A stretch of 64,000 bases of DNA from Anaerobacillus sp. CMMVII (GTDB taxonomy: Bacteria > Bacillota > Bacilli > Bacillales > Anaerobacillaceae), in contig NZ_JACEHK010000017.1 in NCBI RefSeq assembly GCF_025377685.1, positions 186,001-250,000 on the forward strand, read 5' to 3'. Below, one piece after another: positions 1 to 64,000 of this stretch (its first letter is position 1; each line of letters begins with the position of its first letter). A model generated the notes under the pieces. That model worked only from the letters and a program-made list of their open reading frames with translations. It did not search any database and was not told the origin of the DNA. Made by a program: the position numbers and the translations under genes.

Positions 1-978
1 TCTTTTTCTCGAAAATGACGTCAAGATAGCGAAAAATCCCTAATTGTTGGTAACTATAAATGTCACCAACTTCTTCAGAAAACTGAGTTTTTAGACGCAA
101 AACAGTCAAGGCTTCCTGATAGCTTGCTTCAACTTTTTCGTAATTATCGTATATATTTCCACAGCTTGCCTTAATATCGGAGATGTTATAGCGCTTATCC
201 ATTTGCAAGATAAATTCATTGATAAAATGGGCGATACTACTTTGAACCTCTTTCGTTGGCAGCGGTGATACTAGAAGGATTAACTCATTGCCATCTATGA
301 CATGTAAGACTATTTGTAATTGCTGAGTTGTTGTGATCGTGTAACTGATATTTTTCTCAATTTTCGGAGTGATCTCTTTACCAAATTGAAAAACAAGAAT
401 AGATATAGGTGATGGTGGAGTAATCCCTAGTTGTTCGATTCTCTGTTTAATTTCACGATCGGAGTTGACATGTCCAGTAAGTATCTGCCAGAAAAATTCC
501 TGATGGCATTGTTCTTTCTTTTTTTACGTACTTGTAATTGGAGTAACTGATTTTTTGCAGTTTGAGCCGCTTGAGTTATTAATAATAATTGTTCTTCTGA
601 GAGACGGTGTTCAACTTCTAACACCCAAATATACCCTATAACCTCATTTTTGTTATGAATAGATATTGCAACTCGATCACCTAGTCCGATATTTGTTATT
701 TCTGAAATACGCACTGGCGCAGTCGTTTGGTTAAGCCTTTGGATAACGCCATCTTTCCAAAGGTTGTTTATGATCTTCTCTGGTACTCTTCTGCCAATAA
801 TGGTCGCGATTCTAGCAGGATCCGTTTGATCATCGTGTGAACTGTATGCTAGTAAACGATGGTTAGCATCTTCTATCGTCACTGGGCAACCCAAAACGTC
901 ACTAATTTTATCGACGAGGTTTTCCAAGTTCCCAAAAGTGCCCTTAAAAGGATCGTTGTTATGTTTTTCATAGGTCAT
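1..978 (-). CDS. PucR/CdaR-family transcriptional regulator, partial, frameshifted
   Basis: The N-terminal ~165 residues form a GAF-like purine-catabolism-regulator domain. After one frame change the other reading frame is open to the window edge and carries the middle CdaR GGDEF-like region, including KVEASYQEALTVL. The C-terminal helix-turn-helix lies outside the window. I chose the ATG at 978 because AAGGAG sits 10 bases upstream; the next ATG upstream (1008) lacks this. Frame is lost at a run of seven T (519-525, plus strand) where eight would restore one continuous protein. The gene is divergent from an alanine symporter, so it probably senses a nitrogen source or amino acid and controls that transporter (inference; B. 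subtilis AdeR and PutR are relatives). Confidence 0.8.
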
Positions 979-1028
979 TAAATAATTGCTCCTTATGTAA
1001 AAAATCATGCAATATGAATTTCAAACAA

Positions 1029-1042
1029 TGAAATCGCTTTCA
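1029..1042. promoter_or_regulatory. cre box (CcpA operator) before pucR-type gene
   Basis: TGAAATCGCTTTCA matches the B. subtilis cre consensus TGWAANCGNTNWCA at every defined position. It lies about 50 bases upstream of the regulator's start codon, within the divergent intergenic region. Confidence 0.75.
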
Positions 1043-1307
1043 ACTAAGGTTTTATGTAGGTATGAAATTCACACATATATATAAGTATAACTTCTAATAT
1101 ACGATCTTTCTATATTATAGTAAGATAGAAAAAGATTTTACTAACATCGTTGGCCTTTTTGGGAATTAGTATGTGGCTTCCAACAAGTATCGTAATTAAA
1201 ATTCTGAATAATGTATACATTTGTTGTGTTTTACAAAAATATTCTTTCAATGTTTAAAAAATACACAAAAGTTTTTGTTCACAGAAATGCTACAATTATC
1301 AATGTAT

Positions 1308-1321
1308 TGAAAGCGCTATCA
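1308..1321. promoter_or_regulatory. cre box (CcpA operator) before alanine symporter
   Basis: TGAAAGCGCTATCA matches TGWAANCGNTNWCA at every defined position. It lies directly upstream of the Shine-Dalgarno AGGGGGAG and just after a -10-like TACAAT (1291-1296), a position expected to block transcription when CcpA is bound. Confidence 0.8.
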
Positions 1322-1340
1322 TTTTTTTAGGGGGAGATTT

Positions 1341-2756
1341 ATGGATATCTTAGCGGTATTAGACAAAGTAAATGGTGTGTTATGGGGAACACCGAGCTTA
1401 GTCCTACTATTTGGGACGGGACTATTATTAACATTCATGTTAAGGGGATTACAATTCAGAAGATTGCTTTATGCCTTTAAGCTTGGTTTTACAAAAGAGG
1501 GACAAGCTGGTGCAGGGGATGAAGGGGACGTTAGTAACTTTAAAGCATTAATGACAGCGCTGGCGGCGACGATCGGAAACGGTAACATTGCAGGGGTTGC
1601 AACTGCCGTAACGATTGGTGGTCCAGGAGCTATTTTCTGGATGTGGATCGTAGGTCTTTTAGGAATGGCAACAAAATACTCTGAAGCACTTCTTGCGATG
1701 AAATATCGTGTCAAAAATGCTAATGGAGAATATTCTAGCGGACCGATGTACTATGTGGAACGCGGACTAGGGAAAAAATTCAAATGGTTAGCAATTGCCT
1801 TTGCGTTCTTTGGAGCATTTGCGGCGTTAGGTATTGGAAATAGTGTTCAGTCAAATACCATTGCAGGGGTAATGGAGAATTCATTTGGTATCAATAATCT
1901 TACAACAGGAATCATCTTATCTGTTTTAGCAGCGTTAATTATTTTTGGAGGAATTCAACGTATTAGTACGGTTGCAGGTTTCTTCGTGCCAGTTATGGCA
2001 GTTTTATATATCGGTGGGGCATTACTTATTCTTGCTATTAATTATGATCAAATCATTCCAGCCTTTGGACTGATTTTCCAATATGCGTTTAATCCAGTTG
2101 CAGCAACTGGTGGATTTGTAGGTGTTCTCGTATCAGAAGCCATTCGTAACGGGGTTGCTCGTGGGATCTTCTCGAACGAAGCTGGTCTTGGTACAGCAGC
2201 ACTAATTGCTGGTAATGCAAAAACAGATCATCCTGTAAAACAAGCATTAGTAGCAATGACAGGTACGTTCATTGTAACGATCATTGTTTGTACGATGACT
2301 GGTTTAGTTCTTGTAATATCTGGATTTTGGGATCCAACAGGTGGATTACTATCTGGTGTAGTCCATGAGGCAGGCCTTGAAGGTGGAGCGTTAACAGGGG
2401 CAGCGTTCGCATCTGTATTAGGAACCGTTGGAGAATATATTGTTGCATTCTCAGTTATCTTCTTTGGCTTCTCAACCATCGTTGGCTGGTATGTATACGG
2501 TGAGAAATGTTTCGAATATTTAGTAGGAACAAGAGGAATTTTAGCTTACCGTGCAGCTTACATCACTGCTTGTGGTGTTGGTGCTGTAGCAAGCTTAACA
2601 ACAGTTTGGGCATTTGCTGATATGGCTAACGCATTAATGATGATCCCGAACTTACTTGCACTTATTCTCTTAAGTAAGGTAGTAGTTCGTGAAACAAATG
2701 ATTTCTTCGAAAATCACTACAAGGTTGCAGCGGTGGCAGTCAAAAAAGCAAGTTAA
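1341..2756 (+). CDS. alsT: Alanine/glycine:cation symporter (AGCS family)
   Basis: 471-residue polytopic membrane protein of the AGCS (sodium:alanine symporter) family, which imports alanine or glycine with Na+ or H+. The family signature SNEAGLGTAA appears near residues 277-287, and ALAATIGNGNIAGVA near residue 75 is the other conserved block. Length fits the family (B. subtilis AlsT 465). AGGGGGAG precedes the ATG. A perfect cre box overlaps the leader, so carbon catabolite control is likely. The divergent PucR-type gene is the probable specific regulator. Substrate (alanine versus glutamine) cannot be settled from sequence. Confidence 0.9.
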   Translation: MDILAVLDKVNGVLWGTPSLVLLFGTGLLLTFMLRGLQFRRLLYAFKLGFTKEGQAGAGDEGDVSNFKALMTALAATIGNGNIAGVATAVTIGGPGAIFWMWIVGLLGMATKYSEALLAMKYRVKNANGEYSSGPMYYVERGLGKKFKWLAIAFAFFGAFAALGIGNSVQSNTIAGVMENSFGINNLTTGIILSVLAALIIFGGIQRISTVAGFFVPVMAVLYIGGALLILAINYDQIIPAFGLIFQYAFNPVAATGGFVGVLVSEAIRNGVARGIFSNEAGLGTAALIAGNAKTDHPVKQALVAMTGTFIVTIIVCTMTGLVLVISGFWDPTGGLLSGVVHEAGLEGGALTGAAFASVLGTVGEYIVAFSVIFFGFSTIVGWYVYGEKCFEYLVGTRGILAYRAAYITACGVGAVASLTTVWAFADMANALMMIPNLLALILLSKVVVRETNDFFENHYKVAAVAVKKAS

Positions 2757-2762
2757 TGAAGG

Positions 2763-2800
2763 AAACAGGCTGTTGAGAAGAACTCAACAGCCTGTTTTGT
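2763..2800 (+). terminator. Rho-independent terminator after alsT
   Basis: 15-bp stem AAACAGGCTGTTGAG / CTCAACAGCCTGTTT with a short loop and T-rich tail, immediately after the alsT stop. Confidence 0.9.
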
Positions 2801-2849
2801 ATTTTCAGCATTGCTTGGCTCCAATTTTTTAAGAAAAATAAATCTCAAG

Positions 2850-2878
2850 GTCTATCCTCTATTAAATTTGCATACAAT
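2850..2878 (+). promoter_or_regulatory. Sigma-E type promoter of spoIID
   Basis: -10 CATACAAT (2871-2878) matches the sigma-E consensus CATACAnT; -35-like GTCTATC (2850-2856) is 14 bases upstream. spoIID is a classic sigma-E gene in B. subtilis. Confidence 0.7.
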
Positions 2879-2947
2879 GCTAGAGACAGAAAAACAGAAT
2901 ATTCGTCTACTAATTTCAGCACAAAATCAAAGTATGGAGGCGTATGC

Positions 2948-3961
2948 ATGCGGCAAATTATTATTATTGGAGCAATTTTATGTAGTGTTATTCTTATTAT
3001 CCCGACAATGCTCGTTCTAGCATTTCAAGGTAATGAAACAGACAAATCTATCAAACCTGTTTCAGTTCAAACCTCGAATGTCATTGACTCTAGTAACGAG
3101 ATATCACCTGAAAATCTAAGTGTGGCCGTGTACCGCTCAAAATCACAAAGTATAGAGGAATATGATTTTGAAGAGTACATCATTGGCGTTGTTGCATCTG
3201 AAATGCCAGCCGAATTTTCACTTGAAGCATTAAAAGCACAGGCGCTAACGGCAAGGACTTATATTATTAAACATATGCTAAATCCTGGAGAGATTAGTCT
3301 TCCTGAAGGTGCAGTTGTAACTGATACGATTCAGCACCAAGTTTTTCGAAGTGATGCAGAACTTAAGGAATTTTGGAAAGAAAACTATGATTGGGCTAAG
3401 GCAAAAGTAACTGAAGCTGTACGTGCCACTCGTGGTCAAATAATTACACATGAAGGAGTTCCAATAACAGCTTCTTTCTTTTCAACAAGTAATGGCTTTA
3501 CAGAAAACTCAGAGGATTTTTGGCCAAATGAATTTCCATACTTACGAAGTGTAGAAAGTCCATGGGATGTTGAATCTCCAAGATATTCTTCTGAAAAAAT
3601 TGTGTCTTCACAAGAATTTTTTCAAGCGTTAGGTGTGAAGTTACCTGGTGATGGAACTGTAGGAGAAATTACTGCACGCACGAAAGGTGGGCGAGTAGCT
3701 ACAGTTAATGTAAATGGTAAGACCTTTACTGGTAGGCAAATAAGAGAGAAGTTAGATTTAGACTCTAGCGATTTTAAATGGAAGAGAAGCGGCAATAATG
3801 TCATCATTGAAACGAAGGGTTGGGGACACGGCGTTGGTATGAGCCAATGGGGAGCCAACGGCATGGCCAAGGAAGGCAAGAATTATCAAGAGATTATTAA
3901 ACACTATTATCAAGGAGTTCAAATTTCCTCGGTTGATCCGTTCATTGCTAATCTAAATTAA
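2948..3961 (+). CDS. spoIID: Stage II sporulation protein D (lytic transglycosylase)
   Basis: 337 residues with an N-terminal membrane anchor (about 4-26) and a SpoIID/LytB domain. The motif VVASEMPAEF (81-90) holds the expected catalytic glutamate (Glu85), and GWGHGVGMSQWGA lies near the C-terminus. In B. subtilis SpoIID cleaves denuded glycan in the DMP engulfment complex with SpoIIM and SpoIIP, acting from the mother cell. GGAGG is 7 bases before the ATG. A sigma-E promoter lies about 70 bases upstream and a terminator follows at once. spoIIQ is next downstream, as in relatives. Confidence 0.96.
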   Translation: MRQIIIIGAILCSVILIIPTMLVLAFQGNETDKSIKPVSVQTSNVIDSSNEISPENLSVAVYRSKSQSIEEYDFEEYIIGVVASEMPAEFSLEALKAQALTARTYIIKHMLNPGEISLPEGAVVTDTIQHQVFRSDAELKEFWKENYDWAKAKVTEAVRATRGQIITHEGVPITASFFSTSNGFTENSEDFWPNEFPYLRSVESPWDVESPRYSSEKIVSSQEFFQALGVKLPGDGTVGEITARTKGGRVATVNVNGKTFTGRQIREKLDLDSSDFKWKRSGNNVIIETKGWGHGVGMSQWGANGMAKEGKNYQEIIKHYYQGVQISSVDPFIANLN

Positions 3962-3986
3962 AAAGCAGCCTTTGGGCTGCTTTTTT
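3961..3986 (+). terminator. Terminator after spoIID
   Basis: AAAAGCAGCC-ttt-GGGCTGCTTTTTT hairpin with a T tail, overlapping the spoIID stop codon. Confidence 0.9.
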
Positions 3987-3987
3987 A

Positions 3988-4090
3988 GTGTAAAGTTTAG
4001 AGTTTAGAGTGTAAAGTCTTGGAAAGTAATGCTTCGAAGCTCACCACTCACAACTCTACACTCTACACTCTACACTGTACACTCAAAACT
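3988..4090. repeat. Heptad-armed palindromic element, copy 1
   Basis: Left arm is built of about 7-base units (GTGTAAA, GTTTAGA, GTTTAGA, GTGTAAA). The core ATGCTTCGAAGC is palindromic. The right arm repeats the complementary heptads (CTCTACA three times). Other copies occur at 13099, 19243, 24665, 51912, 55737 and 58828. Confidence 0.8.
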
Positions 4091-4161
4091 AGTATTTAAA
4101 ACTATGAATAATTTCTCCAACTTTGTCGAAAAATAATTTATTAAAAAAAGTTTTTAATTGT

Positions 4162-4190
4162 GTATATAATTCTCATAATTTGATCAGACT
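4162..4190 (+). promoter_or_regulatory. Sigma-F/G type promoter of spoIIQ
   Basis: GTATA (4162-4166), 15-base spacer, GATCAGACT (4182-4190), 22 bases before the spoIIQ start. This agrees with the forespore consensus GywTA-N15-GgnrAnAnTw at most positions. spoIIQ is sigma-F dependent in B. subtilis. Confidence 0.6.
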
Positions 4191-4211
4191 GATTGCTGAG
4201 GTGATGATTAA

Positions 4212-5018
4212 ATGAGAGAAGAAAATCAATCTTCTAAATTAGCAAAACTGAAGGCAAACCTTCAGAAGACAATGAAAAAACGTTGGGTATTACCAGCACT
4301 TTACTTAGGTTTAGCAGCACTAGTATTAAGTACAGTAATCTGGCTTCAAGGATCTGATGAACAAATTACACAAGAAGATCCAAATGTTGAGCAAGGACCA
4401 ACTGGTACAGATCAAGGTACAAATACTGAAGATGCTTTACCGGTAACAACAATGAATGAAGTGTTCAAAAAGCCATTTTTGAATGAAGAAGAAGTACAAG
4501 TTGTTGGTTACTACTTCGATTTCAATGCAACAGCTGAACAAAATGAATCTGCTCTCGTCTTTTACGATAATACTTTCTACCAAAACAAAGGTATGGATTT
4601 CGCATTAGAGAGTGGAGAAACATTCGATGTTGTCGCAGCATTAAGTGGTACTGTAGTAAAAGTTGAAAAGGATGCTCTTTTTGGTAACTTAGTTCATATC
4701 GAACATGAAAACAACGTTGTAACAATTTACCAAAGTTTAGAAGGCGTCAAAGTTGAACAAGGTCAATCGGTGAAACAAGGGGATGTAATCGGCCAAGCTG
4801 GTAGAAACCTTTATAACCAAGAAGCTGGCGTTCACGTACACTTTGAAATTCGTCATGATGGTGTTCCGGTAAATCCTAGTGACTTCTTTGAACAACCATT
4901 ATCAGCACTTCCAGCTGCTAGTTCTGAAAAGACTGAAGGTGATGAAGTAGAAGAGCCAACTGACGAAGAACTAGAAGAAAATGCTGAAGAGCCACTTGAA
5001 GAAACAGACGATTTATAA
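4212..5018 (+). CDS. spoIIQ: Forespore engulfment protein SpoIIQ (degenerate M23 domain)
   Basis: 268 residues: cytoplasmic N-terminus, membrane helix at about 26-46, then a LytM/M23 domain (about 95-225) and an acidic tail. In B. subtilis SpoIIQ binds SpoIIIAH across the intermembrane space in the engulfment channel. The usual first zinc ligand of the HxGxD motif is absent: the sequence reads NKGMD (Asn125 replaces His), while the HVH pair (208, 210) remains. Loss of that His is also known in B. subtilis SpoIIQ, so a structural rather than hydrolytic role is expected. GAGGTGATG precedes the ATG. Confidence 0.95.
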   Translation: MREENQSSKLAKLKANLQKTMKKRWVLPALYLGLAALVLSTVIWLQGSDEQITQEDPNVEQGPTGTDQGTNTEDALPVTTMNEVFKKPFLNEEEVQVVGYYFDFNATAEQNESALVFYDNTFYQNKGMDFALESGETFDVVAALSGTVVKVEKDALFGNLVHIEHENNVVTIYQSLEGVKVEQGQSVKQGDVIGQAGRNLYNQEAGVHVHFEIRHDGVPVNPSDFFEQPLSALPAASSEKTEGDEVEEPTDEELEENAEEPLEETDDL

Positions 5019-5032
5019 GTCTAAATCATTTC

Positions 5033-5077
5033 AAAACAGCTTCCCACTGCATTACGCAGGCGGGGAGCTGTTTTTTG
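5033..5077 (+). terminator. Terminator after spoIIQ
   Basis: AAAACAGCTTCCC and GGGGAGCTGTTTTTT arms separated by an 18-base loop, with a T tail. Confidence 0.85.
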
Positions 5078-5169
5078 TTGTCTCAGAATCAAAACTATTC
5101 CCCACAAAGTCCTCTAGTAAACATCATTTTTTGTCAGAAAAAAAACTCGTTTGTAGTGAGAATTTTCAC

Positions 5170-5197
5170 TTGTGCTAGCTTACAAAATCTGTAATAA
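5170..5197 (+). promoter_or_regulatory. Possible sigma-A promoter for the symporter operon
   Basis: TTGTGC (5170-5175), 16-base spacer, TAATAA (5192-5197), about 60 bases before the first gene of the operon. The match is only moderate. Confidence 0.35.
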
Positions 5198-5255
5198 TAC
5201 AATTATTGTTAAAATTTAGAATATTTAAATAAATTTACAAGACTGGAGGGATCGA

Positions 5256-5432
5256 ATGTTTTATCTTTTTTTAGTAATTATTGGTGTAAGCGTTTTCTTG
5301 TCCTTTAAATTAAAAAAACCGAGTTTTTTAGCGGCACCAATAGGAGCGCTTGTTGTATTTATCATCATTCAAATCGCCATGGTTCCACTAGGATTTTTCG
5401 AGACTGTAAAATTTATTTTTAGTCTCAGATAA
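5256..5432 (+). CDS. Small two-helix membrane protein of unknown function
   Basis: 58 codons starting at an ATG preceded by a strong GGAGGG. The product begins MFYLFLVIIGVSVFLSFKL and has two hydrophobic segments (about 2-17 and 26-46) separated by a basic turn. It opens the transcription unit of the sodium:solute symporter, about 70 bases before the small subunit. I do not recognise the family. The strong ribosome binding site and position suggest a real gene, perhaps an accessory protein of the transporter (inference). Confidence 0.6.
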   Translation: MFYLFLVIIGVSVFLSFKLKKPSFLAAPIGALVVFIIIQIAMVPLGFFETVKFIFSLR

Positions 5433-5502
5433 GCGCGTTCATCATGGAAACTTGTTTCTGTGTGACGATAAATTTTTTAAAAAAGAAAGGGGGTAAAAAA
5501 CG

Positions 5503-5808
5503 ATGAAGAAAATTGATAAGGAAGTAGCAGATGCTTACTTTCGCATTAGAACTCGCAATATCATCATCTTTTTGGCAATTGGCTTTAGCGTTTCATTTGG
5601 AGTGGTAGCCTTTGCGGAGTTTTTCTCGCAATTTACATTCATTGGCGGCGTACCACTACACTACTTCATGGGGGCTCAAGGAGCTGTATTGATCTTTATT
5701 TGCCTCCTATTCACAAACGCTGTCTTAAGTGACAAAGTTGATCGAGATTTTGGTATTGATGACGAGAAGAATGCGACTTTAAGTGCAGGGAAGGCAGTTG
5801 ATCACTAA
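5503..5808 (+). CDS. Sodium:solute symporter small subunit (DUF4212)
   Basis: 101 residues with two membrane helices (about 20-42 and 55-75). It is of the DUF4212 type that is encoded next to a large SSS-family symporter in many bacteria, as here (48 bases to the next gene). Its N-terminal YFRIRTRNI and charged cytoplasmic ends fit the family. A strong AGAAAGGGGG ribosome binding site precedes the ATG. It probably assembles with the following permease. Confidence 0.85.
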   Translation: MKKIDKEVADAYFRIRTRNIIIFLAIGFSVSFGVVAFAEFFSQFTFIGGVPLHYFMGAQGAVLIFICLLFTNAVLSDKVDRDFGIDDEKNATLSAGKAVDH

Positions 5809-5855
5809 ACATAACGTGGATGCGAAAAAAGAAATGAAAAAAGGGGGCGATTCAA

Positions 5856-7517
5856 ATGGATGCGCAAGGTTTAATGTCAATTTCAATTATTTTTGCTACT
5901 TTCGCCCTTTATATCGGGATCTCTATTTATTGTCGAGCGAAAGTGACGTCTGATTTTTACGTAGCAAGTAGGGGAGTTCCACCGTTCTGGAATGGTATGG
6001 CGATTGGTGGAGACTGGATGAGCGCTGCCTCATTTATTGGTATGGCTGGAACTGTTATGATTTTGGGGTATGATGGTTTGGCTTATATCATGGGTTGGAC
6101 TGGAGGCTATCTATTCTTAACCTTTTTATTAGCTCCACAACTGCGGAAATATGGTAGATACACGGTTCCTGAGTTTATTGGTGACCGATTCGGGACAAAT
6201 AAAGGTCGCTTAATTGCGGCAATTGCCACGATTATTATCAGTTTCGTTTATATTATTGGTCAGCTTTCTGGATCAGGGGTAGTTATCGGACGCATTCTCC
6301 AAATCGATACGATGTATGGAACAATGATTGGTGTTGTCATTATTGCTATCTATGCGACATTAGGTGGGATGAAGGGGATTACCTGGACACAGGTTGCTCA
6401 ATACATCATTTTGATTATTGCATACTTAATACCTGTTCTTTTTATGTCACTACAAATTACCGGAAACCCATTGCCGTGGCTATCGTATCACAACATTGTG
6501 AGTCAGCTCGGTGATCTCGATCGTGAGCTTGGATTCTCTGAATACTTTGCACCATTTTCATCGAGTAACAAAGCACAATTTTTAGGATTAATGTTCTGTT
6601 TAATGGTAGGAACTGCAGCATTACCACACGTGATTGTCCGTTTTTATACAGTGTCAACGATGAAGGCGGCTCGCTGGAGCGGAGCATGGGCACTTCTGTT
6701 TATCGGACTCTTATACTTATCGGCTCCTGCTTATGCGGCGTTTTCTCGTTTTATTTTAATGACGAAGGTTGCTGGTAGTCCAATTGACCAATTGCCTGCG
6801 TGGACAACAAGTTGGGTAGACACAGGTCGACTTAAGGTTGCTGATACAAACGGAGATGGTATTCTTAGTTGGCCAGAGATTGTTATTAGTAATGACATCG
6901 TGGTAATGGCGACACCAGAAATTGCAAATCTCGGAATGTTCGTCATTGGTCTAGTTGCTGCTGGTGCAATGGCCGCGGCGCTTTCGACAGCAGGTGGTTT
7001 GTTAATTACGATCTCATCATCGTTCGCTCATGACATTTACTATCGCTTGATGCGACCAGATGCAAGTGATGCGAGACGACTTAAGGCAGGGCGTTGGGCG
7101 ATTGTTCTCTCAACCATTGTTGCTGGTGTTGTAGCGCTTGATCCTCCTGGAGTGATTACGCAAATTGTTGCTTGGGCCTTCTCGCTTGCAGCGGGTACGT
7201 TCTTCCCGGTTCTCCTATTAGGGGTTTGGTGGAAGCGTGCTAATGCCGAAGGGGCAATTGCCGGGATGCTTTCAGGTCTATTTGTAACCCTTGGATATAT
7301 TTTCTTGGCCAGAAGTGGTATTACAATTTTTGGATTACTAGATACAGCAGCTGGTGTGTTTGGTGTACCAGTCAACTTACTTGTTATGTACACGGTCTCA
7401 AAACTAACAGCTGCACCACCTCAACATCTTCAAGACGAGTGTATCGACCTCAGATACCCAGAGCAAATGACTTATAAAGATGGTGAGGTATGGTTAGATG
7501 ATGCCCCAGGAAGATAG
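5856..7517 (+). CDS. Sodium:solute symporter large subunit (SSS family)
   Basis: 553 residues, about 13 predicted membrane helices, SSSF family. GDWMSAASFIGMAG near residue 50 and TLGGMKGITWTQVAQ near residue 170 are family blocks. The relatives that come with a DUF4212 subunit include acetate/pyruvate-type carriers, so a monocarboxylate substrate is a guess. A loop at residues 330-341 reads DTNGDGILSWPE, an exact EF-hand calcium loop pattern (D-x-N-x-D-G-x6-E). The 3' end overlaps the next gene by 20 bases, showing translational coupling. Confidence 0.9.
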   Translation: MDAQGLMSISIIFATFALYIGISIYCRAKVTSDFYVASRGVPPFWNGMAIGGDWMSAASFIGMAGTVMILGYDGLAYIMGWTGGYLFLTFLLAPQLRKYGRYTVPEFIGDRFGTNKGRLIAAIATIIISFVYIIGQLSGSGVVIGRILQIDTMYGTMIGVVIIAIYATLGGMKGITWTQVAQYIILIIAYLIPVLFMSLQITGNPLPWLSYHNIVSQLGDLDRELGFSEYFAPFSSSNKAQFLGLMFCLMVGTAALPHVIVRFYTVSTMKAARWSGAWALLFIGLLYLSAPAYAAFSRFILMTKVAGSPIDQLPAWTTSWVDTGRLKVADTNGDGILSWPEIVISNDIVVMATPEIANLGMFVIGLVAAGAMAAALSTAGGLLITISSSFAHDIYYRLMRPDASDARRLKAGRWAIVLSTIVAGVVALDPPGVITQIVAWAFSLAAGTFFPVLLLGVWWKRANAEGAIAGMLSGLFVTLGYIFLARSGITIFGLLDTAAGVFGVPVNLLVMYTVSKLTAAPPQHLQDECIDLRYPEQMTYKDGEVWLDDAPGR

Positions 7518-9387
7518 TCCATTTTTAGAAAAAATAAGTCGGCACCCCTTGTTTCAAGGGGTGTCATCTGAAGTTTTTGCGGAGTTAATCGAAAAGTGTA
7601 CGTTAAGAACTTATAAAAAAGGGGAAACGGTTTTATATAAAAAAACGCCACGCGAGGGTCTGCTCATAATTTTAGAAGGAATGGCAGAGGTACTAATTGA
7701 CGACTCTAGTACAGGCGAAGTTCTGGAAGTTTTACAGACAAATGACATTATTGGTTTTTCAAGTTTAGCAGAATTTCTAGGAGAACCAGCGGAGCATATT
7801 TATGACTATACGGTTGAGGTAAAAGCAATAGAAGAGACGACTTGTTTGCAGGTTTCTTACTCGGTCATTGAAGAGCGTTGGCCAGATGAAAATGTTCGCG
7901 ACTTTGTACTGCGACAGATAGCTGTTAGGCTTCGTGACATCTATGGCTCATTGGCTGAACAAGTTCAGTTAGCGAGCAAGTGGGGCGAAAGTGACCCATT
8001 TATTCAGCGTGTTCATGATTTAATGCAATTTCCAGTCAACACTGTTAGTCTTGATGACAGAATCCAAAACGTTGCCAAAAAAATGATAGATAAGAAGACG
8101 ACATCTGTTTTAGTCATGGATCGAAAAGAGCTTGTTGGTATCATTACTGAAAATGATATTGTTGCAAGGGTCGTAGCCGGAAATCTTGGCTTAGACAAGC
8201 AAGCACGGGAAATTATGACGACAAATCCCTATACAATTTCCAGGGATGCTTATTATTATGAAGCACTTTCGTTATTTTTAATGAATGGGGTTAAGCATCT
8301 TCCTGTTGTCGGTGGGACGGGTGACATTGTCGGGATCGTCACCTTGTCAGATTTAATGAGAAAAAAAGATCGCGGAAAGTTAAACGTCATCCAAACCATT
8401 GAAGAATCGACAACGGAAACCATCGGTGAAGTGAAAGAAGCGATTTATAAAGTGTTAGAAACACTGATCAATGATGAGTTACCAACAATCAACATGTTAG
8501 AGGTTATTACGAAGTTGTATGATCGCCTCGTCAAGCATTGTGTGAAGCTAGCCTTAGCTGAAGTCGGTGAGGCTCCAGTCGCTTTTTCCTTCTATCAAAT
8601 GGGAAGCGGAGGTCGCTGTGAACAGTATCTCTTAACTGACCAAGACCATTTTTTAGTCTATGAGGATGGCGAGGATGTAGCAGATTATTTTCGGTTGCTA
8701 GGAGCAGAGATTGTCAGACTGCTTACATTAGCAGGTTACGAGCATTGCAAAGGCAAAATGATGGCAAGCGAAGAAGGGTGGTGTGGCTCGCTTAGCAACT
8801 GGAGTGACCGGCTCCGTCGCTGGAGCGTTCGTTCGACGAATGAGCATGTCTTACTTGGCCAAAATTTCTTTTCAATGCGGTTATTGTATGGCGACCAAAC
8901 GTTGCACAACCGATTTATAGCAACGATTAAGGAACAACAGGCAAAAGCTCGAATTTACATGTACCAAATGGCCAAAGTAGAAAAGGATTATCCGGTTCCA
9001 ACGTTAGACCAGCCGATAAGAGCCTTATTTCGATTAGAAAAGACGACGATTGATATAAAAAAAGATGCCCTGTTTCCATTCCATCATTGCTTGCAATTAC
9101 TGGCGATCAAAAATGGAATCTATGAGGGGACACCCTTGCAAAAAATTGAGTCGTTAAAGAAGTTAAAGGTGGTATCGGAGGACTTTGCTGGTGAGCTAAA
9201 GTTTGCCTACAGTATTGCTTTGAGAATTCGTGTCAATCAAGGTTGGGCACGGTTCAAACAAGGTGAGCCGAATACATCAGTGGTCACCTTTACGCATTTG
9301 AAATCACGCGATAAAGCTGAGCTGATCCAAGCATTGAAAATCATTCGTTCATTACAAAATCAAGTGCTAGCGTTGTTTGCGATGTAG
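7498..9387 (+). CDS. cNMP-binding/CBS/DUF294 nucleotidyltransferase signalling protein
   Basis: 629 residues: cyclic-nucleotide-binding-like domain (about 10-140), two CBS domains (about 175-285), and a GlnD-like DUF294 nucleotidyltransferase domain containing GSGGRCEQYLLTDQDHFLVY near 378-397, followed by the DUF294 C-terminal helical domain. The nucleotidyltransferase metal pattern (GSxGR...TDQD) is intact. Genes of this family commonly follow SSS/DUF4212 symporters, and here the ATG lies inside the symporter's 3' end. A role in regulating the transporter in response to adenine nucleotides is likely but unproven. No exonuclease (DnaQ-type) gene follows, although that partner is frequent elsewhere. 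Confidence 0.85.
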   Translation: MMPQEDSPFLEKISRHPLFQGVSSEVFAELIEKCTLRTYKKGETVLYKKTPREGLLIILEGMAEVLIDDSSTGEVLEVLQTNDIIGFSSLAEFLGEPAEHIYDYTVEVKAIEETTCLQVSYSVIEERWPDENVRDFVLRQIAVRLRDIYGSLAEQVQLASKWGESDPFIQRVHDLMQFPVNTVSLDDRIQNVAKKMIDKKTTSVLVMDRKELVGIITENDIVARVVAGNLGLDKQAREIMTTNPYTISRDAYYYEALSLFLMNGVKHLPVVGGTGDIVGIVTLSDLMRKKDRGKLNVIQTIEESTTETIGEVKEAIYKVLETLINDELPTINMLEVITKLYDRLVKHCVKLALAEVGEAPVAFSFYQMGSGGRCEQYLLTDQDHFLVYEDGEDVADYFRLLGAEIVRLLTLAGYEHCKGKMMASEEGWCGSLSNWSDRLRRWSVRSTNEHVLLGQNFFSMRLLYGDQTLHNRFIATIKEQQAKARIYMYQMAKVEKDYPVPTLDQPIRALFRLEKTTIDIKKDALFPFHHCLQLLAIKNGIYEGTPLQKIESLKKLKVVSEDFAGELKFAYSIALRIRVNQGWARFKQGEPNTSVVTFTHLKSRDKAELIQALKIIRSLQNQVLALFAM

Positions 9388-9447
9388 ATGAGTTTAGCAA
9401 GTAGAAACTATTCTGAGAGAAGGAGTAGTTTTTACTTTTTTTTTGGA

Positions 9448-9552
9448 CTTTGCCGAATAATGTGGAAAGTTTGCAGAATAACTGAAAAAGTTGTTCGAAT
9501 AATTACTGAAGTTGTCCGAATAACCAAAAAAGTTGTCCGAATAACCAACTAG
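9448..9552. repeat. Five 21-bp direct repeats
   Basis: Units start at 9448, 9469, 9490, 9511 and 9532 with an exact 21-base period. The two last are nearly identical (GTTGTCCGAATAACCA...) and the first three are diverged. The array lies between the symporter operon and the NERD gene. Confidence 0.9.
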
Positions 9553-9625
9553 AACACAAAAAACCTTTTCTAGAAGCAGGATTTTCTCTGTTAATATCGA
9601 ATAAACCCCCTAAAGGAGTGGTGAA

Positions 9626-10569
9626 ATGATCATAAAAGAATTAAAAATGCCCCTTAAATTAGAAAAACTTATTGCTTTGAAACGAAGAACCCCAATAATG
9701 CTACCTAAATACTCTCTAATTAAAGACGAAACAGCTAGGAGACTAGCAGGTTATCGTGGTGAATGCTCCTTACACTATCAACTTTCCCTTTTACCAGAGA
9801 AAAGCTACTATATTTTACGAGGAATTAGACTTAAAGACGGAAATCATTTTTTTCAAATCGATAATCTCCTAATCTCGCAAAAATTTTTCCTGAATCTTGA
9901 AGTGAAAACGATTGCCGGCACCCTTCAATTCGATGAAAGAAATCATCAACTTATTAGAACGCTAGACACCAAAAGAGATGGTTTTAGTGACCCGCTTACC
10001 CAAGCCTATTTTCAAGAAATGCATCTGAAAAACTGGCTAAAACAAAACGGTTATACAGATCTAACTATCTTATCCTTAGTTGTTAGCGCAAATCCCAGCT
10101 CCATCCTCGAGACCACTTCTAAAAAGTAATCCGCAGTGAGTATCTTCCGATAAAAATTCAACAGCTTGAAAAATATTACCCCGAAAATAAACTCAATGAA
10201 AAACAGGTGAAAAAAATCTGCCGTACCATGAAAGCTCAACATACGCCGCTCGACACTCCCATACTAGATCAATTTGGTATGATCCCAGACCAACTTATAA
10301 AAGGTGTCTATTGTCCTAAATGCGAATGTCTACCGATCCCTAAAATTTATGGTGGCTGGAAGTGTCCTAGTTGCAACGTGAAGATGAAAGATGCCCATAT
10401 CCCCTCAATGAAAGACTACTCCCTTTTAATTAGTCCCACATTTTCAAACGAAGAAATTAGAAATTTTCTAGAAATAAACGATCCTAACCTTATGAATCGC
10501 CTCCTCACCACCCCACAATTTGCCCAAAAAGGTAACACCAAAGCAAGAATTTACAATTTTCTAAATTAA
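9626..10569 (+). CDS. NERD-domain protein with C-terminal zinc ribbon, frameshifted
   Basis: The first ~165 codons encode a nuclease-related (NERD) domain: RLAGYRGECSLHYQL, a FFQIDNLLIS block and LEVKTIAGTLQFD carry the conserved Asp and ExK of the fold. Frame changes at a run of five A (10121-10125). One more A joins it to an open frame that continues to 10569 and contains two CxxC pairs (CPKC...CPSC, 10312-10375), a zinc ribbon. The joined product is about 314 residues. AAAGGAG precedes the ATG. Such proteins are thought to act on nucleic acids; the substrate is unknown. It could be a real pseudogene, but the defect matches the other homopolymer deficits in this window. Confidence 0.75.
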
Positions 10570-10778
10570 AAGCCTTGTCTCACCACCTTTTATGCATATA
10601 TACCCGTCTCCCTTAATAAAATGTTACAAATCATTAGTTATTAAAGGAAGGGCCTAAGATCACTTGGACGGAGGCGTATTGTATGGGAGTTCATCTTTAC
10701 ATATATAAGGGGATGGGTTTTTATCGGTTAGCGGACGTTCGGGCTCGCAGGACCCTCATGAATTAGGAGGCGAGAGGT

Positions 10779-11066
10779 GTGCACGATTACATCAAAGAAC
10801 GAACAATCAAGATTGGCAGGTACATCGTCGAGACAAGGAAAACCGTACGCACGATTGCGAAGGAGTTTGGGGTTTCCAAGAGCACAGTTCATAAGGATCT
10901 AACAGAACGATTGCCTGAAATTAATGCAGAGCTGGCAAATGAAGTGAAAGAAATACTAGAGTATCATAAGTCGATTCGGCATTTACGAGGTGGCGAAGCA
11001 ACGAAAGTGAAGTACCAGAAGTCAGAGCCAGTAAGCGGTAAGAAGTTAGCAGAGACTCAATCGTAA
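10779..11066 (+). CDS. spoIIID: Sporulation transcriptional regulator SpoIIID
   Basis: 95 residues; the N-terminal half is almost entirely the conserved SpoIIID helix-turn-helix (TIAKEFGVSKSTVHKDL, residues 28-44), followed by the basic C-terminal helix. It starts at GTG, preceded by GGAGGCGAGAGG. In B. subtilis SpoIIID is a mother-cell switch protein that activates or represses sigma-E genes. mbl follows at the usual position. The 200-base leader is long and may hold a sigma-E promoter, but I could not align one convincingly. Confidence 0.96.
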   Translation: MHDYIKERTIKIGRYIVETRKTVRTIAKEFGVSKSTVHKDLTERLPEINAELANEVKEILEYHKSIRHLRGGEATKVKYQKSEPVSGKKLAETQS

Positions 11067-11178
11067 ATTCACAAAAAAATCATTTTCCCTGCACTGACAA
11101 AATATGATAAAATATTACATTAGATATAAACTAATTAGTGATAGATGAAACGGCTACTTAAAGCAGGGAGGAAATGGC

Positions 11179-12183
11179 ATGTTTGGCAGGGACATTGGAA
11201 TTGATTTAGGAACAGCAAATGTTCTCGTTCACGTAAGAGGAAGAGGAATTGTATTAAATGAACCTTCAGTTGTCGCAATAGATACACACACGGGTAAAGT
11301 TTTAGCGGTTGGGGATGAAGCGTTCCGAATGGTCGGGCGTACGCCTGGAAACATTGTGGCTCTTCGTCCAATGAAGGACGGGGTTATTGCAAACTTTGAT
11401 TTAACTGAATCGATGCTAAAACATTTTTTGGATAAGATTAATGTTCGAGGCTTTTTTACAAAACCACGAATTTTGATTTGCTGCCCAACCAACATTACTT
11501 CAGTTGAGCAAAAGGCGATTCGTGAAGCAGCAGAAAAAAGCGGTGGTAAAAATGTTTTCTTAGAGGAAGAACCGAAAGTTGCGGCAATTGGAGCAGGCAT
11601 GGACATTTACCAACCAAGCGGTAACATGGTCGTAGACATAGGCGGTGGGACAACAGATGTTGCTGTATTATCAATGGGCGATATTGTCACCGCCTCTTCA
11701 ATTAAGGTTGCAGGGGACAGGTTTGATCAGGAGATTTTAAACTATGTTAAGAAAAAGTATAAATTATTAATCGGGGAACGTACGGCTGAGTCAATTAAAA
11801 TCCAAGTAGCAACCGTTTTCCCAGGTAGTCGCAAAGAGGAAATCGATATCCGTGGTCGTGACTTGGTTAGTGGACTTCCACGTACGATTACCGTATACTC
11901 AGATGAGATCCAAAAAGCCTTAGAAGAGGCAATTTCACATATTGTACAAGCTTCAAAAAGTGTTCTTGAACAAACTCCACCTGAACTTTCAGCAGATATT
12001 ATTGACCGTGGTGTCATCCTGACTGGTGGTGGCGCATTGCTTCATGGTATTGATCTACTTTTAGCAGAAGAATTAAAGGTACCTGTCTTAGTTGCTGAAG
12101 AGCCAATGCATTGTGTTGCAAAGGGAACCGGTATTTTACTTGAAAACTTGGACAAGGTGTCAAGACGAAAATTTAAATACTAA
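11179..12183 (+). CDS. mbl: MreB-like actin homologue Mbl
   Basis: 334 residues (B. subtilis Mbl 333). Actin-fold phosphate loops are present: GIDLGTANVLV at the N-terminus and MVVDIGGGTTDVAV near residue 155, and GVILTGGGALLHG near 278. Mbl filaments move with the elongation peptidoglycan machinery along the lateral wall. GGGAGG lies 8 bases upstream of the ATG. The gene sits between spoIIID and flhO exactly as in B. subtilis. Confidence 0.95.
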   Translation: MFGRDIGIDLGTANVLVHVRGRGIVLNEPSVVAIDTHTGKVLAVGDEAFRMVGRTPGNIVALRPMKDGVIANFDLTESMLKHFLDKINVRGFFTKPRILICCPTNITSVEQKAIREAAEKSGGKNVFLEEEPKVAAIGAGMDIYQPSGNMVVDIGGGTTDVAVLSMGDIVTASSIKVAGDRFDQEILNYVKKKYKLLIGERTAESIKIQVATVFPGSRKEEIDIRGRDLVSGLPRTITVYSDEIQKALEEAISHIVQASKSVLEQTPPELSADIIDRGVILTGGGALLHGIDLLLAEELKVPVLVAEEPMHCVAKGTGILLENLDKVSRRKFKY

Positions 12184-12204
12184 ACTGCCAAAATTGCTAT
12201 ATCT

Positions 12205-12231
12205 TTCAACTGCCAACATGATAGCCGATAA
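12205..12231 (+). promoter_or_regulatory. Possible sigma-D promoter of flhO
   Basis: GCCGATAA (12224-12231) resembles the sigma-D -10 GCCGATAT, and a weak TTCA/TCAA lies 14-15 bases upstream. flhO-flhP is sigma-D controlled in B. subtilis. Confidence 0.45.
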
Positions 12232-12271
12232 ATAGAATAGATAGAGTAAGATACATAGAGGTGAAACAATA

Positions 12272-13096
12272 ATGATTCGTGGGTTTTATACATCTGCTGC
12301 CGGAATGATTGCTCAGCAACGCCGTCAGGAAATGCTAACAAATAACTTAGCTAATGCCGATACACCAGGCTATCGCGCTGATGATGCATCATTGCGAGCG
12401 TTTCCGAATTTGCTGATCCAAGCAATGGGCGTTGACAATCGTCCCCAAGGAAAAACGACTCACGTTGGTGAATTAAGTACAGGGGTATACTTGCAAGAGC
12501 GAACCCTAAATTTTCGCCAAGGTGATCTTCATGAAACAGGTAACAGAACAGACATTGCTCTACTTCAAGGTGTTGTCCCGTTGAATGAAGAAACAGGACG
12601 CCCGGGAGCATTATTGTTTTCCGTTGAAAATCAAACAGGCGAAGTACGTTATACAAGAAACGGGAATTTTACAGTTGATGGACAAGGCTACCTTACGACG
12701 AGTGAAGGGTTTTATGTCCTTGACCCAAGCGGGAATCGCTTAAATGTAGGCAATGATGATTTTAAGCTTACACAGGAAGGGTTCCTCGTTAATGAGAATG
12801 GTACGAATTTTGCCCAAATTAATGTTGCCTTTGTTGCCAATCCTAATCAACTTGTAAAAGAAGGAAACGGGCTCCTTCGTTACGAAGGTGGACAAGCTGT
12901 TCTTTCTGCAAACGGTAATGCTAATATTTCGTATCAACTAAACCAAGGCTTCATTGAGCGTGCCAACGTTGATACAGCCCAAACAATGACCGATATGATG
13001 ACTGCATTTCGGGCCTTTGAAGCCAACCAAAGAGTCCTCCAAGCGTACGATCGCAGCATGGAAAAAGCGGTCAATGAGATTGGGAGAATAGGATAA
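12272..13096 (+). CDS. flhO: Flagellar basal-body rod protein FlhO
   Basis: 274 residues of the FlgF/FlgG hook-basal-body family. The N-terminal rod motif NNLANADTPGYR (23-35) and the C-terminal FEANQRVLQAYDRSMEKA helix are intact. With FlhP it forms the distal rod that the hook is built on. AGAGGTG precedes the ATG. A heptad-armed palindrome separates it from flhP. Confidence 0.95.
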   Translation: MIRGFYTSAAGMIAQQRRQEMLTNNLANADTPGYRADDASLRAFPNLLIQAMGVDNRPQGKTTHVGELSTGVYLQERTLNFRQGDLHETGNRTDIALLQGVVPLNEETGRPGALLFSVENQTGEVRYTRNGNFTVDGQGYLTTSEGFYVLDPSGNRLNVGNDDFKLTQEGFLVNENGTNFAQINVAFVANPNQLVKEGNGLLRYEGGQAVLSANGNANISYQLNQGFIERANVDTAQTMTDMMTAFRAFEANQRVLQAYDRSMEKAVNEIGRIG

Positions 13097-13098
13097 TT

Positions 13099-13200
13099 AG
13101 TTTAGAGTTCAGAGTGTAGAGTGTAGAGTTTTGTTGCTTGAAACGCTACGAAGCAATGCCTTAGGACTCTACACTTTACACTTTAAACTCTACACTGTAA
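13099..13200. repeat. Heptad-armed palindromic element, copy 2
   Basis: Left arm GTTTAGA-GTTCAGA-GTGTAGA-GTGTAGA, a core with GCTACGAAGCAATG, and a right arm CTCTACA-CTTTACA-CTTTAAA-CTCTACA. It lies between two co-oriented operon partners. Confidence 0.8.
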
Positions 13201-13215
13201 AAAAGAGGTGCTCTC

Positions 13216-14049
13216 ATGAATCAATCAATGATAACGGCGTCAGTGACTATGGGCCAGCTGCAAAAGAAATTAGATACAATTTCTAATAATGTTGCAAATG
13301 TGAATACAACTGGTTACAAACGTCGTGATGTTCAGTTTCAAGACTTATTATTTCAGCAATTAAATAATCAAGTTGTCGGGACCCAAGAAACTGGGCGCAA
13401 TACTCCGTTAGGCATACGGATTGGTTCAGGTGCACGTGTCTCCCAGACAAATGTTAGAATGGAACAAGGAGCGTTAATGCAAACAGGACGAGCGTTGGAT
13501 CTAGCGATTTCTGAACAAGGTGCCTTTTTCGAGGTTTTGCCAACAGAGGCCGGTGGAGAGCGACGTTTTTCTAGAGACGGTGCGTTTTACTTAACTCCAA
13601 ATGCTACTAATAACGACGAGTTATTCCTTGTTACTGGAGATGGCGATTATGTTATGTCCTCAACTGGTGGACGGATTACGATTCCGGCTAATTACAAGTC
13701 GATACTTGTGACGGACAATGGTAGAATTGATGTTTTTTTACATGATGATACTCAGCTAAACGTGGGGCAATTGCAGCTAGTAAAAATTACGAAACCGCAG
13801 TTACTTCAAAATAATGGTGATAATTTCTTTTCTTTTCCGAACCTTGATGACTTAGGTTTAACCTTCGCTGATGTGTTTGGTATTGTAGGAAATGGTGGTA
13901 TTATTCAAGGAACTTTAGAAAGTTCCAACGTTGACCTTGGTAAAGAGCTAAGTGAATTAATTCTTGCACAACGTGCGTATCAATTTAATACACGGTCCAT
14001 TTCTATGGCTGACCAAATGATGGGATTAGTAAATAATATTAGAGGATAG
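13216..14049 (+). CDS. flhP: Flagellar basal-body rod protein FlhP
   Basis: 277 residues of the FlgF/FlgG family. SNNVANVNTTGYKRRDVQFQ (23-42) is the rod motif and the C-terminus LAQRAYQFNTRSISMADQMM is the export/assembly helix. It differs from FlhO through the central D1 region. The ribosome binding site AAGAGGTG lies 8 bases before the ATG. It is the partner of FlhO in the distal rod. Confidence 0.95.
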   Translation: MNQSMITASVTMGQLQKKLDTISNNVANVNTTGYKRRDVQFQDLLFQQLNNQVVGTQETGRNTPLGIRIGSGARVSQTNVRMEQGALMQTGRALDLAISEQGAFFEVLPTEAGGERRFSRDGAFYLTPNATNNDELFLVTGDGDYVMSSTGGRITIPANYKSILVTDNGRIDVFLHDDTQLNVGQLQLVKITKPQLLQNNGDNFFSFPNLDDLGLTFADVFGIVGNGGIIQGTLESSNVDLGKELSELILAQRAYQFNTRSISMADQMMGLVNNIRG

Positions 14050-14131
14050 ATATACAAAGTAACCAAAGCAAGTTATGCTTAAGGTGACAATGTATTGTAG
14101 CTCGAAAATCTCTATTGAAAAGGTGTATCAA

Positions 14132-14407
14132 ATGACGAAAGAAAACGATAATCAACCTACTGAACAAAAAAATAGACAAGAAGTGAGAGCTCAGAAGGAA
14201 GCGAAGAAAAAGCGTAAAAAACGTAAACCAATTCGTTTAATTCCGATCTGGGTTCGCCTCATCATTGTGCTTCTAATTTTTGCTGCAAGTCTTGTGCTTG
14301 GGGCGATGTTTGGCTACGGTATTGTTGGCGATGGAGAACCAAAGGATGTTCTTGGTAAAGGTCCTTGGTTAAAAATTCATGAGATCATCTATAAAGATGG
14401 AAAGTAA
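14132..14407 (+). CDS. EpuA-like small membrane protein (annotated as RNA polymerase subunit beta family)
   Basis: 91 residues starting at the ATG preceded by AAAGGTG; a more upstream start lacks a ribosome binding site. A lysine/arginine-rich N-terminal tail (about 15-36) precedes one membrane helix (about 40-62) with LIIVLLIFAASLVLGAMFGYG. This fits the short EpuA-like family (PF11772) that follows flhP in Bacillaceae and is often misnamed RNA polymerase beta. Function is not established; a cell-envelope role is likely. Confidence 0.75.
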   Translation: MTKENDNQPTEQKNRQEVRAQKEAKKKRKKRKPIRLIPIWVRLIIVLLIFAASLVLGAMFGYGIVGDGEPKDVLGKGPWLKIHEIIYKDGK

Positions 14408-14408
14408 A

Positions 14409-14444
14409 AAGCTGTGAAAACAAATTTGTTTCACAGTTTTTTTT
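14409..14444 (+). terminator. Terminator after the EpuA-like gene
   Basis: Stem CTGTGAAA / TTTCACAG around a self-complementary CAAATTTG, with eight T following. Confidence 0.9.
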
Positions 14445-14465
14445 ACAATTTAAGGAAGTGTAAAC

Positions 14466-14574
14466 GTCTAGCTCCAGTGCGCCTAGACCCTCGAGAATAG
14501 TGAAAGATCACACTTTTTTTCTCGAAGAACATTTTCTTGTCGGGGCTTAAATGGGCGGCGCTTGCGTTTTCTTA
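14466..14574. repeat. Dispersed GTCTAGCTCCA repeat, copy 1
   Basis: Begins GTCTAGCTCCAGTGCGCC and ends TTGTCGGGGCTTAAATGG...GCTTGCGTTTTCTTA. The same ends occur at 45127-45303 with a longer interior. Intergenic, before fabZ. Confidence 0.8.
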
Positions 14575-14656
14575 TCGCAACTTGTGGAAGGTGTGAAACT
14601 TACAAAAATATGATACAATCCTATTATGAGATCTGTTATTAATAGGAGGTACTAAA

Positions 14657-15088
14657 ATGTTAGATATTCAACAAATTAAAGAAATCATTCCTCACCGTTA
14701 CCCATTTTTATTAGTTGATCGTATTATTGAACTTGATGAAGGTACGCGTGCGGTGGGTATTAAGAATGTAACAGCTAATGAAGAGTTTTTTAATGGTCAT
14801 TTCCCAGATTACCCAGTAATGCCGGGAGTCCTCATTATCGAAGCACTTGCACAGGTAGGTGCCGTAGCGATGCTAATCAAGGAAGAAAACCGTGGTCGCT
14901 TAGCCTTTTTTGCGGGGATTGATGGTTGTCGCTTCAAAGGTCAAGTCAAACCAGGTGATCAACTTCGCCTTGAAGTGGAGATCACGCGTTTACGAGGCTC
15001 AATTGGCAAAGGAAAAGGTACAGCTTATGTAGATGGAAAAGTTGTAGCTGAAACTGAGCTTATGTTTGCATTAGGTGAAAAGCAATAG
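14657..15088 (+). CDS. fabZ: 3-hydroxyacyl-ACP dehydratase FabZ
   Basis: 143 residues with the hot-dog fold. The active-site His is in [16 protein letters not shown] (His49) and the catalytic Glu lies in VLIIEALAQ. It dehydrates 3-hydroxyacyl-ACP during fatty acid elongation. Start supported by AATAGGAGG. Monocistronic here, with an upstream -10-like TATGAT and a terminator downstream. Confidence 0.96.
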
Positions 15089-15140
15089 TTAGGAAACATT
15101 GTGGCTTTCAAGCTTCGAATGTGCATTACTAGCTATTTTT

Positions 15141-15182
15141 AAAAAACTGATATCCTCGCTTCAGCGAAGGTATCAGTTTTTT
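15141..15182. terminator. Bidirectional terminator between fabZ and yvyE
   Basis: AAAAAACTGATATCCTCGCT / AGCGAAGGTATCAGTTTTTT form a long stem with A and T runs on both sides. It serves the converging fabZ and yvyE. Confidence 0.9.
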
Positions 15183-15189
15183 ATGTACT

Positions 15190-15824
15190 TTACACATCGA
15201 CCTCTAAGTATGTTTGTTCTCCGGCAGTAATTTTTGCCTGACCATTTGTTAGGTTCATCATCCACTCGATAAACACCTCTTCTTCACCGCTCGCTACATA
15301 GGTTTGAAGTTCGACTTGATCGAGATAATTAATTTCTTTAAGGAGATAATGTGAACCGCGAATTTCATTTTCCAATTTTCCAAGCCAAGTGTAATCAACC
15401 TTTGTATGAAAATTTGCACGAGTCTTCGTTCAACGATTCCGGTTGCATTGAGACCTTCACTGGTTGCACTACCATATGCTCGTATTAAACCACCGGCTCC
15501 AAGCTTGATGCCACCAAAATATCGGGTCACAACAACAACGGTATCTTTTAATCGACGCTTTTTCAAAACCTCTAGCATTGGTACACCGGCTGTTCCGTTC
15601 GGTTCACCATCATCATTCGCTTTTTGGATATGGTCCTGTTCACCAATGAGGTAGGCCGAACAATTATGGTTCGCATCCCAATGCTTCTTTTTTATCATTT
15701 CAATGAATGCCTGAGCGTCAGCTTCTGTAGTGACACGGGTAACATAGGTAATGAACCGCGACTTTTGAATGACAAGCTCATGCTCTCCATATCCTTTAAC
15801 TGTAAAATAAGCCGTGAGCAACAA
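15190..15824 (-). CDS. yvyE: YigZ/IMPACT family protein YvyE, frameshifted
   Basis: YvyE belongs to the YigZ/IMPACT family, which is linked to ribosome and translation control. NCSAYLIGEQDHIQKANDDG and VTRYFGGIKLGAGGLIRAY are the family's core blocks. The C-terminal ferredoxin-like half continues in another frame (NEIRGSHYLLKEI ... TYLEVDV). One extra base at the A4 run 15409-15412 (plus strand) gives a continuous product of about 211 residues, close to B. subtilis YvyE (217). The start is a TTG (15824 or 15821) after AAAAGGGG. It is divergent from degS, as in B. subtilis. Confidence 0.85.
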
Positions 15825-16126
15825 CTTCACCCCTTTTGATGTTACTAGTTCACTTTTTATTGTAACATAAATATGAAAAAACACCTGCCCCCCCTTAAAA
15901 CAGCATCTAATTACGTATTTATATGGTAGAATAGAAAACGTGGATCTGCTAGAAAATAAGACAGACGGAATCTAGTTATCAAAAAGTCTGCTACTAAATA
16001 GCCAATTTCACATGATATGCACTACGTTTAGCTAGAAATCTAGTAAAGTTTACCTATAAAAATATTAGGTACTTAGTTTCTATTTTCTAATAGGATAGTT
16101 ATGTACAGTTAAAGTGAGGGACTTTC
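15825..16126. other. Divergent intergenic region yvyE/degS
   Basis: About 300 bases with AT-rich sequence and no convincing operator. It must contain both divergent promoters. A -10-like TATGGTAGAAT lies near 15922 on the plus strand. Confidence 0.4.
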
Positions 16127-17254
16127 ATGGCGAATAACACAACATTAGACGATATATTAAAAAAAATGGTTGATACTGTAAGTGATAGTAAAGAGCAAGT
16201 TTTTGATATAACTGAACAATCACGAAACGAATATTCGCAATTACAAATAGAGCTAGCTGAAGTACAAATGCAGGTTGCGGCTGTTATTAAAAATACGGAT
16301 CGCACGGAGCTTCATGCACGTTTTGCTCGCAATCGTCTAGCTGAGGTTAGTAAAAATTTTGATAAATTCACTGATGAAGAGGTTCGTACAGCTTACGAAC
16401 AAGCAAATGATTTTCGTGTTAAGCTCGCGTTACTGAAGCAAGAAGAAAAACAGCTTCGCGAACGTCGTGACACACTTGAGCGCAGGCTCATTGCCATTCA
16501 AGATACGATAAAAAAAGCAGAAGCGTTAGTTGGCCAAATAACAGTCGTTTTAAACTATTTAACGAGTGATTTGCAGCAAGTGAACGAAATGGTACAAGGT
16601 GCAAAAAAAATCCAAGAGTATGGGTTGCAGATAATCGAAGCGCAGGAAGAAGAACGAAAGCGAGTCTCAAGAGAGATACACGATGGACCAGCACAAATGA
16701 TGGCCAATGTCTTGCTTCGTTCTGAGCTTGTTGAACGTATTTACCGTGAAAAAGGGATTGAGGACGCGTTGTTAGAAATACGTGACTTGAGGTCGATGGT
16801 AAAAAATTCATTATCTGAAGTGAGAAGGATTATATATGATTTGCGCCCAATGGCCCTAGATGATCTTGGGGTAGTCCCGACGCTAACAAAGTATTTAAAA
16901 AACTTTCAAGAGCGTACGGGTATAACGATTTCATTCCGAAACTTTGGTAAAGAAGAACGCCTCCCTGCAACACTTGAAATTGCTCTTTTTCGATTTGTCC
17001 AAGAAGCTGTTCAAAATGCCTATAAACATGCCAATCCAAATGAAGTTCAAGTCAAAATGGAAATAAAAATGAACAAGGTTCTTTTAGTGGTGAAGGATGA
17101 TGGCAAAGGCTTCGATCTTAACGAAAAGAAGGAAGGTAGCTTTGGATTACTAGGAATGAAAGAACGGGTCAACATGTTAAAGGGTCAATTATCGATCGAC
17201 TCCAAAATCAATAGAGGCACAACCATCATGATTGCTATACCAATCCATACATAA
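16127..17254 (+). CDS. degS: Two-component sensor histidine kinase DegS
   Basis: 375 residues, soluble, no membrane helix. A long coiled coil (about 25-165) is followed by the HisKA_3 dimerisation region with phospho-acceptor His185 in SREIHDGPAQMM, and a HATPase domain ending with DDGKGFDL and GSFGLLGMKERV. In B. subtilis DegS phosphorylates DegU to control exoenzymes, motility and competence. GTGAGGGA precedes the ATG, and degU follows after 16 bases. Confidence 0.97.
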   Translation: MANNTTLDDILKKMVDTVSDSKEQVFDITEQSRNEYSQLQIELAEVQMQVAAVIKNTDRTELHARFARNRLAEVSKNFDKFTDEEVRTAYEQANDFRVKLALLKQEEKQLRERRDTLERRLIAIQDTIKKAEALVGQITVVLNYLTSDLQQVNEMVQGAKKIQEYGLQIIEAQEEERKRVSREIHDGPAQMMANVLLRSELVERIYREKGIEDALLEIRDLRSMVKNSLSEVRRIIYDLRPMALDDLGVVPTLTKYLKNFQERTGITISFRNFGKEERLPATLEIALFRFVQEAVQNAYKHANPNEVQVKMEIKMNKVLLVVKDDGKGFDLNEKKEGSFGLLGMKERVNMLKGQLSIDSKINRGTTIMIAIPIHT

Positions 17255-17270
17255 ATAGGAGGATTTATCT

Positions 17271-17978
17271 ATGATGTACGAGCAAACAGAAAAGACTATA
17301 AAGATAATAATTATTGATGATCATCAGCTTTTCCGTGAAGGGGTAAAGCGAATTTTAGCGATGGAAGATAATTTTGATATTATTGCTGAGGGTGATGACG
17401 GTGCCAAGGCAATGCAATTGGTCGAGCAATGTCAGCCTGACGTCATTTTAATGGATATTAACATGCCTAAAGTGAACGGTGTCGAGGCAACACGTCAACT
17501 GATTGAGGCCTATCCAGGCATTAAAGTACTGATTCTGTCCATTCATGATGATGAAACGTACGTGACACATGTGTTGAAAACAGGAGCTTCTGGCTATTTA
17601 TTAAAAGAGATGGATGCAGATTCGTTAATTGAAGCTGTCAAAGTAGTGGCTGATGGGGGCGCCTACATTCATCCAAAAGTAACCCATAATTTAATTAACG
17701 AATACCGTCGTTTAGCTTCAGATAAAACACAAGAAACAGAAATTGGCTTCCGAGAAGTCGAATACCGACGCCCGTTACATGTTTTAACCCGTCGTGAATG
17801 TGAAGTCCTTCAGTTAATGACGGATGGTAAAAGCAATCGTTCAATCGGAGAAATCTTATTTATTAGTGAAAAAACAGTGAAAAACCATGTAAGTAATATT
17901 CTCCAAAAAATGAACGTAAATGATCGCACTCAAGCTGTTGTTGAAGCAATTAAAAATGGTTGGGTAATCGTTAGGTAA
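17271..17978 (+). CDS. degU: Two-component response regulator DegU
   Basis: 235 residues. The receiver domain has the acidic pair DD (16-17), phospho-acceptor Asp62 in VILMDINMP and the conserved Lys in [10 protein letters not shown]. The NarL/LuxR-type output domain has [18 protein letters not shown] and [12 protein letters not shown]. The start is supported by AGGAGG. It is co-transcribed with degS; a hairpin terminator lies 150 bases downstream. Confidence 0.97.
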
Positions 17979-18034
17979 ATGTAGAATGCTTTAAAGTTAA
18001 TGCTTTGTAGTGCTCACTCAATCAATTCTACATG
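17979..18034. repeat. Short, diverged heptad-type palindrome
   Basis: GTAGAAT (17981) and ATTCTAC (18026) arms flank a core with ATGCTTTGTAGTGCTCA. It is a weaker relative of the other heptad-armed elements. Confidence 0.45.
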
Positions 18035-18131
18035 TCAATGTCGTTTCCTGCCTATTTTGTATGTTAATAAAATTGGACAGGTAGAATAGGTTATTGGTAC
18101 TATGGTAGTGAATACTATTAATAGATAAGTT

Positions 18132-18162
18132 AAGCTTGTACAATTTTGTACAAGCTTTTTTA
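18132..18162 (+). terminator. Terminator downstream of degU
   Basis: AAGCTTGTACAATTTTGTACAAGCTTTTTT: 10-bp perfect stem with a T tail. Confidence 0.9.
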
Positions 18163-18164
18163 AA

Positions 18165-18350
18165 GGCTCTTTTCGTAAACTTTGTTGCTTCTTAATCTAA
18201 AATAAATTGGAAGAATCCTCAGATGAAGATATCACCCAATGAATTGAGTAAGAAAAGAGCACTACTTACTAAATAAGTAAGAAATCTTATTATTTTTGTG
18301 TAAAAATCCGGCTTTTGGGATTTTACGAAAGGAATAATCTACGCGAAAAA
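18165..18350. mobile_element. MITE-like element, copy 1
   Basis: Starts GGCTCTTTTCGTAAACTTTG and ends ...TACGCGAAAA. The interior (AGATGAAGATATCACCCAAT, ACTTACTAAATAAGT, and the hairpin GTAAAAATCC/GGATTTTTAC-like) is shared with 25708-25895. The left end of this copy is the near-complement of the right end of copy 2, so the family has terminal inverted repeats of about 26 bases. No transposase gene inside. Confidence 0.8.
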
Positions 18351-18396
18351 ATAATCTTTTTAAAAAATATGAATCTAACAAAGTGAGGATATAACG

Positions 18397-19242
18397 ATGA
18401 GCAAGATAGCGGTTGTAACTGATAGTACGGCCTACATTCCTAAACATGTAAGGGATGAGCTAGAAATAACGATGGTGCCTTTAAACGTTATTTTTGGTCA
18501 TGAGTCTTATAAGGAAGAAGTAGAAATTACTGCTGATGATTTTTATGAGATGATGAAAAAAGCAGAAAATCTGCCAACAACATCACAGCCAGCAATTGGT
18601 GAACTTGCGATGGAGTTCGAGCGTCTCGCTAAAGACTTTGATCAGGTCATTTCAATTCATCTTTCAAGTGGTATTAGTGGCACTTTTCAATCTGCAGTTG
18701 CTGCAGGCAGTATGGTTGAAGGAATTGAAGTGATTCCGTTCGACTCCGAAATAAGTTGTATGCCACAAGGTTTTTACGTTCTTGAGGCAGCGAGGATGGC
18801 CAAAGCTGGGAAGACGGCTGAGGAGATCATCAATCGACTTAACGAAATGAAAGAAAATATGCGTGCATATTTCATTGCTGATGATTTAAGTCATCTTCAT
18901 CGTGGTGGGAGACTAAATGGAGCACAATTAGTTCTTGGTAGTTTGCTTCAAATTAAGCCTGTCCTACACTTTGAAGATAAGAAAATTGTTCCGTTTGAAA
19001 AAGTACGGACTGCAAAGAAAGCGTTAAATCGAATTTACGGTCTTATTGAAGAAGATGTACAAAAAGACGCGCCACTTCATATTTCTGTCATTCATGGCAA
19101 CTGTGAAGAAGAAGCTGTAAAAATTGCTGATCATCTCAAGTTACAGTACCCACACGCGGATATTTGTATTAGTTATTTCGGTCCAGTCATTGGCACACAC
19201 CTTGGACAAGGTAGCCTTGGGATTGGATGGTATAAAGGATAG
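18397..19242 (+). CDS. yviA: DegV family fatty-acid-binding protein
   Basis: 281 residues of the DegV family (EDD fold). The N-terminus KIAVVTDSTAYIPKH and TTSQPAIGE, SSGISGTFQSA and DDLSHLHRGGRLN blocks line the acyl-binding pocket. Family members bind fatty acids and supply acyl chains to fatty acid kinase FakA. Its place just after degU matches yviA of B. subtilis. GTGAGGA precedes the ATG. Confidence 0.9.
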   Translation: MSKIAVVTDSTAYIPKHVRDELEITMVPLNVIFGHESYKEEVEITADDFYEMMKKAENLPTTSQPAIGELAMEFERLAKDFDQVISIHLSSGISGTFQSAVAAGSMVEGIEVIPFDSEISCMPQGFYVLEAARMAKAGKTAEEIINRLNEMKENMRAYFIADDLSHLHRGGRLNGAQLVLGSLLQIKPVLHFEDKKIVPFEKVRTAKKALNRIYGLIEEDVQKDAPLHISVIHGNCEEEAVKIADHLKLQYPHADICISYFGPVIGTHLGQGSLGIGWYKG

Positions 19243-19478
19243 TTTAGAGTTTTGAGTGTTGAGTTAAGAGTTAATGTGGGTAATGCTTCGAAGCAATACC
19301 CACAAGAATTATAAAAAAAGTAATTTTCCTTAATGTGATCCTTCGAAGCGATACATTAAAACCCAAAACTCAAAAAAATTAAAAGGGTTGAATTAAGAGT
19401 TATGAGTTAGCGAAAGCATTGCACCGAAGCGAAGCCCCCAAAAAAACTCAACCCTCAACCCTCAACCCTCAAAACTAA
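19243..19478. repeat. Heptad-armed palindromic elements, copy 3 (tandem pair)
   Basis: A composite: arms of GTTTTGA/GTTAAGA type units, cores ATGCTTCGAAGCAAT (19281) and CCTTCGAAGCGAT (19340), then right-arm ACTCAACCCTCAACCCTCAA repeats. It fills the yviA-comFA gap. Confidence 0.8.
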
Positions 19479-19494
19479 AGAAAGAGGTGCATTG

Positions 19495-20963
19495 ATGAAA
19501 TTTGTGTTTTATGAGAATTACATCGCTCCAGCTGTTTTGCGGCAATCCGACTTCGTACCTACGGCCATTAGTAGGCTTCCGGACTTTTGTATGCCACCAC
19601 TTAATTCTACGTATAACTATTCCGAAACACTCCAACAACTTCTAAGCGGTAGAAAACTCCTTTTTCAAGAGATTAACCTTTCAATCGAAATCATTCACGA
19701 GCATTATCTACATGGCTTTGTCAGCTACCATAAAGGAATCACTGAAAAAAATGGTTCATATTTTTGCCAGCGCTGTGGCAATCAGAAAAGACACTTATTT
19801 GCAAAGCATGCATGTGCAAGGTGCGAAGCAGAATGTGTGTATTGTCGCCACTGTTTGACGATGGGGAAGGTGTCGCAATGCTCACCATTACTTACTTGGA
19901 CAGGGACGCACGTCCACTATGAAAAACGTAATCGGGCTCTTGAATGGCAAGGAACCTTGTCGCAAGGTCAGCAACACGCATCTGAGAAAATTATTGCAGC
20001 GGTCGGTACGGCGAAAAAGTTATTAATTTGGGCGGTTTGCGGTGCTGGAAAAACTGAGATCCTTTTTGAAGGGATGAACAAAGCGATTGAAGAAGGACAA
20101 AATGTCGTGATCGCGACACCAAGAAGTGATGTTGTTCATGAACTTACGCCTCGGATAAAAAGTGTCTTTCCACAAATAGCTGTGATCTCGTTATTTGGTG
20201 GCAGTGAAGATCGTGGAAAACAAGGGCAGCTTGTGCTAGCAACGACCCACCAACTCCTCAGATACCACGACCACTTTGACTTCGTCGTCATAGATGAAGT
20301 AGATGCCTTCCCGTTCTCCTATGACCCGATGCTGAAATTTGCAGCCAAACAAGCGGCTAAGCAAACGGCCACAACGATCCTCTTAACCGCCACTCCTGAT
20401 AAAAAACTCCAAAAGTCAAAAGATCTCGAGATCGTTAAAATACCGACGCGCTACCATGGCTTTCCGCTTCCGGTTCCTAAGTCCAAATGGATTGGAAACT
20501 GGCGTAAGCTGTTAAAAAAAGAGCGGGTGTCAGACACCATCATGGATTGGTTAAAAAACGAATGGTTACTAAACAGCAAGCGTTTCTATTTGTTCCTTCA
20601 GTCACCGTCCTCGATCAAATCGTTCCAATCCTTCAAAAAACGTTTCCCCTACTCGATGGCGTTCACGCTGAAGATCCTAATCGCCGCGAAAAAGTTCAAA
20701 ACTTCCGCCAAAAAGAGCTTCAAATATTAGTGACAACGACGATTTTAGAACGAGGCGTTACGGTTGAAAACGTAGCTGTCGCTGTTTATGGTGCAGATGA
20801 CGACATTTTTACTGAAAGTGCTCTTGTGCAAATCTCTGGTCGTGTTGGTCGTAGTGCCAGGTTTCCAACGGGTGATATTCACTTTTTTCATTATGGTCAA
20901 ACAGAGGCGATGCTAGATGCAATTGACCATATTAACTTAATGAATAAGTTGGGAGGTTTTTAA
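19495..20963 (+). CDS. comFA: Competence helicase ComFA, frameshifted
   Basis: DNA-dependent ATPase that helps move single-stranded DNA inward during transformation. Visible: a four-cysteine zinc module (CQRCG...CARCEAECVYCRHC), Walker A CGAGKTE, DEAD-like VVIDEVDAF, LLTATPDK, and in the second frame TTTILERGVTVENV and ISGRVGRSAR (motif VI). The frame changes at an A6 run (20553-20558); seven A give one protein of about 490 residues. The ATG at 19495 follows AGAGGTG. The REP palindrome GGTGTCAGACACC (20526-20538) lies inside the coding sequence, read as RVSDT. comFC follows one base after the stop and comFB is absent. Confidence 0.9.
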
Positions 20964-20964
20964 C

Positions 20965-21663
20965 ATGTACTGTTTGTGGTGCCATACCGCTTTTATTGAA
21001 AAGGTGAGCTGGGAATATGTATTTGGCAGAGCGACAACTCTACCAATCTGTCAGCAATGTAGCGGCAGCTTTAAAGAAATTACAGGGGAGATTTGTGATA
21101 AGTGCGGACGCACCTTTAGCGGTGTAGATCCACAGTACCGTCACGGTCAGTTATGTCATGACTGTGTGCGCTGGGGAGACGGAGGATTGGTGAAAAATCG
21201 TTCGGTCTTTGTTTACAATTCATTTTTACAGGAAGTAATTGGGAGGTGGAAATATCGAGGGGATGCCGAGCTTGTAAAATTATTTTGGCCAAAGCTTCAA
21301 ATTCTAGTTAAGCAATTTGAGACGATTGATGCGGTTGTTCCGATTCCACTAAGTCCCGAACGATTATATGAACGAAGCTTTAACCAAGCACAAGCACTTG
21401 CTGAAGGGCTACCTTATCCAATTGTTGAAGCGATCATTAGACCTATCGGAGTAACCAAGCAAAGTAAAAAAAGCCGTCAACAACGCTTACACCAAGAAGA
21501 CCGGTTTCAAATTGGTTTGGTCCCAGCCTCTTTATGCAAAGGGAAATCGCTGTTACTAGTCGATGATATTTACACAACAGGAGCGACGCTGTATTCAGCA
21601 GCAGCTATTTTAAAACAACACGGGGCAGCAGCTGTTTATTCAATTACTGTTGCTAGAGGGTGA
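20965..21663 (+). CDS. comFC: Competence phosphoribosyltransferase-like protein ComFC
   Basis: 232 residues. The N-terminal zinc-binding part has four CxxC pairs (CLWC, CQQC, CDKCG, CHDC) and the C-terminal PRTase domain has the PRPP motif LLVDDIYTTGAT (residues 191-202). It is needed for DNA uptake with ComFA. Translational coupling: the TAA of comFA is immediately followed by the ATG. The VPIPLSPERLYERSFNQAQ block is typical of the family. Confidence 0.94.
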   Translation: MYCLWCHTAFIEKVSWEYVFGRATTLPICQQCSGSFKEITGEICDKCGRTFSGVDPQYRHGQLCHDCVRWGDGGLVKNRSVFVYNSFLQEVIGRWKYRGDAELVKLFWPKLQILVKQFETIDAVVPIPLSPERLYERSFNQAQALAEGLPYPIVEAIIRPIGVTKQSKKSRQQRLHQEDRFQIGLVPASLCKGKSLLLVDDIYTTGATLYSAAAILKQHGAAAVYSITVARG

Positions 21664-21750
21664 CCAAAAAAATTTCCCAATAGCCTAATTAAAAGTAGAT
21701 GCCAGTCCGATATAATAAGTATAAGCAGTATTGGATGGGGGGAAGCGGTT

Positions 21751-22185
21751 ATGCCAGAATTACTAAATTGTCCGCGTTGCAATAAGATTTTTGTGAAAGC
21801 ATTTCGAGAGGTCTGTAATAATTGTCACCAACAAGAAGAAGATGATTTTCAAAAAGTCTATCATTACGTAAGAAAAAAAGATAATCGAAGGGCAACAATT
21901 CATGAGGTAGAAGAGGCAACAGGTGTTGAAAAAGAATTCATTTATAAGTTTATCAAACAAGGAAGAATATCTTTACATAGTTTTCCTAATCTCGCATACC
22001 CATGTGAGTCTTGTGGCACAATGATTCGTGAAGGACGAATTTGTAGCGATTGTAGAGGCAACATCACAGATGGTTTAGAGCGTTTAGACATTGAAAAAAC
22101 ATTCGCAGAACGTAACAAGCGTGAGGAAAACAGTAAAATCACCACCTACCATTCAGTAAATAACAGATTTGATCGTAACCGTTAG
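21751..22185 (+). CDS. yvyF: Flagellar operon protein YvyF (FlgM-associated)
   Basis: 144 residues (TIGR03826 type). Two zinc-finger pairs flank a winged-helix-like middle: CPRC/CNNC at 7-25 and CESC/CSDC at about 88-107. In B. subtilis yvyF is the gene before flgM. Start supported by GGGGGGAAG. A hairpin terminator overlaps its stop, so flgM depends mainly on its own sigma-D promoter. Its biochemical role is not established. Confidence 0.88.
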   Translation: MPELLNCPRCNKIFVKAFREVCNNCHQQEEDDFQKVYHYVRKKDNRRATIHEVEEATGVEKEFIYKFIKQGRISLHSFPNLAYPCESCGTMIREGRICSDCRGNITDGLERLDIEKTFAERNKREENSKITTYHSVNNRFDRNR

Positions 22186-22207
22186 CCTTTGTTAACGGTT
22201 ATTTTTA
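22177..22207 (+). terminator. Terminator overlapping the yvyF stop
   Basis: AACCGTTA-gcctttg-TTAACGGTT followed by ATTTTT. Confidence 0.8.
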
Positions 22208-22230
22208 AAGTAATTATTTATTTGAAAATC

Positions 22231-22257
22231 TAAACAAATTAGCGATCTTGCCGATAT
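22231..22257 (+). promoter_or_regulatory. Sigma-D promoter of flgM
   Basis: TAAA (22231-22234), exactly 15 bases, GCCGATAT (22250-22257): a perfect match to the B. subtilis sigma-D consensus, 35 bases before flgM. Confidence 0.92.
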
Positions 22258-22291
22258 TATTAAAAAAGTAAATCAAAAGAGGTGAAACTCA

Positions 22292-22549
22292 ATGAAAATT
22301 AATCCGTACGGAAATCTGCAAAATATTTACCGGAAGCAACTGGATAAACTACAACCTAAGGGAGAAGTAACCAAAAAACGCGATCAGTTAGAAATTTCTC
22401 CACAAGCAAAACTGCTGCAGCAGGAAACGAGAATTACAACGGAACGAAAAGAAAAAATTGAGCAGTTAAAGGCGCAGGTTCAGTCAGGAGAATACAAAGT
22501 AAACTCCCAGGAAGTGGCGAAAAAGTTTTACGAGTTTTGGAATGAATAG
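22292..22549 (+). CDS. flgM: Anti-sigma-D factor FlgM
   Basis: 85 residues, mostly disordered and helical, as expected for FlgM (B. subtilis 88). The C-terminal region RKEKIEQLKAQVQSGEYKV matches the sigma-binding helices. FlgM holds sigma-D inactive until it is exported through the completed hook. Its own sigma-D promoter makes a feedback loop. AGAGGTGAAA precedes the ATG. Confidence 0.94.
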   Translation: MKINPYGNLQNIYRKQLDKLQPKGEVTKKRDQLEISPQAKLLQQETRITTERKEKIEQLKAQVQSGEYKVNSQEVAKKFYEFWNE

Positions 22550-22566
22550 AAGTAGAGGTGAAATAG

Positions 22567-23058
22567 ATGTCTGCCCAACTCATTATTGAATGTTTAAAAA
22601 AACTAGATCAAGTTCATCAATCCTTTCATGAACTTGCCAAAGAAAAAACCAATGTCATTATTAAGGGTGACATCTCTCACTTCCGGATGATCCTTCAAAA
22701 AGAAACGTCCCAATTAAAAAAGCTACAGCAATTAGAACAAGAACGGTCTAGGTTAGTTCGATATTTTCTAAACGGCAAGGGATTGGCAATAGAAAGCGGA
22801 ACGATCACGGAGCTCCTTCCCTATATTTCAGATATGGAAAAAAAGGAGTTATTAGAGTTGCAGAAAAGATTAGTGGCCGAAATTCAAAGCTTAAAGCAAA
22901 CAAATGATTTAAATCAGCAGCTAATCCAAGATTCGTTACGGTTTGTGAACCTATCCCTTGATGTCTTGCAACCTGAACTTGAGACTGGGAATTATAACAG
23001 AGTGAAAAATAACGAGTCTGAGCCGCTCGGACGTTCATTATTTGACTCAAAAGCATAA
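22567..23058 (+). CDS. flgN: Flagellar export chaperone FlgN
   Basis: 163 residues, predicted almost wholly alpha-helical coiled coil, FlgN family. The chaperone delivers FlgK and FlgL to the export gate. It sits between flgM and flgK as in B. subtilis (yvyG). AGAGGTG precedes the ATG. Confidence 0.9.
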   Translation: MSAQLIIECLKKLDQVHQSFHELAKEKTNVIIKGDISHFRMILQKETSQLKKLQQLEQERSRLVRYFLNGKGLAIESGTITELLPYISDMEKKELLELQKRLVAEIQSLKQTNDLNQQLIQDSLRFVNLSLDVLQPELETGNYNRVKNNESEPLGRSLFDSKA

Positions 23059-23082
23059 AAAGAGAGAAACGGAGGGGTTCAA

Positions 23083-24663
23083 ATGCGGTCAACCTTTCAG
23101 GGACTAGAAACGGCTCGACGTGCCCTTTATACGTCACAAACTGCATTACATACGACAGGACATAACATTGCAAATGCCAATACACCAGGATTTTCCAGAC
23201 AACGAGTGAATCTAACAACGACAACCCCGTTTCCAGGAGTTGGTTTTAATAGACCAGGAATTCCAGGGCAGATTGGTACGGGGGTTCAGGCAGGCTCAAT
23301 TCAAAGAATTAGAGAAGGATTTCTTGATTTGCAATTCCGTAATGAAACAAGTAAATTTGGATATTGGGATACAAAGCATACGGCTTTAGAGAAGATGGAA
23401 GATATTATGAATGAGCCAAGTGAAAAAGGCTTAGCAAATACACTCGATAAATTTTGGACATCATTGCAAGACTTATCAGTTCACCCTGAAGATTCAGGGG
23501 CTAGATCGGTTGTACGGCAAAGAGGAATGGCATTAGCTGAAACCTTTAATTATACAGCCAACTCCTTAGTTGCTATTCAGCGTGACTTAAAGTCGCAGAT
23601 TGATATAACGATAAAAGATATTAATTCAATCGCAAAGCAAATTAATTCAATAAACAAACAAATAGCTGGAATTGAGCCACATGGTTATCTACCGAATGAC
23701 CTTTACGATGAACGAGACTTATTAGTCGACCAACTGTCACAGTTAGTTAACATCAAAGTCGAGCCAGTTAGAAGTGATGGACTAGCACTAGAGATAGCAG
23801 AAGGTAAGTATACGATTAAACTTATTGACGACAATGGGCAGGAACTCGGCATAACTCTGGTTGATGGCAGAGATTTAACACATAATGAAGTTCAAGTTAC
23901 TTATGACCAGGATACTGGTCTAGTGGATAAAATAAAATTTGGCCCTGAAAAGTTGGAAACAGGTGTTAATAGAGTGGTTTCTGAACTCAACTTTGAAGAC
24001 TTTACAGCGATTGGAAAATTGCAAGCAAATTTAGAAGTCCATGGTTACCTTGGAAAAGACGGCTCAGAACAAGGCGTTTATCCAAAAATGCTGCAAGAGT
24101 TAGATCAAATGGCATACACCTTTGTTCAGGAGTTTAATAGAGTTCATAACGAGGGTTGGACCTTAAATGATGTAAAAAATGGAAACAAAGGTGCCTCAGT
24201 TGATTTTTTCACGTATAAAGATTTTCAACCAACCTCTAATAATATCAAGGGTGCAGCTTTAAAACTTATGGTCTCAGATGATATTATTCGAGAATTAGAT
24301 AACATAGCGGCGTCATTAGGTGGATTTTCTGGAGATGGAGCCAATGCCTTAGCCTTAGCAAACGTGAAAGATGCCTTACTTGACTTTGGTGGAACAACCA
24401 CAACCGTGCAAAGCTTTTATCAAGGTGTCATCGGTGAAATGGCAGTTAACACAAACGAAGCAGCCAGGATGGTTTATAACACAGAAACATTAAGACTGTC
24501 GATTAACCAACGCCGTGAAAGTGTAAGTGGCGTTTCCTTAGACGAAGAAATGACAAATTTAATTCAATTCCAACATGCCTATAATGCAGCGGCGAGAACC
24601 ATAACCCTCGTTGACGAAATGCTAGATAGGATTATCAATGGCATGGGTACGGCGGGGAGATAA
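23083..24663 (+). CDS. flgK: Flagellar hook-associated protein FlgK (HAP1)
   Basis: 526 residues (family about 500-550). The N-terminal rod motif HNIANANTPGFSRQRV and the C-terminal LIQFQHAYNAAARTITLVDEMLDR are intact. It forms the hook-filament junction with FlgL. ACGGAGGG precedes the ATG. A heptad-armed palindrome follows before flgL. Confidence 0.96.
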   Translation: MRSTFQGLETARRALYTSQTALHTTGHNIANANTPGFSRQRVNLTTTTPFPGVGFNRPGIPGQIGTGVQAGSIQRIREGFLDLQFRNETSKFGYWDTKHTALEKMEDIMNEPSEKGLANTLDKFWTSLQDLSVHPEDSGARSVVRQRGMALAETFNYTANSLVAIQRDLKSQIDITIKDINSIAKQINSINKQIAGIEPHGYLPNDLYDERDLLVDQLSQLVNIKVEPVRSDGLALEIAEGKYTIKLIDDNGQELGITLVDGRDLTHNEVQVTYDQDTGLVDKIKFGPEKLETGVNRVVSELNFEDFTAIGKLQANLEVHGYLGKDGSEQGVYPKMLQELDQMAYTFVQEFNRVHNEGWTLNDVKNGNKGASVDFFTYKDFQPTSNNIKGAALKLMVSDDIIRELDNIAASLGGFSGDGANALALANVKDALLDFGGTTTTVQSFYQGVIGEMAVNTNEAARMVYNTETLRLSINQRRESVSGVSLDEEMTNLIQFQHAYNAAARTITLVDEMLDRIINGMGTAGR

Positions 24664-24664
24664 T

Positions 24665-24756
24665 TGGTAGTTATGAGTTTTGAGTTGTTTCAGTGATGCT
24701 TCGAAGTGCATCCCTGAAAAGCTTTCATTAACTCATACCTCAAAACTCAACACTTT
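24665..24756. repeat. Heptad-armed palindromic element, copy 4
   Basis: Left arm TTATGAGTTTTGAGTT, core GATGCTTCGAAGTGCATC, right arm AACTCATACCTCAAAACTCAA. It lies within the flgK-flgL gap of one operon. Confidence 0.8.
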
Positions 24757-24775
24757 AAAAAAGTAGGTGAAAGAT

Positions 24776-25708
24776 ATGAGAATTACGCAAACGATGTTAT
24801 CGAATAATACCCTTCGACATATGTCAAATAGCTACCAAAAGCTAGGGAAGATTCAAGATCAATTAGCGACGGGGAAGAAAATTACACGGGCCTCTCAAGA
24901 CCCTGTTGTTGCTATGAATGGTATGCGCTATCGCTCACAGGTAACTGAAATAGAACAATTTAACCGAAACCTATCAGAAACGTACAATTGGATGGATACG
25001 GCAGATTCTTCATTAGACAAAGTTACCCTGACACTTCAGCGGATCAGAGAGCTTACAGTCCAAGCAACGAATGATAGTTATGAAGATACGCAACGAGAGA
25101 ACATTCGTAAAGAGATCACGCAATTACGGGAGCACCTCATGGCCCTCGCAAATACAAAAGCAAATAATAAATATATCTTTAATGGGACCAATACGATTAA
25201 TCCACCGGTTGATGAGAAGCAGATGAATGCAGCCCTAGCGGAGGCCCTTGCTACTGGAGTTGTTCCGCCGCTAGCTGATGCTGTTTCAAAGAATGGTGAA
25301 GCGGTTCAATTTGAACTGTTAAAAGGAGTGAATGTCGGTGTAAATATTAACCCGACAAATGTTTTTTCTGAAAAATTCTTCAGTGATATTATTTCTTTAG
25401 AAAAAACGCTCGGGAACCCAAACTCTAAAGCTACTGACATTGAAGGGTTTATTGACCTAGTCGCAAATCATATCGATAGTGTTGTCAATGAACGTGCAGA
25501 GTTGGGGGCCCGTGTAAATCGAGTTGAAATGATTGAAGACCGAATTATGGAGCAAGAAGTGATTGCTAGACGGATACTTTCAAATAATGAAGACGCCGAT
25601 ATGGAAAAAGTCATTATTGATCTTGTTTCACAAGAAAGTGTACATCGTGCGGCTCTCTCAGCTGGGGCAAGAATTATCCAGCCATCGTTGTTAGACTTTT
25701 TACGTTAG
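24776..25708 (+). CDS. flgL: Flagellar hook-associated protein FlgL (HAP3)
   Basis: 310 residues, flagellin-like. MRITQTMLSNNTLRHM at the N-terminus and a C-terminal helix ending SLLDFLR. The ATG at 24776 is chosen because AGGTGA lies 8 bases upstream; a GTG 9 bases earlier overlaps that site. It joins FlgK to the filament. Confidence 0.95.
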   Translation: MRITQTMLSNNTLRHMSNSYQKLGKIQDQLATGKKITRASQDPVVAMNGMRYRSQVTEIEQFNRNLSETYNWMDTADSSLDKVTLTLQRIRELTVQATNDSYEDTQRENIRKEITQLREHLMALANTKANNKYIFNGTNTINPPVDEKQMNAALAEALATGVVPPLADAVSKNGEAVQFELLKGVNVGVNINPTNVFSEKFFSDIISLEKTLGNPNSKATDIEGFIDLVANHIDSVVNERAELGARVNRVEMIEDRIMEQEVIARRILSNNEDADMEKVIIDLVSQESVHRAALSAGARIIQPSLLDFLR

Positions 25709-25895
25709 GCTCTTTTCTTAAAAAATGTAGCTTTTTTAACCTAAAATAATCGAAAAAAAACGTAGATGAAGATATCACCCAATAGTTAAGTAAGAAAAGA
25801 GTACTACTTACTAAATAAGTGGTGGATTCTTAGTATTTTGTGTAAAAATCCGGCTTTTGGGATTTTTACGAAAGCAACAAACTTTGCGAAAATAG
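25708..25895. mobile_element. MITE-like element, copy 2
   Basis: Same family as 18165-18350. It begins GGCTCTTTTC inside the flgL stop region and ends AAGCAACAAACTTTGCGAAAA-tagcc. The AGATGAAGATATCACCCAAT block and a GTAAAAATCC-ggcttttg-GGATTTTTAC hairpin are conserved. No open reading frame inside. Confidence 0.8.
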
Positions 25896-25937
25896 CCTTA
25901 CGGTAAACTCAAACAATATTAAAAGGGGGCGGTTTTA

Positions 25938-26516
25938 ATGCAACTACCAACGATAGCAATCCAATCAGTACGTGGACAAACTGGTATGCACTCACAGCGC
26001 CCCCATATCGAAATAAAGCAAGCCAGTGCAGTACTTTCAATAAACCAAGAACATGCCAGTATCCAAATGAATACTCAACCAGCAAAGCTTAGCATCGACC
26101 AAACACAAGCTTTTGCTTCAGCGAATCTTAAGCATGTCTACCAGTTGAATAAAGAATTTGCAGCCAAAGCAATGAGTAACGCAAGTCAGGTGACAGCGAA
26201 ATACGCCAGAGAAGGCGACCAACTTATGAAAATTGAAAATGGTGGCAATGTCATTCCTCACCTTGCAAAAGTAAATAGTGTTCTTTTCCCGGAGAAGCAG
26301 GCCACCGTCGGCCAGATGCCGGGTCCGTTTCAAGTAAAAATTCACTTTCAACCTAGCAAAACGAGCGTTCAAGTCAAAGGTGGCATAGCTGATATCCAGG
26401 TGCAAAGACATGAGCCTACGATACAACATCGTCCTTGGCAAACGAACATCTACTTACAACAAAAACAAAGCATATCCTTTCAAGCTGTCGGTGTTCAGGT
26501 AAATCAACAGCTTTAG
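25938..26516 (+). CDS. yviE: DUF6470 family protein YviE
   Basis: 192 residues, beta-rich, glutamine-rich, with IEIKQASAVLSI and HRPWQTNIYLQQ blocks. It lies between flgL and fliW as yviE does in B. subtilis. The ribosome binding site is AAAGGGGGCGG. Function unknown; it is conserved with the flagellar cluster. An inverted-repeat element begins at its stop codon. Confidence 0.85.
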   Translation: MQLPTIAIQSVRGQTGMHSQRPHIEIKQASAVLSINQEHASIQMNTQPAKLSIDQTQAFASANLKHVYQLNKEFAAKAMSNASQVTAKYAREGDQLMKIENGGNVIPHLAKVNSVLFPEKQATVGQMPGPFQVKIHFQPSKTSVQVKGGIADIQVQRHEPTIQHRPWQTNIYLQQKQSISFQAVGVQVNQQL

Positions 26517-26636
26517 AGGCTGCCCAAAAAGTGTCTGAAACCACGCGGATCCGACTAAATATTGACGTACAGATTTATCATATGTCTATATTCGGTGCCT
26601 AGCGGTGTCTGACACTTTGTTTTGGGACAGCCTCTA
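26515..26636. repeat. Inverted-repeat element between yviE and fliW
   Basis: AGAGGCTGCCCAAAA (from 26515) and TTTTGGGACAGCCTCT (to 26636) are near-complementary ends enclosing about 90 bases with GTGTCTGA and GGTGTCTGACACT (26604-26616). It may act as a terminator in both directions. Confidence 0.7.
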
Positions 26637-26725
26637 TTTTATATATTGATGTCAGGTATCTATTTTTAATTAAAGCTCTGAAGTAGTACAATAAAGCTAG
26701 AATATAGATAAAGTGGTGATAACTC

Positions 26726-27169
26726 GTGATAATAAAAACAAAGTATTTAGGTGAAGTAGAGATAAATGAAGAGAGTATAATCAAATTTGAAAATGGAATT
26801 CCAAGCTTTTTAGACGAAAAGCAGTTTGTTTTACTGCCGTTCGGCCAAGAAACACCGCTATACATCTTGCAATCAGTCATTACCCCTGAATTAGGATTTG
26901 TCTGTGTCTCACCATTTCAATTTTTCCCTGATTACCAAGTCAAGCTTTCAGACTCAAACCTTGAAGCATTAGTGATTGAAAAAGAAGAGGACGTTGCCTT
27001 GTATGTGATCTTAACCGTCCAAGACCCGTTTACCGATACAACTGCAAACCTTCAAGGACCAATCGTTATTAATACGAAAAAGCAAAAAGCAAAACAAATT
27101 CTATTAAGTGAAACAAACTATCGAACCAAGCATTTATTAATGCCACAAACTGTTGGGCAGGAGGGATAA
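26726..27169 (+). CDS. fliW: Flagellar assembly factor FliW
   Basis: 147 residues, GTG start. [29 protein letters not shown] and the [16 protein letters not shown] block are family signatures. FliW binds flagellin and, when free, binds CsrA allosterically to relieve repression of hag. csrA begins two bases after the stop. The GTG is preceded by GTGGTGAT. Confidence 0.94.
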
Positions 27170-27171
27170 CG

Positions 27172-27408
27172 ATGCTCGTCTTAACCCGGAAAAAAGACCA
27201 ATCGATTATGATCGGCGACGATATTGAAATTACCATCTTAGCAGTTGATGGTGACCAAATTAAACTTGGCATTAACGCACCAAGAAACATTGAGATCCAC
27301 CGCAAAGAGATTTTCCTAGCCATCCAAGACGAGAACAATAAGGCAGCAAATACTTCCATGAACCTGTTGCAGCAGTTGACGAATAACTTTCAGAGACAAG
27401 AAAAATAA
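27172..27408 (+). CDS. csrA: Translational repressor CsrA
   Basis: 78 residues. [20 protein letters not shown] and [17 protein letters not shown] are the conserved RNA-binding strands; the Arg in IEIHRKE is the key contact. It represses hag translation by blocking its ribosome binding site. A clear target lies in the hag leader (27643-27656). Confidence 0.96.
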
Positions 27409-27420
27409 GTAAATCACATG

Positions 27421-27444
27421 CAGAGACTTGGGCTCTGTTTTTTG
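27421..27444 (+). terminator. Terminator after csrA
   Basis: CAGAG-acttggg-CTCTG followed by TTTTTT. Confidence 0.7.
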
Positions 27445-27543
27445 TATAAAGCAAGAAGAGTCATAGTTCTACATATTTTTATAACTAATCTCTATGATTT
27501 TACAAAAAATATAAAAAAATTGTAGAAATTAAGAAAAAACTAT

Positions 27544-27570
27544 TAAACATTCATATAATACCTCCGATAT
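27544..27570 (+). promoter_or_regulatory. Sigma-D promoter of hag
   Basis: TAAA (27544-27547), 15 bases, TCCGATAT (27563-27570), about 120 bases before the hag start. Confidence 0.9.
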
Positions 27571-27642
27571 AAACAATGTAGAATTGAAAATGAGTAGATT
27601 GGCGGCCGACCTTCCACCCATCTCAATTCAAATACTTTCCAA

Positions 27643-27656
27643 CCACAAGGACGTGG
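27643..27656 (+). promoter_or_regulatory. CsrA-binding hairpin in the hag leader
   Basis: CCAC-AAGGAC-GTGG: a 4-bp stem presenting GGA in the loop, the standard CsrA target. A second GGA lies in the Shine-Dalgarno CAAGGAGGAA (27673-27682). The pair reproduces the two-site layout known for B. subtilis hag. Confidence 0.8.
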
Positions 27657-27688
27657 GCGGACAAACCAAACTCAAGGAGGAATTATTT

Positions 27689-28513
27689 ATGATTATCAAC
27701 AATAACATTTCAGCATTAAACAACCACCGTCAGATGGGTATGAACCAGGCTGCTGGTCAAAAATCTATGGAGAAGTTATCTTCAGGTCTTCGTATTAACA
27801 AAGCTGGTGATGATGCAGCAGGTTTAGCAATCTCTGAGAAAATGAGAGGGCAAATTCGCGGCTTAGACCAAGCATCTCGTAACGCTCAAGATGGTATCTC
27901 TTTGATTCAAACAGCTGAAGGTGCGTTAAACGAAACTCATTCTATCCTTCAACGTATGCGTGAATTAGCAGTACAAGCATCAAATGATACAAACACTGAT
28001 GCAGATCGTGGAGAACTTCAAAAAGAAGTTAACCAGTTAATCTCGGAAATTGATCGTATTGCTAATAATACAGAGTTCAATACAAAGACTCTTATGAATG
28101 GTAGTTTCGATAGTACCGCATTAACTTTCCACATTGGAGCAAATATTGATCAAAATATTGCATTGACAATTGCTGATATGAGCTCTGCTGGTGTGCTATC
28201 TCAATTATCAGGTTTAGGAATCACTTCTCAAGGTGATGCTAATGACGCAATTTCAGCTATTAATGCTGCGATTGAAAGAGTTTCTGCTGAAAGATCTAAA
28301 CTAGGCGCTTACCAAAATCGCCTTGATCATACAATTTCGAATCTTGGTAATTCAGCTGAAAATCTTCAAGCTGCTGAATCTAGAATTAGAGATGTAGACA
28401 TGGCACGTGAAGTAATGAGTATGACGAAGAGTAATATTCTTTCTCAAGCATCACAAGCAATGCTTGCACAAGCGAACCAAGCACCACAAGCAGTACTTCA
28501 ACTATTAGGTTAA
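27689..28513 (+). CDS. hag: Flagellin (Hag)
   Basis: 274 residues (short flagellin: D0/D1 with a minimal variable region). The start at 27689 follows AAGGAGG and gives the standard N-terminus [15 protein letters not shown]; an upstream in-frame ATG (27584) would add about 35 atypical residues and lies before the CsrA target. The C-terminus [15 protein letters not shown] is canonical. The filament protein is controlled by sigma-D and by CsrA/FliW. A strong terminator follows, and a large glycosyltransferase gene lies next. Confidence 0.97.
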
Positions 28514-28520
28514 GGACTTT

Positions 28521-28558
28521 AAAGTGCCTCCTTCAGAACTTTGAAGGGGGCACTTTTA
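28521..28558 (+). terminator. Terminator after hag
   Basis: AAAGTGCCTCCTTCA / TGAAGGGGGCACTTT 15-bp stem with a T-rich tail. Confidence 0.92.
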
Positions 28559-28628
28559 TATTATTATGTTGTTTTATATAGTAATTGACTACCTATTATC
28601 TAAAGCAACATAAATTTAAGGAGAAAAA

Positions 28629-31600
28629 ATGGAAAAATTTCTAAGTTTATGTATGATAGTTAAAAATGAGGAAAGAACATTAGATCGTTGTTTAAGTTCA
28701 GTTAAGGATGTAGTTGATGAAATAATAATAGTAGATACAGGTTCTATTGATAGGACGTTAGAAATAGCGAATAGATATGTACAAAGAGTATATGAGTATG
28801 AATGGAATAATAGCTTCTCAGATGCAAGAAATTTTGCACAATCTAAGGCTTCTGGCAAATGGATTCTTGTTTTAGATGCTGATGAGTTTGTAGACACTGA
28901 TAATTTAAAATTAGCCATTGATGAGCTAAAGGAAAGTAAAAGTTCTGCTGAGGCCTTTCAAGTTAAAATTTACAATTTTACTGGAAAGTATGGCGAACGA
29001 ATTATACAGCATAAAAGCATTAGATTATATAGAAATAGTTCTTCTATTAAATATTATAGACTAATACATGAACAATTAAAAAAAGTAACTGGTGATTTAG
29101 AAGTTGGTTCTATTAACCTAACTCTTTATCACTCAGGTTATCTGAATAGCACAATGAAAGAAAAAAACAAATCAGAAAGAAATACACATTTACTAGATAA
29201 TGAAATCGTATTGTCTGGGAATTCAGCTTTTGATTATTTTAATTTAGGAAATGAATACTTGGTTACTAATGAAACTGAAAAAGCATTGGAGGCATTTGTT
29301 AATGGATACAACAAAAAAATAAGCTTTAACATTAGCTGGATACCGTTCTGTTTGGTCCAAATAGTTAATTGTTTGATTAGTTTGCAAAGATATGAAGAAG
29401 CCTTAAGGGTAATTGCTGATGCTGAAAATATCTTTCCCGCTTCACCTGATTTTAAGGTTTTTAAGGCAAATATCTATTTGAGTCAGCATCGTTATACGGA
29501 TGCGCTAGAAGTTTTGGTTTCTACTATAGAAACTCATGGAGATGATAATCATTGTATAGTAAGTATAGACTATAGAGAATATTATCCGCATTTATTGCTG
29601 GGGAAAGTTTACAAAAAACAAAACGAATTAAGTAATGCAGTATTTCATTTTAGTAAAGCATACTCTTTTAATAAAAGTAAAGAAGCGTTAAGTGAACTAC
29701 TAAATATTTTATATAAAAACGAATCCGAAAGTGACATAAAGCACTTTATAGATACTAATATTGATATCTCAACTACTGATGATTTAATTAATATGGTATT
29801 AATATTAATATCTATTCATGATACGGTTATTGTGAAAGAGTATATTGAAAAGGTTAATGAACCAATACTTGTTAAAGGACTTAATTTAAGAATAGCCTTA
29901 TACGAAAACAATATTCCGACGATTAAAGAATTAATGTTGGTAATTTCTAATAATGAGCTGATCGAGCTGATTAAAAGACAAATAATTGATTTCTATGATG
30001 TGATAGTCATCTATTTTATACTCGGAGATGGTATTATCACCATTTTGAGAGATTTATCTTATACACTATTAGGTGGAGATAAATCTTTTATAGAAAGATT
30101 ACTATCTGGAAGCAACTTAATAAATGAGACTGATAAAAAACATTATTTAGTTTTATTTGAAAGGTTATTAAAATATAAGTTTGACTCAATATTGAATAAG
30201 TTTTTAGAATGGAGGTACTCCTTAGGATCCGATATTAATATCGATATAGGAGATATTTTATATAAATATGGTTGCAAAGATTTGGCTATTAATTCATATA
30301 AACAAGTAATTAATACAAGCTTTTTATCTGAAAACTCTTTTGCTAATATCTGTAAGTACTATAAAGACCAACAAAATTTTACCCAAGCACTTAAGGTTGC
30401 TAGTGAAGCACTTAAATTAAATAAATATGACTTTAGGATAATAACAGACTTTATTGAAATTTTCATGAGCCATCAAAATTACCAAGGTGTTATTGATACA
30501 ATTGATTTTGGGTTAGAAAATTATAAAAATAGTAATTACTTGAAAAAGAAACTGGAGTTACTCTTTTCTATTCTTATAACTAATCAAGAGCAAAGTTTAG
30601 CTCTAAATTTAGTGAATGTTTTATCTAAACACTTTGGGGAAGATGCACATAGTATAACAATGAAGTCAATTGTTGAAATGTTAACTGGTAATATAGACGT
30701 TGCAGAGAATATATTAAATAACGGATTGGAAAGATTTCCTCGGAATTACGATATTTTATACAACCTACATTACTTACATGAAATGCAAGGTAGACACAAT
30801 GAGTCGGATGAAACACTAAAGTTATTAAACGAATGCTTGAATACGATGAGATATTTAAATCCAGACATTAGTGTTCAAGACTTTTTTAAACTATTAGATG
30901 AAAAGGGAATTAAGTATGTAGTTTTAAGATGGTATGATGAATTATTATATTCTACAGCGGAAATCAAAGATGTTGATATACTAGTTGATGATAAAGATGT
31001 CTATAAGTTAAGCAAATATTTTCTGCCTTATTACAAAGAAGGTGCAATACCATTCGATGTATATACACCTACACCAACACCTAATAATCATTTTGCTGGT
31101 TTACCTTACTATCCAAGAAATTTAGCAGATCAAATACTACGCCAAAGGGAAAAGTTAGACATAATATATGTGCCTAGTAATGAAGATTATATGTTTAGTT
31201 TAATTTACCATGCACTATACCATAAAGCAGAAAATTCTGGGCTAGATGGCAAAGTATCAAATAATAATAAGTATTATCGTAAAATTAAACAATTTTTGAC
31301 GATTATAAACTTAATAAAGAAATTACGTTAAAACAGTTACATCATTTCTTATCTGAAAATAATTGGTCCCCTTCTCTTGATCTACTTAGAAAGTATAGTA
31401 TTTTGCTTAATAGTGATTTTCTGAAAAGTGTTGCACAATCTACCCATTTTGAAAGGGAGTTCAAAAGTGAACTGTCAATCTATTTTATTAGAGAGTGGAT
31501 AACGAACAAGGGTTATAGTAATTTAATTATTGATAACTTGAAGAAGTACGGCTATGAAATACTATTAACTAAAGATTTAAATGATGAGGTACAAGATACA

Positions 31601-32527
31601 GCTACAAGAGAAATAAGGGGTGGTAACTGGAATGAAGGAGTGATTTATGAAACGGGCGGTAAGCCAGTTACTATGTTAGTCCTATTAGATCTTAACGTAA
31701 CTCCAGTGCCAGAAGAAAGAAAGAAACAATACCCTTTTGTTAAAAATGGTAACTTCTTTAAAAAAGAACTAATAAGAAGAGATATAAATGCACTTCTTAG
31801 TAAAGAAAACATGACCAATCCTGTACATTCCAGTGACGATGAACTAGAGGCAATGGAGTATATTAAACTTTTAATCCCAGAAGAAGTTGAGAAAATAATT
31901 AATAAGAAAGTTCGTTTAATAGAAAGATATCATTCAGACGAACACAGGGTTATTAAACAGTTTAATGGTTATAATTTAAGAGCTAAAACGGAGCTTATAG
32001 AATATGAAGGTGAATTTGCAGTTAAGAAGACATTTAGAGAAAGTCAAAAGAAATTTATGTTAAACGAAATTTATGCCTCAGAAGTCTTGAGCAAAAAATG
32101 TAATTTGATACCACCATTACTAGCTAAAGGTGAAAACTATATTATATTTCCGTATTATAAAAATGAGATTGATAATGAACAATCTAAAAGAAGTATACTT
32201 TCACAGAAGATAAAGGAAATCGCTAATTTTCTAAAGTTTTTGTATGATGAAGGTTTTGCTCATTTAGATTTCCACCCTGGCAACATAATTTATACTAAAG
32301 AAAATGGATTAAAAGTTATTGATTTTGAATACTTATTTAGTTATAGTAAGAAACCAGGTTGTCTTCTACAATCTTATGATGTCATTGGTCCACCTAAAGA
32401 ATTCAAGGGTGATAAACCAGTTTATACAAAATACGCTTCTGAATCAAGTTTGTATGATTACTATAATATTTTATGGGAACAAACAGTTGGTAAGAAGTTA
32501 ACTGAAATAGTTAAACATGAAGTATAA
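28629..32527 (+). CDS. Giant GT2-TPR-nucleotidyltransferase-kinase-fold protein, frameshifted
   Basis: Domains in order, numbered on the joined frame (~1,299 residues). Family-2 glycosyltransferase (1-230) with LCMIVKNEERTLDRCL and DADE (83-86). TPR-like helical repeats (about 210-725). A nucleotidyltransferase-like domain (742-890) with YVVLRWYDEL and DVDILVDD (781-788). A region with RGGNWNEGVIYETGGKP and NPVHSSDDELEAMEYIKL (His1067), which resembles the NDP-kinase active-site block NxxHGSD. A kinase/APH fold with Lys1133, HLDFHPGN (1212-1219) and Asp1232 of VIDFE. Frame is lost at a T5 run (31293-31297); six T join the two frames. It lies directly downstream of hag and looks AT-rich. I infer synthesis and transfer of an activated, possibly phosphorylated, glycan to flagellin. 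GGAGAAAA is its ribosome binding site. Confidence 0.7.
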
Positions 32528-32573
32528 GATATATTCAACGAGGCAATTTTACTGATAAAGAACAACATTTTCT

Positions 32574-32636
32574 TCTCAAGCAATGCTTGCACAAGCAAAC
32601 CAAGCTCCACAAGCTGTACTTCAATTACTTGGGTAA
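32574..32636 (+). pseudogene. Flagellin C-terminal remnant
   Basis: Twenty codons and a stop encode [20 protein letters not shown], the same residues as the end of hag ([23 protein letters not shown]) with several synonymous differences. No flagellin reading frame precedes it. It is the scar of a second hag gene whose 5' part has been lost or replaced by the glycosyltransferase insertion. Confidence 0.85.
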
Positions 32637-33283
32637 TTAGTTGGTTAGTGGTTAGTTGGATAGGAAAACTACAAAACCATACAAACAGGGAGGCTCTAGT
32701 TATGCTAGGGTCTCTTTGTTTATTAGAATTTAATGGATGTATGTATGGAATTGATTAGTGGTTATTTATTACAGCAATTTCAAAGAGATTTTGATGACTT
32801 TAAAATGAGTCTTATGAAAAAATACAAAGGTAGGAACCCTTCCACAATCGTTGATTACACTGAAAATCATTTGCCTGAGACATTATTTAATTTGAGATTA
32901 ATTGATACTCCCAAAGAGAAACTTTAAGTAATCTTCTTAATGATGCTAATGAGTATATTGAAAGGGGAGTTTTACAGAAAGAAAACAGAGTAACCTTCTT
33001 TCGAAACTAGAGAGTTTATGGGGACACCTTTCAGAGATTTAGATCTTCTTTCACTTTCGAATAAGTTGAGAAGTAGATTGTTCCCCGAATGCATACCTTT
33101 AGAGGCTGGTGTGTAACTAAGTGACAGTACATTCCAGTAATAAACCAACATTCAACCATATATTATATATAGGAATGTAAGTTCATTTAATGTGCACTAG
33201 TTGTTCAGGAATGAGCCGAGCCGTAAGCCTTTACTTCCACTGCGGGAGTAAAGGCTATTGCTATTTTTGGAGGAATTTAAAAA
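32637..33283. other. Mostly non-coding stretch after the flagellin remnant
   Basis: A possible terminator (GAGGCTCTAG-ttatg-CTAGGGTCTC, 32693-32716) suits the lost flagellin gene. A weak 60-codon frame lies at 32745-32927. A hairpin AGCCTTTACT / AGTAAAGGCT lies near 33223-33254 just before the radC remnant. I see nothing else that can be supported. Confidence 0.4.
32745..32927 (+). CDS. Hypothetical short open reading frame
   Basis: 60 codons; charged, helical product MELISGYLLQQFQRDFDDF... with no recognised family and no good ribosome binding site. It lies in a decayed region and could be a fragment of a larger lost gene. Confidence 0.25.
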   Translation: MELISGYLLQQFQRDFDDFKMSLMKKYKGRNPSTIVDYTENHLPETLFNLRLIDTPKEKL

Positions 33284-33552
33284 ATGAGAAAGTATGATTA
33301 CCCGAAACAGTTACAATTGCCATTGGTTAATGTAGTGAAGGAAGGGAAGACACAGCCATCGAAACTAGCATCCACTACAAAGACAGGAAAGTAAAGTCAC
33401 CAGAGGATGCTTACAATCTACTAAAACCAATGATGATTGATGCAGACCGTGAGCAGTTCATCGTCGTTTGCTTAGACACGAAAAACCAACCAACAGCAAT
33501 CAATGTTTGTCATGTTGGAAGTCTTAATTCTGCCATCCTTCGATTAGTCTAG
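33284..33552 (+). pseudogene. Truncated RadC-family (JAB/MPN) gene
   Basis: The start (after GGAGG) encodes RKYDYPKQLQLPLVNVVKEG. After one missing G in GGG (33344-33346) the other frame continues TAIETSIHYKDRKVKSPEDA ... DREQFIVVCLDTKNQPTAIN and CHVGSLNSAI. These are hallmark RadC sequences. It stops before the HPREVF and HNHPSGD metal-binding parts, so the catalytic JAMM site is missing. RadC-like genes are frequent on mobile DNA. Confidence 0.8.
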
Positions 33553-33710
33553 GAAGCAATCACGTAGTATCATGGTGAAATTGGCGAGTAGTACTAAACA
33601 ACACTCCTAATTACTCTTGGAGTAAAAGAGAAAAGATGGTCAAGATGTTAGAAAGGCTCTAGTTAGGCTATAGTCTCTTTTCCATTTTAATAAAAGCTTC
33701 TAAAATATTA

Positions 33711-33809
33711 TTTTCCATATCTTACAATAAAACGCCGGTTGCAGCTGTTGCTATCGCAAACAAAGCCAAGCACACAACTCTTGGACTTTTAATGGATACT
33801 TCCGCTTAA
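33711..33809 (+). pseudogene. Possible transposase C-terminal remnant
   Basis: A frame reading KTPVAAVAIANKAKHTTLGL ends at 33809. The VAVANK-type segment resembles the C-terminus of some DDE/DEDD transposases (IS110-like). Only about 30 residues remain, so the call is weak. Confidence 0.3.
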
Positions 33810-33943
33810 AAAACATGTGAAGTACTAAACAATTAGGTAAAAAGTAATGAATAGTATAAGAATTTGAAATTTATTTTATAAAAGCATACTCCTAACCGAT
33901 ATAATAGTATATAAGAGTACTGATAAATCAAGGAGGAGCTCAC

Positions 33944-34320
33944 ATGGATGTGAAATCTTTATCTATTAAAGGGAACTATGATTTTAATGTTAATAGTACA
34001 AAAAAAGATCCTGACGTTAAAATGTTACTGAATTGATTAATCAACGGCTTACAGAGAAGCGGGAAGTTCTCCACGCTGAAAATGCCAAAGAAATATCTAG
34101 GATAGATCTAGAGAAAAATATTGAAAATGTTAATAAGTTTCTAGAAACAAGCTTTACTTCTTTAAAATTTCAAGTTCATGAAGACCTAGATCGTATTTTT
34201 GTGGAAATTGTTGATCAAATAACGCAGGAGGTAGTTAGGGAAATACCGCCAAAGGAATTCCTTGATATGATCTCTTCAATGCTAGAGCATGTAGGTTTAA
34301 TTGTAGATAAGCGAGTTTAA
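33944..34320 (+). CDS. flaG: Flagellar protein FlaG, frameshifted
   Basis: The ATG at 33944 follows AAGGAGGAGC. The first 25 codons are in one frame and the rest (VTELINQRLTEKREVL ... IPPKEFLDMISSM) in another. A fifth A in the run 34019-34022 joins them to about 125 residues. VNKFLETSFTSLKFQVHEDLDRIFVEIVD is split here for length but is the conserved FlaG core. It influences filament length and precedes fliD as yvyC does in B. subtilis. A sigma-D-like ACCGATAT lies 42 bases upstream with a poor -35. Confidence 0.85.
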
Positions 34321-34396
34321 TAGTAGGAAAAAGGGTGCGTAGTTATGAATTACGTACTTTTTTTGAGGAGTAATTTAAGATAAATGAATTTTCCCC

Positions 34397-34423
34397 TAAA
34401 AAAAATGTCGTTTTAACCGATAT
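34397..34423 (+). promoter_or_regulatory. Sigma-D promoter of fliD
   Basis: TAAA (34397-34400), 15 bases, ACCGATAT (34416-34423), 40 bases before fliD. Confidence 0.88.
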
Positions 34424-34463
34424 AATGTCAAGATGATAGTTTTCGGAAAATGAGGTGCAAGAA

Positions 34464-36275
34464 ATGAGAATTGGTGGTCTCGCTTCAGGAATGGATACTG
34501 ACCAAATGATCAAGGATTTAATGCGCGTTCAGCGCTTACCAATGGACAAGCTTACTCAAAGGAAGCAAACGATTGAATGGCAACGGGACGCCTATCGTAG
34601 TATCAATACCCAAATGGCGAAGTATAATACAAATATTTTTGATACCATTATGCGTTCAGCAAATATGTCAGCGAAAACAGTAACATCCTCAAATAGTTCT
34701 CGTATTACGGCAACAGCTACAGCCGCAGCTGCAAATAGCTCGTTTACGATAAAGGAAGTAAAACAGCTAGCTACAGCTGCAACAAACGTAAGCCAAGGGG
34801 CTATTTCTGCAGATCCAACTGTGAAGATTGATCCGACGCAAACATTACAGTCCCAGTACCCTGAGGAGAATGTAGGAGATTTCGGATGGAAAAAAGGTAA
34901 AATTCAAAATGAAAGTTTAACACTGACTGAAAAACAAAGCATGATTAATTTACAAAATACTGACTTTGTTGAAAATCAAGCAGATTTACTAGCGTCAACA
35001 ATTGTAAAGGTCAACGGAAAGCAGTTTGAAGTAGTTACTACTAAAGATGGTTTAAAAGATAATCAAGTATATTTTAATATGGTAGATAAGAAAATGGAAT
35101 TTAGTAAAGACTTGGAAATTGGGGCAAAAGTCTCTGTAACGTACGCGACGAAGTCAGAAACAGAAAAGTACTTTACTTCTTCCATCACGACCTTCAATAC
35201 CAGTGGAGTGCCACAAGTTGAAAAGTTTACATTTCAAGGAGATAAAACTTTAAACCAAGTAATCCAAGAAATCAATAGTTCACCTGCTGGTGTTAGCATG
35301 TTTTATGATTCCTTTACGGATAGAGTAACGGTGCAACGTAAGGAGACAGGTAATCATAATCCAGGAGGTCAAGAAATGATCTTTGAGGGTAGCTTCTTCA
35401 CAAACGTTCTTAAGTTAAATACAAGTGAAGAAAAGGGCGGGGATAATGCCAAGTTCACGATCAACGGTCTTGAAACCGAACGCCCAACAAACAACTTTAC
35501 AATCAACGGTGTTACCATCACCCTTAAAGAAGCATTTACTGACAGTCCTGTTACCTTAAATGTGAATACAAATACAGATAAAATCTTTGATACAATTAAA
35601 GGCTTTGTTGATGAATATAATGAGTTACTTGCGACGATTAATGGCAAGCTTAAAGAAGAGCGGTACCGCGATTTTCGCCCATTGACTGATGAGCAAAAAG
35701 AGGCGATGTCTGAAAAGGATATCGAGAAGTGGGAAGAGAAAGCGATGAGTGGTATGCTTCGCAATGACCAAACACTCTCAAATGCATTAGATCGAATGCG
35801 ATCAGCGATGTACAGTCCGGTCTCATTATCTGGGGATAACCCGACATTTAAACAGTTAGCTGAGCTTGGGATTACTACTTCTAGAGACTTTATGGAGCGA
35901 GGGAAGCTTGAAATAGATGAGGCTAAGCTACGCGCGGCAATCGAAAAAGATCCAGATGGAGTTTTTCGGATCTTTAATGCTGACGGCCCAACGTCTGCTG
36001 AAAAAGGGCTTGCGCGCCGGATGCGTGAAAACTTAGCAGGAGCAATGGATCAAGTTGCAGAGCGGGCAGGAGGTAGTAGGGGGAAAAACCTGAACCACCA
36101 ATTTACCTTAGGAAGAAATATTACAGATATCGATCGGCAAATTTCAAACTTTGAGCGACGGTTAAAGCAAATTGAGGATCGCTACTGGAAGCAGTTTTCA
36201 GCGATGGAAAAAGCAATGCAGCAAGCCAACTCTCAGGCTGAAACGATGTTTGCCCAATTATTTGGCGGTCAATAG
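34464..36275 (+). CDS. fliD: Flagellar filament cap protein FliD (HAP2)
   Basis: 603 residues. N-terminal MRIGGLASGMDTDQMIKDLM and a C-terminal coiled-coil ending QAETMFAQLFGGQ are the FliD_N and FliD_C signatures. It is longer than B. subtilis FliD (about 500), with extra length in the surface-exposed middle. The ATG at 34464 follows GAGGTG. It caps the filament and guides flagellin folding. Confidence 0.95.
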   Translation: MRIGGLASGMDTDQMIKDLMRVQRLPMDKLTQRKQTIEWQRDAYRSINTQMAKYNTNIFDTIMRSANMSAKTVTSSNSSRITATATAAAANSSFTIKEVKQLATAATNVSQGAISADPTVKIDPTQTLQSQYPEENVGDFGWKKGKIQNESLTLTEKQSMINLQNTDFVENQADLLASTIVKVNGKQFEVVTTKDGLKDNQVYFNMVDKKMEFSKDLEIGAKVSVTYATKSETEKYFTSSITTFNTSGVPQVEKFTFQGDKTLNQVIQEINSSPAGVSMFYDSFTDRVTVQRKETGNHNPGGQEMIFEGSFFTNVLKLNTSEEKGGDNAKFTINGLETERPTNNFTINGVTITLKEAFTDSPVTLNVNTNTDKIFDTIKGFVDEYNELLATINGKLKEERYRDFRPLTDEQKEAMSEKDIEKWEEKAMSGMLRNDQTLSNALDRMRSAMYSPVSLSGDNPTFKQLAELGITTSRDFMERGKLEIDEAKLRAAIEKDPDGVFRIFNADGPTSAEKGLARRMRENLAGAMDQVAERAGGSRGKNLNHQFTLGRNITDIDRQISNFERRLKQIEDRYWKQFSAMEKAMQQANSQAETMFAQLFGGQ

Positions 36276-36301
36276 ATTTTTAAATTAGTAGGAGGGTTAC
36301 G

Positions 36302-36706
36302 ATGTCTATACCAAATCCATATGCGACAGCATATAAGAACAATACAACAGCAACAGCTTCGCCAGGTGAGTTAACATTAATGCTTTATAATGGTTGCCTG
36401 AAGTTCATCAAACAAACACGAATGGCAATTGAAAAAGGCGATATTCAAGCGAAAAATACGAATATCATTAAAGCACAAAACATTATCAGAGAGCTTATGG
36501 TTACATTAAAAACAGATAATGAAATTGGTAAAGAAATGATGCGGATGTACGATTTCATCCTTGGTCGTCTAATTGATGCTAATACGAAAAGCGATCTTGT
36601 CGCTTTAGCAGAAGCGGAACAGTTTGTCGTAGAATTCCGTGATACCTGGAAGCAAGTTGTTCAACTTGATCGTCAAAAGCGCCATGGTCAAGGTGGCAAG
36701 GCCTAG
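36302..36706 (+). CDS. fliS: Flagellin export chaperone FliS
   Basis: 134 residues, helical. NPYATAYKNNTTATASPGEL and LMLYNGCLKFIKQ are the conserved N-terminal blocks; the length matches B. subtilis FliS (133). It binds the flagellin C-terminus. AGGAGGG precedes the ATG. The fliT start overlaps its stop. Confidence 0.96.
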   Translation: MSIPNPYATAYKNNTTATASPGELTLMLYNGCLKFIKQTRMAIEKGDIQAKNTNIIKAQNIIRELMVTLKTDNEIGKEMMRMYDFILGRLIDANTKSDLVALAEAEQFVVEFRDTWKQVVQLDRQKRHGQGGKA

Positions 36707-37053
36707 TGGTCACTGTAAATGAGCTTTACATAGTGACGAGAAATTTAGTAGAACAGCTGAATACTCCGTTTCCAAAGGAAGTTCGGGAGTCTTATATTGA
36801 GAGAGTAGAAGTTCTCTTAGCAAAAAGACAAGATCTCATTAACCACTATGAGGGTAAACCGACTATAGATGAACTAGAGCAAGCGAAACAAATCATTCAG
36901 TGGAATAACGCGATCGAAAAGTTATTAAAAAACTACTTAGAGACGATCAAAGTTGATCTGAACAAACTAAAGCAACAAAAGGAAACAGGAAAGAGATACG
37001 AAAATCCATATGTGGACCAGACCGATGGATATTTTATTGATAAGAAAAACTAA
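36706..37053 (+). CDS. fliT: Flagellar chaperone FliT
   Basis: 115 residues, GTG start overlapping the TAG of fliS by one base. Predicted helical bundle with the C-terminal PYVDQTDGYFIDKKN typical of Bacillus FliT. It is the chaperone of FliD. A terminator follows after the stop. Confidence 0.92.
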   Translation: MVTVNELYIVTRNLVEQLNTPFPKEVRESYIERVEVLLAKRQDLINHYEGKPTIDELEQAKQIIQWNNAIEKLLKNYLETIKVDLNKLKQQKETGKRYENPYVDQTDGYFIDKKN

Positions 37054-37075
37054 ATGTAAATTTATAGACACAAAT

Positions 37076-37117
37076 AGGCAGAGTAACTATGTAGTACCTA
37101 GTTATTCTGCCTTTTTT
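37076..37117 (+). terminator. Terminator after fliT
   Basis: AGGCAGAGTAACTA / TAGTTATTCTGCCTTTTTT with a 9-base loop. Confidence 0.92.
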
Positions 37118-37403
37118 GTTACAGAGCCAAGTTACTTGGAGATAGCAACACTGGTAATATTATTCAAAAAAAACAATTTTACGGTGTCTGAGTATTAAAA
37201 AAATAGTGGAAATATAGTAGAATAATAGCTATAGTATAAATAAGATTAATAGGGCTATTTTACTCAGAAATTGTATCACGGTTAAACATGCCGAAAATTT
37301 CGTAACCGTTATCATAATTTACTAGGCGGTTAAAAACGGCAAGTTTGATAGAGGCACGATGGATGCAGCCTAAAAGAATAACGAAAAGTTGAGGTGTAGC
37401 TTC
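37118..37403. other. Non-coding stretch before the secY copy
   Basis: No gene is supported on the plus strand. At the end, AAAGTTGAGGTGTAG (37385-37399) would encode KVEV-stop, as at the end of rplO (L15), the normal upstream neighbour of secY. A reverse-strand frame across 37265-37415 looks protein-like but has no recognisable family. Confidence 0.4.
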
Positions 37404-38706
37404 TTGTTTCAGACTATTAGGAATATTTACAAGGTGGGAGATTTAAGAAATAAGATTATTTTACCTTACTCATGTTAGTGATTTTCCGTATTGGAGCGTT
37501 TATTCCAGTACCAGGTGCAAACCCTGATGTACTTCAGTTTCAAGATCAAATGAATGCCTTTGGATTTTTAAATACGTTCGGTGGTGGAGCGTTAGAGAAT
37601 TTTTCGATTTTTGCTATGGGAATTATGCCTTATATTACTGCTTCAATCATTGTTCAGCTTTTACAGATGGATGTTGTTCCGAAATTTACTGAGTGGGCTA
37701 AAGAAGGTGAGAGTGGTCGTCGTAAATTAGCGCAGTTTACGCGTTACGGTACAATTGTTCTAGGCTTTATTCAAGCTATTGGGATGTCAATTGGATTTAA
37801 TCGTTTAATGCCAGGGTTAATTCCTAACCCAAGCGTTGGTAAATATATTTTTATTGCATTAGTTTTAACAGCTGGTACAGCATTCTTAATGTGGTTAGGT
37901 GAGCAAATTACCGCCAAAGGCGTTGGTAATGGTATCTCAATCCTGATTTTTGCGGGTATCGCATCAGCGATTCCTAATGCAGTGAACCAAGTGTACGCGA
38001 CTCAATTAGAAGGAGTCGGCGATCAATTATTTCTTAATATTGTTAAAGTGGTCTTATTAGTTCTCATTATTTTAGCGATCGTTGTTGGTGTTATCTTTGT
38101 TCAACAAGCATTACGTAAAATTCCAGTTCAATACGCAAAAAAAATCGTCGCAGGACGTCCACAAGGTGGAGGTGCTACACATCTACCGTTAAAGGTTAAT
38201 GCGCGGCAGGGGTTATTCCAGTCATCTTTGCAATGTCGTTATTTATTTTCCCGCCAACGGTTGCTGGCTTTATCGGAGATGGTAACGTTGTGGCAGCTTG
38301 GATTACCCAAAACTTTACGTACCAAAAACCGCTTGGAGCGGCAATGTATGCAGCGTTGATCATTGGGTTTACGTACTTCTACACATTCATTCAAGTTAAC
38401 CCTGAAAAAATGGCAGAAAACCTGAAAAAGCAAGGTGGCTATATACCAGGAATTCGTCCAGGGAAAACAACGCAGGCGTACTTAACGAGAATTTTATATC
38501 GTTTAACGTTTGTCGGAGCGTTATTCTTAGCAGTCATTTCTTTAATCCCGGTAGTATTCACAGTCTTGATGAAGCTCCCACCAGCTGTACAAATTGGTGG
38601 AACTGGTCTACTAATTGTTGTCGGTGTAGCTCTTGACACCATGAAACAAATTGAAGGTCATTTAATCAAGCGTCACTATAAAGGATTTATCAAGAAGACT
38701 TCATAA
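37404..38706 (+). pseudogene. secY: Extra copy of SecY translocase gene, disrupted
   Basis: TTG start after GAGGTG gives LFQTIRNIYKVGDLRNKII, the ordinary SecY N-terminus. At a T4 run (37459-37462) one T is missing before the MLVIFRIGAFIPVPGAN block. The frame continues through LGEQITAKGVGNGISI and breaks again at GCGCGGCAGG (38201), two bases longer than GCGGCAGG, then continues to LIKRHYKGFIKKTS. SecY forms the Sec channel. It is normally in the spc ribosomal operon, so this copy beside fliT and an rplO-like tail looks like a duplicated fragment. Whether it is the only copy cannot be seen from this window. Confidence 0.8.
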
Positions 38707-38715
38707 TCATAAAAA

Positions 38716-38728
38716 GGTGTCTGACACC
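38716..38728. repeat. REP palindrome GGTGTCTGACACC
   Basis: A 13-base palindrome followed by ATAAAAAGACA, just after the secY copy. See also 39435, 40402, 53221 and 53376. Confidence 0.8.
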
Positions 38729-38740
38729 ATAAAAAGACAA

Positions 38741-38783
38741 AAACAGCAAAAAGTCCACTTCATGTGGACTTTTTGCTGTTTTC
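38741..38783. terminator. Terminator between secY copy and the lipid-exposed hypothetical gene
   Basis: AAACAGCAAAAAGTCCAC / GTGGACTTTTTGCTGTTT with a 6-base loop, usable in both directions. Confidence 0.88.
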
Positions 38784-38810
38784 ATGTAAGGAAAGTTTGG
38801 TAGTGACTTA

Positions 38811-39386
38811 CTATTGGCCGAGAATTAGACTCATCAATTCCTTAAGCTTTTCTTGTTTGGTTGAGTCATATTGCTCCTTGAATTTTAAGGCTTTGTCAGG
38901 AGAAAAACCGTAGTGAACAAGCTCCTTTTCCACCTGTGCATATGTTTCAGCAAATTCAGTGTCAATGTTACTTTCTATTTGTTTAAGTTTTGGATAATAG
39001 GTTCGGTAGAAGTTTAAATAGGAGATCGATTCACCATTTGCTTTTTTTGTTGAGTAATCCTCTATGATGACACCAATAAGGTTTGTGATTTCCTGTAATG
39101 CTTGGTGCTGAAGCTGTTCAAATTGAGCAACATAAGGTTCTTTAATTTGGGCACTAGAGACGAAAACTGCTTCTTCATTATGTAGCTCTAAATGCTCGAT
39201 ATTGCCACTTAGAAACTCGTAAGGTATTCCATGTGCATCATCATAATCGAAACTACTGTATGGCTCTGGAAACTCGTTAGGAGTGATATCTTCTATCTTA
39301 CTGTTCTCGACATTTAAATGTTGTTCAGCAGCAGCTATGATAAACCCTAAAGTAAGAATGAAAATAACACTATATAGATATTTCAT
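38811..39386 (-). CDS. Secreted or membrane-anchored hypothetical protein
   Basis: 191 residues from the ATG at 39386, which follows GGGGTGG. The longer frame start at 39500 would put a REP palindrome inside the gene and has no ribosome binding site. An N-terminal hydrophobic segment (about 3-20, SVIFILTLGFIIAAA) suggests a signal peptide; the rest is acidic and helical. No family recognised. Flanked by REP palindromes and next to the RAYT gene. Confidence 0.6.
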   Translation of the reverse strand: MKYLYSVIFILTLGFIIAAAEQHLNVENSKIEDITPNEFPEPYSSFDYDDAHGIPYEFLSGNIEHLELHNEEAVFVSSAQIKEPYVAQFEQLQHQALQEITNLIGVIIEDYSTKKANGESISYLNFYRTYYPKLKQIESNIDTEFAETYAQVEKELVHYGFSPDKALKFKEQYDSTKQEKLKELMSLILGQ

Positions 39387-39434
39387 GACTAACCACCCCA
39401 TAAAAATTTGTAGTAGCAGTATAGTCAAAATTGT

Positions 39435-39447
39435 GGTGTCTGACACC
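39435..39447. repeat. REP palindrome GGTGTCTGACACC, 3' side of RAYT
   Basis: Perfect palindrome followed by TTAAATGGACATTTTT. It lies 57 bases past the end of the RAYT gene. Confidence 0.8.
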
Positions 39448-39503
39448 TTAAATGGACATTTTTTAGCATTTTTCCACCCTTGACGGACAAAAGTCGACAT
39501 AAT

Positions 39504-40100
39504 TTATCTGGTATGATCAAATTTGCCTACAAAGGGTTTTATTATTATTGGAGGCGGATCAAGCTTGTCTTGTTGTTCTGTGAATTGTTGGTAATGGTAG
39601 GAGGCTGGAGGTGGAAAGTGGGATAATATCTTTTCTGTGTGTACGTGAGGGTTAGATTCGTGAAAAGCATAGGCTCGGTAACTACTCCAACGGTAATCCT
39701 CAGCTTTATCTACCATGTACGCTTCAACGGGATTGAGGTGAATATATTTGCTGACATCAAGTTCGTATTTAAGAGAGTCAATTAACTCTGAACCAAATCT
39801 ACTTTGGAAGAGATGGCCAACTAAATTATATTTCTTATTAAAGTATTTTGCGTACTGAGTGTTTAATTGTTTCATAATGATTGAGATTGGGTGATCGAGG
39901 GTTTGGAGTAATAGATGTACATGATTTGTCATTAAACAGTAGGCGTGGAGAGTAAAGGGGTATTGTTGTCTTGTTTCTTCAAGAATTTCTAAATACTTTA
40001 AATAATCATCTTCCTGGTAAAATATCGCCATTTTTCGAACGCCACGGTTGGTTATATGGTACATGGCATACTTAAACCAAACTCTTTTCTTTCTCGGCAT
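39504..40100 (-). CDS. REP-associated tyrosine transposase (RAYT), IS200-like
   Basis: 198 residues of the Y1 transposase superfamily. HUH motif at His60 and His62 in MTNHVHLLLQT; the probable nucleophile is Tyr119 in SKYIHLNPVEA; the DYRWSSYRAY block follows. Such enzymes cut and rejoin single-stranded DNA at palindromic REPs. GGTGTCTGACACC palindromes lie on both sides (39435 and 40402), so this is probably the enzyme that spread them. GGAGGCACG precedes the ATG. Confidence 0.9.
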   Translation of the reverse strand: MPRKKRVWFKYAMYHITNRGVRKMAIFYQEDDYLKYLEILEETRQQYPFTLHAYCLMTNHVHLLLQTLDHPISIIMKQLNTQYAKYFNKKYNLVGHLFQSRFGSELIDSLKYELDVSKYIHLNPVEAYMVDKAEDYRWSSYRAYAFHESNPHVHTEKILSHFPPPASYHYQQFTEQQDKLDPPPIIIKPFVGKFDHTR

Positions 40101-40448
40101 AAACGTGCCTCCTTTTAGTAGAGTGATTTTCCTCTTAAATGTTACAGATTGTTAATTCACATCTAATTTCATTGGTTAAGTCAGAATAAATGAATGTAAA
40201 GATAAAGTGTGGATGATAGATATGATTGTGTAAGACAGAGCGAGGCTAAGAGAGGAGTGAAAGAGCAAAGCATGATGGAAGTTAGTACAAGGTAAAGGTA
40301 CCATACAGTTTGCGAAAAGGGAATATCCCAATGTGTGAAATTATTAATAGAATTGGTAGTGTCCACTCGAGATGGAAATTTAATGAAAAATGTCTTTTTG
40401 TGGTGTCTGACACCACAAAAAGACGACACCACAAAAAGACATTCACTC
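40101..40448. other. Intergenic region with REP palindrome
   Basis: No gene is supported. It contains GGTGTCTGACACC (40402-40414) and two ACCACAAAAAGAC repeats (40411 and 40429) just before the amylase stop. Confidence 0.6.
40402..40414. repeat. REP palindrome GGTGTCTGACACC, 5' side of RAYT
   Basis: Perfect palindrome followed by ACAAAAAGACGACACCAC, a partial second copy. Confidence 0.8.
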
Positions 40449-42191
40449 TTACTTAGCTTTCAAAATCAGGTATTCTAATGCTCCAACAGAAACTTTTTCG
40501 CCATCTACAGTGCCATTGCCGTTTACTACGTCAAATGATCCTGGTAGTTGCACGTCTACAGCTTCCGTTCCACTATTCATGACAACAACAAAACGGTTAT
40601 GTTCATCAGTACGTTCAAATACGATATGCTTTGAACCTTTTTCAGCTTGTAGGAATGTGAAAGAACCGTCACGGAAGGCTCTGTGTTCTTTACGAAGCTT
40701 AATCATCGCTTTGTAGTACTCGAATAGTTCAAGGTCCTGCTTTTCTTTATTCCAAACCATTGGCTTACGGCAGTCAGGGTCATTTCCACCTGTCATCCCT
40801 ATTTCATCTCCGTAATAAATACAAGGAGCGCCCATGTAAGTTAATTGGAAAGTTGCAGCAAGCTTCATGCGTTGTTTGTCATCATTACAGATCGTCAAAA
40901 GACGTGCTGTGTCATGTGAATCTAATAGGTTAAAAGCCGTTTGATTAACTTGTAGTGGGTAGGCCAAAAGCATTGAATCTAGGCGACCCATAAATTGTTC
41001 AGCATCGATGGCATCCTTACAGAAAAACTCTAAAATCGAGTTTGTTACTGGGTAGTTCATCACCGCATCAAATTGGTCTCCTTGTAGCCAAGGCAATGAG
41101 TTATGCCAAATCTCCCCTAAAATATAAGCTTCAGGATTTGCTTTTTTCACCACTTGGCGGAATTCACGCCAGAATTGGTGATCAACCTCATTGGCTACGT
41201 CTAAGCGCCAGCCGTCACAACCAATGTCCTCAATCCAGTAGCGAGCTACTTCTAATAAGTAGGATTTTACCTCTGGATGTTCGGTATTTAACTTCGGCAT
41301 TTGCCCAGTGAAAGCGAATGTATGATAATTTGGTTTTGGCTCTGCGACAATTGGAAACTCACGAATGTAGAACCAATCTTTATATTTTGAAGACTCACCA
41401 TTTTTTACAACATCCTGGAATGGACCGAAAAAGTAGCCTGAGTGATTGAACACAGCATCAAGCATTACTTTAATGCCTTTTTCGTGGCACTTATCAACAA
41501 GAGTTTTTGCAAGTTCATTATCACCAAAATGAGGATCAACCTTCATATAGTCGACTGTGTCATACTTATGATTTGTCGTTGCTTCAAAAATTGGCGTGAA
41601 GTAAATGCAATTAATTCCAAGTTCAACTAAATGATCGAGATGATCAATGACCCCTTGTAAGTCGCCACCAAAGAAGTTATCACGCTCGGGCGCAGCTTCC
41701 TCCCAAGGTTCAATATTTTCCGGGTCATTCGAAGTGTCGCCATTTCCAAAACGTTCTGGGAAGATTTGATAAAAAATCGCATCCTTCACCCATTGAGGAG
41801 GTTTATTGACATCAATCGCATTTAAGAACGGATATTCAAATAGACCAGTCGCAAATAACACAGAAGCATCGTCAAACTCTTTATCAGCGACAAAGCCAAC
41901 TTCATTCATCGCGATGTTTTCTTCACCAGCGATAAATTGGAATAGATAAGCAAAGCGGCGGTATTCAGGCTGCGCCTCAGCTTGATAATAGTCGAAAAGT
42001 GAGTCACTAGCGATTTTTTTCATTTCAACTTTAGTAAAACCGGTTTCATGCAAGTTATACTTGTCGCAGTAAAGTAAAAATACTTGATCCATATCATCTC
42101 GCTTCGTGCGCACGCGGATATGTATAGTATTTTCGTCGTATGCATACGCATAATTAGATTTAGGACGATGGTAAATGGCTTCTAATAACAT
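40449..42191 (-). CDS. GH13 neopullulanase / cyclomaltodextrinase
   Basis: 580 residues. N-terminal CBM34-type domain (about 1-120) and a GH13 barrel. Conserved regions: DAVFNH, GWRLDVANE (nucleophile Asp), ILGEIWH (acid Glu) and LLDSHDT (transition-state Asp). No signal peptide, so it acts in the cytoplasm on imported cyclodextrins or maltodextrins, as in GH13_20 enzymes (pullulanase/maltogenic amylase type). AAGGAGGT precedes the ATG. A LacI-type operator-like palindrome lies about 80 bases upstream. Exact product specificity cannot be read from sequence. Confidence 0.92.
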   Translation of the reverse strand: MLLEAIYHRPKSNYAYAYDENTIHIRVRTKRDDMDQVFLLYCDKYNLHETGFTKVEMKKIASDSLFDYYQAEAQPEYRRFAYLFQFIAGEENIAMNEVGFVADKEFDDASVLFATGLFEYPFLNAIDVNKPPQWVKDAIFYQIFPERFGNGDTSNDPENIEPWEEAAPERDNFFGGDLQGVIDHLDHLVELGINCIYFTPIFEATTNHKYDTVDYMKVDPHFGDNELAKTLVDKCHEKGIKVMLDAVFNHSGYFFGPFQDVVKNGESSKYKDWFYIREFPIVAEPKPNYHTFAFTGQMPKLNTEHPEVKSYLLEVARYWIEDIGCDGWRLDVANEVDHQFWREFRQVVKKANPEAYILGEIWHNSLPWLQGDQFDAVMNYPVTNSILEFFCKDAIDAEQFMGRLDSMLLAYPLQVNQTAFNLLDSHDTARLLTICNDDKQRMKLAATFQLTYMGAPCIYYGDEIGMTGGNDPDCRKPMVWNKEKQDLELFEYYKAMIKLRKEHRAFRDGSFTFLQAEKGSKHIVFERTDEHNRFVVVMNSGTEAVDVQLPGSFDVVNGNGTVDGEKVSVGALEYLILKAK

Positions 42192-42268
42192 AAATAGAGT
42201 ACCTCCTTAAGATCATTTCCACTGTATAGTATGGACATTAACATATACTTTGTTACATCTTTCTTTTG

Positions 42269-42285
42269 TGCAAACGTTTTCGCAA
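42269..42285 (-). promoter_or_regulatory. Possible LacI-family operator before the amylase gene
   Basis: GTGCAAACGTTTTCGCAA has the AACGTT-centred palindrome GCAAACGTTT(T)C typical of LacI-family (MalR or CcpA) operators. It lies about 80 bases upstream of the ATG, near the expected promoter. Confidence 0.5.
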
Positions 42286-42451
42286 TTAGGTAAATAAAAA
42301 CAACCAATGTTTCTTATGGAAACGAGGTTGTACCTTTTGGTAACATTGCCTTCAACTTTTACACTTAAATTATAACAAGTTAGGCTTTTTTTGTACACAA
42401 TATCTTAAGAAAAATTAAGGTTAGTTTAAATTAGGAATTAAGTTATTAGGG

Positions 42452-42541
42452 TATCCCACCCCGGAGTGTTATCGTCCCCTAGTCTTTAAAAATTAGGTTC
42501 CGGAGGATGGGATAAAGGCGAAACCTAAAGACTAAGGGACG
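42452..42541. repeat. Two interleaved inverted repeats (pseudoknot-capable)
   Basis: Arm A TATCCCACCCCGGA (42452) pairs with A' TCCGGAGGATGGGATA (42499-42514). Arm B CGTCCCCTAGTCTTTA (42473-42488) pairs with B' TAAAGACTAAGGGACG (42526-42541). The order is A-B-A'-B', so both stems together would make a pseudoknot. Confidence 0.65.
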
Positions 42542-42787
42542 AGGGGGGTAGTTGAGAGCGAGCTGCTGCATCATAATAGCTTCTATAGTAAGTCCACGTG
42601 TTTTTAAGTTGTAAGTGTTTCTATAATTTATTTTATTTTGTAACTCTAAAAAGTACAATACAATATTTTACAAAAACACAGTAAATTTTTAGTATTTTTA
42701 CAAAATTGTGCATATTTTGACATATTTTAAATTTGTTTACAAATAGGACCATCTTCCTCGGGCATAGTTCCTATTCTTTTTAGAGGA
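42542..42787. other. AT-rich intergenic sequence
   Basis: About 245 bases with runs of A and T and no reading frame that I can support. Confidence 0.4.
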
Positions 42788-42958
42788 CTATTGATTTCGG
42801 AGGTACTTTAGTAGCATTTCATCACTATGAATGTTTTCTAGGTGTTGTTCCTCCATTTTTCGCTTAAGCTCCTCATACTTCTTGTTCAGTGCTAAAATCT
42901 CAAATTGGTAAAGATCAACCGGTTGTTTTCTTCTTTTGGCTATTAATGTTGTTTTCAA
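42788..42958 (-). CDS. Small basic protein downstream of ssbB
   Basis: 56 codons, TTG start, with a strong AGAGGAGGA ribosome binding site that overlaps the end of ssbB. The product begins MKTTLIAKRRKQPVDLYQFE and continues as a charged helix (NKKYEELKRKMEEQHLE). The gap to ssbB is 14 bases, so the two are surely co-transcribed. No family recognised; it is too short for usual gene callers. Confidence 0.65.
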   Translation of the reverse strand: MKTTLIAKRRKQPVDLYQFEILALNKKYEELKRKMEEQHLENIHSDEMLLKYLRNQ

Positions 42959-42972
42959 GGGAAATCCTCCTC

Positions 42973-43323
42973 TTATACGAGTACTTTCTCTTTATTAGCT
43001 TCGTTTTTCTTTCTTTGTAAAAACTCAATCGTATCAACGACAACTTCCGTGACGTAAATTTTGATATTATCGCGATTTTCATAGCTTCTGGTTTGCAGGC
43101 GTCCTGTCAACGCCACTAGCGATCCTTTGTCACAATAACTCGCAATGTTTTCAGCGGTTCGTTTAAAAGAGACGCAAGGAACAAAATCAGCCTCATATGT
43201 CCCCTCTGAATTTTTATAATTTCTTTTTACGGCAAGATGAAACGACGTGACACCAATTCCATCCTTAGAATAATGAAGTTCGGGTTCTTTTGCTAATCTA
43301 CCAGTCAGGATCACTTGGTTCAA
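42973..43323 (-). CDS. ssbB: Single-stranded DNA-binding protein, SsbB type
   Basis: 116 residues with one OB fold (MNQVILTGRLAKEPELHYS, FVPCVSFKRTAENIA, GSLVALTGRLQTRSYEN). It lacks the acidic DDDLPF-type tail of the housekeeping SSB. This matches B. subtilis SsbB (YwpH), which protects incoming DNA during transformation. AAGGAGGTC precedes the ATG. It lies downstream of a RAYT-derived gene and upstream of a small ORF. Confidence 0.88.
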   Translation of the reverse strand: MNQVILTGRLAKEPELHYSKDGIGVTSFHLAVKRNYKNSEGTYEADFVPCVSFKRTAENIASYCDKGSLVALTGRLQTRSYENRDNIKIYVTEVVVDTIEFLQRKKNEANKEKVLV

Positions 43324-43347
43324 TAGAAAGACCTCCTTTTACGTACA

Positions 43348-43878
43348 TCAATTTACTTCGATTTTTTCCCCTTCAACAAAACGGGAATATTGGTCCATTT
43401 TTGGGTCCTTAAAAAAAGTGAGAATTCTAGAAGTGACAACGTGGTCATTAGGAGTATAGCTAATATATGCTTGATAGCTGCTCCAACGGTAATTCTGTAG
43501 TGGTATTTGTTCCTGCAGCGGCGCGAGGTGGATAAACTTGCTAGCTTTCAAGAATTTGTCTGCGGAATCAATCAGTGTAGAGGATGCTTGTGGTAAAACA
43601 AATGTGTGCTTGTCTTGAAAATAACGCGCATATTCGTCATTGAGTGTCGTGATGATATCATTCATTGGAATATGAGTTGTTTCAAGTAAGAGGTAAATGC
43701 GTTTTGCGATGAGGCAGTATGAATGAAGGTAAAAGGGGTAACGGTAACGAACACTTTCTACTAAAGATAAATAAGCGAGAAAATCAGACTCTTCATAAAA
43801 AATGCTCTCATCCCATGCACCGAAACAAGTAACATAATAAATGGCACCAGGAAACCAAACGGTGTGTTTTTTAACCAT
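43348..43878 (-). CDS. RAYT-derived protein lacking catalytic residues
   Basis: 176 residues that align along their length with the RAYT at 39504-40100. MVKKHTVWFPGAIYYVT, YPFYLHSYCLI, SKFIHLAP and NYRWSSYQAY are the matching blocks. The HUH pair is replaced (TNHVHLLL becomes AKRIYLLL: Arg60 and Tyr62) and the nucleophile Tyr is Phe115. The frame is nevertheless intact. It is 24 bases upstream of ssbB on the same strand. I infer a domesticated DNA-binding protein, not an active transposase. Confidence 0.8.
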   Translation of the reverse strand: MVKKHTVWFPGAIYYVTCFGAWDESIFYEESDFLAYLSLVESVRYRYPFYLHSYCLIAKRIYLLLETTHIPMNDIITTLNDEYARYFQDKHTFVLPQASSTLIDSADKFLKASKFIHLAPLQEQIPLQNYRWSSYQAYISYTPNDHVVTSRILTFFKDPKMDQYSRFVEGEKIEVN

Positions 43879-44057
43879 GAAAAAACCCCATTCATGAGAT
43901 TCGTAAAACTTTGAGCCAGAAGACTAGTGATTTGGTAAAATAGAAGTAGTTGTCGAGGAAGATGGTTTTTTGTTGAAGGAGATCGAAGTTACCATCATTT
44001 TACAAGAAAAATTATCCAATTACAATATTTATTATGAAAATAAAAAAGGAGTTACTA

Positions 44058-45038
44058 ATGGGGCTTTATATTGCGGTCGCAACGATTTTCTTACTTATCA
44101 TCATAGTCATGTATGGGATCACTAAGGTGTTACGAGTTCGGAAGCTTTTTTGGAAGGCATTTAGTTCATTTATCATTGTAGTCGCTTTGTTTGGCGGAGC
44201 TACTTATCTCTTTTTTGCCCCGCAACAGACTGAGGAAATACTGCCTGAACTAGAAGAAATTGAGAATGCACCAAAAGAAACTCCCTTTATTGTAAAGGCT
44301 AACGAGGTGAGCTATTTCGAATCCTTTCAAGCGGCCGTTGCTTTTGCAAGAGCAAGCCATGTTAATCAAATCTATTTTCAAGACCATGAGACGGTTGTTT
44401 GGGAGCGGGTAAAAGATATTCCGCAACAGGTACTCCAAGTACCTCTTATTCTACAATTACCTGAGCTTGAAAGAGGCGCAGAAGTGACAAGTCTTGCAAT
44501 GCTGCTTACCTATGCCGGCAAAAAAATTAATAAAGTTGAATTGGCGCAGCGATTAAAGAAAGATCAGACACCATTAACAGTCACAGAAGCAGGGGTATTT
44601 TTCGGACATCCGAATGATGGTTTTGTCGGTAACATCTATGATGCCGATGAACCTAGTTTAGGTGTTTCCCATCGTCCAATCTGGGAGTTGGCAGAACATT
44701 ATTTACCTGGCCAAATGATTGATATGACAGGAGCGAATTTTGAAGATGTGTTATATCCCATTCATCAAGGTCATCCTGTTTGGGCAATTATCCATACGCA
44801 ATACAAAACATTACCTCAAGATGAGTTTCAAACCTGGCAGACACCATCTGGAGACATCGAGGTCACTAGATACCGCCATGCAATATTAATTACCGGTTAT
44901 GATGAAAAAAGAATTTATTACAATGACCCAATGTCAATTGAGGTCAACAGACCGATTTCAATAAAAAAATTCAAAGAGGCCTGGGAACAAATGGGTCGCC
45001 AAGCAATAAGTTATGTCAAGCCACAGGATGACTTTTAG
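44058..45038 (+). CDS. yvpB: C39-like peptidase fold protein YvpB, catalytic Cys replaced
   Basis: 326 residues from the ATG at 44058, preceded by AAAAAGGAG; an ATG 24 bases upstream lies before that site. Two N-terminal hydrophobic segments (about 1-22 and 34-54) anchor it in the membrane. The C39_2 domain has LPELERGAEVTSLAMLLTYAG, where family members have RGCEVTS: Ala141 replaces the catalytic Cys. The His of RYRHAILITGYD (His274) and the following NDP remain. It is therefore a likely pseudopeptidase. YvpB of B. subtilis is the closest named relative. Confidence 0.82.
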   Translation: MGLYIAVATIFLLIIIVMYGITKVLRVRKLFWKAFSSFIIVVALFGGATYLFFAPQQTEEILPELEEIENAPKETPFIVKANEVSYFESFQAAVAFARASHVNQIYFQDHETVVWERVKDIPQQVLQVPLILQLPELERGAEVTSLAMLLTYAGKKINKVELAQRLKKDQTPLTVTEAGVFFGHPNDGFVGNIYDADEPSLGVSHRPIWELAEHYLPGQMIDMTGANFEDVLYPIHQGHPVWAIIHTQYKTLPQDEFQTWQTPSGDIEVTRYRHAILITGYDEKRIYYNDPMSIEVNRPISIKKFKEAWEQMGRQAISYVKPQDDF

Positions 45039-45054
45039 CCCAACCAACAAAGAA

Positions 45055-45090
45055 AGAAGACCAACTCCTGTGCGAGTGGTCTTCTTCTCT
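45055..45090 (+). terminator. Terminator after yvpB
   Basis: AAGAAGACCAACTC / GAGTGGTCTTCTTC with one G-T pair and a short loop. Confidence 0.85.
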
Positions 45091-45126
45091 AAGACTATGA
45101 AAGCATATGTGTTTTTAGTATTTGAT

Positions 45127-45303
45127 GTCTAGCTCCACCGCCCAGCCCCTCGAGGTCAAATAACCTGCTGACTTAAATGCTGCCTCTGTGGTCCAGTAGG
45201 TCCTCGAGGCAAAGCTGCATGTAGTAAATCTAGAAGTAACACACGTAGTGAACGAGGTCAGTAGCTTTTGTCGGGGCTAAGCAGGGCGCTTGCGCTTTTC
45301 TTA
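45127..45303. repeat. Dispersed GTCTAGCTCCA repeat, copy 2
   Basis: Begins GTCTAGCTCCACCGCCCAGC and ends TTTTGTCGGGGCTAAGCAGG...GCGCTTGCGCTTTTCTTA, the same ends as 14466-14574. The interior is longer and includes CCTCGAGG twice. It runs up to the stop codon of the asparagine synthetase gene. Confidence 0.8.
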
Positions 45304-47226
45304 TTAATTACTAAGCTGAACCGAAGAACCTTCATTAGGAAGGACTACTAGTTTTTGCTCTGCTCTGAACTCTGTGTCCTTAATCATTTCATAGCTGTCT
45401 TCAATATAAATTTGATGCCATGTCATGAAGGTAAGTACAGTCCATAATTTACGACTGTAATCGCCTTTTCCTTTTGCATGGTCGTCAAGCATTTTTAGGA
45501 AATACTCTTTATGGAACAAGTGATCTGTGTTACTCGTCATGATCTTATTTTTCGCCCAATCATGCAAAATGTCTTTTAACCAAACGCGAATTGGAACAGG
45601 GAAGCCTAACTTTCTTCTGTTTAAGACATGATCCGGAACGACTTCCTTCATCGCTTCTCGAAGCGCATATTTTGTCGTGCTGTTAGTGACCTTTAATTTC
45701 GAGTCTAGTGATGCCGCTACTTTAAATACTTCTTTGTCTAAAAACGGAACTCTTAGCTCTAAAGAGTGTGCCATAGTCATTTTATCAGCTTTAACGAGAA
45801 TATCGCCGCGAAGCCAAGTATGCATGTCAATGTACTGCATTTTTGTAATATCGTCATAGCTCTTTGCTTCATTATATAGTTTCTTGGTTACTTCTGTATA
45901 CGTATTCGAAGGAGAGTATCCTTTAAAAAGCTTTGCTTTTTCAGATTCTGTAAAGATCTTTGCATTTCCGATGTAGCGGTCTTCGATTTCTGTACAACCG
46001 CGTTCAATGAAGCTTTTCCCTTTTACCCCCTCGGGGATAAAATAAGCAATTTGCTTTAACAGCTTTTTTGCTTTTGGAGGAAGGCTAGAGATGCGCTGTA
46101 ATGAAAGTGGTTCACGATAAATGTTGTAACCACCGAATAATTCATCTGCACCTTCACCAGAAAGTACAACCTTCACATGATGTGAAGCCTCTCTTGCTAA
46201 AAAGTAAAGAGGAACCAAGGCAGGATCTGCTACAGGAACATCAAGGTGCCAAATGATTTTTGGTAATTCTTGAACAAACTCCTCAGGTGTAATTGTATGA
46301 GTGTGGTGTTCTAATCCAAGTTTTGCAGCAGTCTCTGCAGCAATAGACACTTCGCTATAAGCTTCGTATCCAAAACCAACCGTAAATGTTTTTAAGTTTG
46401 GATTTACTTCTTTTGCTAGTGCAACGATGGCCGTTGAATCAATTCCTCCCGATAGGAAAGACCCGACCGGTACATCACTACGCATGTGCATGTTAACAGA
46501 ATCTCGTAAAACGGATAGAATTTCTTTTTTCGCTTTGTCTAAATCGCTGTTCACCGGTTTGAAGGTAGGTGTCCAATAACGAGTGATGTTTAACCCGTCA
46601 CCTAATTTTTTTGTAAAATATGAGCCTGGGTTTAACTCGAAAATATTTTTCGACATTGTTTCTGCCTCAGGTACATATTGATACGTTAAATAATGCTGAA
46701 TGGCATCTTCATTTAAAATATTTTTCTCAAGTGCTGCCAAAATGCTTTTCTTTTCAGATGCAAAATAGGTGATATCCTCTTTTTCATGATAGAAAAACGG
46801 CTTGATTCCAAAATGGTCTCTTGCTCCAAAAAGCGATTTTTCTTGTTTATCCCAAATAACAAACGCAAACATCCCCCGAAGGTCGTTTACCATCGCTTCT
46901 TTTTTGACACTATAAAGTGCCAATAGTGCTTCAGTATCTGATGATGTTTGAAACTCGATGCCATCTTTGAGTAATTGCTCACGAATTTCAATATAGTTAT
47001 ATATTTCACCGTTAAAGATAATCCAGTAGCGTTCATTCTCAAAGGAGAGTGGTTGATTACCATTCTCTAAGTCAATGATACTTAACCGTCTAAACCCTAA
47101 ATGAACATAGCTATCACTATAATAACCCTGCTGATCTGGTCCACGATGAATAATCGTATTAGTAAGGTGAGATAGGTTAGAATTTATAGTTTCTCTATGA
47201 TAAATGGCGCCAATAAATCCACACAT
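45304..47226 (-). CDS. asnO: Asparagine synthase (glutamine-hydrolysing)
   Basis: 640 residues. N-terminal class II glutaminase with Cys2 (MCGFIGAIY), RGPDQQG and GEIYNY. The C-terminal synthetase has the PP-loop SGGIDSTAI and SGEGADELFGGY. It makes asparagine from aspartate, glutamine and ATP. Length and pattern are nearest B. subtilis AsnO (YisO, 614), the sporulation-linked paralogue; AsnB or AsnH remain possible. AGGAGGT precedes the ATG. Confidence 0.88.
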   Translation of the reverse strand: MCGFIGAIYHRETINSNLSHLTNTIIHRGPDQQGYYSDSYVHLGFRRLSIIDLENGNQPLSFENERYWIIFNGEIYNYIEIREQLLKDGIEFQTSSDTEALLALYSVKKEAMVNDLRGMFAFVIWDKQEKSLFGARDHFGIKPFFYHEKEDITYFASEKKSILAALEKNILNEDAIQHYLTYQYVPEAETMSKNIFELNPGSYFTKKLGDGLNITRYWTPTFKPVNSDLDKAKKEILSVLRDSVNMHMRSDVPVGSFLSGGIDSTAIVALAKEVNPNLKTFTVGFGYEAYSEVSIAAETAAKLGLEHHTHTITPEEFVQELPKIIWHLDVPVADPALVPLYFLAREASHHVKVVLSGEGADELFGGYNIYREPLSLQRISSLPPKAKKLLKQIAYFIPEGVKGKSFIERGCTEIEDRYIGNAKIFTESEKAKLFKGYSPSNTYTEVTKKLYNEAKSYDDITKMQYIDMHTWLRGDILVKADKMTMAHSLELRVPFLDKEVFKVAASLDSKLKVTNSTTKYALREAMKEVVPDHVLNRRKLGFPVPIRVWLKDILHDWAKNKIMTSNTDHLFHKEYFLKMLDDHAKGKGDYSRKLWTVLTFMTWHQIYIEDSYEMIKDTEFRAEQKLVVLPNEGSSVQLSN

Positions 47227-47591
47227 AGTAAATACCTCCTGAAAAAAACATACTTGTCCTAATTATAGACTATTATTTTCGATAAGTATTTGAAAAATCC
47301 TGTAAATATGTAAATATTTTTGAAGACACATGTCGAATAGGCTTGAAGCGTGGAGCTTTGGTATTTTGAGGTAAAAACTCTTCCAATAATTTCACTCTGA
47401 CCAGAAACATTGTAGTTAAAAGTATTAGTAGGGATATAGAGGGAAAGTCCCTTAAAAATAACAGCGAAATTCCCCTAATATTTTGTCGAAATTGAAAAAA
47501 CAAAATTGTTTGACTAGTTTTTGAGTCGTTGCTATAGTTAAATTGTGGATGGAATTCCACATGATTTTAAACATGAAGGGAATGTGTATCA
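47227..47591. other. Divergent intergenic region asnO/csp
   Basis: About 365 bases with no gene supported. It holds the csp promoter (47510-47538) and a 5' leader of about 50 bases ending in GAAGGGAAT. Confidence 0.6.
47510..47538 (+). promoter_or_regulatory. Sigma-A promoter of the cold-shock gene
   Basis: TTGACT (47510-47515), 17-base spacer, TATAGT (47533-47538), 53 bases before the ATG. Confidence 0.85.
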
Positions 47592-47789
47592 ATGTTAGGA
47601 AAAGTAAAATGGTTTAATGCAGAAAAAGGATTTGGATTTATCGAGCGCGAAAACGGAGACGATGTATTCGTTCATTTCTCAGCAATCAACTCTGATGGAT
47701 TCAAAACATTAGAAGAAGGACAAGAAGTTGAATTTGAAATCGTTGAAGGAGCTCGTGGACCTCAAGCTGCAAACGTAACTAAGCGCTAG
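47592..47789 (+). CDS. Cold-shock protein, CspA family
   Basis: 65 residues. RNP1 KGFGFIE and RNP2 DVFVHFS are intact, and [17 protein letters not shown] is typical. It is an RNA chaperone that binds single-stranded RNA and DNA. Bacillus usually has several paralogues (cspB, cspC, cspD) and I cannot say which one this is. Confidence 0.95.
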
Positions 47790-47865
47790 GGCACATTCCC
47801 AAATTAGGTAAGTTATTTTAAAAAGAAATTTTTTTATATAGCTTTAGTAAGGGAAATGAATATGA

Positions 47866-47900
47866 GCAACAAACCCTGCCTTTTTGGTGGGGTTTTGAAT
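47866..47900 (+). terminator. Probable terminator after csp
   Basis: AAACCCTGCC-ttttt-GGTGGGGTTTT, imperfect stem with a T-rich tail, 80 bases after the stop. Confidence 0.6.
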
Positions 47901-48190
47901 TTCTAAGGATCTTTTCGAAAAAATTGTGGCGGCAGGAATGTTAGAAGCAAATCGGCGGCTCAAAGACAAGTACGATCAAAATAATAGCGGAATGAAGATA
48001 GGTCTTTTGACGCGATGTCAGATGAAAATAATTCCTAGAAAATAGGACTATTTTTCCATAAATATGTGGACACTATAGGTGAACAATAAGTTAGTTGTTA
48101 CAACTGCGGAAAAATGGTCTTGAGCTTGGTGGAAAAGCATACGCTTTAGTGATAAAGTTGCGTTTTGCTATCGCAAACCGCATCCTTTAC

Positions 48191-48405
48191 GCTTTGGCGA
48201 TAAAGCTTACGCCTTGCTAATCGCAATGCCTAATCTTTACGCTTTGGCGATAAAGCTTACGCCTTGCTAATCGCAATGCCTAATCTTTACGCTTTGGCGA
48301 TAAAGCTTACGCCTTGCTAATCGCAATGCCTAATCTTTACGCTTTGGCGATAAAGCTTACGCCTTGCTAATCGCAATGCCTAATCTTTACGCTTTAGTAA
48401 CAATA
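48191..48405. repeat. 50-bp tandem repeat, four identical units plus partial
   Basis: Units begin GCTTTGGCGATAAAGCTTAC at 48191, 48241, 48291 and 48341 and appear identical. A partial fifth starts at 48391. A diverged unit precedes the array (48139-48190). Each unit carries GGCGAT...ATCGC complementary words. There are no spacers, so it is not CRISPR. Confidence 0.95.
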
Positions 48406-48508
48406 TGTTCACAATTTTTTAATTTTTTCTTGATTCATTGTAGGGTTTTGAAGGAATATGGCGAGGGTATGTAGAATATTACATGCATAAAGGAAAGGAG
48501 GAGTTTAT

Positions 48509-49054
48509 ATGAACTTTAACATTCGTGGTGAAAACATTGAAGTAACTCCAGCTATTAGGAATTACGTAGAAAAGAAGGTGGGTAAGCTTGAAAGGTATTT
48601 CGACGAAACCCCAACTTCACCAGTTCATGTAAACCTGCAAGTAATCAACAACCAACAAATTATTGAGATTACAATTTCGATGCCGCAACTTCTACTTAGA
48701 GGTGAGGAAACTCACACTGATATGTATGCAGCGATTGATCTTGTTGTTGAGAAGCTTGAAAGGCAAATCCGTAAACATAAAACAAAAGTAAATAGAAAAT
48801 TCCGTCAAGAAGGTAGCTTGAAATATATGTTCCGCAATGAGGTTGGCAATGGTGTTACTTTTGAAGATGAAGATGAACTAGAAATCGTTCGTACAAAGCG
48901 TTTCTCTTTAAAGCCGATGGATGCAGAGGAAGCGATTTTACAAATGGACATGTTAGGACATAACTTCTTCGTATTTGCTAATTCAGTGAATGGTGACACA
49001 AACGTTGTGTACCGTCGTAAAGATGGCCGCTATGGACTAATCGAGCCACAATAA
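48509..49054 (+). CDS. hpf: Ribosome hibernation promoting factor, long form
   Basis: 181 residues. The N-terminal S30Ae domain (MNFNIRGENIEVTPAIRNYV) joins a C-terminal dimerisation domain (FSLKPMDAEEAILQMDML, FFVFANSVNGDTNVVYRR). Long HPF makes 100S ribosome dimers in stationary phase. AAAGGAGGAG precedes the ATG. It sits before secA as yvyD does in B. subtilis. Confidence 0.96.
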   Translation: MNFNIRGENIEVTPAIRNYVEKKVGKLERYFDETPTSPVHVNLQVINNQQIIEITISMPQLLLRGEETHTDMYAAIDLVVEKLERQIRKHKTKVNRKFRQEGSLKYMFRNEVGNGVTFEDEDELEIVRTKRFSLKPMDAEEAILQMDMLGHNFFVFANSVNGDTNVVYRRKDGRYGLIEPQ

Positions 49055-49065
49055 AATACGTATTG

Positions 49066-49096
49066 AAAGAGTGCAGCAGAAGCTGTGCTCTTTTAT
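49066..49096 (+). terminator. Terminator after hpf
   Basis: AAAGAGTGCAGC-agaa-GCTGTGCTCTTTT stem with a T-rich tail. Confidence 0.88.
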
Positions 49097-49106
49097 TTCA
49101 TTCTCT

Positions 49107-49168
49107 TTTGAGAAGAAATGAGTCTCAGAGATAAATCCATGTGCCTCTGCGATTCATTTCTTCTCAAA
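49107..49168. repeat. Long hairpin between hpf and secA
   Basis: Arms of 24 bases: TTTGAGAAGAAATGA... (49107-49130) and ...TCATTTCTTCTCAAA (49145-49168) with two mismatches and a 14-base loop. No T tail, so it is not a standard terminator. The remaining 230 bases up to secA hold no gene. Confidence 0.75.
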
Positions 49169-49404
49169 TGGCGCTCCAAAAAGACAACTCTAGTATAGCG
49201 AAATTTGACGCATAAATTCTAAAATTGTCTAAAACCTTCATCTAAAAGGCCAGTCCTTGTAACCAACTCCTCAAACTGTTAAAATTAACAGAGTGTTAAA
49301 ACAAGGAAATTTCTAACTAAAGACCTACAGTAAGCAGATATTTGTGTTACATTTTAAGATAGATAATTAACTGGGATTTATCCCAACAAAGGAGAGCAGT
49401 ATAG

Positions 49405-51912
49405 ATGATAGGTTTTTTGAAAAAAGTGATTGGTGATCCAAGCCAACGTCAATTGAAAAAGATGCAAAAGACGGTTGATCAAATCGAGGCTCTCGAAAGC
49501 GAGATTGCGAAGCTTTCAGATGATGGTCTACGTCAAAAAACAGAAGAATTTAAAAAACGTTACCAAGATGGTGAAGAGTTAGATCAAATTTTACCAGAGG
49601 CATTTGCGGTTGTTCGTGAAGGTGCTAAGCGTGTTTTAAACATGCGTCATTATCCAGTACAGTTATTAGGTGGGATCGTCCTTCATGAAGGTAACATTTC
49701 CGAGATGAAAACTGGGGAAGGTAAAACATTTGTAGCGACACTCCCTGTTTATTTAAATGCGATCTCTGGAAAAGGTGTTCACGTTGTTACTGTCAATGAA
49801 TACTTAGCACGTCGTGATGCTGAAGAAATGGGTAAGCTGTATAACTTTTTAGGGCTAACGGTCGGGTTAAATATTAGTGGTATGTCAAAAGAAGAAAAAC
49901 GTGAAGCGTACCATTGTGATATTACATATGGAACAAATAATGAATTTGGCTTTGATTATCTCCGTGATAACATGGTTATTTATAAAGAACAAATGGCGCA
50001 ACGTACGTTAAATTACGCCTTAGTCGATGAGGTCGATTCCATTTTAATTGATGAAGCTCGTACTCCATTGATCATTTCAGGTTCTGCTGAAAAATCAACG
50101 AAGCTTTATCAAGTCGCAAATTCTTTTGTACGCACACTACGTAAAGAAGAAGACTATACGTATGATGAAAAAACAAAAAATGTTCAGCTTACAGACGAAG
50201 GTGTTGAGAAAGCAGAAAAAGCTTTCAACATTGAAAACTTATACGATTCAACGCATGTTCAATTGAACCACCATATTAACCAAGCATTAAAAGCTCATGT
50301 TGTCATGCATCGTGATACCGATTATGTTGTTGAGGATGGCGATGTAGTAATCGTTGACCAATTTACAGGACGTCTAATGAAGGGGCGTCGCTATTCTGAT
50401 GGACTTCACCAAGCAATTGAAGCGAAAGAAGGTTTGATTGTTCAACGGGAAAGTATGACATTAGCGTCAATTACGTTCCAAAACTACTTCCGAATGTACC
50501 AAAAGCTTGCCGGGATGACGGGTACAGCAAAAACAGAAGAAGAAGAATTCCGTAATATTTATGGAATGGATGTTATGGTCCTACCAACAAATTTACCAGT
50601 TGTTCGTGAAGATCGACCGGACTTGATTTTTAAGACGATGGATGCGAAATTCAAAGCAGTTGTAAATCAAATTGCAGAGCTTCATAAGACGGGACAACCA
50701 GTGCTTGTCGGTACAGTAAGTGTTGAAACATCAGAATTACTTGCTTCTTACTTAAAAAAGAAGGGTGTTCCTCACAACGTCTTAAATGCGAAGAACCATG
50801 AGAGAGAAGCAGAAATTATTGAAAATGCTGGTCAAAAAGGTGCGGTTACGATTGCTACAAACATGGCTGGTCGTGGAACCGACATTAAACTTGGCGAAGG
50901 TGTTGTTGATTTAGGCGGATTGCATGTACTTGGTACAGAACGTCATGAATCTCGTCGTATTGATAATCAGCTCCGTGGACGTGCTGGACGTCAAGGAGAC
51001 CCAGGGTCATCACAATTCTACCTTTCAATGGAAGATGAATTAATGAGACGCTTTGGTTCAGATAATATGAAGGCAATGATGGATCGACTCGGTATGGATG
51101 ATGATCCAATTGAAAGTAAGCTTGTCAGCCGTGCGGTTGAAACGGCACAAAAACGAGTAGAGGGTAACAACTTTGATGCTCGTAAACAAATTTTACAATA
51201 TGATGATGTCATGCGTGAGCAGCGCGAAATCATTTACAAGCAACGCTTAGAAGTGCTTGAGTCTGAGAACGTTCGTGATATCGTTGAAAATATGATCAAA
51301 TCAGCTGTTGAACGTAATGTTCACGCCCATACTCCTGAAGATCAAGTACCAGAAGATTGGGATTTAAAAGCTATTGCAGATTACCTAAGAGGAACTGTTC
51401 TTAATGAAGGTGTTGTCACAGAAAAAGACCTCCATGGACAAGATCCTGAAGAAATGATTGAGCTAGTTATGGAAAAAGTGAAAGCAGCTTACAATCAAAA
51501 AGAAATTGATTTCCAACCGGAAAGAATGCGTGAATTCGAAAAGGTTATTTTACTTCGTTCTGTTGATACAAAGTGGATGAATCATATCGATCAAATGGAT
51601 CAGCTTCGTCAAGGTATCCATTTACGTGCCTATGGTCAAAATGATCCGCTTCGTGAATACCGTTTTGAAGGATTTGCAATGTTTGAAGAAATGATTGCTT
51701 CTATTGAAGAAGAAGTCTCAACGTATATTATGAAAGCGCAAATTGAGCAAAACCTAGAGCGTAAGCAGGTAGCTGAAGGCAAGGCCGTTCATGCCAGCTC
51801 AGGAAAAGAGCCGGAGAAAAAGAAACCAATCCGTAAAGGCGAAACAATCGGTCGTAACGAACCATGTATTTGCGGAAGCGGTAAAAAATACAAACAATGT
51901 TGTGGTAACTAG
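49405..51912 (+). CDS. secA: Preprotein translocase ATPase SecA
   Basis: 835 residues (B. subtilis SecA 841). Walker [12 protein letters not shown], Walker B-like [30 protein letters not shown] and [13 protein letters not shown], and a C-terminal zinc site [13 protein letters not shown]. It drives secretion through SecYEG. AAAGGAGAG precedes the ATG. prfB follows, with a heptad-armed palindrome between them. Confidence 0.98.
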
Positions 51913-52012
51913 GTATGAGTTTTGAGGTATGAGTTACGAGTTGTGTGGGCCTAGCTTCGAAGCCAGACCCCTCTCTAACTCAACACTCAAAACTCAACAC
52001 TCAAAACTTTAA
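51912..52012. repeat. Heptad-armed palindromic element, copy 5
   Basis: GTATGAGTTTTGAG units on the left, core CTAGCTTCGAAGCCAG, right arm AACTCAACACTCAAAACTCAA twice. It separates secA from prfB. Confidence 0.8.
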
Positions 52013-52025
52013 AAGGTGGATACAC

Positions 52026-53130
52026 ATGGAACTTGTCGAGATAAAACAAGAGCTTACAATGATGGCTAAGCGGTTAGCGGACTTTAGGGGGTCCCTTTGA
52101 CCTTGAAGTGAAGCAAGAACGAATTGCTGAGCTTGACGAAAAGATGTCGGACCCAAGCTTCTGGGATGATCAATCAAAAGCCCAGGAAGTAATAAATGAA
52201 TCAAATGCTTTAAAAGAACAGGTAGAGAATTATCTAAGTCTTCAAGAACGTTATGATGATTTAGATGTCTCTTATCAGCTAGTTAAAGAGGAGCCAGATA
52301 CTGATTTGGAAAAAGAATTAGTGGCTGGTGTCCGATCTCTTGCCAATGATCTAAACGAGTATGAATTAACACTTCTTCTTAGCGAGCCTTATGATAAAAA
52401 TAATGCCATCTTGGAGCTTCATCCAGGGGCAGGTGGTACAGAATCGCAAGACTGGGCTTCGATGCTATTGCGCATGTATACACGCTGGGCTGAACGCAAA
52501 GGATTTAAGGTTGAGACTCTAGATTATTTGCCTGGTGAAGAAGCAGGCGTAAAAAGTGTAACACTGCTTATCAAAGGGCATAACGCCTATGGCTATTTAA
52601 AAGCGGAAAAAGGGGTACACCGTCTTGTCCGCATTTCTCCGTTTGATGCATCTGGACGTCGTCATACTTCATTCGTTTCTTGTGAAGTGATGCCAGAGCT
52701 CCCGGATGATATTGAAATTAACATATCTCCAGATGAGTTGAAAGTAGATACGTACCGTGCAAGTGGAGCAGGCGGTCAGCATATTAATACAACTGATTCG
52801 GCGATCCGCATCACACATGTTCCTACAAATACAGTAGTTACTTGTCAAACTGAGCGCTCGCAAATTAAAAACCGTGAGCGAGCGATGAAGATGCTTCAAG
52901 CAAAGCTTTTTCAGCTAAAGTTAGATGAGCAAAAAGCAGAATTAGATGAAATCCGTGGTGAGCAAAAAGAAATTGGTTGGGGCAGTCAGATTCGCTCTTA
53001 TGTCTTCCATCCATATAGCCTAGTAAAAGATCATCGTACGAACCATGAGGTTGGAAACTCTTCAGCAGTCATGGACGGCGATTTAGATCCATTTATCGAC
53101 GCATATTTACGCTCACAAATCAGAAGCTAA
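52026..53130 (+). CDS. prfB: Peptide chain release factor 2, programmed +1 frameshift
   Basis: The first 24 codons end at CTT TGA C (52095-52101), preceded by the stimulatory AGGGGG (52086-52091) three bases upstream. A +1 slip at CTT continues as [16 protein letters not shown]. This is the classic autoregulatory prfB site: low RF2 favours the shift. The joined product is 367 residues, with GGQ in [16 protein letters not shown] and the SPF tripeptide in [12 protein letters not shown] that reads UGA. ATG 52026 follows AAAAGGTGG. Confidence 0.97.
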
Positions 53131-53498
53131 GAGCAATGACCTACGTCATTGTTCTTTTTGGTTTTAGGATAACACTTTTGTACACCCTAAAAAGACAAAT
53201 TCAGGGAAATGTCCACGAGCGGTGTCAGACACCAATGAAAGTTCACTTTCACCATCATAGATGTAAATTTATTTTGCACTTGCTGATTTTAATAAGAGAA
53301 AGTGAACTTTCCTGTGAGAGACTATTCGCAGAGTATACACCTCAAATGGACATTTAAACAAAATTGTCCATTTGAGGTGTCAGACACCGTTTCTCGTTAA
53401 AGCGTTAATTTGCTCGCGTTTACAGATTTCGAGGTGTGGTGGTATACTACGGAAGGATTTTTTCTCCAAGATATTCATAAAAGTAGGTGTCGATAGAA
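53131..53498. other. Non-coding region with REP pair
   Basis: No gene is supported. It contains two REP palindromes (53221 and 53376), a GAAAGTTCACTTTC / GAAAGTGAACTTTC inverted repeat (53237 to 53310) and a 16-bp hairpin (53337-53380). Confidence 0.6.
53221..53388. repeat. Paired REP element (BIME-like)
   Basis: GGTGTCAGACACC at 53221-53233 and at 53376-53388 enclose an AAGTTCACTTTC inverted repeat and the hairpin ACACCTCAAATGGACA / TGTCCATTTGAGGTGT (53337-53380). The TGGACA word next to the palindrome is also seen beside the RAYT copy at 39435. Confidence 0.75.
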
Positions 53499-54377
53499 AT
53501 GATGAAAAATGGGAAAAGAAGAGGGGCATTTCGACCTAGTTGTCCGAAATGGTTAGTTGTCTGGGAGTATGCACATGTGGTGATCGGCTCAGCCATTGTT
53601 GCGTTAGCTTTTAATTTATTTTTACTGCCTAATCGTATTGCCTCAGGTGGGGTAAGTGGGATTAGTATTATCATTAATGATATAGTTGGAATTACACCAG
53701 CTTTTACACAGTGGGCCTTAAATATTCCTTTGTTTATAGCTGGGATCGTACTTCTAGGAGGGTTTAAATACGGAGCCAAAACGTTAGTGGGAACGATCTT
53801 TTTACCGATGGTTGTTTTCTTAACTAGGGATTTAGAAGCAGCGACTTTAGATCCGCTTTTGGGAGCTCTATTTGGTGGAATTGGAGTCGGAGTTGGTTTA
53901 GGAATTGTCTTCCGTTCCAATTCATCTACAGGTGGGACCGATCTTGCAGCGCAAATTATTCATAAATATACAGGATTGTCATTAGGCGCATGTGTCTTTA
54001 TTATTGACGGTTTAATTGTTGCTTCTTCAGCGATTGTTTTTAATATTGAATTGGCTCTTTATGCATTAATTGCCCTTTTTATTACAGGGAAAACAATTGA
54101 TATTGTTCAAATGGGTGTTGGCTATGCGAAGATAGCCTTAATTATCTCGGAAAAGCAAGAAGAAGTTCAGCAAGGACTACTAAAAGATGTTGATAGAGGT
54201 GTGACAAAGCTAGAAGGATATGGTGGTTATACCGACCATAAACGACCAGTACTGATGTGTGTCGTTAATCAAACAGAAGTCACGAAATTGAAACAGGTTG
54301 TTCGAAATCTAGACCCAAATGCCTTCGTAATTGTAACAAATGCCACAGAAGTTTTGGGCGAAGGGTTTAAAAAGTAG
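53499..54377 (+). CDS. yvjA: YitT family membrane protein (YvjA-like)
   Basis: 292 residues: five or six membrane helices (DUF161, YitT family) followed by a C-terminal DUF2179 domain (about 215-290). NLFLLPNRIASGGVSGISII is the family's first helix motif. In B. subtilis yvjA lies between prfB and cccB. The ATG at 53499 follows AGGTG by 9 bases; a GTG at 53487 is possible. Transport substrate unknown. Confidence 0.85.
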   Translation: MMKNGKRRGAFRPSCPKWLVVWEYAHVVIGSAIVALAFNLFLLPNRIASGGVSGISIIINDIVGITPAFTQWALNIPLFIAGIVLLGGFKYGAKTLVGTIFLPMVVFLTRDLEAATLDPLLGALFGGIGVGVGLGIVFRSNSSTGGTDLAAQIIHKYTGLSLGACVFIIDGLIVASSAIVFNIELALYALIALFITGKTIDIVQMGVGYAKIALIISEKQEEVQQGLLKDVDRGVTKLEGYGGYTDHKRPVLMCVVNQTEVTKLKQVVRNLDPNAFVIVTNATEVLGEGFKK

Positions 54378-54505
54378 AAAATAGTCGATTGGAAAAGCTT
54401 GCATAATTAAGAATATTTTTATAGTATTGATACTAGAAATAGAGAGGCAAGGGCATACTAGTACTTGCAAATAATAATCTCTAAAAATTTGGGAGGGTCT
54501 TAGAA

Positions 54506-54847
54506 ATGAAAAAACTACTTACAGCATTATTCGGTGCAGCGTTAATTCTAGGTGCATGTGGTGGCGATGAGCCAACTCCAGCTCCAGCAGAGCCAGCACC
54601 ATCTGAAACTCCAGCTGACGAAACAGCAGCAGGTACATTTGATGCAACAAGAGCAGAAGCTGCTTACCAATCATGTATTGGCTGTCACGGTGGCGACTTA
54701 CAAGGTCAAGGAAATAACCCAGCAATCACAGGCTTAACAGCTGAAGAAGTTTTAGCTGCGATCCAAGCAGGTCCTGGAATTATGCCAGCTAACATGGTTA
54801 CAGGTGAAGAAGCTGAAAACTTAGCAGCATGGGTTGCTGCTCAATAA
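54506..54847 (+). CDS. cccB: Cytochrome c-551 lipoprotein, CccB-like
   Basis: 113 residues. Lipobox LGAC with acceptor Cys18, a Pro/Ala/Glu-rich linker (20-42), then a class I cytochrome c with CIGCH (57-61) and a likely axial Met in GIMPANM (93). Anchored by lipid to the outer face of the membrane, it carries electrons to a terminal oxidase. GGGAGGG precedes the ATG. A paralogue follows at once. Confidence 0.93.
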   Translation: MKKLLTALFGAALILGACGGDEPTPAPAEPAPSETPADETAAGTFDATRAEAAYQSCIGCHGGDLQGQGNNPAITGLTAEEVLAAIQAGPGIMPANMVTGEEAENLAAWVAAQ

Positions 54848-54861
54848 GATGTAAATACCAA

Positions 54862-54899
54862 GCTCTTACCTCGAGGCAAACCTTAAGGTAAGAGTTTTT
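54862..54899 (+). terminator. Terminator after the first cytochrome gene
   Basis: CTCTTACCTCGAGG / CCTTAAGGTAAGAG stem followed by TTTTTT. Confidence 0.9.
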
Positions 54900-54993
54900 T
54901 CATGAATTGTTCAATTATCTTTTAGCTTCCAGGTATGAATATTAGGTATAGTTAAACAATAGACAAAAAACAGCTTGGAGGGATTTTAATAGA

Positions 54994-55329
54994 ATGAAGA
55001 AATTAATCGTAGCACTAGTTGGCGCGGCTTTCGTATTAGGAGCCTGTGGCGGAAATAACGCAGCACCACAAGAGAGATTAAAACCTGAAGACGTTACGTT
55101 ACCAGATACATACGATGCAGCGCGTGCTGAAGCGGCCTATACAAAATCTTGTGCAGCCTGTCATGGTGTTGATTTACAAGGTGGAGGCGCCCACCCATAC
55201 CCGATTACAGGGATAAGCAAAGAAGAACTGTATATCGCGATCGTTCAGGGGGTTGGAGTGATGCCGGCCAATTTAGTCACGGGTGAAGAGGCAGAAAACT
55301 TAGCTGTTTGGATGGCAGATCAAGAATAG
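54994..55329 (+). CDS. Second cytochrome c lipoprotein, paralogue of CccB
   Basis: 111 residues. Lipobox LGAC (Cys18), short linker, CAACH (53-57) and GVMPANL with the axial Met. VTGEEAENLAVWMADQ is almost the same as in the gene upstream, so the pair is a tandem duplication. The linker differs and lacks the proline-rich character. TTGGAGGGA precedes the ATG. Each gene has its own terminator. Confidence 0.92.
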   Translation: MKKLIVALVGAAFVLGACGGNNAAPQERLKPEDVTLPDTYDAARAEAAYTKSCAACHGVDLQGGGAHPYPITGISKEELYIAIVQGVGVMPANLVTGEEAENLAVWMADQE

Positions 55330-55342
55330 GTTAGGCAATTTT

Positions 55343-55372
55343 TAACCCCACTCAAAACAGAGTGGGGTTTTA
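55343..55372 (+). terminator. Terminator after the second cytochrome gene
   Basis: TAACCCCACTC-aaaaca-GAGTGGGGTTTTA stem with a T run. Confidence 0.88.
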
Positions 55373-55830
55373 ACTATTTCGTAAACCAAGCTATTAGTGA
55401 CTTTTCAAATAATATTAACTTAGATCTAGAAAATGTTTACAAAATCTCCTTCTTCATGCCTTGATAATCACCTATTCCCCTAATACGATAAAGGTAGATA
55501 TTGGATGTTATTTCATTTTCATAACATTCTTCAAGTAAAATCCTCAACTCTCTTCTACTATTTATAATTCAGATTAATTCAGTGCCGTGAAATAAAAATG
55601 TAATATTTTTCAGCTTAATTTGTAGTTTATTGATGATATAATGATATTTGAGACGTTTGCTGTACAAATTTGTTTAATCCTGTAAAATAATGAATAATAA
55701 ATAGATTAATAGAATTTGTATGCAGAATGAACTAATTTAGAATGTATGGAGAATTCTCACCTCTTGAACCTAAAACTACATTCTACATTTTACATTCTAC
55801 ATTCGAGATTAACATAAGGAAGTGAAAGCC
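55373..55830. other. AT-rich leader region of ftsE
   Basis: About 460 bases without a supported gene. A -10-like TATAAT lies at 55637-55642 without a clear -35. A heptad-type palindrome lies at 55737-55805. Confidence 0.5.
55737..55805. repeat. Heptad-armed palindromic element, copy 6
   Basis: Left arm TTTAGAATGTATGGAGAAT; right arm ACATTCTACATTTTACATTCTACATT made of 7-base units. It lacks the TTCGAAG core. Confidence 0.6.
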
Positions 55831-56516
55831 ATGATCGATATGAAAGACGTATGGAAAACTTACCCGAATGGAGTCATGGCCATCAATGGTATTGATGTGT
55901 CCATTTCCAAGGGAGAATTTGTCTATGTTGTTGGCCCTAGTGGGGCAGGTAAATCAACTTTTATTAAATTAATGTATCGCGAGGAAAAACCTACAAAAGG
56001 AGTCGTTATTATTAATGGCTACAACTTAGGTCAAATAAAAGAAAAACGTATTCCAATGCTGCGTCGCAGTCTTGGAGTCGTATTCCAGGACTTTAAGCTA
56101 TTGCCAACCATGACTGTCTATGAAAATGTTGCTTTTGCACTTGAGGTAATCGAAGAAAGTCCATCAACAATCAAACGAAGTGTCATGAACGTATTAGATA
56201 TTGTTATGTTAAAAAACAAGGCGCGTTTTTACCCCATGAATTGTCAGGGGGAGAACAACAGCGTGTGGCAATTGCTAGAGCAATCGTTAATAACCCCGCC
56301 GTCTTGATTGCAGACGAGCCAACGGGGAATTTAGATCCCGATACATCTTGGGGCATTATGAAGATACTAGAGGAAATTAATAACAGAGGCACAACGATTG
56401 TTATGGCAACACATAACAAAGAAATTGTAAATACAATTCGAAAAAGAGTAATTGCGATAGAAGGCGGAAGAATTGCTCGTGATGAAGTAAGGGGGTTATA
56501 CGGTTATGAACGTTAG
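55831..56516 (+). CDS. ftsE: Cell division ABC ATPase FtsE, frameshifted
   Basis: ATG at 55831 follows AAGGAAGTG and gives [18 protein letters not shown]. Walker [10 protein letters not shown] and the Q-loop [10 protein letters not shown] are in the first frame. The signature [14 protein letters not shown], Walker [14 protein letters not shown] and ATHNKEIV are in the second. The switch is at a C4 run (56232-56235), where five C give a 228-residue protein like B. subtilis FtsE. An indel in a gene coupled to ftsX suggests a base-calling fault. It works with FtsX to control a wall hydrolase. Confidence 0.93.
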
Positions 56517-57399
56517 AACTCTCATTCGCCACGGTAAAGAAGCACTGAAAAACTTAGGTCGTAACGGTTGGATGACCTTCGCGTCAATTAGTGCAGTTGC
56601 GATCATGCTACTTATTGTAGGTGTGTTTCTTTTATTAATTTTAAATTTAAACCACTTTGCTACGTCAGTAGAAGAGGATGTAGAAGTAAGGGTATTTATT
56701 GACTTAACTGCAACCGAAGAGCAAAAAGATGAACTTCTTAAGAAAATTGAACGAATTACGAACGTCGATACAGTGACCTACTTACCGAAAGATGAGGGGT
56801 TAGAACAGTTCATTGAAAGTTTAGGTGAACAAGGGGCCATTTTCGAAACCTTACGATCGGAAAACCCTCTAAATGATGTGTTTGTTGTCAGAGCCTCGTT
56901 GCCACAGCAAACCGAAGAAGTCGCTTCAAAAATTGCACCCCTACCTTATGTAGAGGATGTTGGTTACGGCAAGGATGTTGTTGAGCAATTGTTCGCTTTT
57001 ACAGGGGTCGCCAGGCAAATTGGTCTTTTCCTTGTCATCGGCTTAATGTTTACAACTATGTTTTTAATTGCAAACACAATTAAATTGACGATCATTGCTA
57101 GAAAAAGAGAAATTAAAATTATGAAGCTTGTTGGAGCAACAAACGGCTTCATTCGATGGCCATTTTTCATCGAAGGACTCCTTTTAGGTATGATTGGTTC
57201 GTTGATTCCCGTTGCTATATTAGCGTTTGCCTATCAAAAAGTTTTTGATAGTTTTAGCCAACAACTAGAAGTAATGTTTATTGGATTACTTTCTCCAGAC
57301 CCGCTTGTCCTCCATGTAAGCTTAATCCTTGTTGGTATTGGAGCTTTCATCGGTATTTGGGGAAGTATGACGTCAGTTAGAAAGTTCTTAAAAGTTTAA
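56506..57399 (+). CDS. ftsX: Cell division ABC permease FtsX
   Basis: 297 residues with four membrane helices: one near 22-45 and three in the C-terminal half. The extracellular loop lies between helices 1 and 2. [21 protein letters not shown] is the FtsX signature. Its ATG lies within the last 11 bases of ftsE. With FtsE it transmits ATP hydrolysis to an extracellular peptidoglycan hydrolase, very likely the next gene. Confidence 0.95.
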
Positions 57400-57462
57400 T
57401 AGAAAAAGACATCAACGGAAAATCACAGCAATAAGTTATATTTTTAAAGGGGGAAACCACCG

Positions 57463-58806
57463 ATGAAACGTAGACTATTTCTCGTCCTTTTAGTCTTCAC
57501 ACTAGCGTTTACAAGTTCATTGACAATGCTAGGGTCTGAAGAAGTAGAAGCGAATACTTCACTTCAAAATAAGATTAAATCGATTCAAGAAGAGCGATCA
57601 GATAATCAAAGTGAGTTAGAAAAAAAGGAACAGGAACTTAAAGCGCTAGAACTAGAAAAGAAGAAGCTTCAGGATGAAATTCGCGTTGTCGACAATCAAA
57701 CGACAGCGACAAACCAAAAAATTCGTGAAAAAGATCAAGAAATTGAAAGTACAAAAGAAAGAATTGAAGAATTATTAGCAGAAATCCAATTGTTAGAAGA
57801 GCGAATTGCAGAGCGAGATGAATTATTGAAAAATCGCGTTCGTTCGATGTATAAAAATGGAGGCTCTGTCAACTACTTAGAGGTTATTCTTGGTGCGCGC
57901 AGTTTTGGAGATCTTGTTAATCGTATCTCTGCACTTAGCACGATCGCACAACAAGACCGGAATATTTTAGAAATCCATCACACTGAAAAAATGATGGTTG
58001 AAGAAGCAAAACTTGAGATGGAACAAGCGTTAGAGGCGCTAGAAACTCAGTTAGCTGAACTAGAGACGCTAAAAGAGGAATTAGAAAAGCAACGTAAAGA
58101 GAAAGATCGCCTGATGGGGAAAATGGAACAGCAAGAAAAAGAAATGCATGCCGAACTAGGTGAACTAGAAGAAGCTGATGAAATTCTTAAAGCCCAAGAA
58201 AGAGCGATGAAAGTAGAGCTTGAGGCATGGAAGCAACGTCAAAAAGAGCTAGAAGAAGAACGAAAACGTCAGGAAGCTGAACGTCAGCGACAGGAAGCTG
58301 AACGAAAGCGTCAAGAAGAAGTATCAAGAAGTAATGGCGGTGGCAGTCAGCAAACTACGACACCACCTCCAGCTAACACCACTCCAGTTGTCACAGGAGA
58401 AGGGCAATTTATGCGACCAACGACAGGAACAATTACATCTCCATACGGTTTCCGATGGGGGAAAATGCACCATGGAATTGATATTGGAAAAAATGGACGG
58501 ACAGGAGATGTCCATGTAGTCGCAGTTGAGGCTGGAACGGTTATTCGTTCATATTATTCACCAAGTTACGGGAATACTGTTATGATCTCGCATAACGTAA
58601 ACGGTCAAGTAATAACGACACTATACGCTCACTTGGAAAATCGTTTTGTCTCGGATGGTCAGCGTGTAAGCAAAGGCCAACTACTAGGTTATATGGGTAA
58701 TACAGGACAATCGTTTGGAGCGCATTTACACTTCGAAGTCCATGAAGGTCCATGGAATGGTGCAAAGTCTAACTCTGTAGATCCACTTCGTTATATTCCA
58801 AGATAG
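57463..58806 (+). CDS. Coiled-coil M23 peptidoglycan hydrolase (EnvC/PcsB-like partner of FtsEX)
   Basis: 447 residues: signal peptide (1-30), a long coiled coil (about 33-290, with repeated KRQEAERQRQEAE), a Gly/Ser/Thr/Pro-rich linker and a C-terminal M23 domain with intact zinc ligands, HHGIDIG (about 336-342) and HLHFEVH (about 421-427). The architecture is that of EnvC-type hydrolases activated by FtsEX. B. subtilis FtsEX instead uses CwlO, which ends in an NlpC/P60 domain. AAAGGGGGA precedes the ATG; the gene follows ftsX by 63 bases. Confidence 0.88.
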   Translation: MKRRLFLVLLVFTLAFTSSLTMLGSEEVEANTSLQNKIKSIQEERSDNQSELEKKEQELKALELEKKKLQDEIRVVDNQTTATNQKIREKDQEIESTKERIEELLAEIQLLEERIAERDELLKNRVRSMYKNGGSVNYLEVILGARSFGDLVNRISALSTIAQQDRNILEIHHTEKMMVEEAKLEMEQALEALETQLAELETLKEELEKQRKEKDRLMGKMEQQEKEMHAELGELEEADEILKAQERAMKVELEAWKQRQKELEEERKRQEAERQRQEAERKRQEEVSRSNGGGSQQTTTPPPANTTPVVTGEGQFMRPTTGTITSPYGFRWGKMHHGIDIGKNGRTGDVHVVAVEAGTVIRSYYSPSYGNTVMISHNVNGQVITTLYAHLENRFVSDGQRVSKGQLLGYMGNTGQSFGAHLHFEVHEGPWNGAKSNSVDPLRYIPR

Positions 58807-58827
58807 TTTTATTTGATAATTATAAAA

Positions 58828-58915
58828 GTTTAGTGTAGAGTTTAAAGAGTAAAGTTTAGAGTTTTCCCGAGGTACTTCGTATAATTAATTCTTTATTTTA
58901 CATTCTACATTTAGA
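58828..58915. repeat. Heptad-armed palindromic element, copy 7
   Basis: Left arm GTTTAGT-GTAGAGT-TTAAAGA-GTAAAGT-TTAGAGT; core GGTACTTCGTAT; right arm TTTTACATTCTACATTT. Less symmetrical than the others. Confidence 0.65.
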
Positions 58916-58942
58916 TAGCTCGTCATATACTATTGTTGATAG

Positions 58943-58980
58943 AAAGGCATTGCATCATGAACATTGATGTAATGCCTTTT
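58943..58980 (+). terminator. Terminator before ctpB
   Basis: AAAGGCATTGCATCA / TGATGTAATGCCTTTT with a short loop. Confidence 0.85.
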
Positions 58981-59002
58981 CCGTAAAAAATGAGGTGAAA
59001 AT

Positions 59003-60469
59003 ATGTACATTAATCGAAAAGTCGTAGCATTCTTTATTATCGTAGCATTATTAGTAGGTGCAGGTGGAACATATGCGGCTATGACAGTGTTCGACGTTAG
59101 TGCCCCAAAGCTAGTAAAAACAGAAACCCAAAAGCAAGACCCTGAGGCGCCAGCTCCTGAGCCAGCATTGGATGATGTCTTAGAGAAGTTTGCTAAGGCC
59201 TATCAAATTATTAACCAGAGTTACGTAGAAGAAGTTGAAGGACAAAAGCTTTTAGAAGGTGCTATTCAAGGAATGCTTGAAACGTTAAATGACCCATATT
59301 CCGTGTATATGGATCAAAGAACAGCGAAGCAATTTATGGACTCATTAGATTCTCATTTTCAAGGAATTGGTGCAGAAGTGAGTATGACAAACGGAAAAGT
59401 AACGATTGTGGCTCCATTCCGTGATTCTCCTGCTGAAAAGGCAGGGTTAAGGCCGAATGATCAAATTATCCGAATTGATGGTGAAGGTATCGAAGGTTTA
59501 TCGTTACATGAAGCAGTTCTGAAAATTCGTGGTGAAAAAGGAACCGTGGTCAATCTAACTATTGAAAGACCTGGTGTATCTGAGCCAATCGAATTAGCCG
59601 TAACGAGAGACGATATTCCGATTGAAACGATCAGAACAAGTTTAATTGAACGAAATGGGCAAAAGATCGCCTTAATTGAAATAACATCATTCTCTGAAGG
59701 AACAGCACAAGATTTTGCTGAAGCTTTGGAGGAATATGAGAAGCAAGGAATTACTGGCTTAATTATTGATGTACGTGGTAACCCGGGCGGATATTTAAGA
59801 AGCGTCCAAGAAATCGGACACTTACTTGTCCCTGAAGGAGAGCCAATTGTCCAAATTGAAGGTCGAAATGGCAAACGTGAACGCTACATCTCTACTTTAA
59901 AGCAAGAAAAGGACTACCCAATTATCACATTGATTAACAAAGGTAGTGCTTCCGCCTCTGAAATTTTAGCTGCAGCTTTAAAGGAAGCCGGCGGACACGA
60001 TGTGGTTGGTGAAACAACATTTGGGAAAGGTACGGTTCAACAAGCACTACAAATGGGTGATGGTAGTGAAATTAAGCTAACTTTATATCGCTGGTTAACA
60101 TCTAGCGGTAACAACATCAATGAAGTTGGTGTTGAGCCTACAATTCCAGTAAAACAACCAGACTTTTTCTATGTGGCTCCAATCAATGTTGAAGAGACAT
60201 TAAAATATGACATGATGGGCGAGCAAATAAAAAATGCTCAAATTATGTTAAAGGGACTTGGGCTTGAGCCAGGACGTGTAGATGGTTACTTTGGCGAACA
60301 AACAAAAAATGCAGTTACTGCATTCCAACGCACAAACGATCTTCCGGCTACTGGAGAGATTGATGAAAAAACCGCTCAAACACTTCAAGAGAAGATCATC
60401 GAAGCAGTTCGAGACAAAGAAAATGATAACCAGTTAAATACTGCGATAGAATTAATTTTACAACGGTAA
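59003..60469 (+). CDS. ctpB: Carboxy-terminal processing protease CtpB
   Basis: 488 residues. Membrane anchor (8-28), PDZ domain (about 105-190), S41 protease domain with the catalytic Ser in NKGSASASE (about 315) and Lys in TFGKGTVQQ (about 340), and a C-terminal peptidoglycan-binding repeat (about 400-465). In B. subtilis CtpB cleaves SpoIVFA to trigger pro-sigma-K processing. ATGAGGTG precedes the ATG. minJ follows, as in B. subtilis. Confidence 0.95.
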   Translation: MYINRKVVAFFIIVALLVGAGGTYAAMTVFDVSAPKLVKTETQKQDPEAPAPEPALDDVLEKFAKAYQIINQSYVEEVEGQKLLEGAIQGMLETLNDPYSVYMDQRTAKQFMDSLDSHFQGIGAEVSMTNGKVTIVAPFRDSPAEKAGLRPNDQIIRIDGEGIEGLSLHEAVLKIRGEKGTVVNLTIERPGVSEPIELAVTRDDIPIETIRTSLIERNGQKIALIEITSFSEGTAQDFAEALEEYEKQGITGLIIDVRGNPGGYLRSVQEIGHLLVPEGEPIVQIEGRNGKRERYISTLKQEKDYPIITLINKGSASASEILAAALKEAGGHDVVGETTFGKGTVQQALQMGDGSEIKLTLYRWLTSSGNNINEVGVEPTIPVKQPDFFYVAPINVEETLKYDMMGEQIKNAQIMLKGLGLEPGRVDGYFGEQTKNAVTAFQRTNDLPATGEIDEKTAQTLQEKIIEAVRDKENDNQLNTAIELILQR

Positions 60470-60479
60470 TATTGATTAG

Positions 60480-60522
60480 ACTGAGCTCAAGGGGGCAGAC
60501 CTCATTGAGCTCAGTTTTTTTG
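60480..60522 (+). terminator. Terminator after ctpB
   Basis: ACTGAGCTCA / TGAGCTCAGT stem around a 16-base loop, then seven T. Confidence 0.9.
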
Positions 60523-60623
60523 TAATGCTCAGGCTTTGTTAAATTCTGAAAAAATAAATGTAATTTTCAGCCAAAGTAGTTATAATGAAGGTAAGTATTT
60601 ATTAAGGGAAGGGTGCTGAAAAA

Positions 60624-61817
60624 ATGGACATGTCAGTAGTTGCCATGGAACTATTAAAGGGAATAGGCTTCTTTTTTTTACATCCGCTGTTTTACATCCT
60701 TCTGCTATTTAGCTTTTATTTAGGCTACAAGCGCGTGCAGCGAGAACGTAATAACTTCCATACTCGTGTGTATGATGTTGTCGATGATATCTTGGTACCG
60801 CTGTTCCCGGGCTTATTAGCTGGTTTCGTACTCTCAATCTTAGTCATTGGAATCGGAATAGCTATTCCAATCGGGGTTATTGCTTTATACGCACTTGTCT
60901 ATGGGGCAATTTTAATAACTGGACAAGCTCGCTGGCTCTCCTCTGCATATTCAGGTGGGTTAACACTTCTCATTGCTCTTGTTCTTCCAGAATTTGAAAC
61001 AGGCCTCCTAGTGATCGATCGTTGGATAACGGAAATACATACTGCCGAGTTAAGTGGACTAGCTTTATTAACTAGCTTCCTCTTAATCGTTGAAGGATTA
61101 TTAATTTTAAAAAATGGTTCCAAGAAAACATCACCTACATTACTAAATAGTAAACGTGGGAAAGTAGTTGGTGCCCATGAGGCCGGGAGAGTTTGGATTT
61201 TACCGATCTTCTTCTTACTTCCTGCGGGACCGTTATTTCCGACAGAATATTGGCCATTATTAAACCTTGAGCTTTCGCAAATAGGATTAATGGCCGTACC
61301 TTTTGCCATTGGCTTTCAGCAAGTGATTCGCAGTACACTTCCTGTTCATGCTATTATAAGCAATGGGAAACGAGTGCTACTTGTTGCAACCATAGTCTTA
61401 GCTTTGAGTATACTTAGCTTATATCTACCGATTTTCATTCCATTTGTTGCGCTTACTGCCATTATTGGAAGGCAAATAGTAGCAACGCTTCTAAAGATGT
61501 CCGAAGAAAAACAAGCAAATTTTTATACTCAAAAAGAAACTGGCCTTGTCATTCTGGGTGTGCTCCCGCATTCTCCTGCAGAAAAAATGAATGTAAAAAT
61601 CGGCGAGATTGTTACGAAGGTAAATGGCGTACGTATTCGATCAGCTCAACAATTTTATGAGGCTCTGCAACTTAAATCCGCCTTCTGTAAGCTTGAGGTC
61701 ATTGATGAAAACGGGGAATTACGTTTTGCGCAAACTGCCTTATACGATGGTGAACATCACCAAGTTGGCTTACTTTTTGTTGGCGAGGAGTCTCAGTTTG
61801 AAGATAAGGTCATGTAA
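60624..61817 (+). CDS. minJ: Division-site protein MinJ (PDZ, polytopic)
   Basis: 397 residues, the same length as B. subtilis MinJ. About eight membrane helices (15-285) are followed by a cytoplasmic PDZ domain (about 300-385; GLVILGVLPHSPAEKMNV, KIGEIVTKVNGVRI). MinJ bridges DivIVA and MinD to place the Min system at poles and septa. AGGGAAGGG precedes the ATG. Confidence 0.93.
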   Translation: MDMSVVAMELLKGIGFFFLHPLFYILLLFSFYLGYKRVQRERNNFHTRVYDVVDDILVPLFPGLLAGFVLSILVIGIGIAIPIGVIALYALVYGAILITGQARWLSSAYSGGLTLLIALVLPEFETGLLVIDRWITEIHTAELSGLALLTSFLLIVEGLLILKNGSKKTSPTLLNSKRGKVVGAHEAGRVWILPIFFLLPAGPLFPTEYWPLLNLELSQIGLMAVPFAIGFQQVIRSTLPVHAIISNGKRVLLVATIVLALSILSLYLPIFIPFVALTAIIGRQIVATLLKMSEEKQANFYTQKETGLVILGVLPHSPAEKMNVKIGEIVTKVNGVRIRSAQQFYEALQLKSAFCKLEVIDENGELRFAQTALYDGEHHQVGLLFVGEESQFEDKVM

Positions 61818-61857
61818 ACTACGCTCGTAATTAATGTTGGAAGGAGCAAAAATCAAA

Positions 61858-62082
61858 ATGCTCACTATACTTTTAGCGCTTACTCTCCCATTTATCATGA
61901 TGCTCTTTTTCACAAGAGTATCTTACAGCAAGATTGGGGCGCTTATGGTAACGTTAATGATTGTTATTTTTGCGTTTGATGGCTTACATCAGTCATGGCC
62001 AGTCATAATTACTGGTGCAATATCAATCGTGGTCGGCTACATAGTCTCACTACGCATTCAAAGGAAAAATAAAGGTGTTTAA
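61858..62082 (+). CDS. csbA: Small membrane protein CsbA
   Basis: 74 residues with two or three membrane helices, starting MLTILLALTLPFIMMLFFTR. The ATG at 61858 is 11 bases after AAGGAG. An upstream TTG (61834) overlaps that site. In B. subtilis csbA, a sigma-B controlled gene of unknown function, lies close to minJ and before uvrB. I do not see a sigma-B promoter. Confidence 0.8.
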   Translation: MLTILLALTLPFIMMLFFTRVSYSKIGALMVTLMIVIFAFDGLHQSWPVIITGAISIVVGYIVSLRIQRKNKGV

Positions 62083-62121
62083 AGAAGGAACTGAGTTTAA
62101 GTAAACTCAGTTCCTTCTTTG
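62081..62121. terminator. Bidirectional terminator between csbA and the cytochrome gene
   Basis: AAAGAAGGAACTGAGTTTA / TAAACTCAGTTCCTTCTTT: 19-bp perfect stem, 3-base loop, A run upstream and T run downstream. Confidence 0.95.
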
Positions 62122-62156
62122 CGTATTAAAGGGTTGTTTAACAACAACAAACATCC

Positions 62157-63623
62157 TTATTTCATCTGTGATAGCCAGTCTGCGATCAATGTAGCTTCTT
62201 CTTGAGAAGCTAAACCGCCAGGCATGGAACCTTTTCCATGGATGATGATATGCTCAATTTCCTCTTTTGTTAGTCTGCTGCCTACTGTATCGAGACTAGG
62301 ACCAGATGCACCTGTTAGATCAGCGCCATGACAAGCAAGGCATGATTTACCATAAGACTCCATAGCTTGAGCAGTCGCCTCATCTGTAGCTTGACCAACA
62401 TCTACTTCAGTTTTGGGAACACCTACAGCAGAATAAGGAACAAATTGCAGTTCGTGAGGCGTTCCATGAGCAGGTATTTCATTAATTAGACTTCCATCTT
62501 CGGTATTCCAGATCTGTATGCCACTTAGTGTAGATCCACCTAACTCATATGGATAACGACTAGGGTCCATCCCATGGTTAAGGGTCCATAATTGTTTGCC
62601 GTCTGGACTTACGCCGGTATGAGCAGGAATCGTTTTTCCAGTCACATTCCAGGCCTGTTCATAGCTATCAGTTGCATATTTAAAAATTTGATCGCCATAT
62701 GTCGTAAAATAAACAAATTTACCGTCAGGGCTAAAAGATAGGTGAATTGGGGACTGTTCAGTTTCAATCTTATGAACAACCTCCAGTGTTTCAACGTCAA
62801 TGACAGGCACAATATTTTCATTCATAACAGCTGCCCACGCTTGCTTACCATCAGGAGTTAAGTTTACACCGTGAACCATACCACCGAAAGTAAGCTCTTT
62901 GACAACCTCATGAGTTTTCCAATCAATTGCAAAAACCTTTCCGCCTTCATGAACAGAAACAAATAGGTAGGGTGAGTCAATAACTTCTCCATCCCAATAC
63001 ATCGTTGGTGAAATATAATCATTTCCCATTCCTGTTGTAATATCTTTGATCTTTTCTTGAGTCGTCGTATCAATAACTGAAACAGTATCAGCGTATTGAT
63101 TTGCGACATAAAGATACCTATCATCAGGAGTTAAAGCAGCGTGGTGTCCACCTAACCCAGCTTCTGAACGCCATAGCTCCTTGAATGTTTTTGGGTCATA
63201 GGCAATAACTTCTGAAGGCTTGTCATATTCGTACCAGTTGACAGTGTATAAAACACTGAAATCTTTAGGGAAAACCATTGCATGAACATCATGTAAATTT
63301 GGATAATAGGGTTGGGTGCGCTCTAGCTTTGGTCCCTCAACCTCGATCTGAGATACCAATTTATGATATTTAGCATCTGCAACCCAGATTTTGTTACTAT
63401 CGCCTCCGCCTATAAACGCCAGTCCATCGCTACCTAGTCTTCCTCCTGCCAACCGTAGAGCTAACTCATCATCTGTTTCTTCCTTCTCTTGAGTAGCTGC
63501 TTTTTCTTCAGTTGCTTTTTCTTTCGCCTCATCTTGATTGTCATTACAGCCACCAATAATAGTTGTAAAAACGATAAATATAATTGAAATCAAGAAGAAC
63601 TTTGCTTTCTGCAAACCATTCAC
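62157..63623 (-). CDS. YVTN beta-propeller and cytochrome c lipoprotein
   Basis: 488 residues. Lipobox IGGC (Cys26), a charged linker (27-50), a seven-bladed YVTN/NirS-like propeller (about 55-405) with repeated LTPDGK/FSPDGK and VIDTTT/VIDVET turns, and a C-terminal class I cytochrome c with CLACH (about 427-431) and GSMPGG. The heme d1 ligands of cytochrome cd1 cannot be judged from sequence alone. It is exposed outside the membrane. The mono-heme domain resembles the CccB pair. A redox sensor or alternative electron carrier is plausible. It converges with csbA. Confidence 0.85.
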   Translation of the reverse strand: MNGLQKAKFFLISIIFIVFTTIIGGCNDNQDEAKEKATEEKAATQEKEETDDELALRLAGGRLGSDGLAFIGGGDSNKIWVADAKYHKLVSQIEVEGPKLERTQPYYPNLHDVHAMVFPKDFSVLYTVNWYEYDKPSEVIAYDPKTFKELWRSEAGLGGHHAALTPDDRYLYVANQYADTVSVIDTTTQEKIKDITTGMGNDYISPTMYWDGEVIDSPYLFVSVHEGGKVFAIDWKTHEVVKELTFGGMVHGVNLTPDGKQAWAAVMNENIVPVIDVETLEVVHKIETEQSPIHLSFSPDGKFVYFTTYGDQIFKYATDSYEQAWNVTGKTIPAHTGVSPDGKQLWTLNHGMDPSRYPYELGGSTLSGIQIWNTEDGSLINEIPAHGTPHELQFVPYSAVGVPKTEVDVGQATDEATAQAMESYGKSCLACHGADLTGASGPSLDTVGSRLTKEEIEHIIIHGKGSMPGGLASQEEATLIADWLSQMK

Positions 63624-63934
63624 TCCATTTCTACTTCTTATTTAACAATGATATTTTTTGGGAAACTAAACGTTATTATTCAACGAGCAAAAATCTGTAA
63701 GATAAAAACACTAGTTTTTGATTGCACTTAGCTCTTTTTGTTGGGGAGGTTTGCCAGAGGCAGATGCTAGAATAAAGTTGATAAATAAGTCAATAATCCG
63801 CGATAATAACCAGCAAAAAATGAATTAATAGCTTAACAAAGCTATTTACCTAGTAACAAATGGTGGTAAAATAAGGGATATATGTAATTTGATGTTAATG
63901 AAAACTAAATGGAATTAAAGAGGAGAGGTTCTAA
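63624..63934. other. Intergenic region at the right end
   Basis: About 310 bases with no gene supported. It must hold the promoter of the cytochrome gene (minus strand) and of the next gene (plus strand). Confidence 0.5.
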
Positions 63935-64000
63935 ATGAATGGTCGAAGTGAAATTGCCACCATTTTATGATGGGAGCTGCTTGGAGAGCTTTAAAGCTAA
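63935..64000 (+). CDS. Start of an unidentified gene, cut by the window edge
   Basis: ATG after a strong AGAGGAGAGG. The frame MNGRSEIATIL stops at 63970. One extra base near 63960 would continue as HFMMGAAWRALKL to the edge, which looks more like a protein. It is either a very short peptide or another frameshifted gene. Confidence 0.3.

Follow-up and report, generated by a model that had tools for sequence, protein, structure and literature searches.

A predicted GT2-TPR protein fused to a nucleotidyltransferase-like, NDP-kinase-like and kinase-like module is encoded beside the flagellin gene of Anaerobacillus

In the 64,000-nt stretch of Anaerobacillus DNA analysed here (the window), the gene located directly downstream of the flagellin gene hag encodes, or recently encoded, one protein of approximately 1,300 residues. 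Its N-terminal GT2 glycosyltransferase domain and TPR array are followed by a module composed of a nucleotidyltransferase (NTase)-like domain, a nucleoside diphosphate kinase (NDK)-like domain and a protein-kinase-like domain. Judging from sequence comparisons, this GT2-TPR-module fusion is real. The module belongs to a conserved domain family that occurs in many phyla, is tied to glycans and has active-site residues that look intact; none of the Pfam and NCBIfam models tested covers the NTase-NDK-like-kinase combination as such.

All features described here lie on the plus strand. The flagellin gene (27683..28513) was recognized as an ORF whose product shares 59-72% identity with near-full-length flagellins from four genomes of the same genus (G001-G004) and 62% with that of G010. 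It ends at 28513 and the next gene starts at 28629, directly 3' of hag as the preliminary description of this DNA had indicated. From its ORF, Pfam and BLASTP results, the first open frame (28629..31331, 900 aa), which has an ATG start and an upstream AAGGAG, covers the GT2 domain, the TPR array and most of the NTase-like domain. The second frame is open over 31289-32527 and was used as 31298..32527 (409 aa), with the end of the NTase-like domain followed by the NDK-like and kinase-like domains. The frames overlap from 31289 to the stop at 31331, a segment that holds a T5 run (31293-31297) and the frame break and is unbroken in relatives. Joining the frames at the T5 run gave 1,298 residues (28629-32527, hereafter the window protein), in which we found all the motifs previously listed, namely DADE (83-86), DVDILVDD (781-788), NPVHSSDD, HLDFHPGN and DFE.

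An intact relative was found in Alkaliphilus transvaalensis (L053), a member of the Natronincolaceae, where an unbroken ORF of 1,314 aa has the order GT2-TPR-NTase-NDK-like-kinase. Between the end of hag and this ORF there are 208 bases, and the upstream region also contains flgL, a 192-aa gene and fliW. By BLASTP, L053 shares 39% identity with the GT2 and first TPR part of the window protein (234 columns), 43% with its TPR end and NTase-like domain (280 columns) and 46% with the second frame, in a stop-free alignment of 407 columns. The window and L053 were sisters with support of 100/100 in a tree built from 49 modules (48 sequences of at least 480 aa plus the window), in which many rows, these two included, have an odd amino-acid composition. 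The intact ORF of L053, with the same order, also after hag and sister to the window, indicates that the fusion is real and common to two distant Bacillota, the window genome being in the same class as Planococcus. The single polypeptide, about 1,300 residues long, postulated for the window is therefore well founded, and L053 is the sole unbroken example with all five parts among the loci found.

A stop at 31331 dividing two unrelated genes had been named as the outcome that would speak against one polypeptide. This option was ruled out, since in relatives the module is a single frame that continues past this position. Six relatives from five genomes align straight across the window junction and, together with the stop-free alignment to L053, show that the second frame is not due to chance. 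No ribosome site was seen for a separate start of a second gene at TTG 31403, and the first ATG of the second frame comes only at 31673, which argues against an independently started gene. A programmed frameshift is disfavored because L053 and the Planococcus relatives need none. Hence, the two frames are halves of one gene, as first suggested, and a shift lying exactly in the T5 run is plausible.

The break in the window stems either from sequencing error or from a recent lesion. Other frames are split in the same assembly, including those of a comFA-like helicase (19492-20963), flaG (about 33944-34320) and the ordinary ndk, as well as a second secY (37472-38706), with an intact secY on another contig; these favor sequence errors. 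On the other hand, a 3'-end remnant of a second hag (32574..32636, 87% identical to 28451-28513) and a RadC fragment lie just downstream of the window gene, suggesting that this slot also undergoes real decay. With these remnants and the frame break itself, the window copy could be a decaying pseudogene in a strain without such an activity, which we consider possible but doubtful. Apart from the break, there is no stop in 1,298 codons, the identity to L053 and the kinase and NDK-type residues are kept, and the comFA-like, flaG, secY-like and ndk frames are broken too, as sequence errors would give. A pseudogene in the window would be compatible with the function favored below for the intact relative.

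To place the module in a family, we scanned the named genomes and obtained 172 pattern matches, 70 of which encode module relatives, from many phyla. Alignment A3 has 56 rows (55 of the 70 loci plus the window) and omits four near-identical Planococcus-group loci, four from Actinomycetota and seven that are split, cut, partial or more distant (L099, L104-L109). The second frame, searched at E 1e-8 against 299 genomes of the same class, had relatives in six, its own included; the other five form the Planococcus group, of one genus, where the NTase-like, NDK-like and kinase-like parts make up one ORF of about 704 aa across the point where the window is broken. Within the taxonomic order of the window genome, 2 of 299 genomes matched, again with its own included. 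The second frame was not found in any of six other genomes of the same genus, and neither the window second frame nor the L053 module had a relative in the viral, plasmid and phage collections.

The presence of GT2 and TPR parts in the window protein is clear by Pfam. The GT2 domain (residues 6-136, 28644..29036) matched PF00535 with E 5.9e-24 and 85.3 bits (cut-off 23.3) and has the acidic DxD-type motif DADE. The TPR solenoid (residues about 201-740, 29229..30848) matched Pfam TPR families (E 7.3e-15), and its end (628-740) is homologous to residues 637-751 of L053. With 67.6 bits, the window protein did not reach the cut-off of 350 for the SunS S-glycosyltransferase model of NCBIfam.

The NTase-like domain (30849..31465), with DVDILVDD and PFDVY, spans the frame break and was delimited using alignments A1 and A2, sub-threshold matches to NTP_transf_5 and hhalign. 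Its three NTase Asp residues (D-x-D plus a third Asp) are kept in 55/55 A3 rows; the window row is a gap at these columns, DVD and PFD being present in the first frame of the window gene. An NTase-like domain with DVDILVDD was thus correctly recognized, with carboxylates kept across the family. As for its kind, the domain looks Pol-beta-like, weakly so by homology. With hhalign, it scored 28.9%, and two mismatched controls reached 0.1 and 0.4%. Pfam at E up to 1 gave no match to the NTase part of the window protein, and no NTase family was listed for the 56 members at 0.01. The window part had 13.9 bits with NTP_transf_5 (PF14907), below the cut-off of 31.2; this family was listed in 8 of 10 members and came top in 6, never above cut-off. 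An hG[GS] motif before the D-x-D is a feature of Pol-beta-type nucleotidyltransferases and is absent here, W being present in 51/55 rows and G only in L053. Leaving aside NDKs and three chains of a cilia complex, the displayed Foldseek matches were to CCA-adding enzymes plus a single poly(A) polymerase, with low probability; a CCA-adding enzyme matched the two-domain L053 model with E 8.1e-4, a probability of 0.44 and an rmsd of 20, and the VIA list was filled by NDK. The NTP_transf_5 and CCA/poly(A)-type neighbors point to a Pol-beta-like domain rather than to the GDP-mannose-pyrophosphorylase type of CD0242 (discussed below). The role of sugar activator assigned to this domain in the preliminary description was not borne out, its nearest matches being NTP_transf_5 and CCA-type enzymes, both weak.

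The structures of the last two domains were predicted in L053, and the window entered the models only as alignment rows (its second frame in A3, one piece per frame in A4). The module model, built from 56 aligned sequences, had a pLDDT of 93.4 and a pTM of 0.90, and a model of the first 365 module residues alone had a pLDDT of 93. The NDK-like domain (31466..31885, with the His of NPVHSSDD at 31826-31828) was assigned from the predicted fold of its L053 equivalent, hhalign and Pfam matches in relatives. Residues 210-365 of the L053 model matched NDP kinases (VIA Z 11.1, 125 aligned, rmsd 3.4), and the 50 VIA rows shown were all NDP kinases or NDK-containing entries. Against a profile of 25 NDKs, hhalign gave 89.5% with the domain profile and 64.5% with the whole-module profile, and residues conserved in the family were paired with the catalytic His, the Asn and the Arg of the NDKs. 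Pfam NDK (PF00334) was detected in 6 of the 56 members (best 1.1e-6), and no match was found at E up to 1 for the NDK part of the window protein itself. The catalytic His, within N-x-x-H-x-S-D, is kept in 55/56 rows, including the window, and the Arg in 56/56. In the NDK active site, a Lys near the N-terminus, Tyr, His and Thr have roles. This Lys is replaced by Arg in 53/56 rows, including the window, and kept in three; the alignment is uncertain in the Tyr/His/Thr region, with a variable Thr column in which the window carries Lys. Compared to nucleoside diphosphate kinase (PF00334), the domain is therefore predicted to share the fold and keeps the catalytic His, the site Asn and one Arg, while it differs in being part of a larger chain, in its Lys to Arg replacement and in a family-specific GGNW motif. 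The NDP-kinase-like region with a catalytic His seen in the early reading of the sequence is consistent with this predicted fold and the hhalign pairing.

The protein-kinase-like domain (31925..32524) contains AVKKTF (32018-32035), HLDFHPGN (32261-32284) and DFE (from 32321). Its assignment came from an ABC1 match just above cut-off in the window (E 2e-5, 24.3 bits, cut-off 22.9; under cut-off in L053), the fold of the L053 equivalent and the catalytic residues; the Pfam Pkinase match of the window (E 7.7e-7, 29.2 bits) was below its cut-off of 31.7. The C-terminal domain of the L053 model aligned with Rio2 (Z 13.2, rmsd 3.5, 172 aligned); Rio2 and PRPK/Bud32 came out nearest (Z 13.2 to 12.7), with ordinary protein kinases on a par. 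In A3, the kinase Lys is kept in 50/52 rows, the catalytic Asp in 47/49 and the DFG-type Asp in 48/49, and the Lys, Glu, HxD, Asn and DFG-type Asp are all present in the window and relatives. The kinase fold deduced earlier from HLDFHPGN and DFE is thus protein-kinase-like in the L053 model, with residues kept. A lack of structural matches for the NDK-like and kinase modules had been named as evidence against the original proposal; both were matched, in the model of the L053 relative.

Beyond the flagellin locus, the unfused module is often found beside glycan genes. Flanks were examined as ORFs of at least 90 aa up to 6 kb per side, some contigs being shorter, and hag was within the flank at only 1 of the 70 loci, L053, also the sole one with a GT2-TPR part. 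The other loci had polysaccharide and mixed settings. Among the 93 of 141 neighbor proteins scanned (same strand, within 2.5 kb), GT2 was the commonest of 58 Pfam families (25), and housekeeping genes also occurred; the 48 left out included all Planococcus and L053 neighbors and two kinase genes (L096, L099). Most Planococcus loci have rmlAB, gmd and wzx beside the module gene, and 12 of the 13 Planococcus-group loci carry rmlA or galU, the remaining one (L033) having manC. At 14 loci, the module is kinase-less, split, cut or NTase-only. Five of these have a kinase gene nearby (L089, L096, L097, L099, L108; E 4.3e-47 to 1.4e-3), that of L089 on the other strand, and nine show none, some at contig ends. 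In G895 and G783, from the Clostridia class, a gene that is kinase-like by motif adjoins an NTase-NDK and a GT2-NTase gene. In nine unfused members, the N-terminal stretch of 158-287 aa matched no Pfam family above cut-off, and stray weak matches occurred in two.

The analysis itself yielded the fusion, its domains (for the kinase and NDK parts, from predicted folds), the conservation of active-site residues, the location downstream of hag and the frequent association with glycan genes; flagellin as the substrate, the addition of phosphate, the order of the steps and the donor are what we infer. The explanation that we favor, with moderate confidence, is that one polypeptide glycosylates flagellin through its GT2-TPR part and adds a phosphate-containing group to the sugar through its module. 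Modification would take place in the cytoplasm, ahead of export, with the TPR array holding flagellin and the GT2 domain attaching a sugar. The module, with its NTase-like domain, NDK-like domain with catalytic His and kinase, would then add a phosphate-containing group to that sugar. The kinase would most likely phosphorylate either the sugar or a small partner. A phosphate-linked substituent may be built or passed on by the NTase-like and NDK-like domains, which would use nucleotides and a phospho-histidine. We likewise infer a phosphorylated hydroxyl, a group transferred by the NTase-like domain and a role for the NDK-like His.

The preliminary description had offered another scheme, in which the kinase makes a sugar phosphate, the NDK-like domain renews NTP, the NTase produces an NDP-sugar and the GT2 domain of the same chain uses it. 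Every type of activity needed is indeed in one chain with conserved active sites, and in Planococcus the module lies beside sugar-nucleotide genes. However, this order of phosphorylation, activation and transfer was not borne out, as the NTase-like domain is weakly like NTP_transf_5 and CCA-type folds and unlike sugar-1-phosphate nucleotidyltransferases. Moreover, the Planococcus-group loci already hold rmlA or galU for activation, or manC at L033, and GT2-TPR occurs without the module elsewhere (G010). We regard this scheme as unlikely, and less likely than the addition of a phosphate group. The module could also act on protein, phosphorylating or nucleotidylylating flagellin or the GT2-TPR part as regulation. 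This is in line with a kinase fold that is nearest to Rio2 and PRPK/Bud32 and equally near to ordinary protein kinases, and Pol-beta-kind NTases can modify proteins. Against it, the unfused relatives are mostly away from flagellin and often by glycan genes, so that the common partner looks like a glycan, which makes a protein-acting module more improbable still. Returning to phosphate addition, we tentatively extend it to the whole family: the module might be a hitherto undescribed glycan-capping enzyme in which an NDP-kinase fold passes a phosphoryl group via phospho-histidine between a glycan kinase and an NTase, serving the surface polysaccharides of many phyla and, in a few Bacillota, fused to GT2-TPR to make the entire phospho-glycan on flagellin. 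If true, the NDP-kinase fold, catalytic His included, would here serve an enzyme of glycan chemistry, which would be unusual. With the one-piece flagellin version, the chemistry could be followed by mass spectrometry using a single gene and a single acceptor protein.

A glycosyltransferase combined with phospho-transfer at a flagellin locus is already known. In Clostridioides difficile, FliC receives a sugar by a GT plus a phosphodiester addition and, in the Type A cluster CD0240-CD0244, as in the window, a GT gene 3' of fliC is followed by sugar phosphate chemistry, in five separate genes as opposed to one (PMC10714395). Additionally, CD0242 was modelled on GDP-mannose pyrophosphorylase and CD0244 on TagF (PMC10714395), whereas the window protein has Pol-beta-like NTase, NDK-like and kinase domains. 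FgtA (PA1091) of Pseudomonas aeruginosa resembles the window protein as a flagellin-locus GT fused to a predicted phosphotransferase, but its fused domain is CD0244-like (PMC10714395). The CDP-glycerol-transferase domain (PF04464) had no match in either window frame at E up to 1. To our knowledge, WbdD has no GT2, NTase or NDK-like part. This kinase/methyltransferase acts on a glycan (PMC3482155), and the likeness lies in a kinase working on a glycan and in the kinase-methyltransferase pair of G993. GT2-TPR flagellin glycosyltransferases were predicted in Clostridium sporogenes (PMC13317340), and the TPR domain of FlmG binds flagellin (PMC7591256). Both resemble the window in having a GT and TPR in or near the flagellin locus, although FlmG has a GT-B domain, unlike the GT2 of the window (PMC7591256). 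The NTase, NDK-like and kinase domains of the window protein go unmentioned for either in the available parts of these papers (PMC13317340, PMC7591256). The words "kinase" and "TPR" are absent from the main text of the Geobacillus flagellin-island paper (PMC5109656). No description of the fused architecture or the module was found in the literature searched, largely outside the subscription journals. The novelty claimed for a one-piece version consequently holds in part: this domain set in one chain is undescribed in the literature searched, and the fusion of a GT to a phosphotransferase is known from FgtA, as far as the available parts of that source describe it (PMC10714395).

Proteins with GT2-TPR are encoded at hag in six cases, namely the window, L053, G010, G703, G1335 and G993. 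The last three came from searches around L053 and G703 in overlapping sets of the class, order and family (matches in 4/391, 2/393 and 2/22 genomes, respectively). Beside hag, G703 and G1335 have genes of 850 and 858 aa in which GT2-TPR is joined to an NTase remnant that has lost the Asp residues, neither including a kinase; in G1335, another TPR gene extends beyond the contig end. In G993, a GT2-TPR gene beside hag is followed by a TPR-kinase-methyltransferase gene, with no NTase. These relatives suggest that not every such locus requires all the parts. The expected co-occurrence of the same module order with hag was thus seen in full at L053, and G703, G1335 and G993 have a related, incomplete make-up. 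In G010, a relative within the order, hag is followed by a GT2-TPR gene without module. Within the genus, the best flagellin of G002 and G004 is in another setting; nothing lies between hag and flaG in G003, and G001 has a different cassette there, suggesting that this gap is a swappable modification slot.

The stretch between the flagellin gene hag and flaG, which holds the frame-broken fusion gene, also contains sequence fragments. Just beyond the fusion gene, a 63-nt copy of the hag 3' end (window 32574-32636, 87% identity) is the remnant of a second flagellin gene. Further along lies a fragment resembling the JAB domain of RadC (33331-33552; E = 6.7e-9), which covers 49 of the 121 profile positions. 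At flaG itself (33944-34320), the start is preceded by a strong ribosome site and the conserved body reads in another frame. Split frames were also observed in a second secY downstream of the flagellar genes (37472-38706, two frames), an intact secY being present on another contig (C1) of the same genome, and in a comFA-like helicase gene (19492-20963, two frames).

Elsewhere in this genome, the ordinary ndk (contig C10) carries a frame break close to the gene start. A small kinase-like protein of 198 aa, encoded on contig C18 with a galU-like gene nearby, has a distant likeness to the kinase of the C-terminal module of the fusion protein.

Among the relatives, locus L162 encodes a TPR-kinase-methyltransferase protein (L162:10651-12771) after hag and a GT2-TPR gene; between the TPR-kinase-methyltransferase gene and the genes before it there is a stretch that resembles the final part of the NDK-like domain. 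The Planococcus-group members (L040-L052) have an extra domain in their N-terminal 160 aa, for which no Pfam match was found in L040, the sole member tested.
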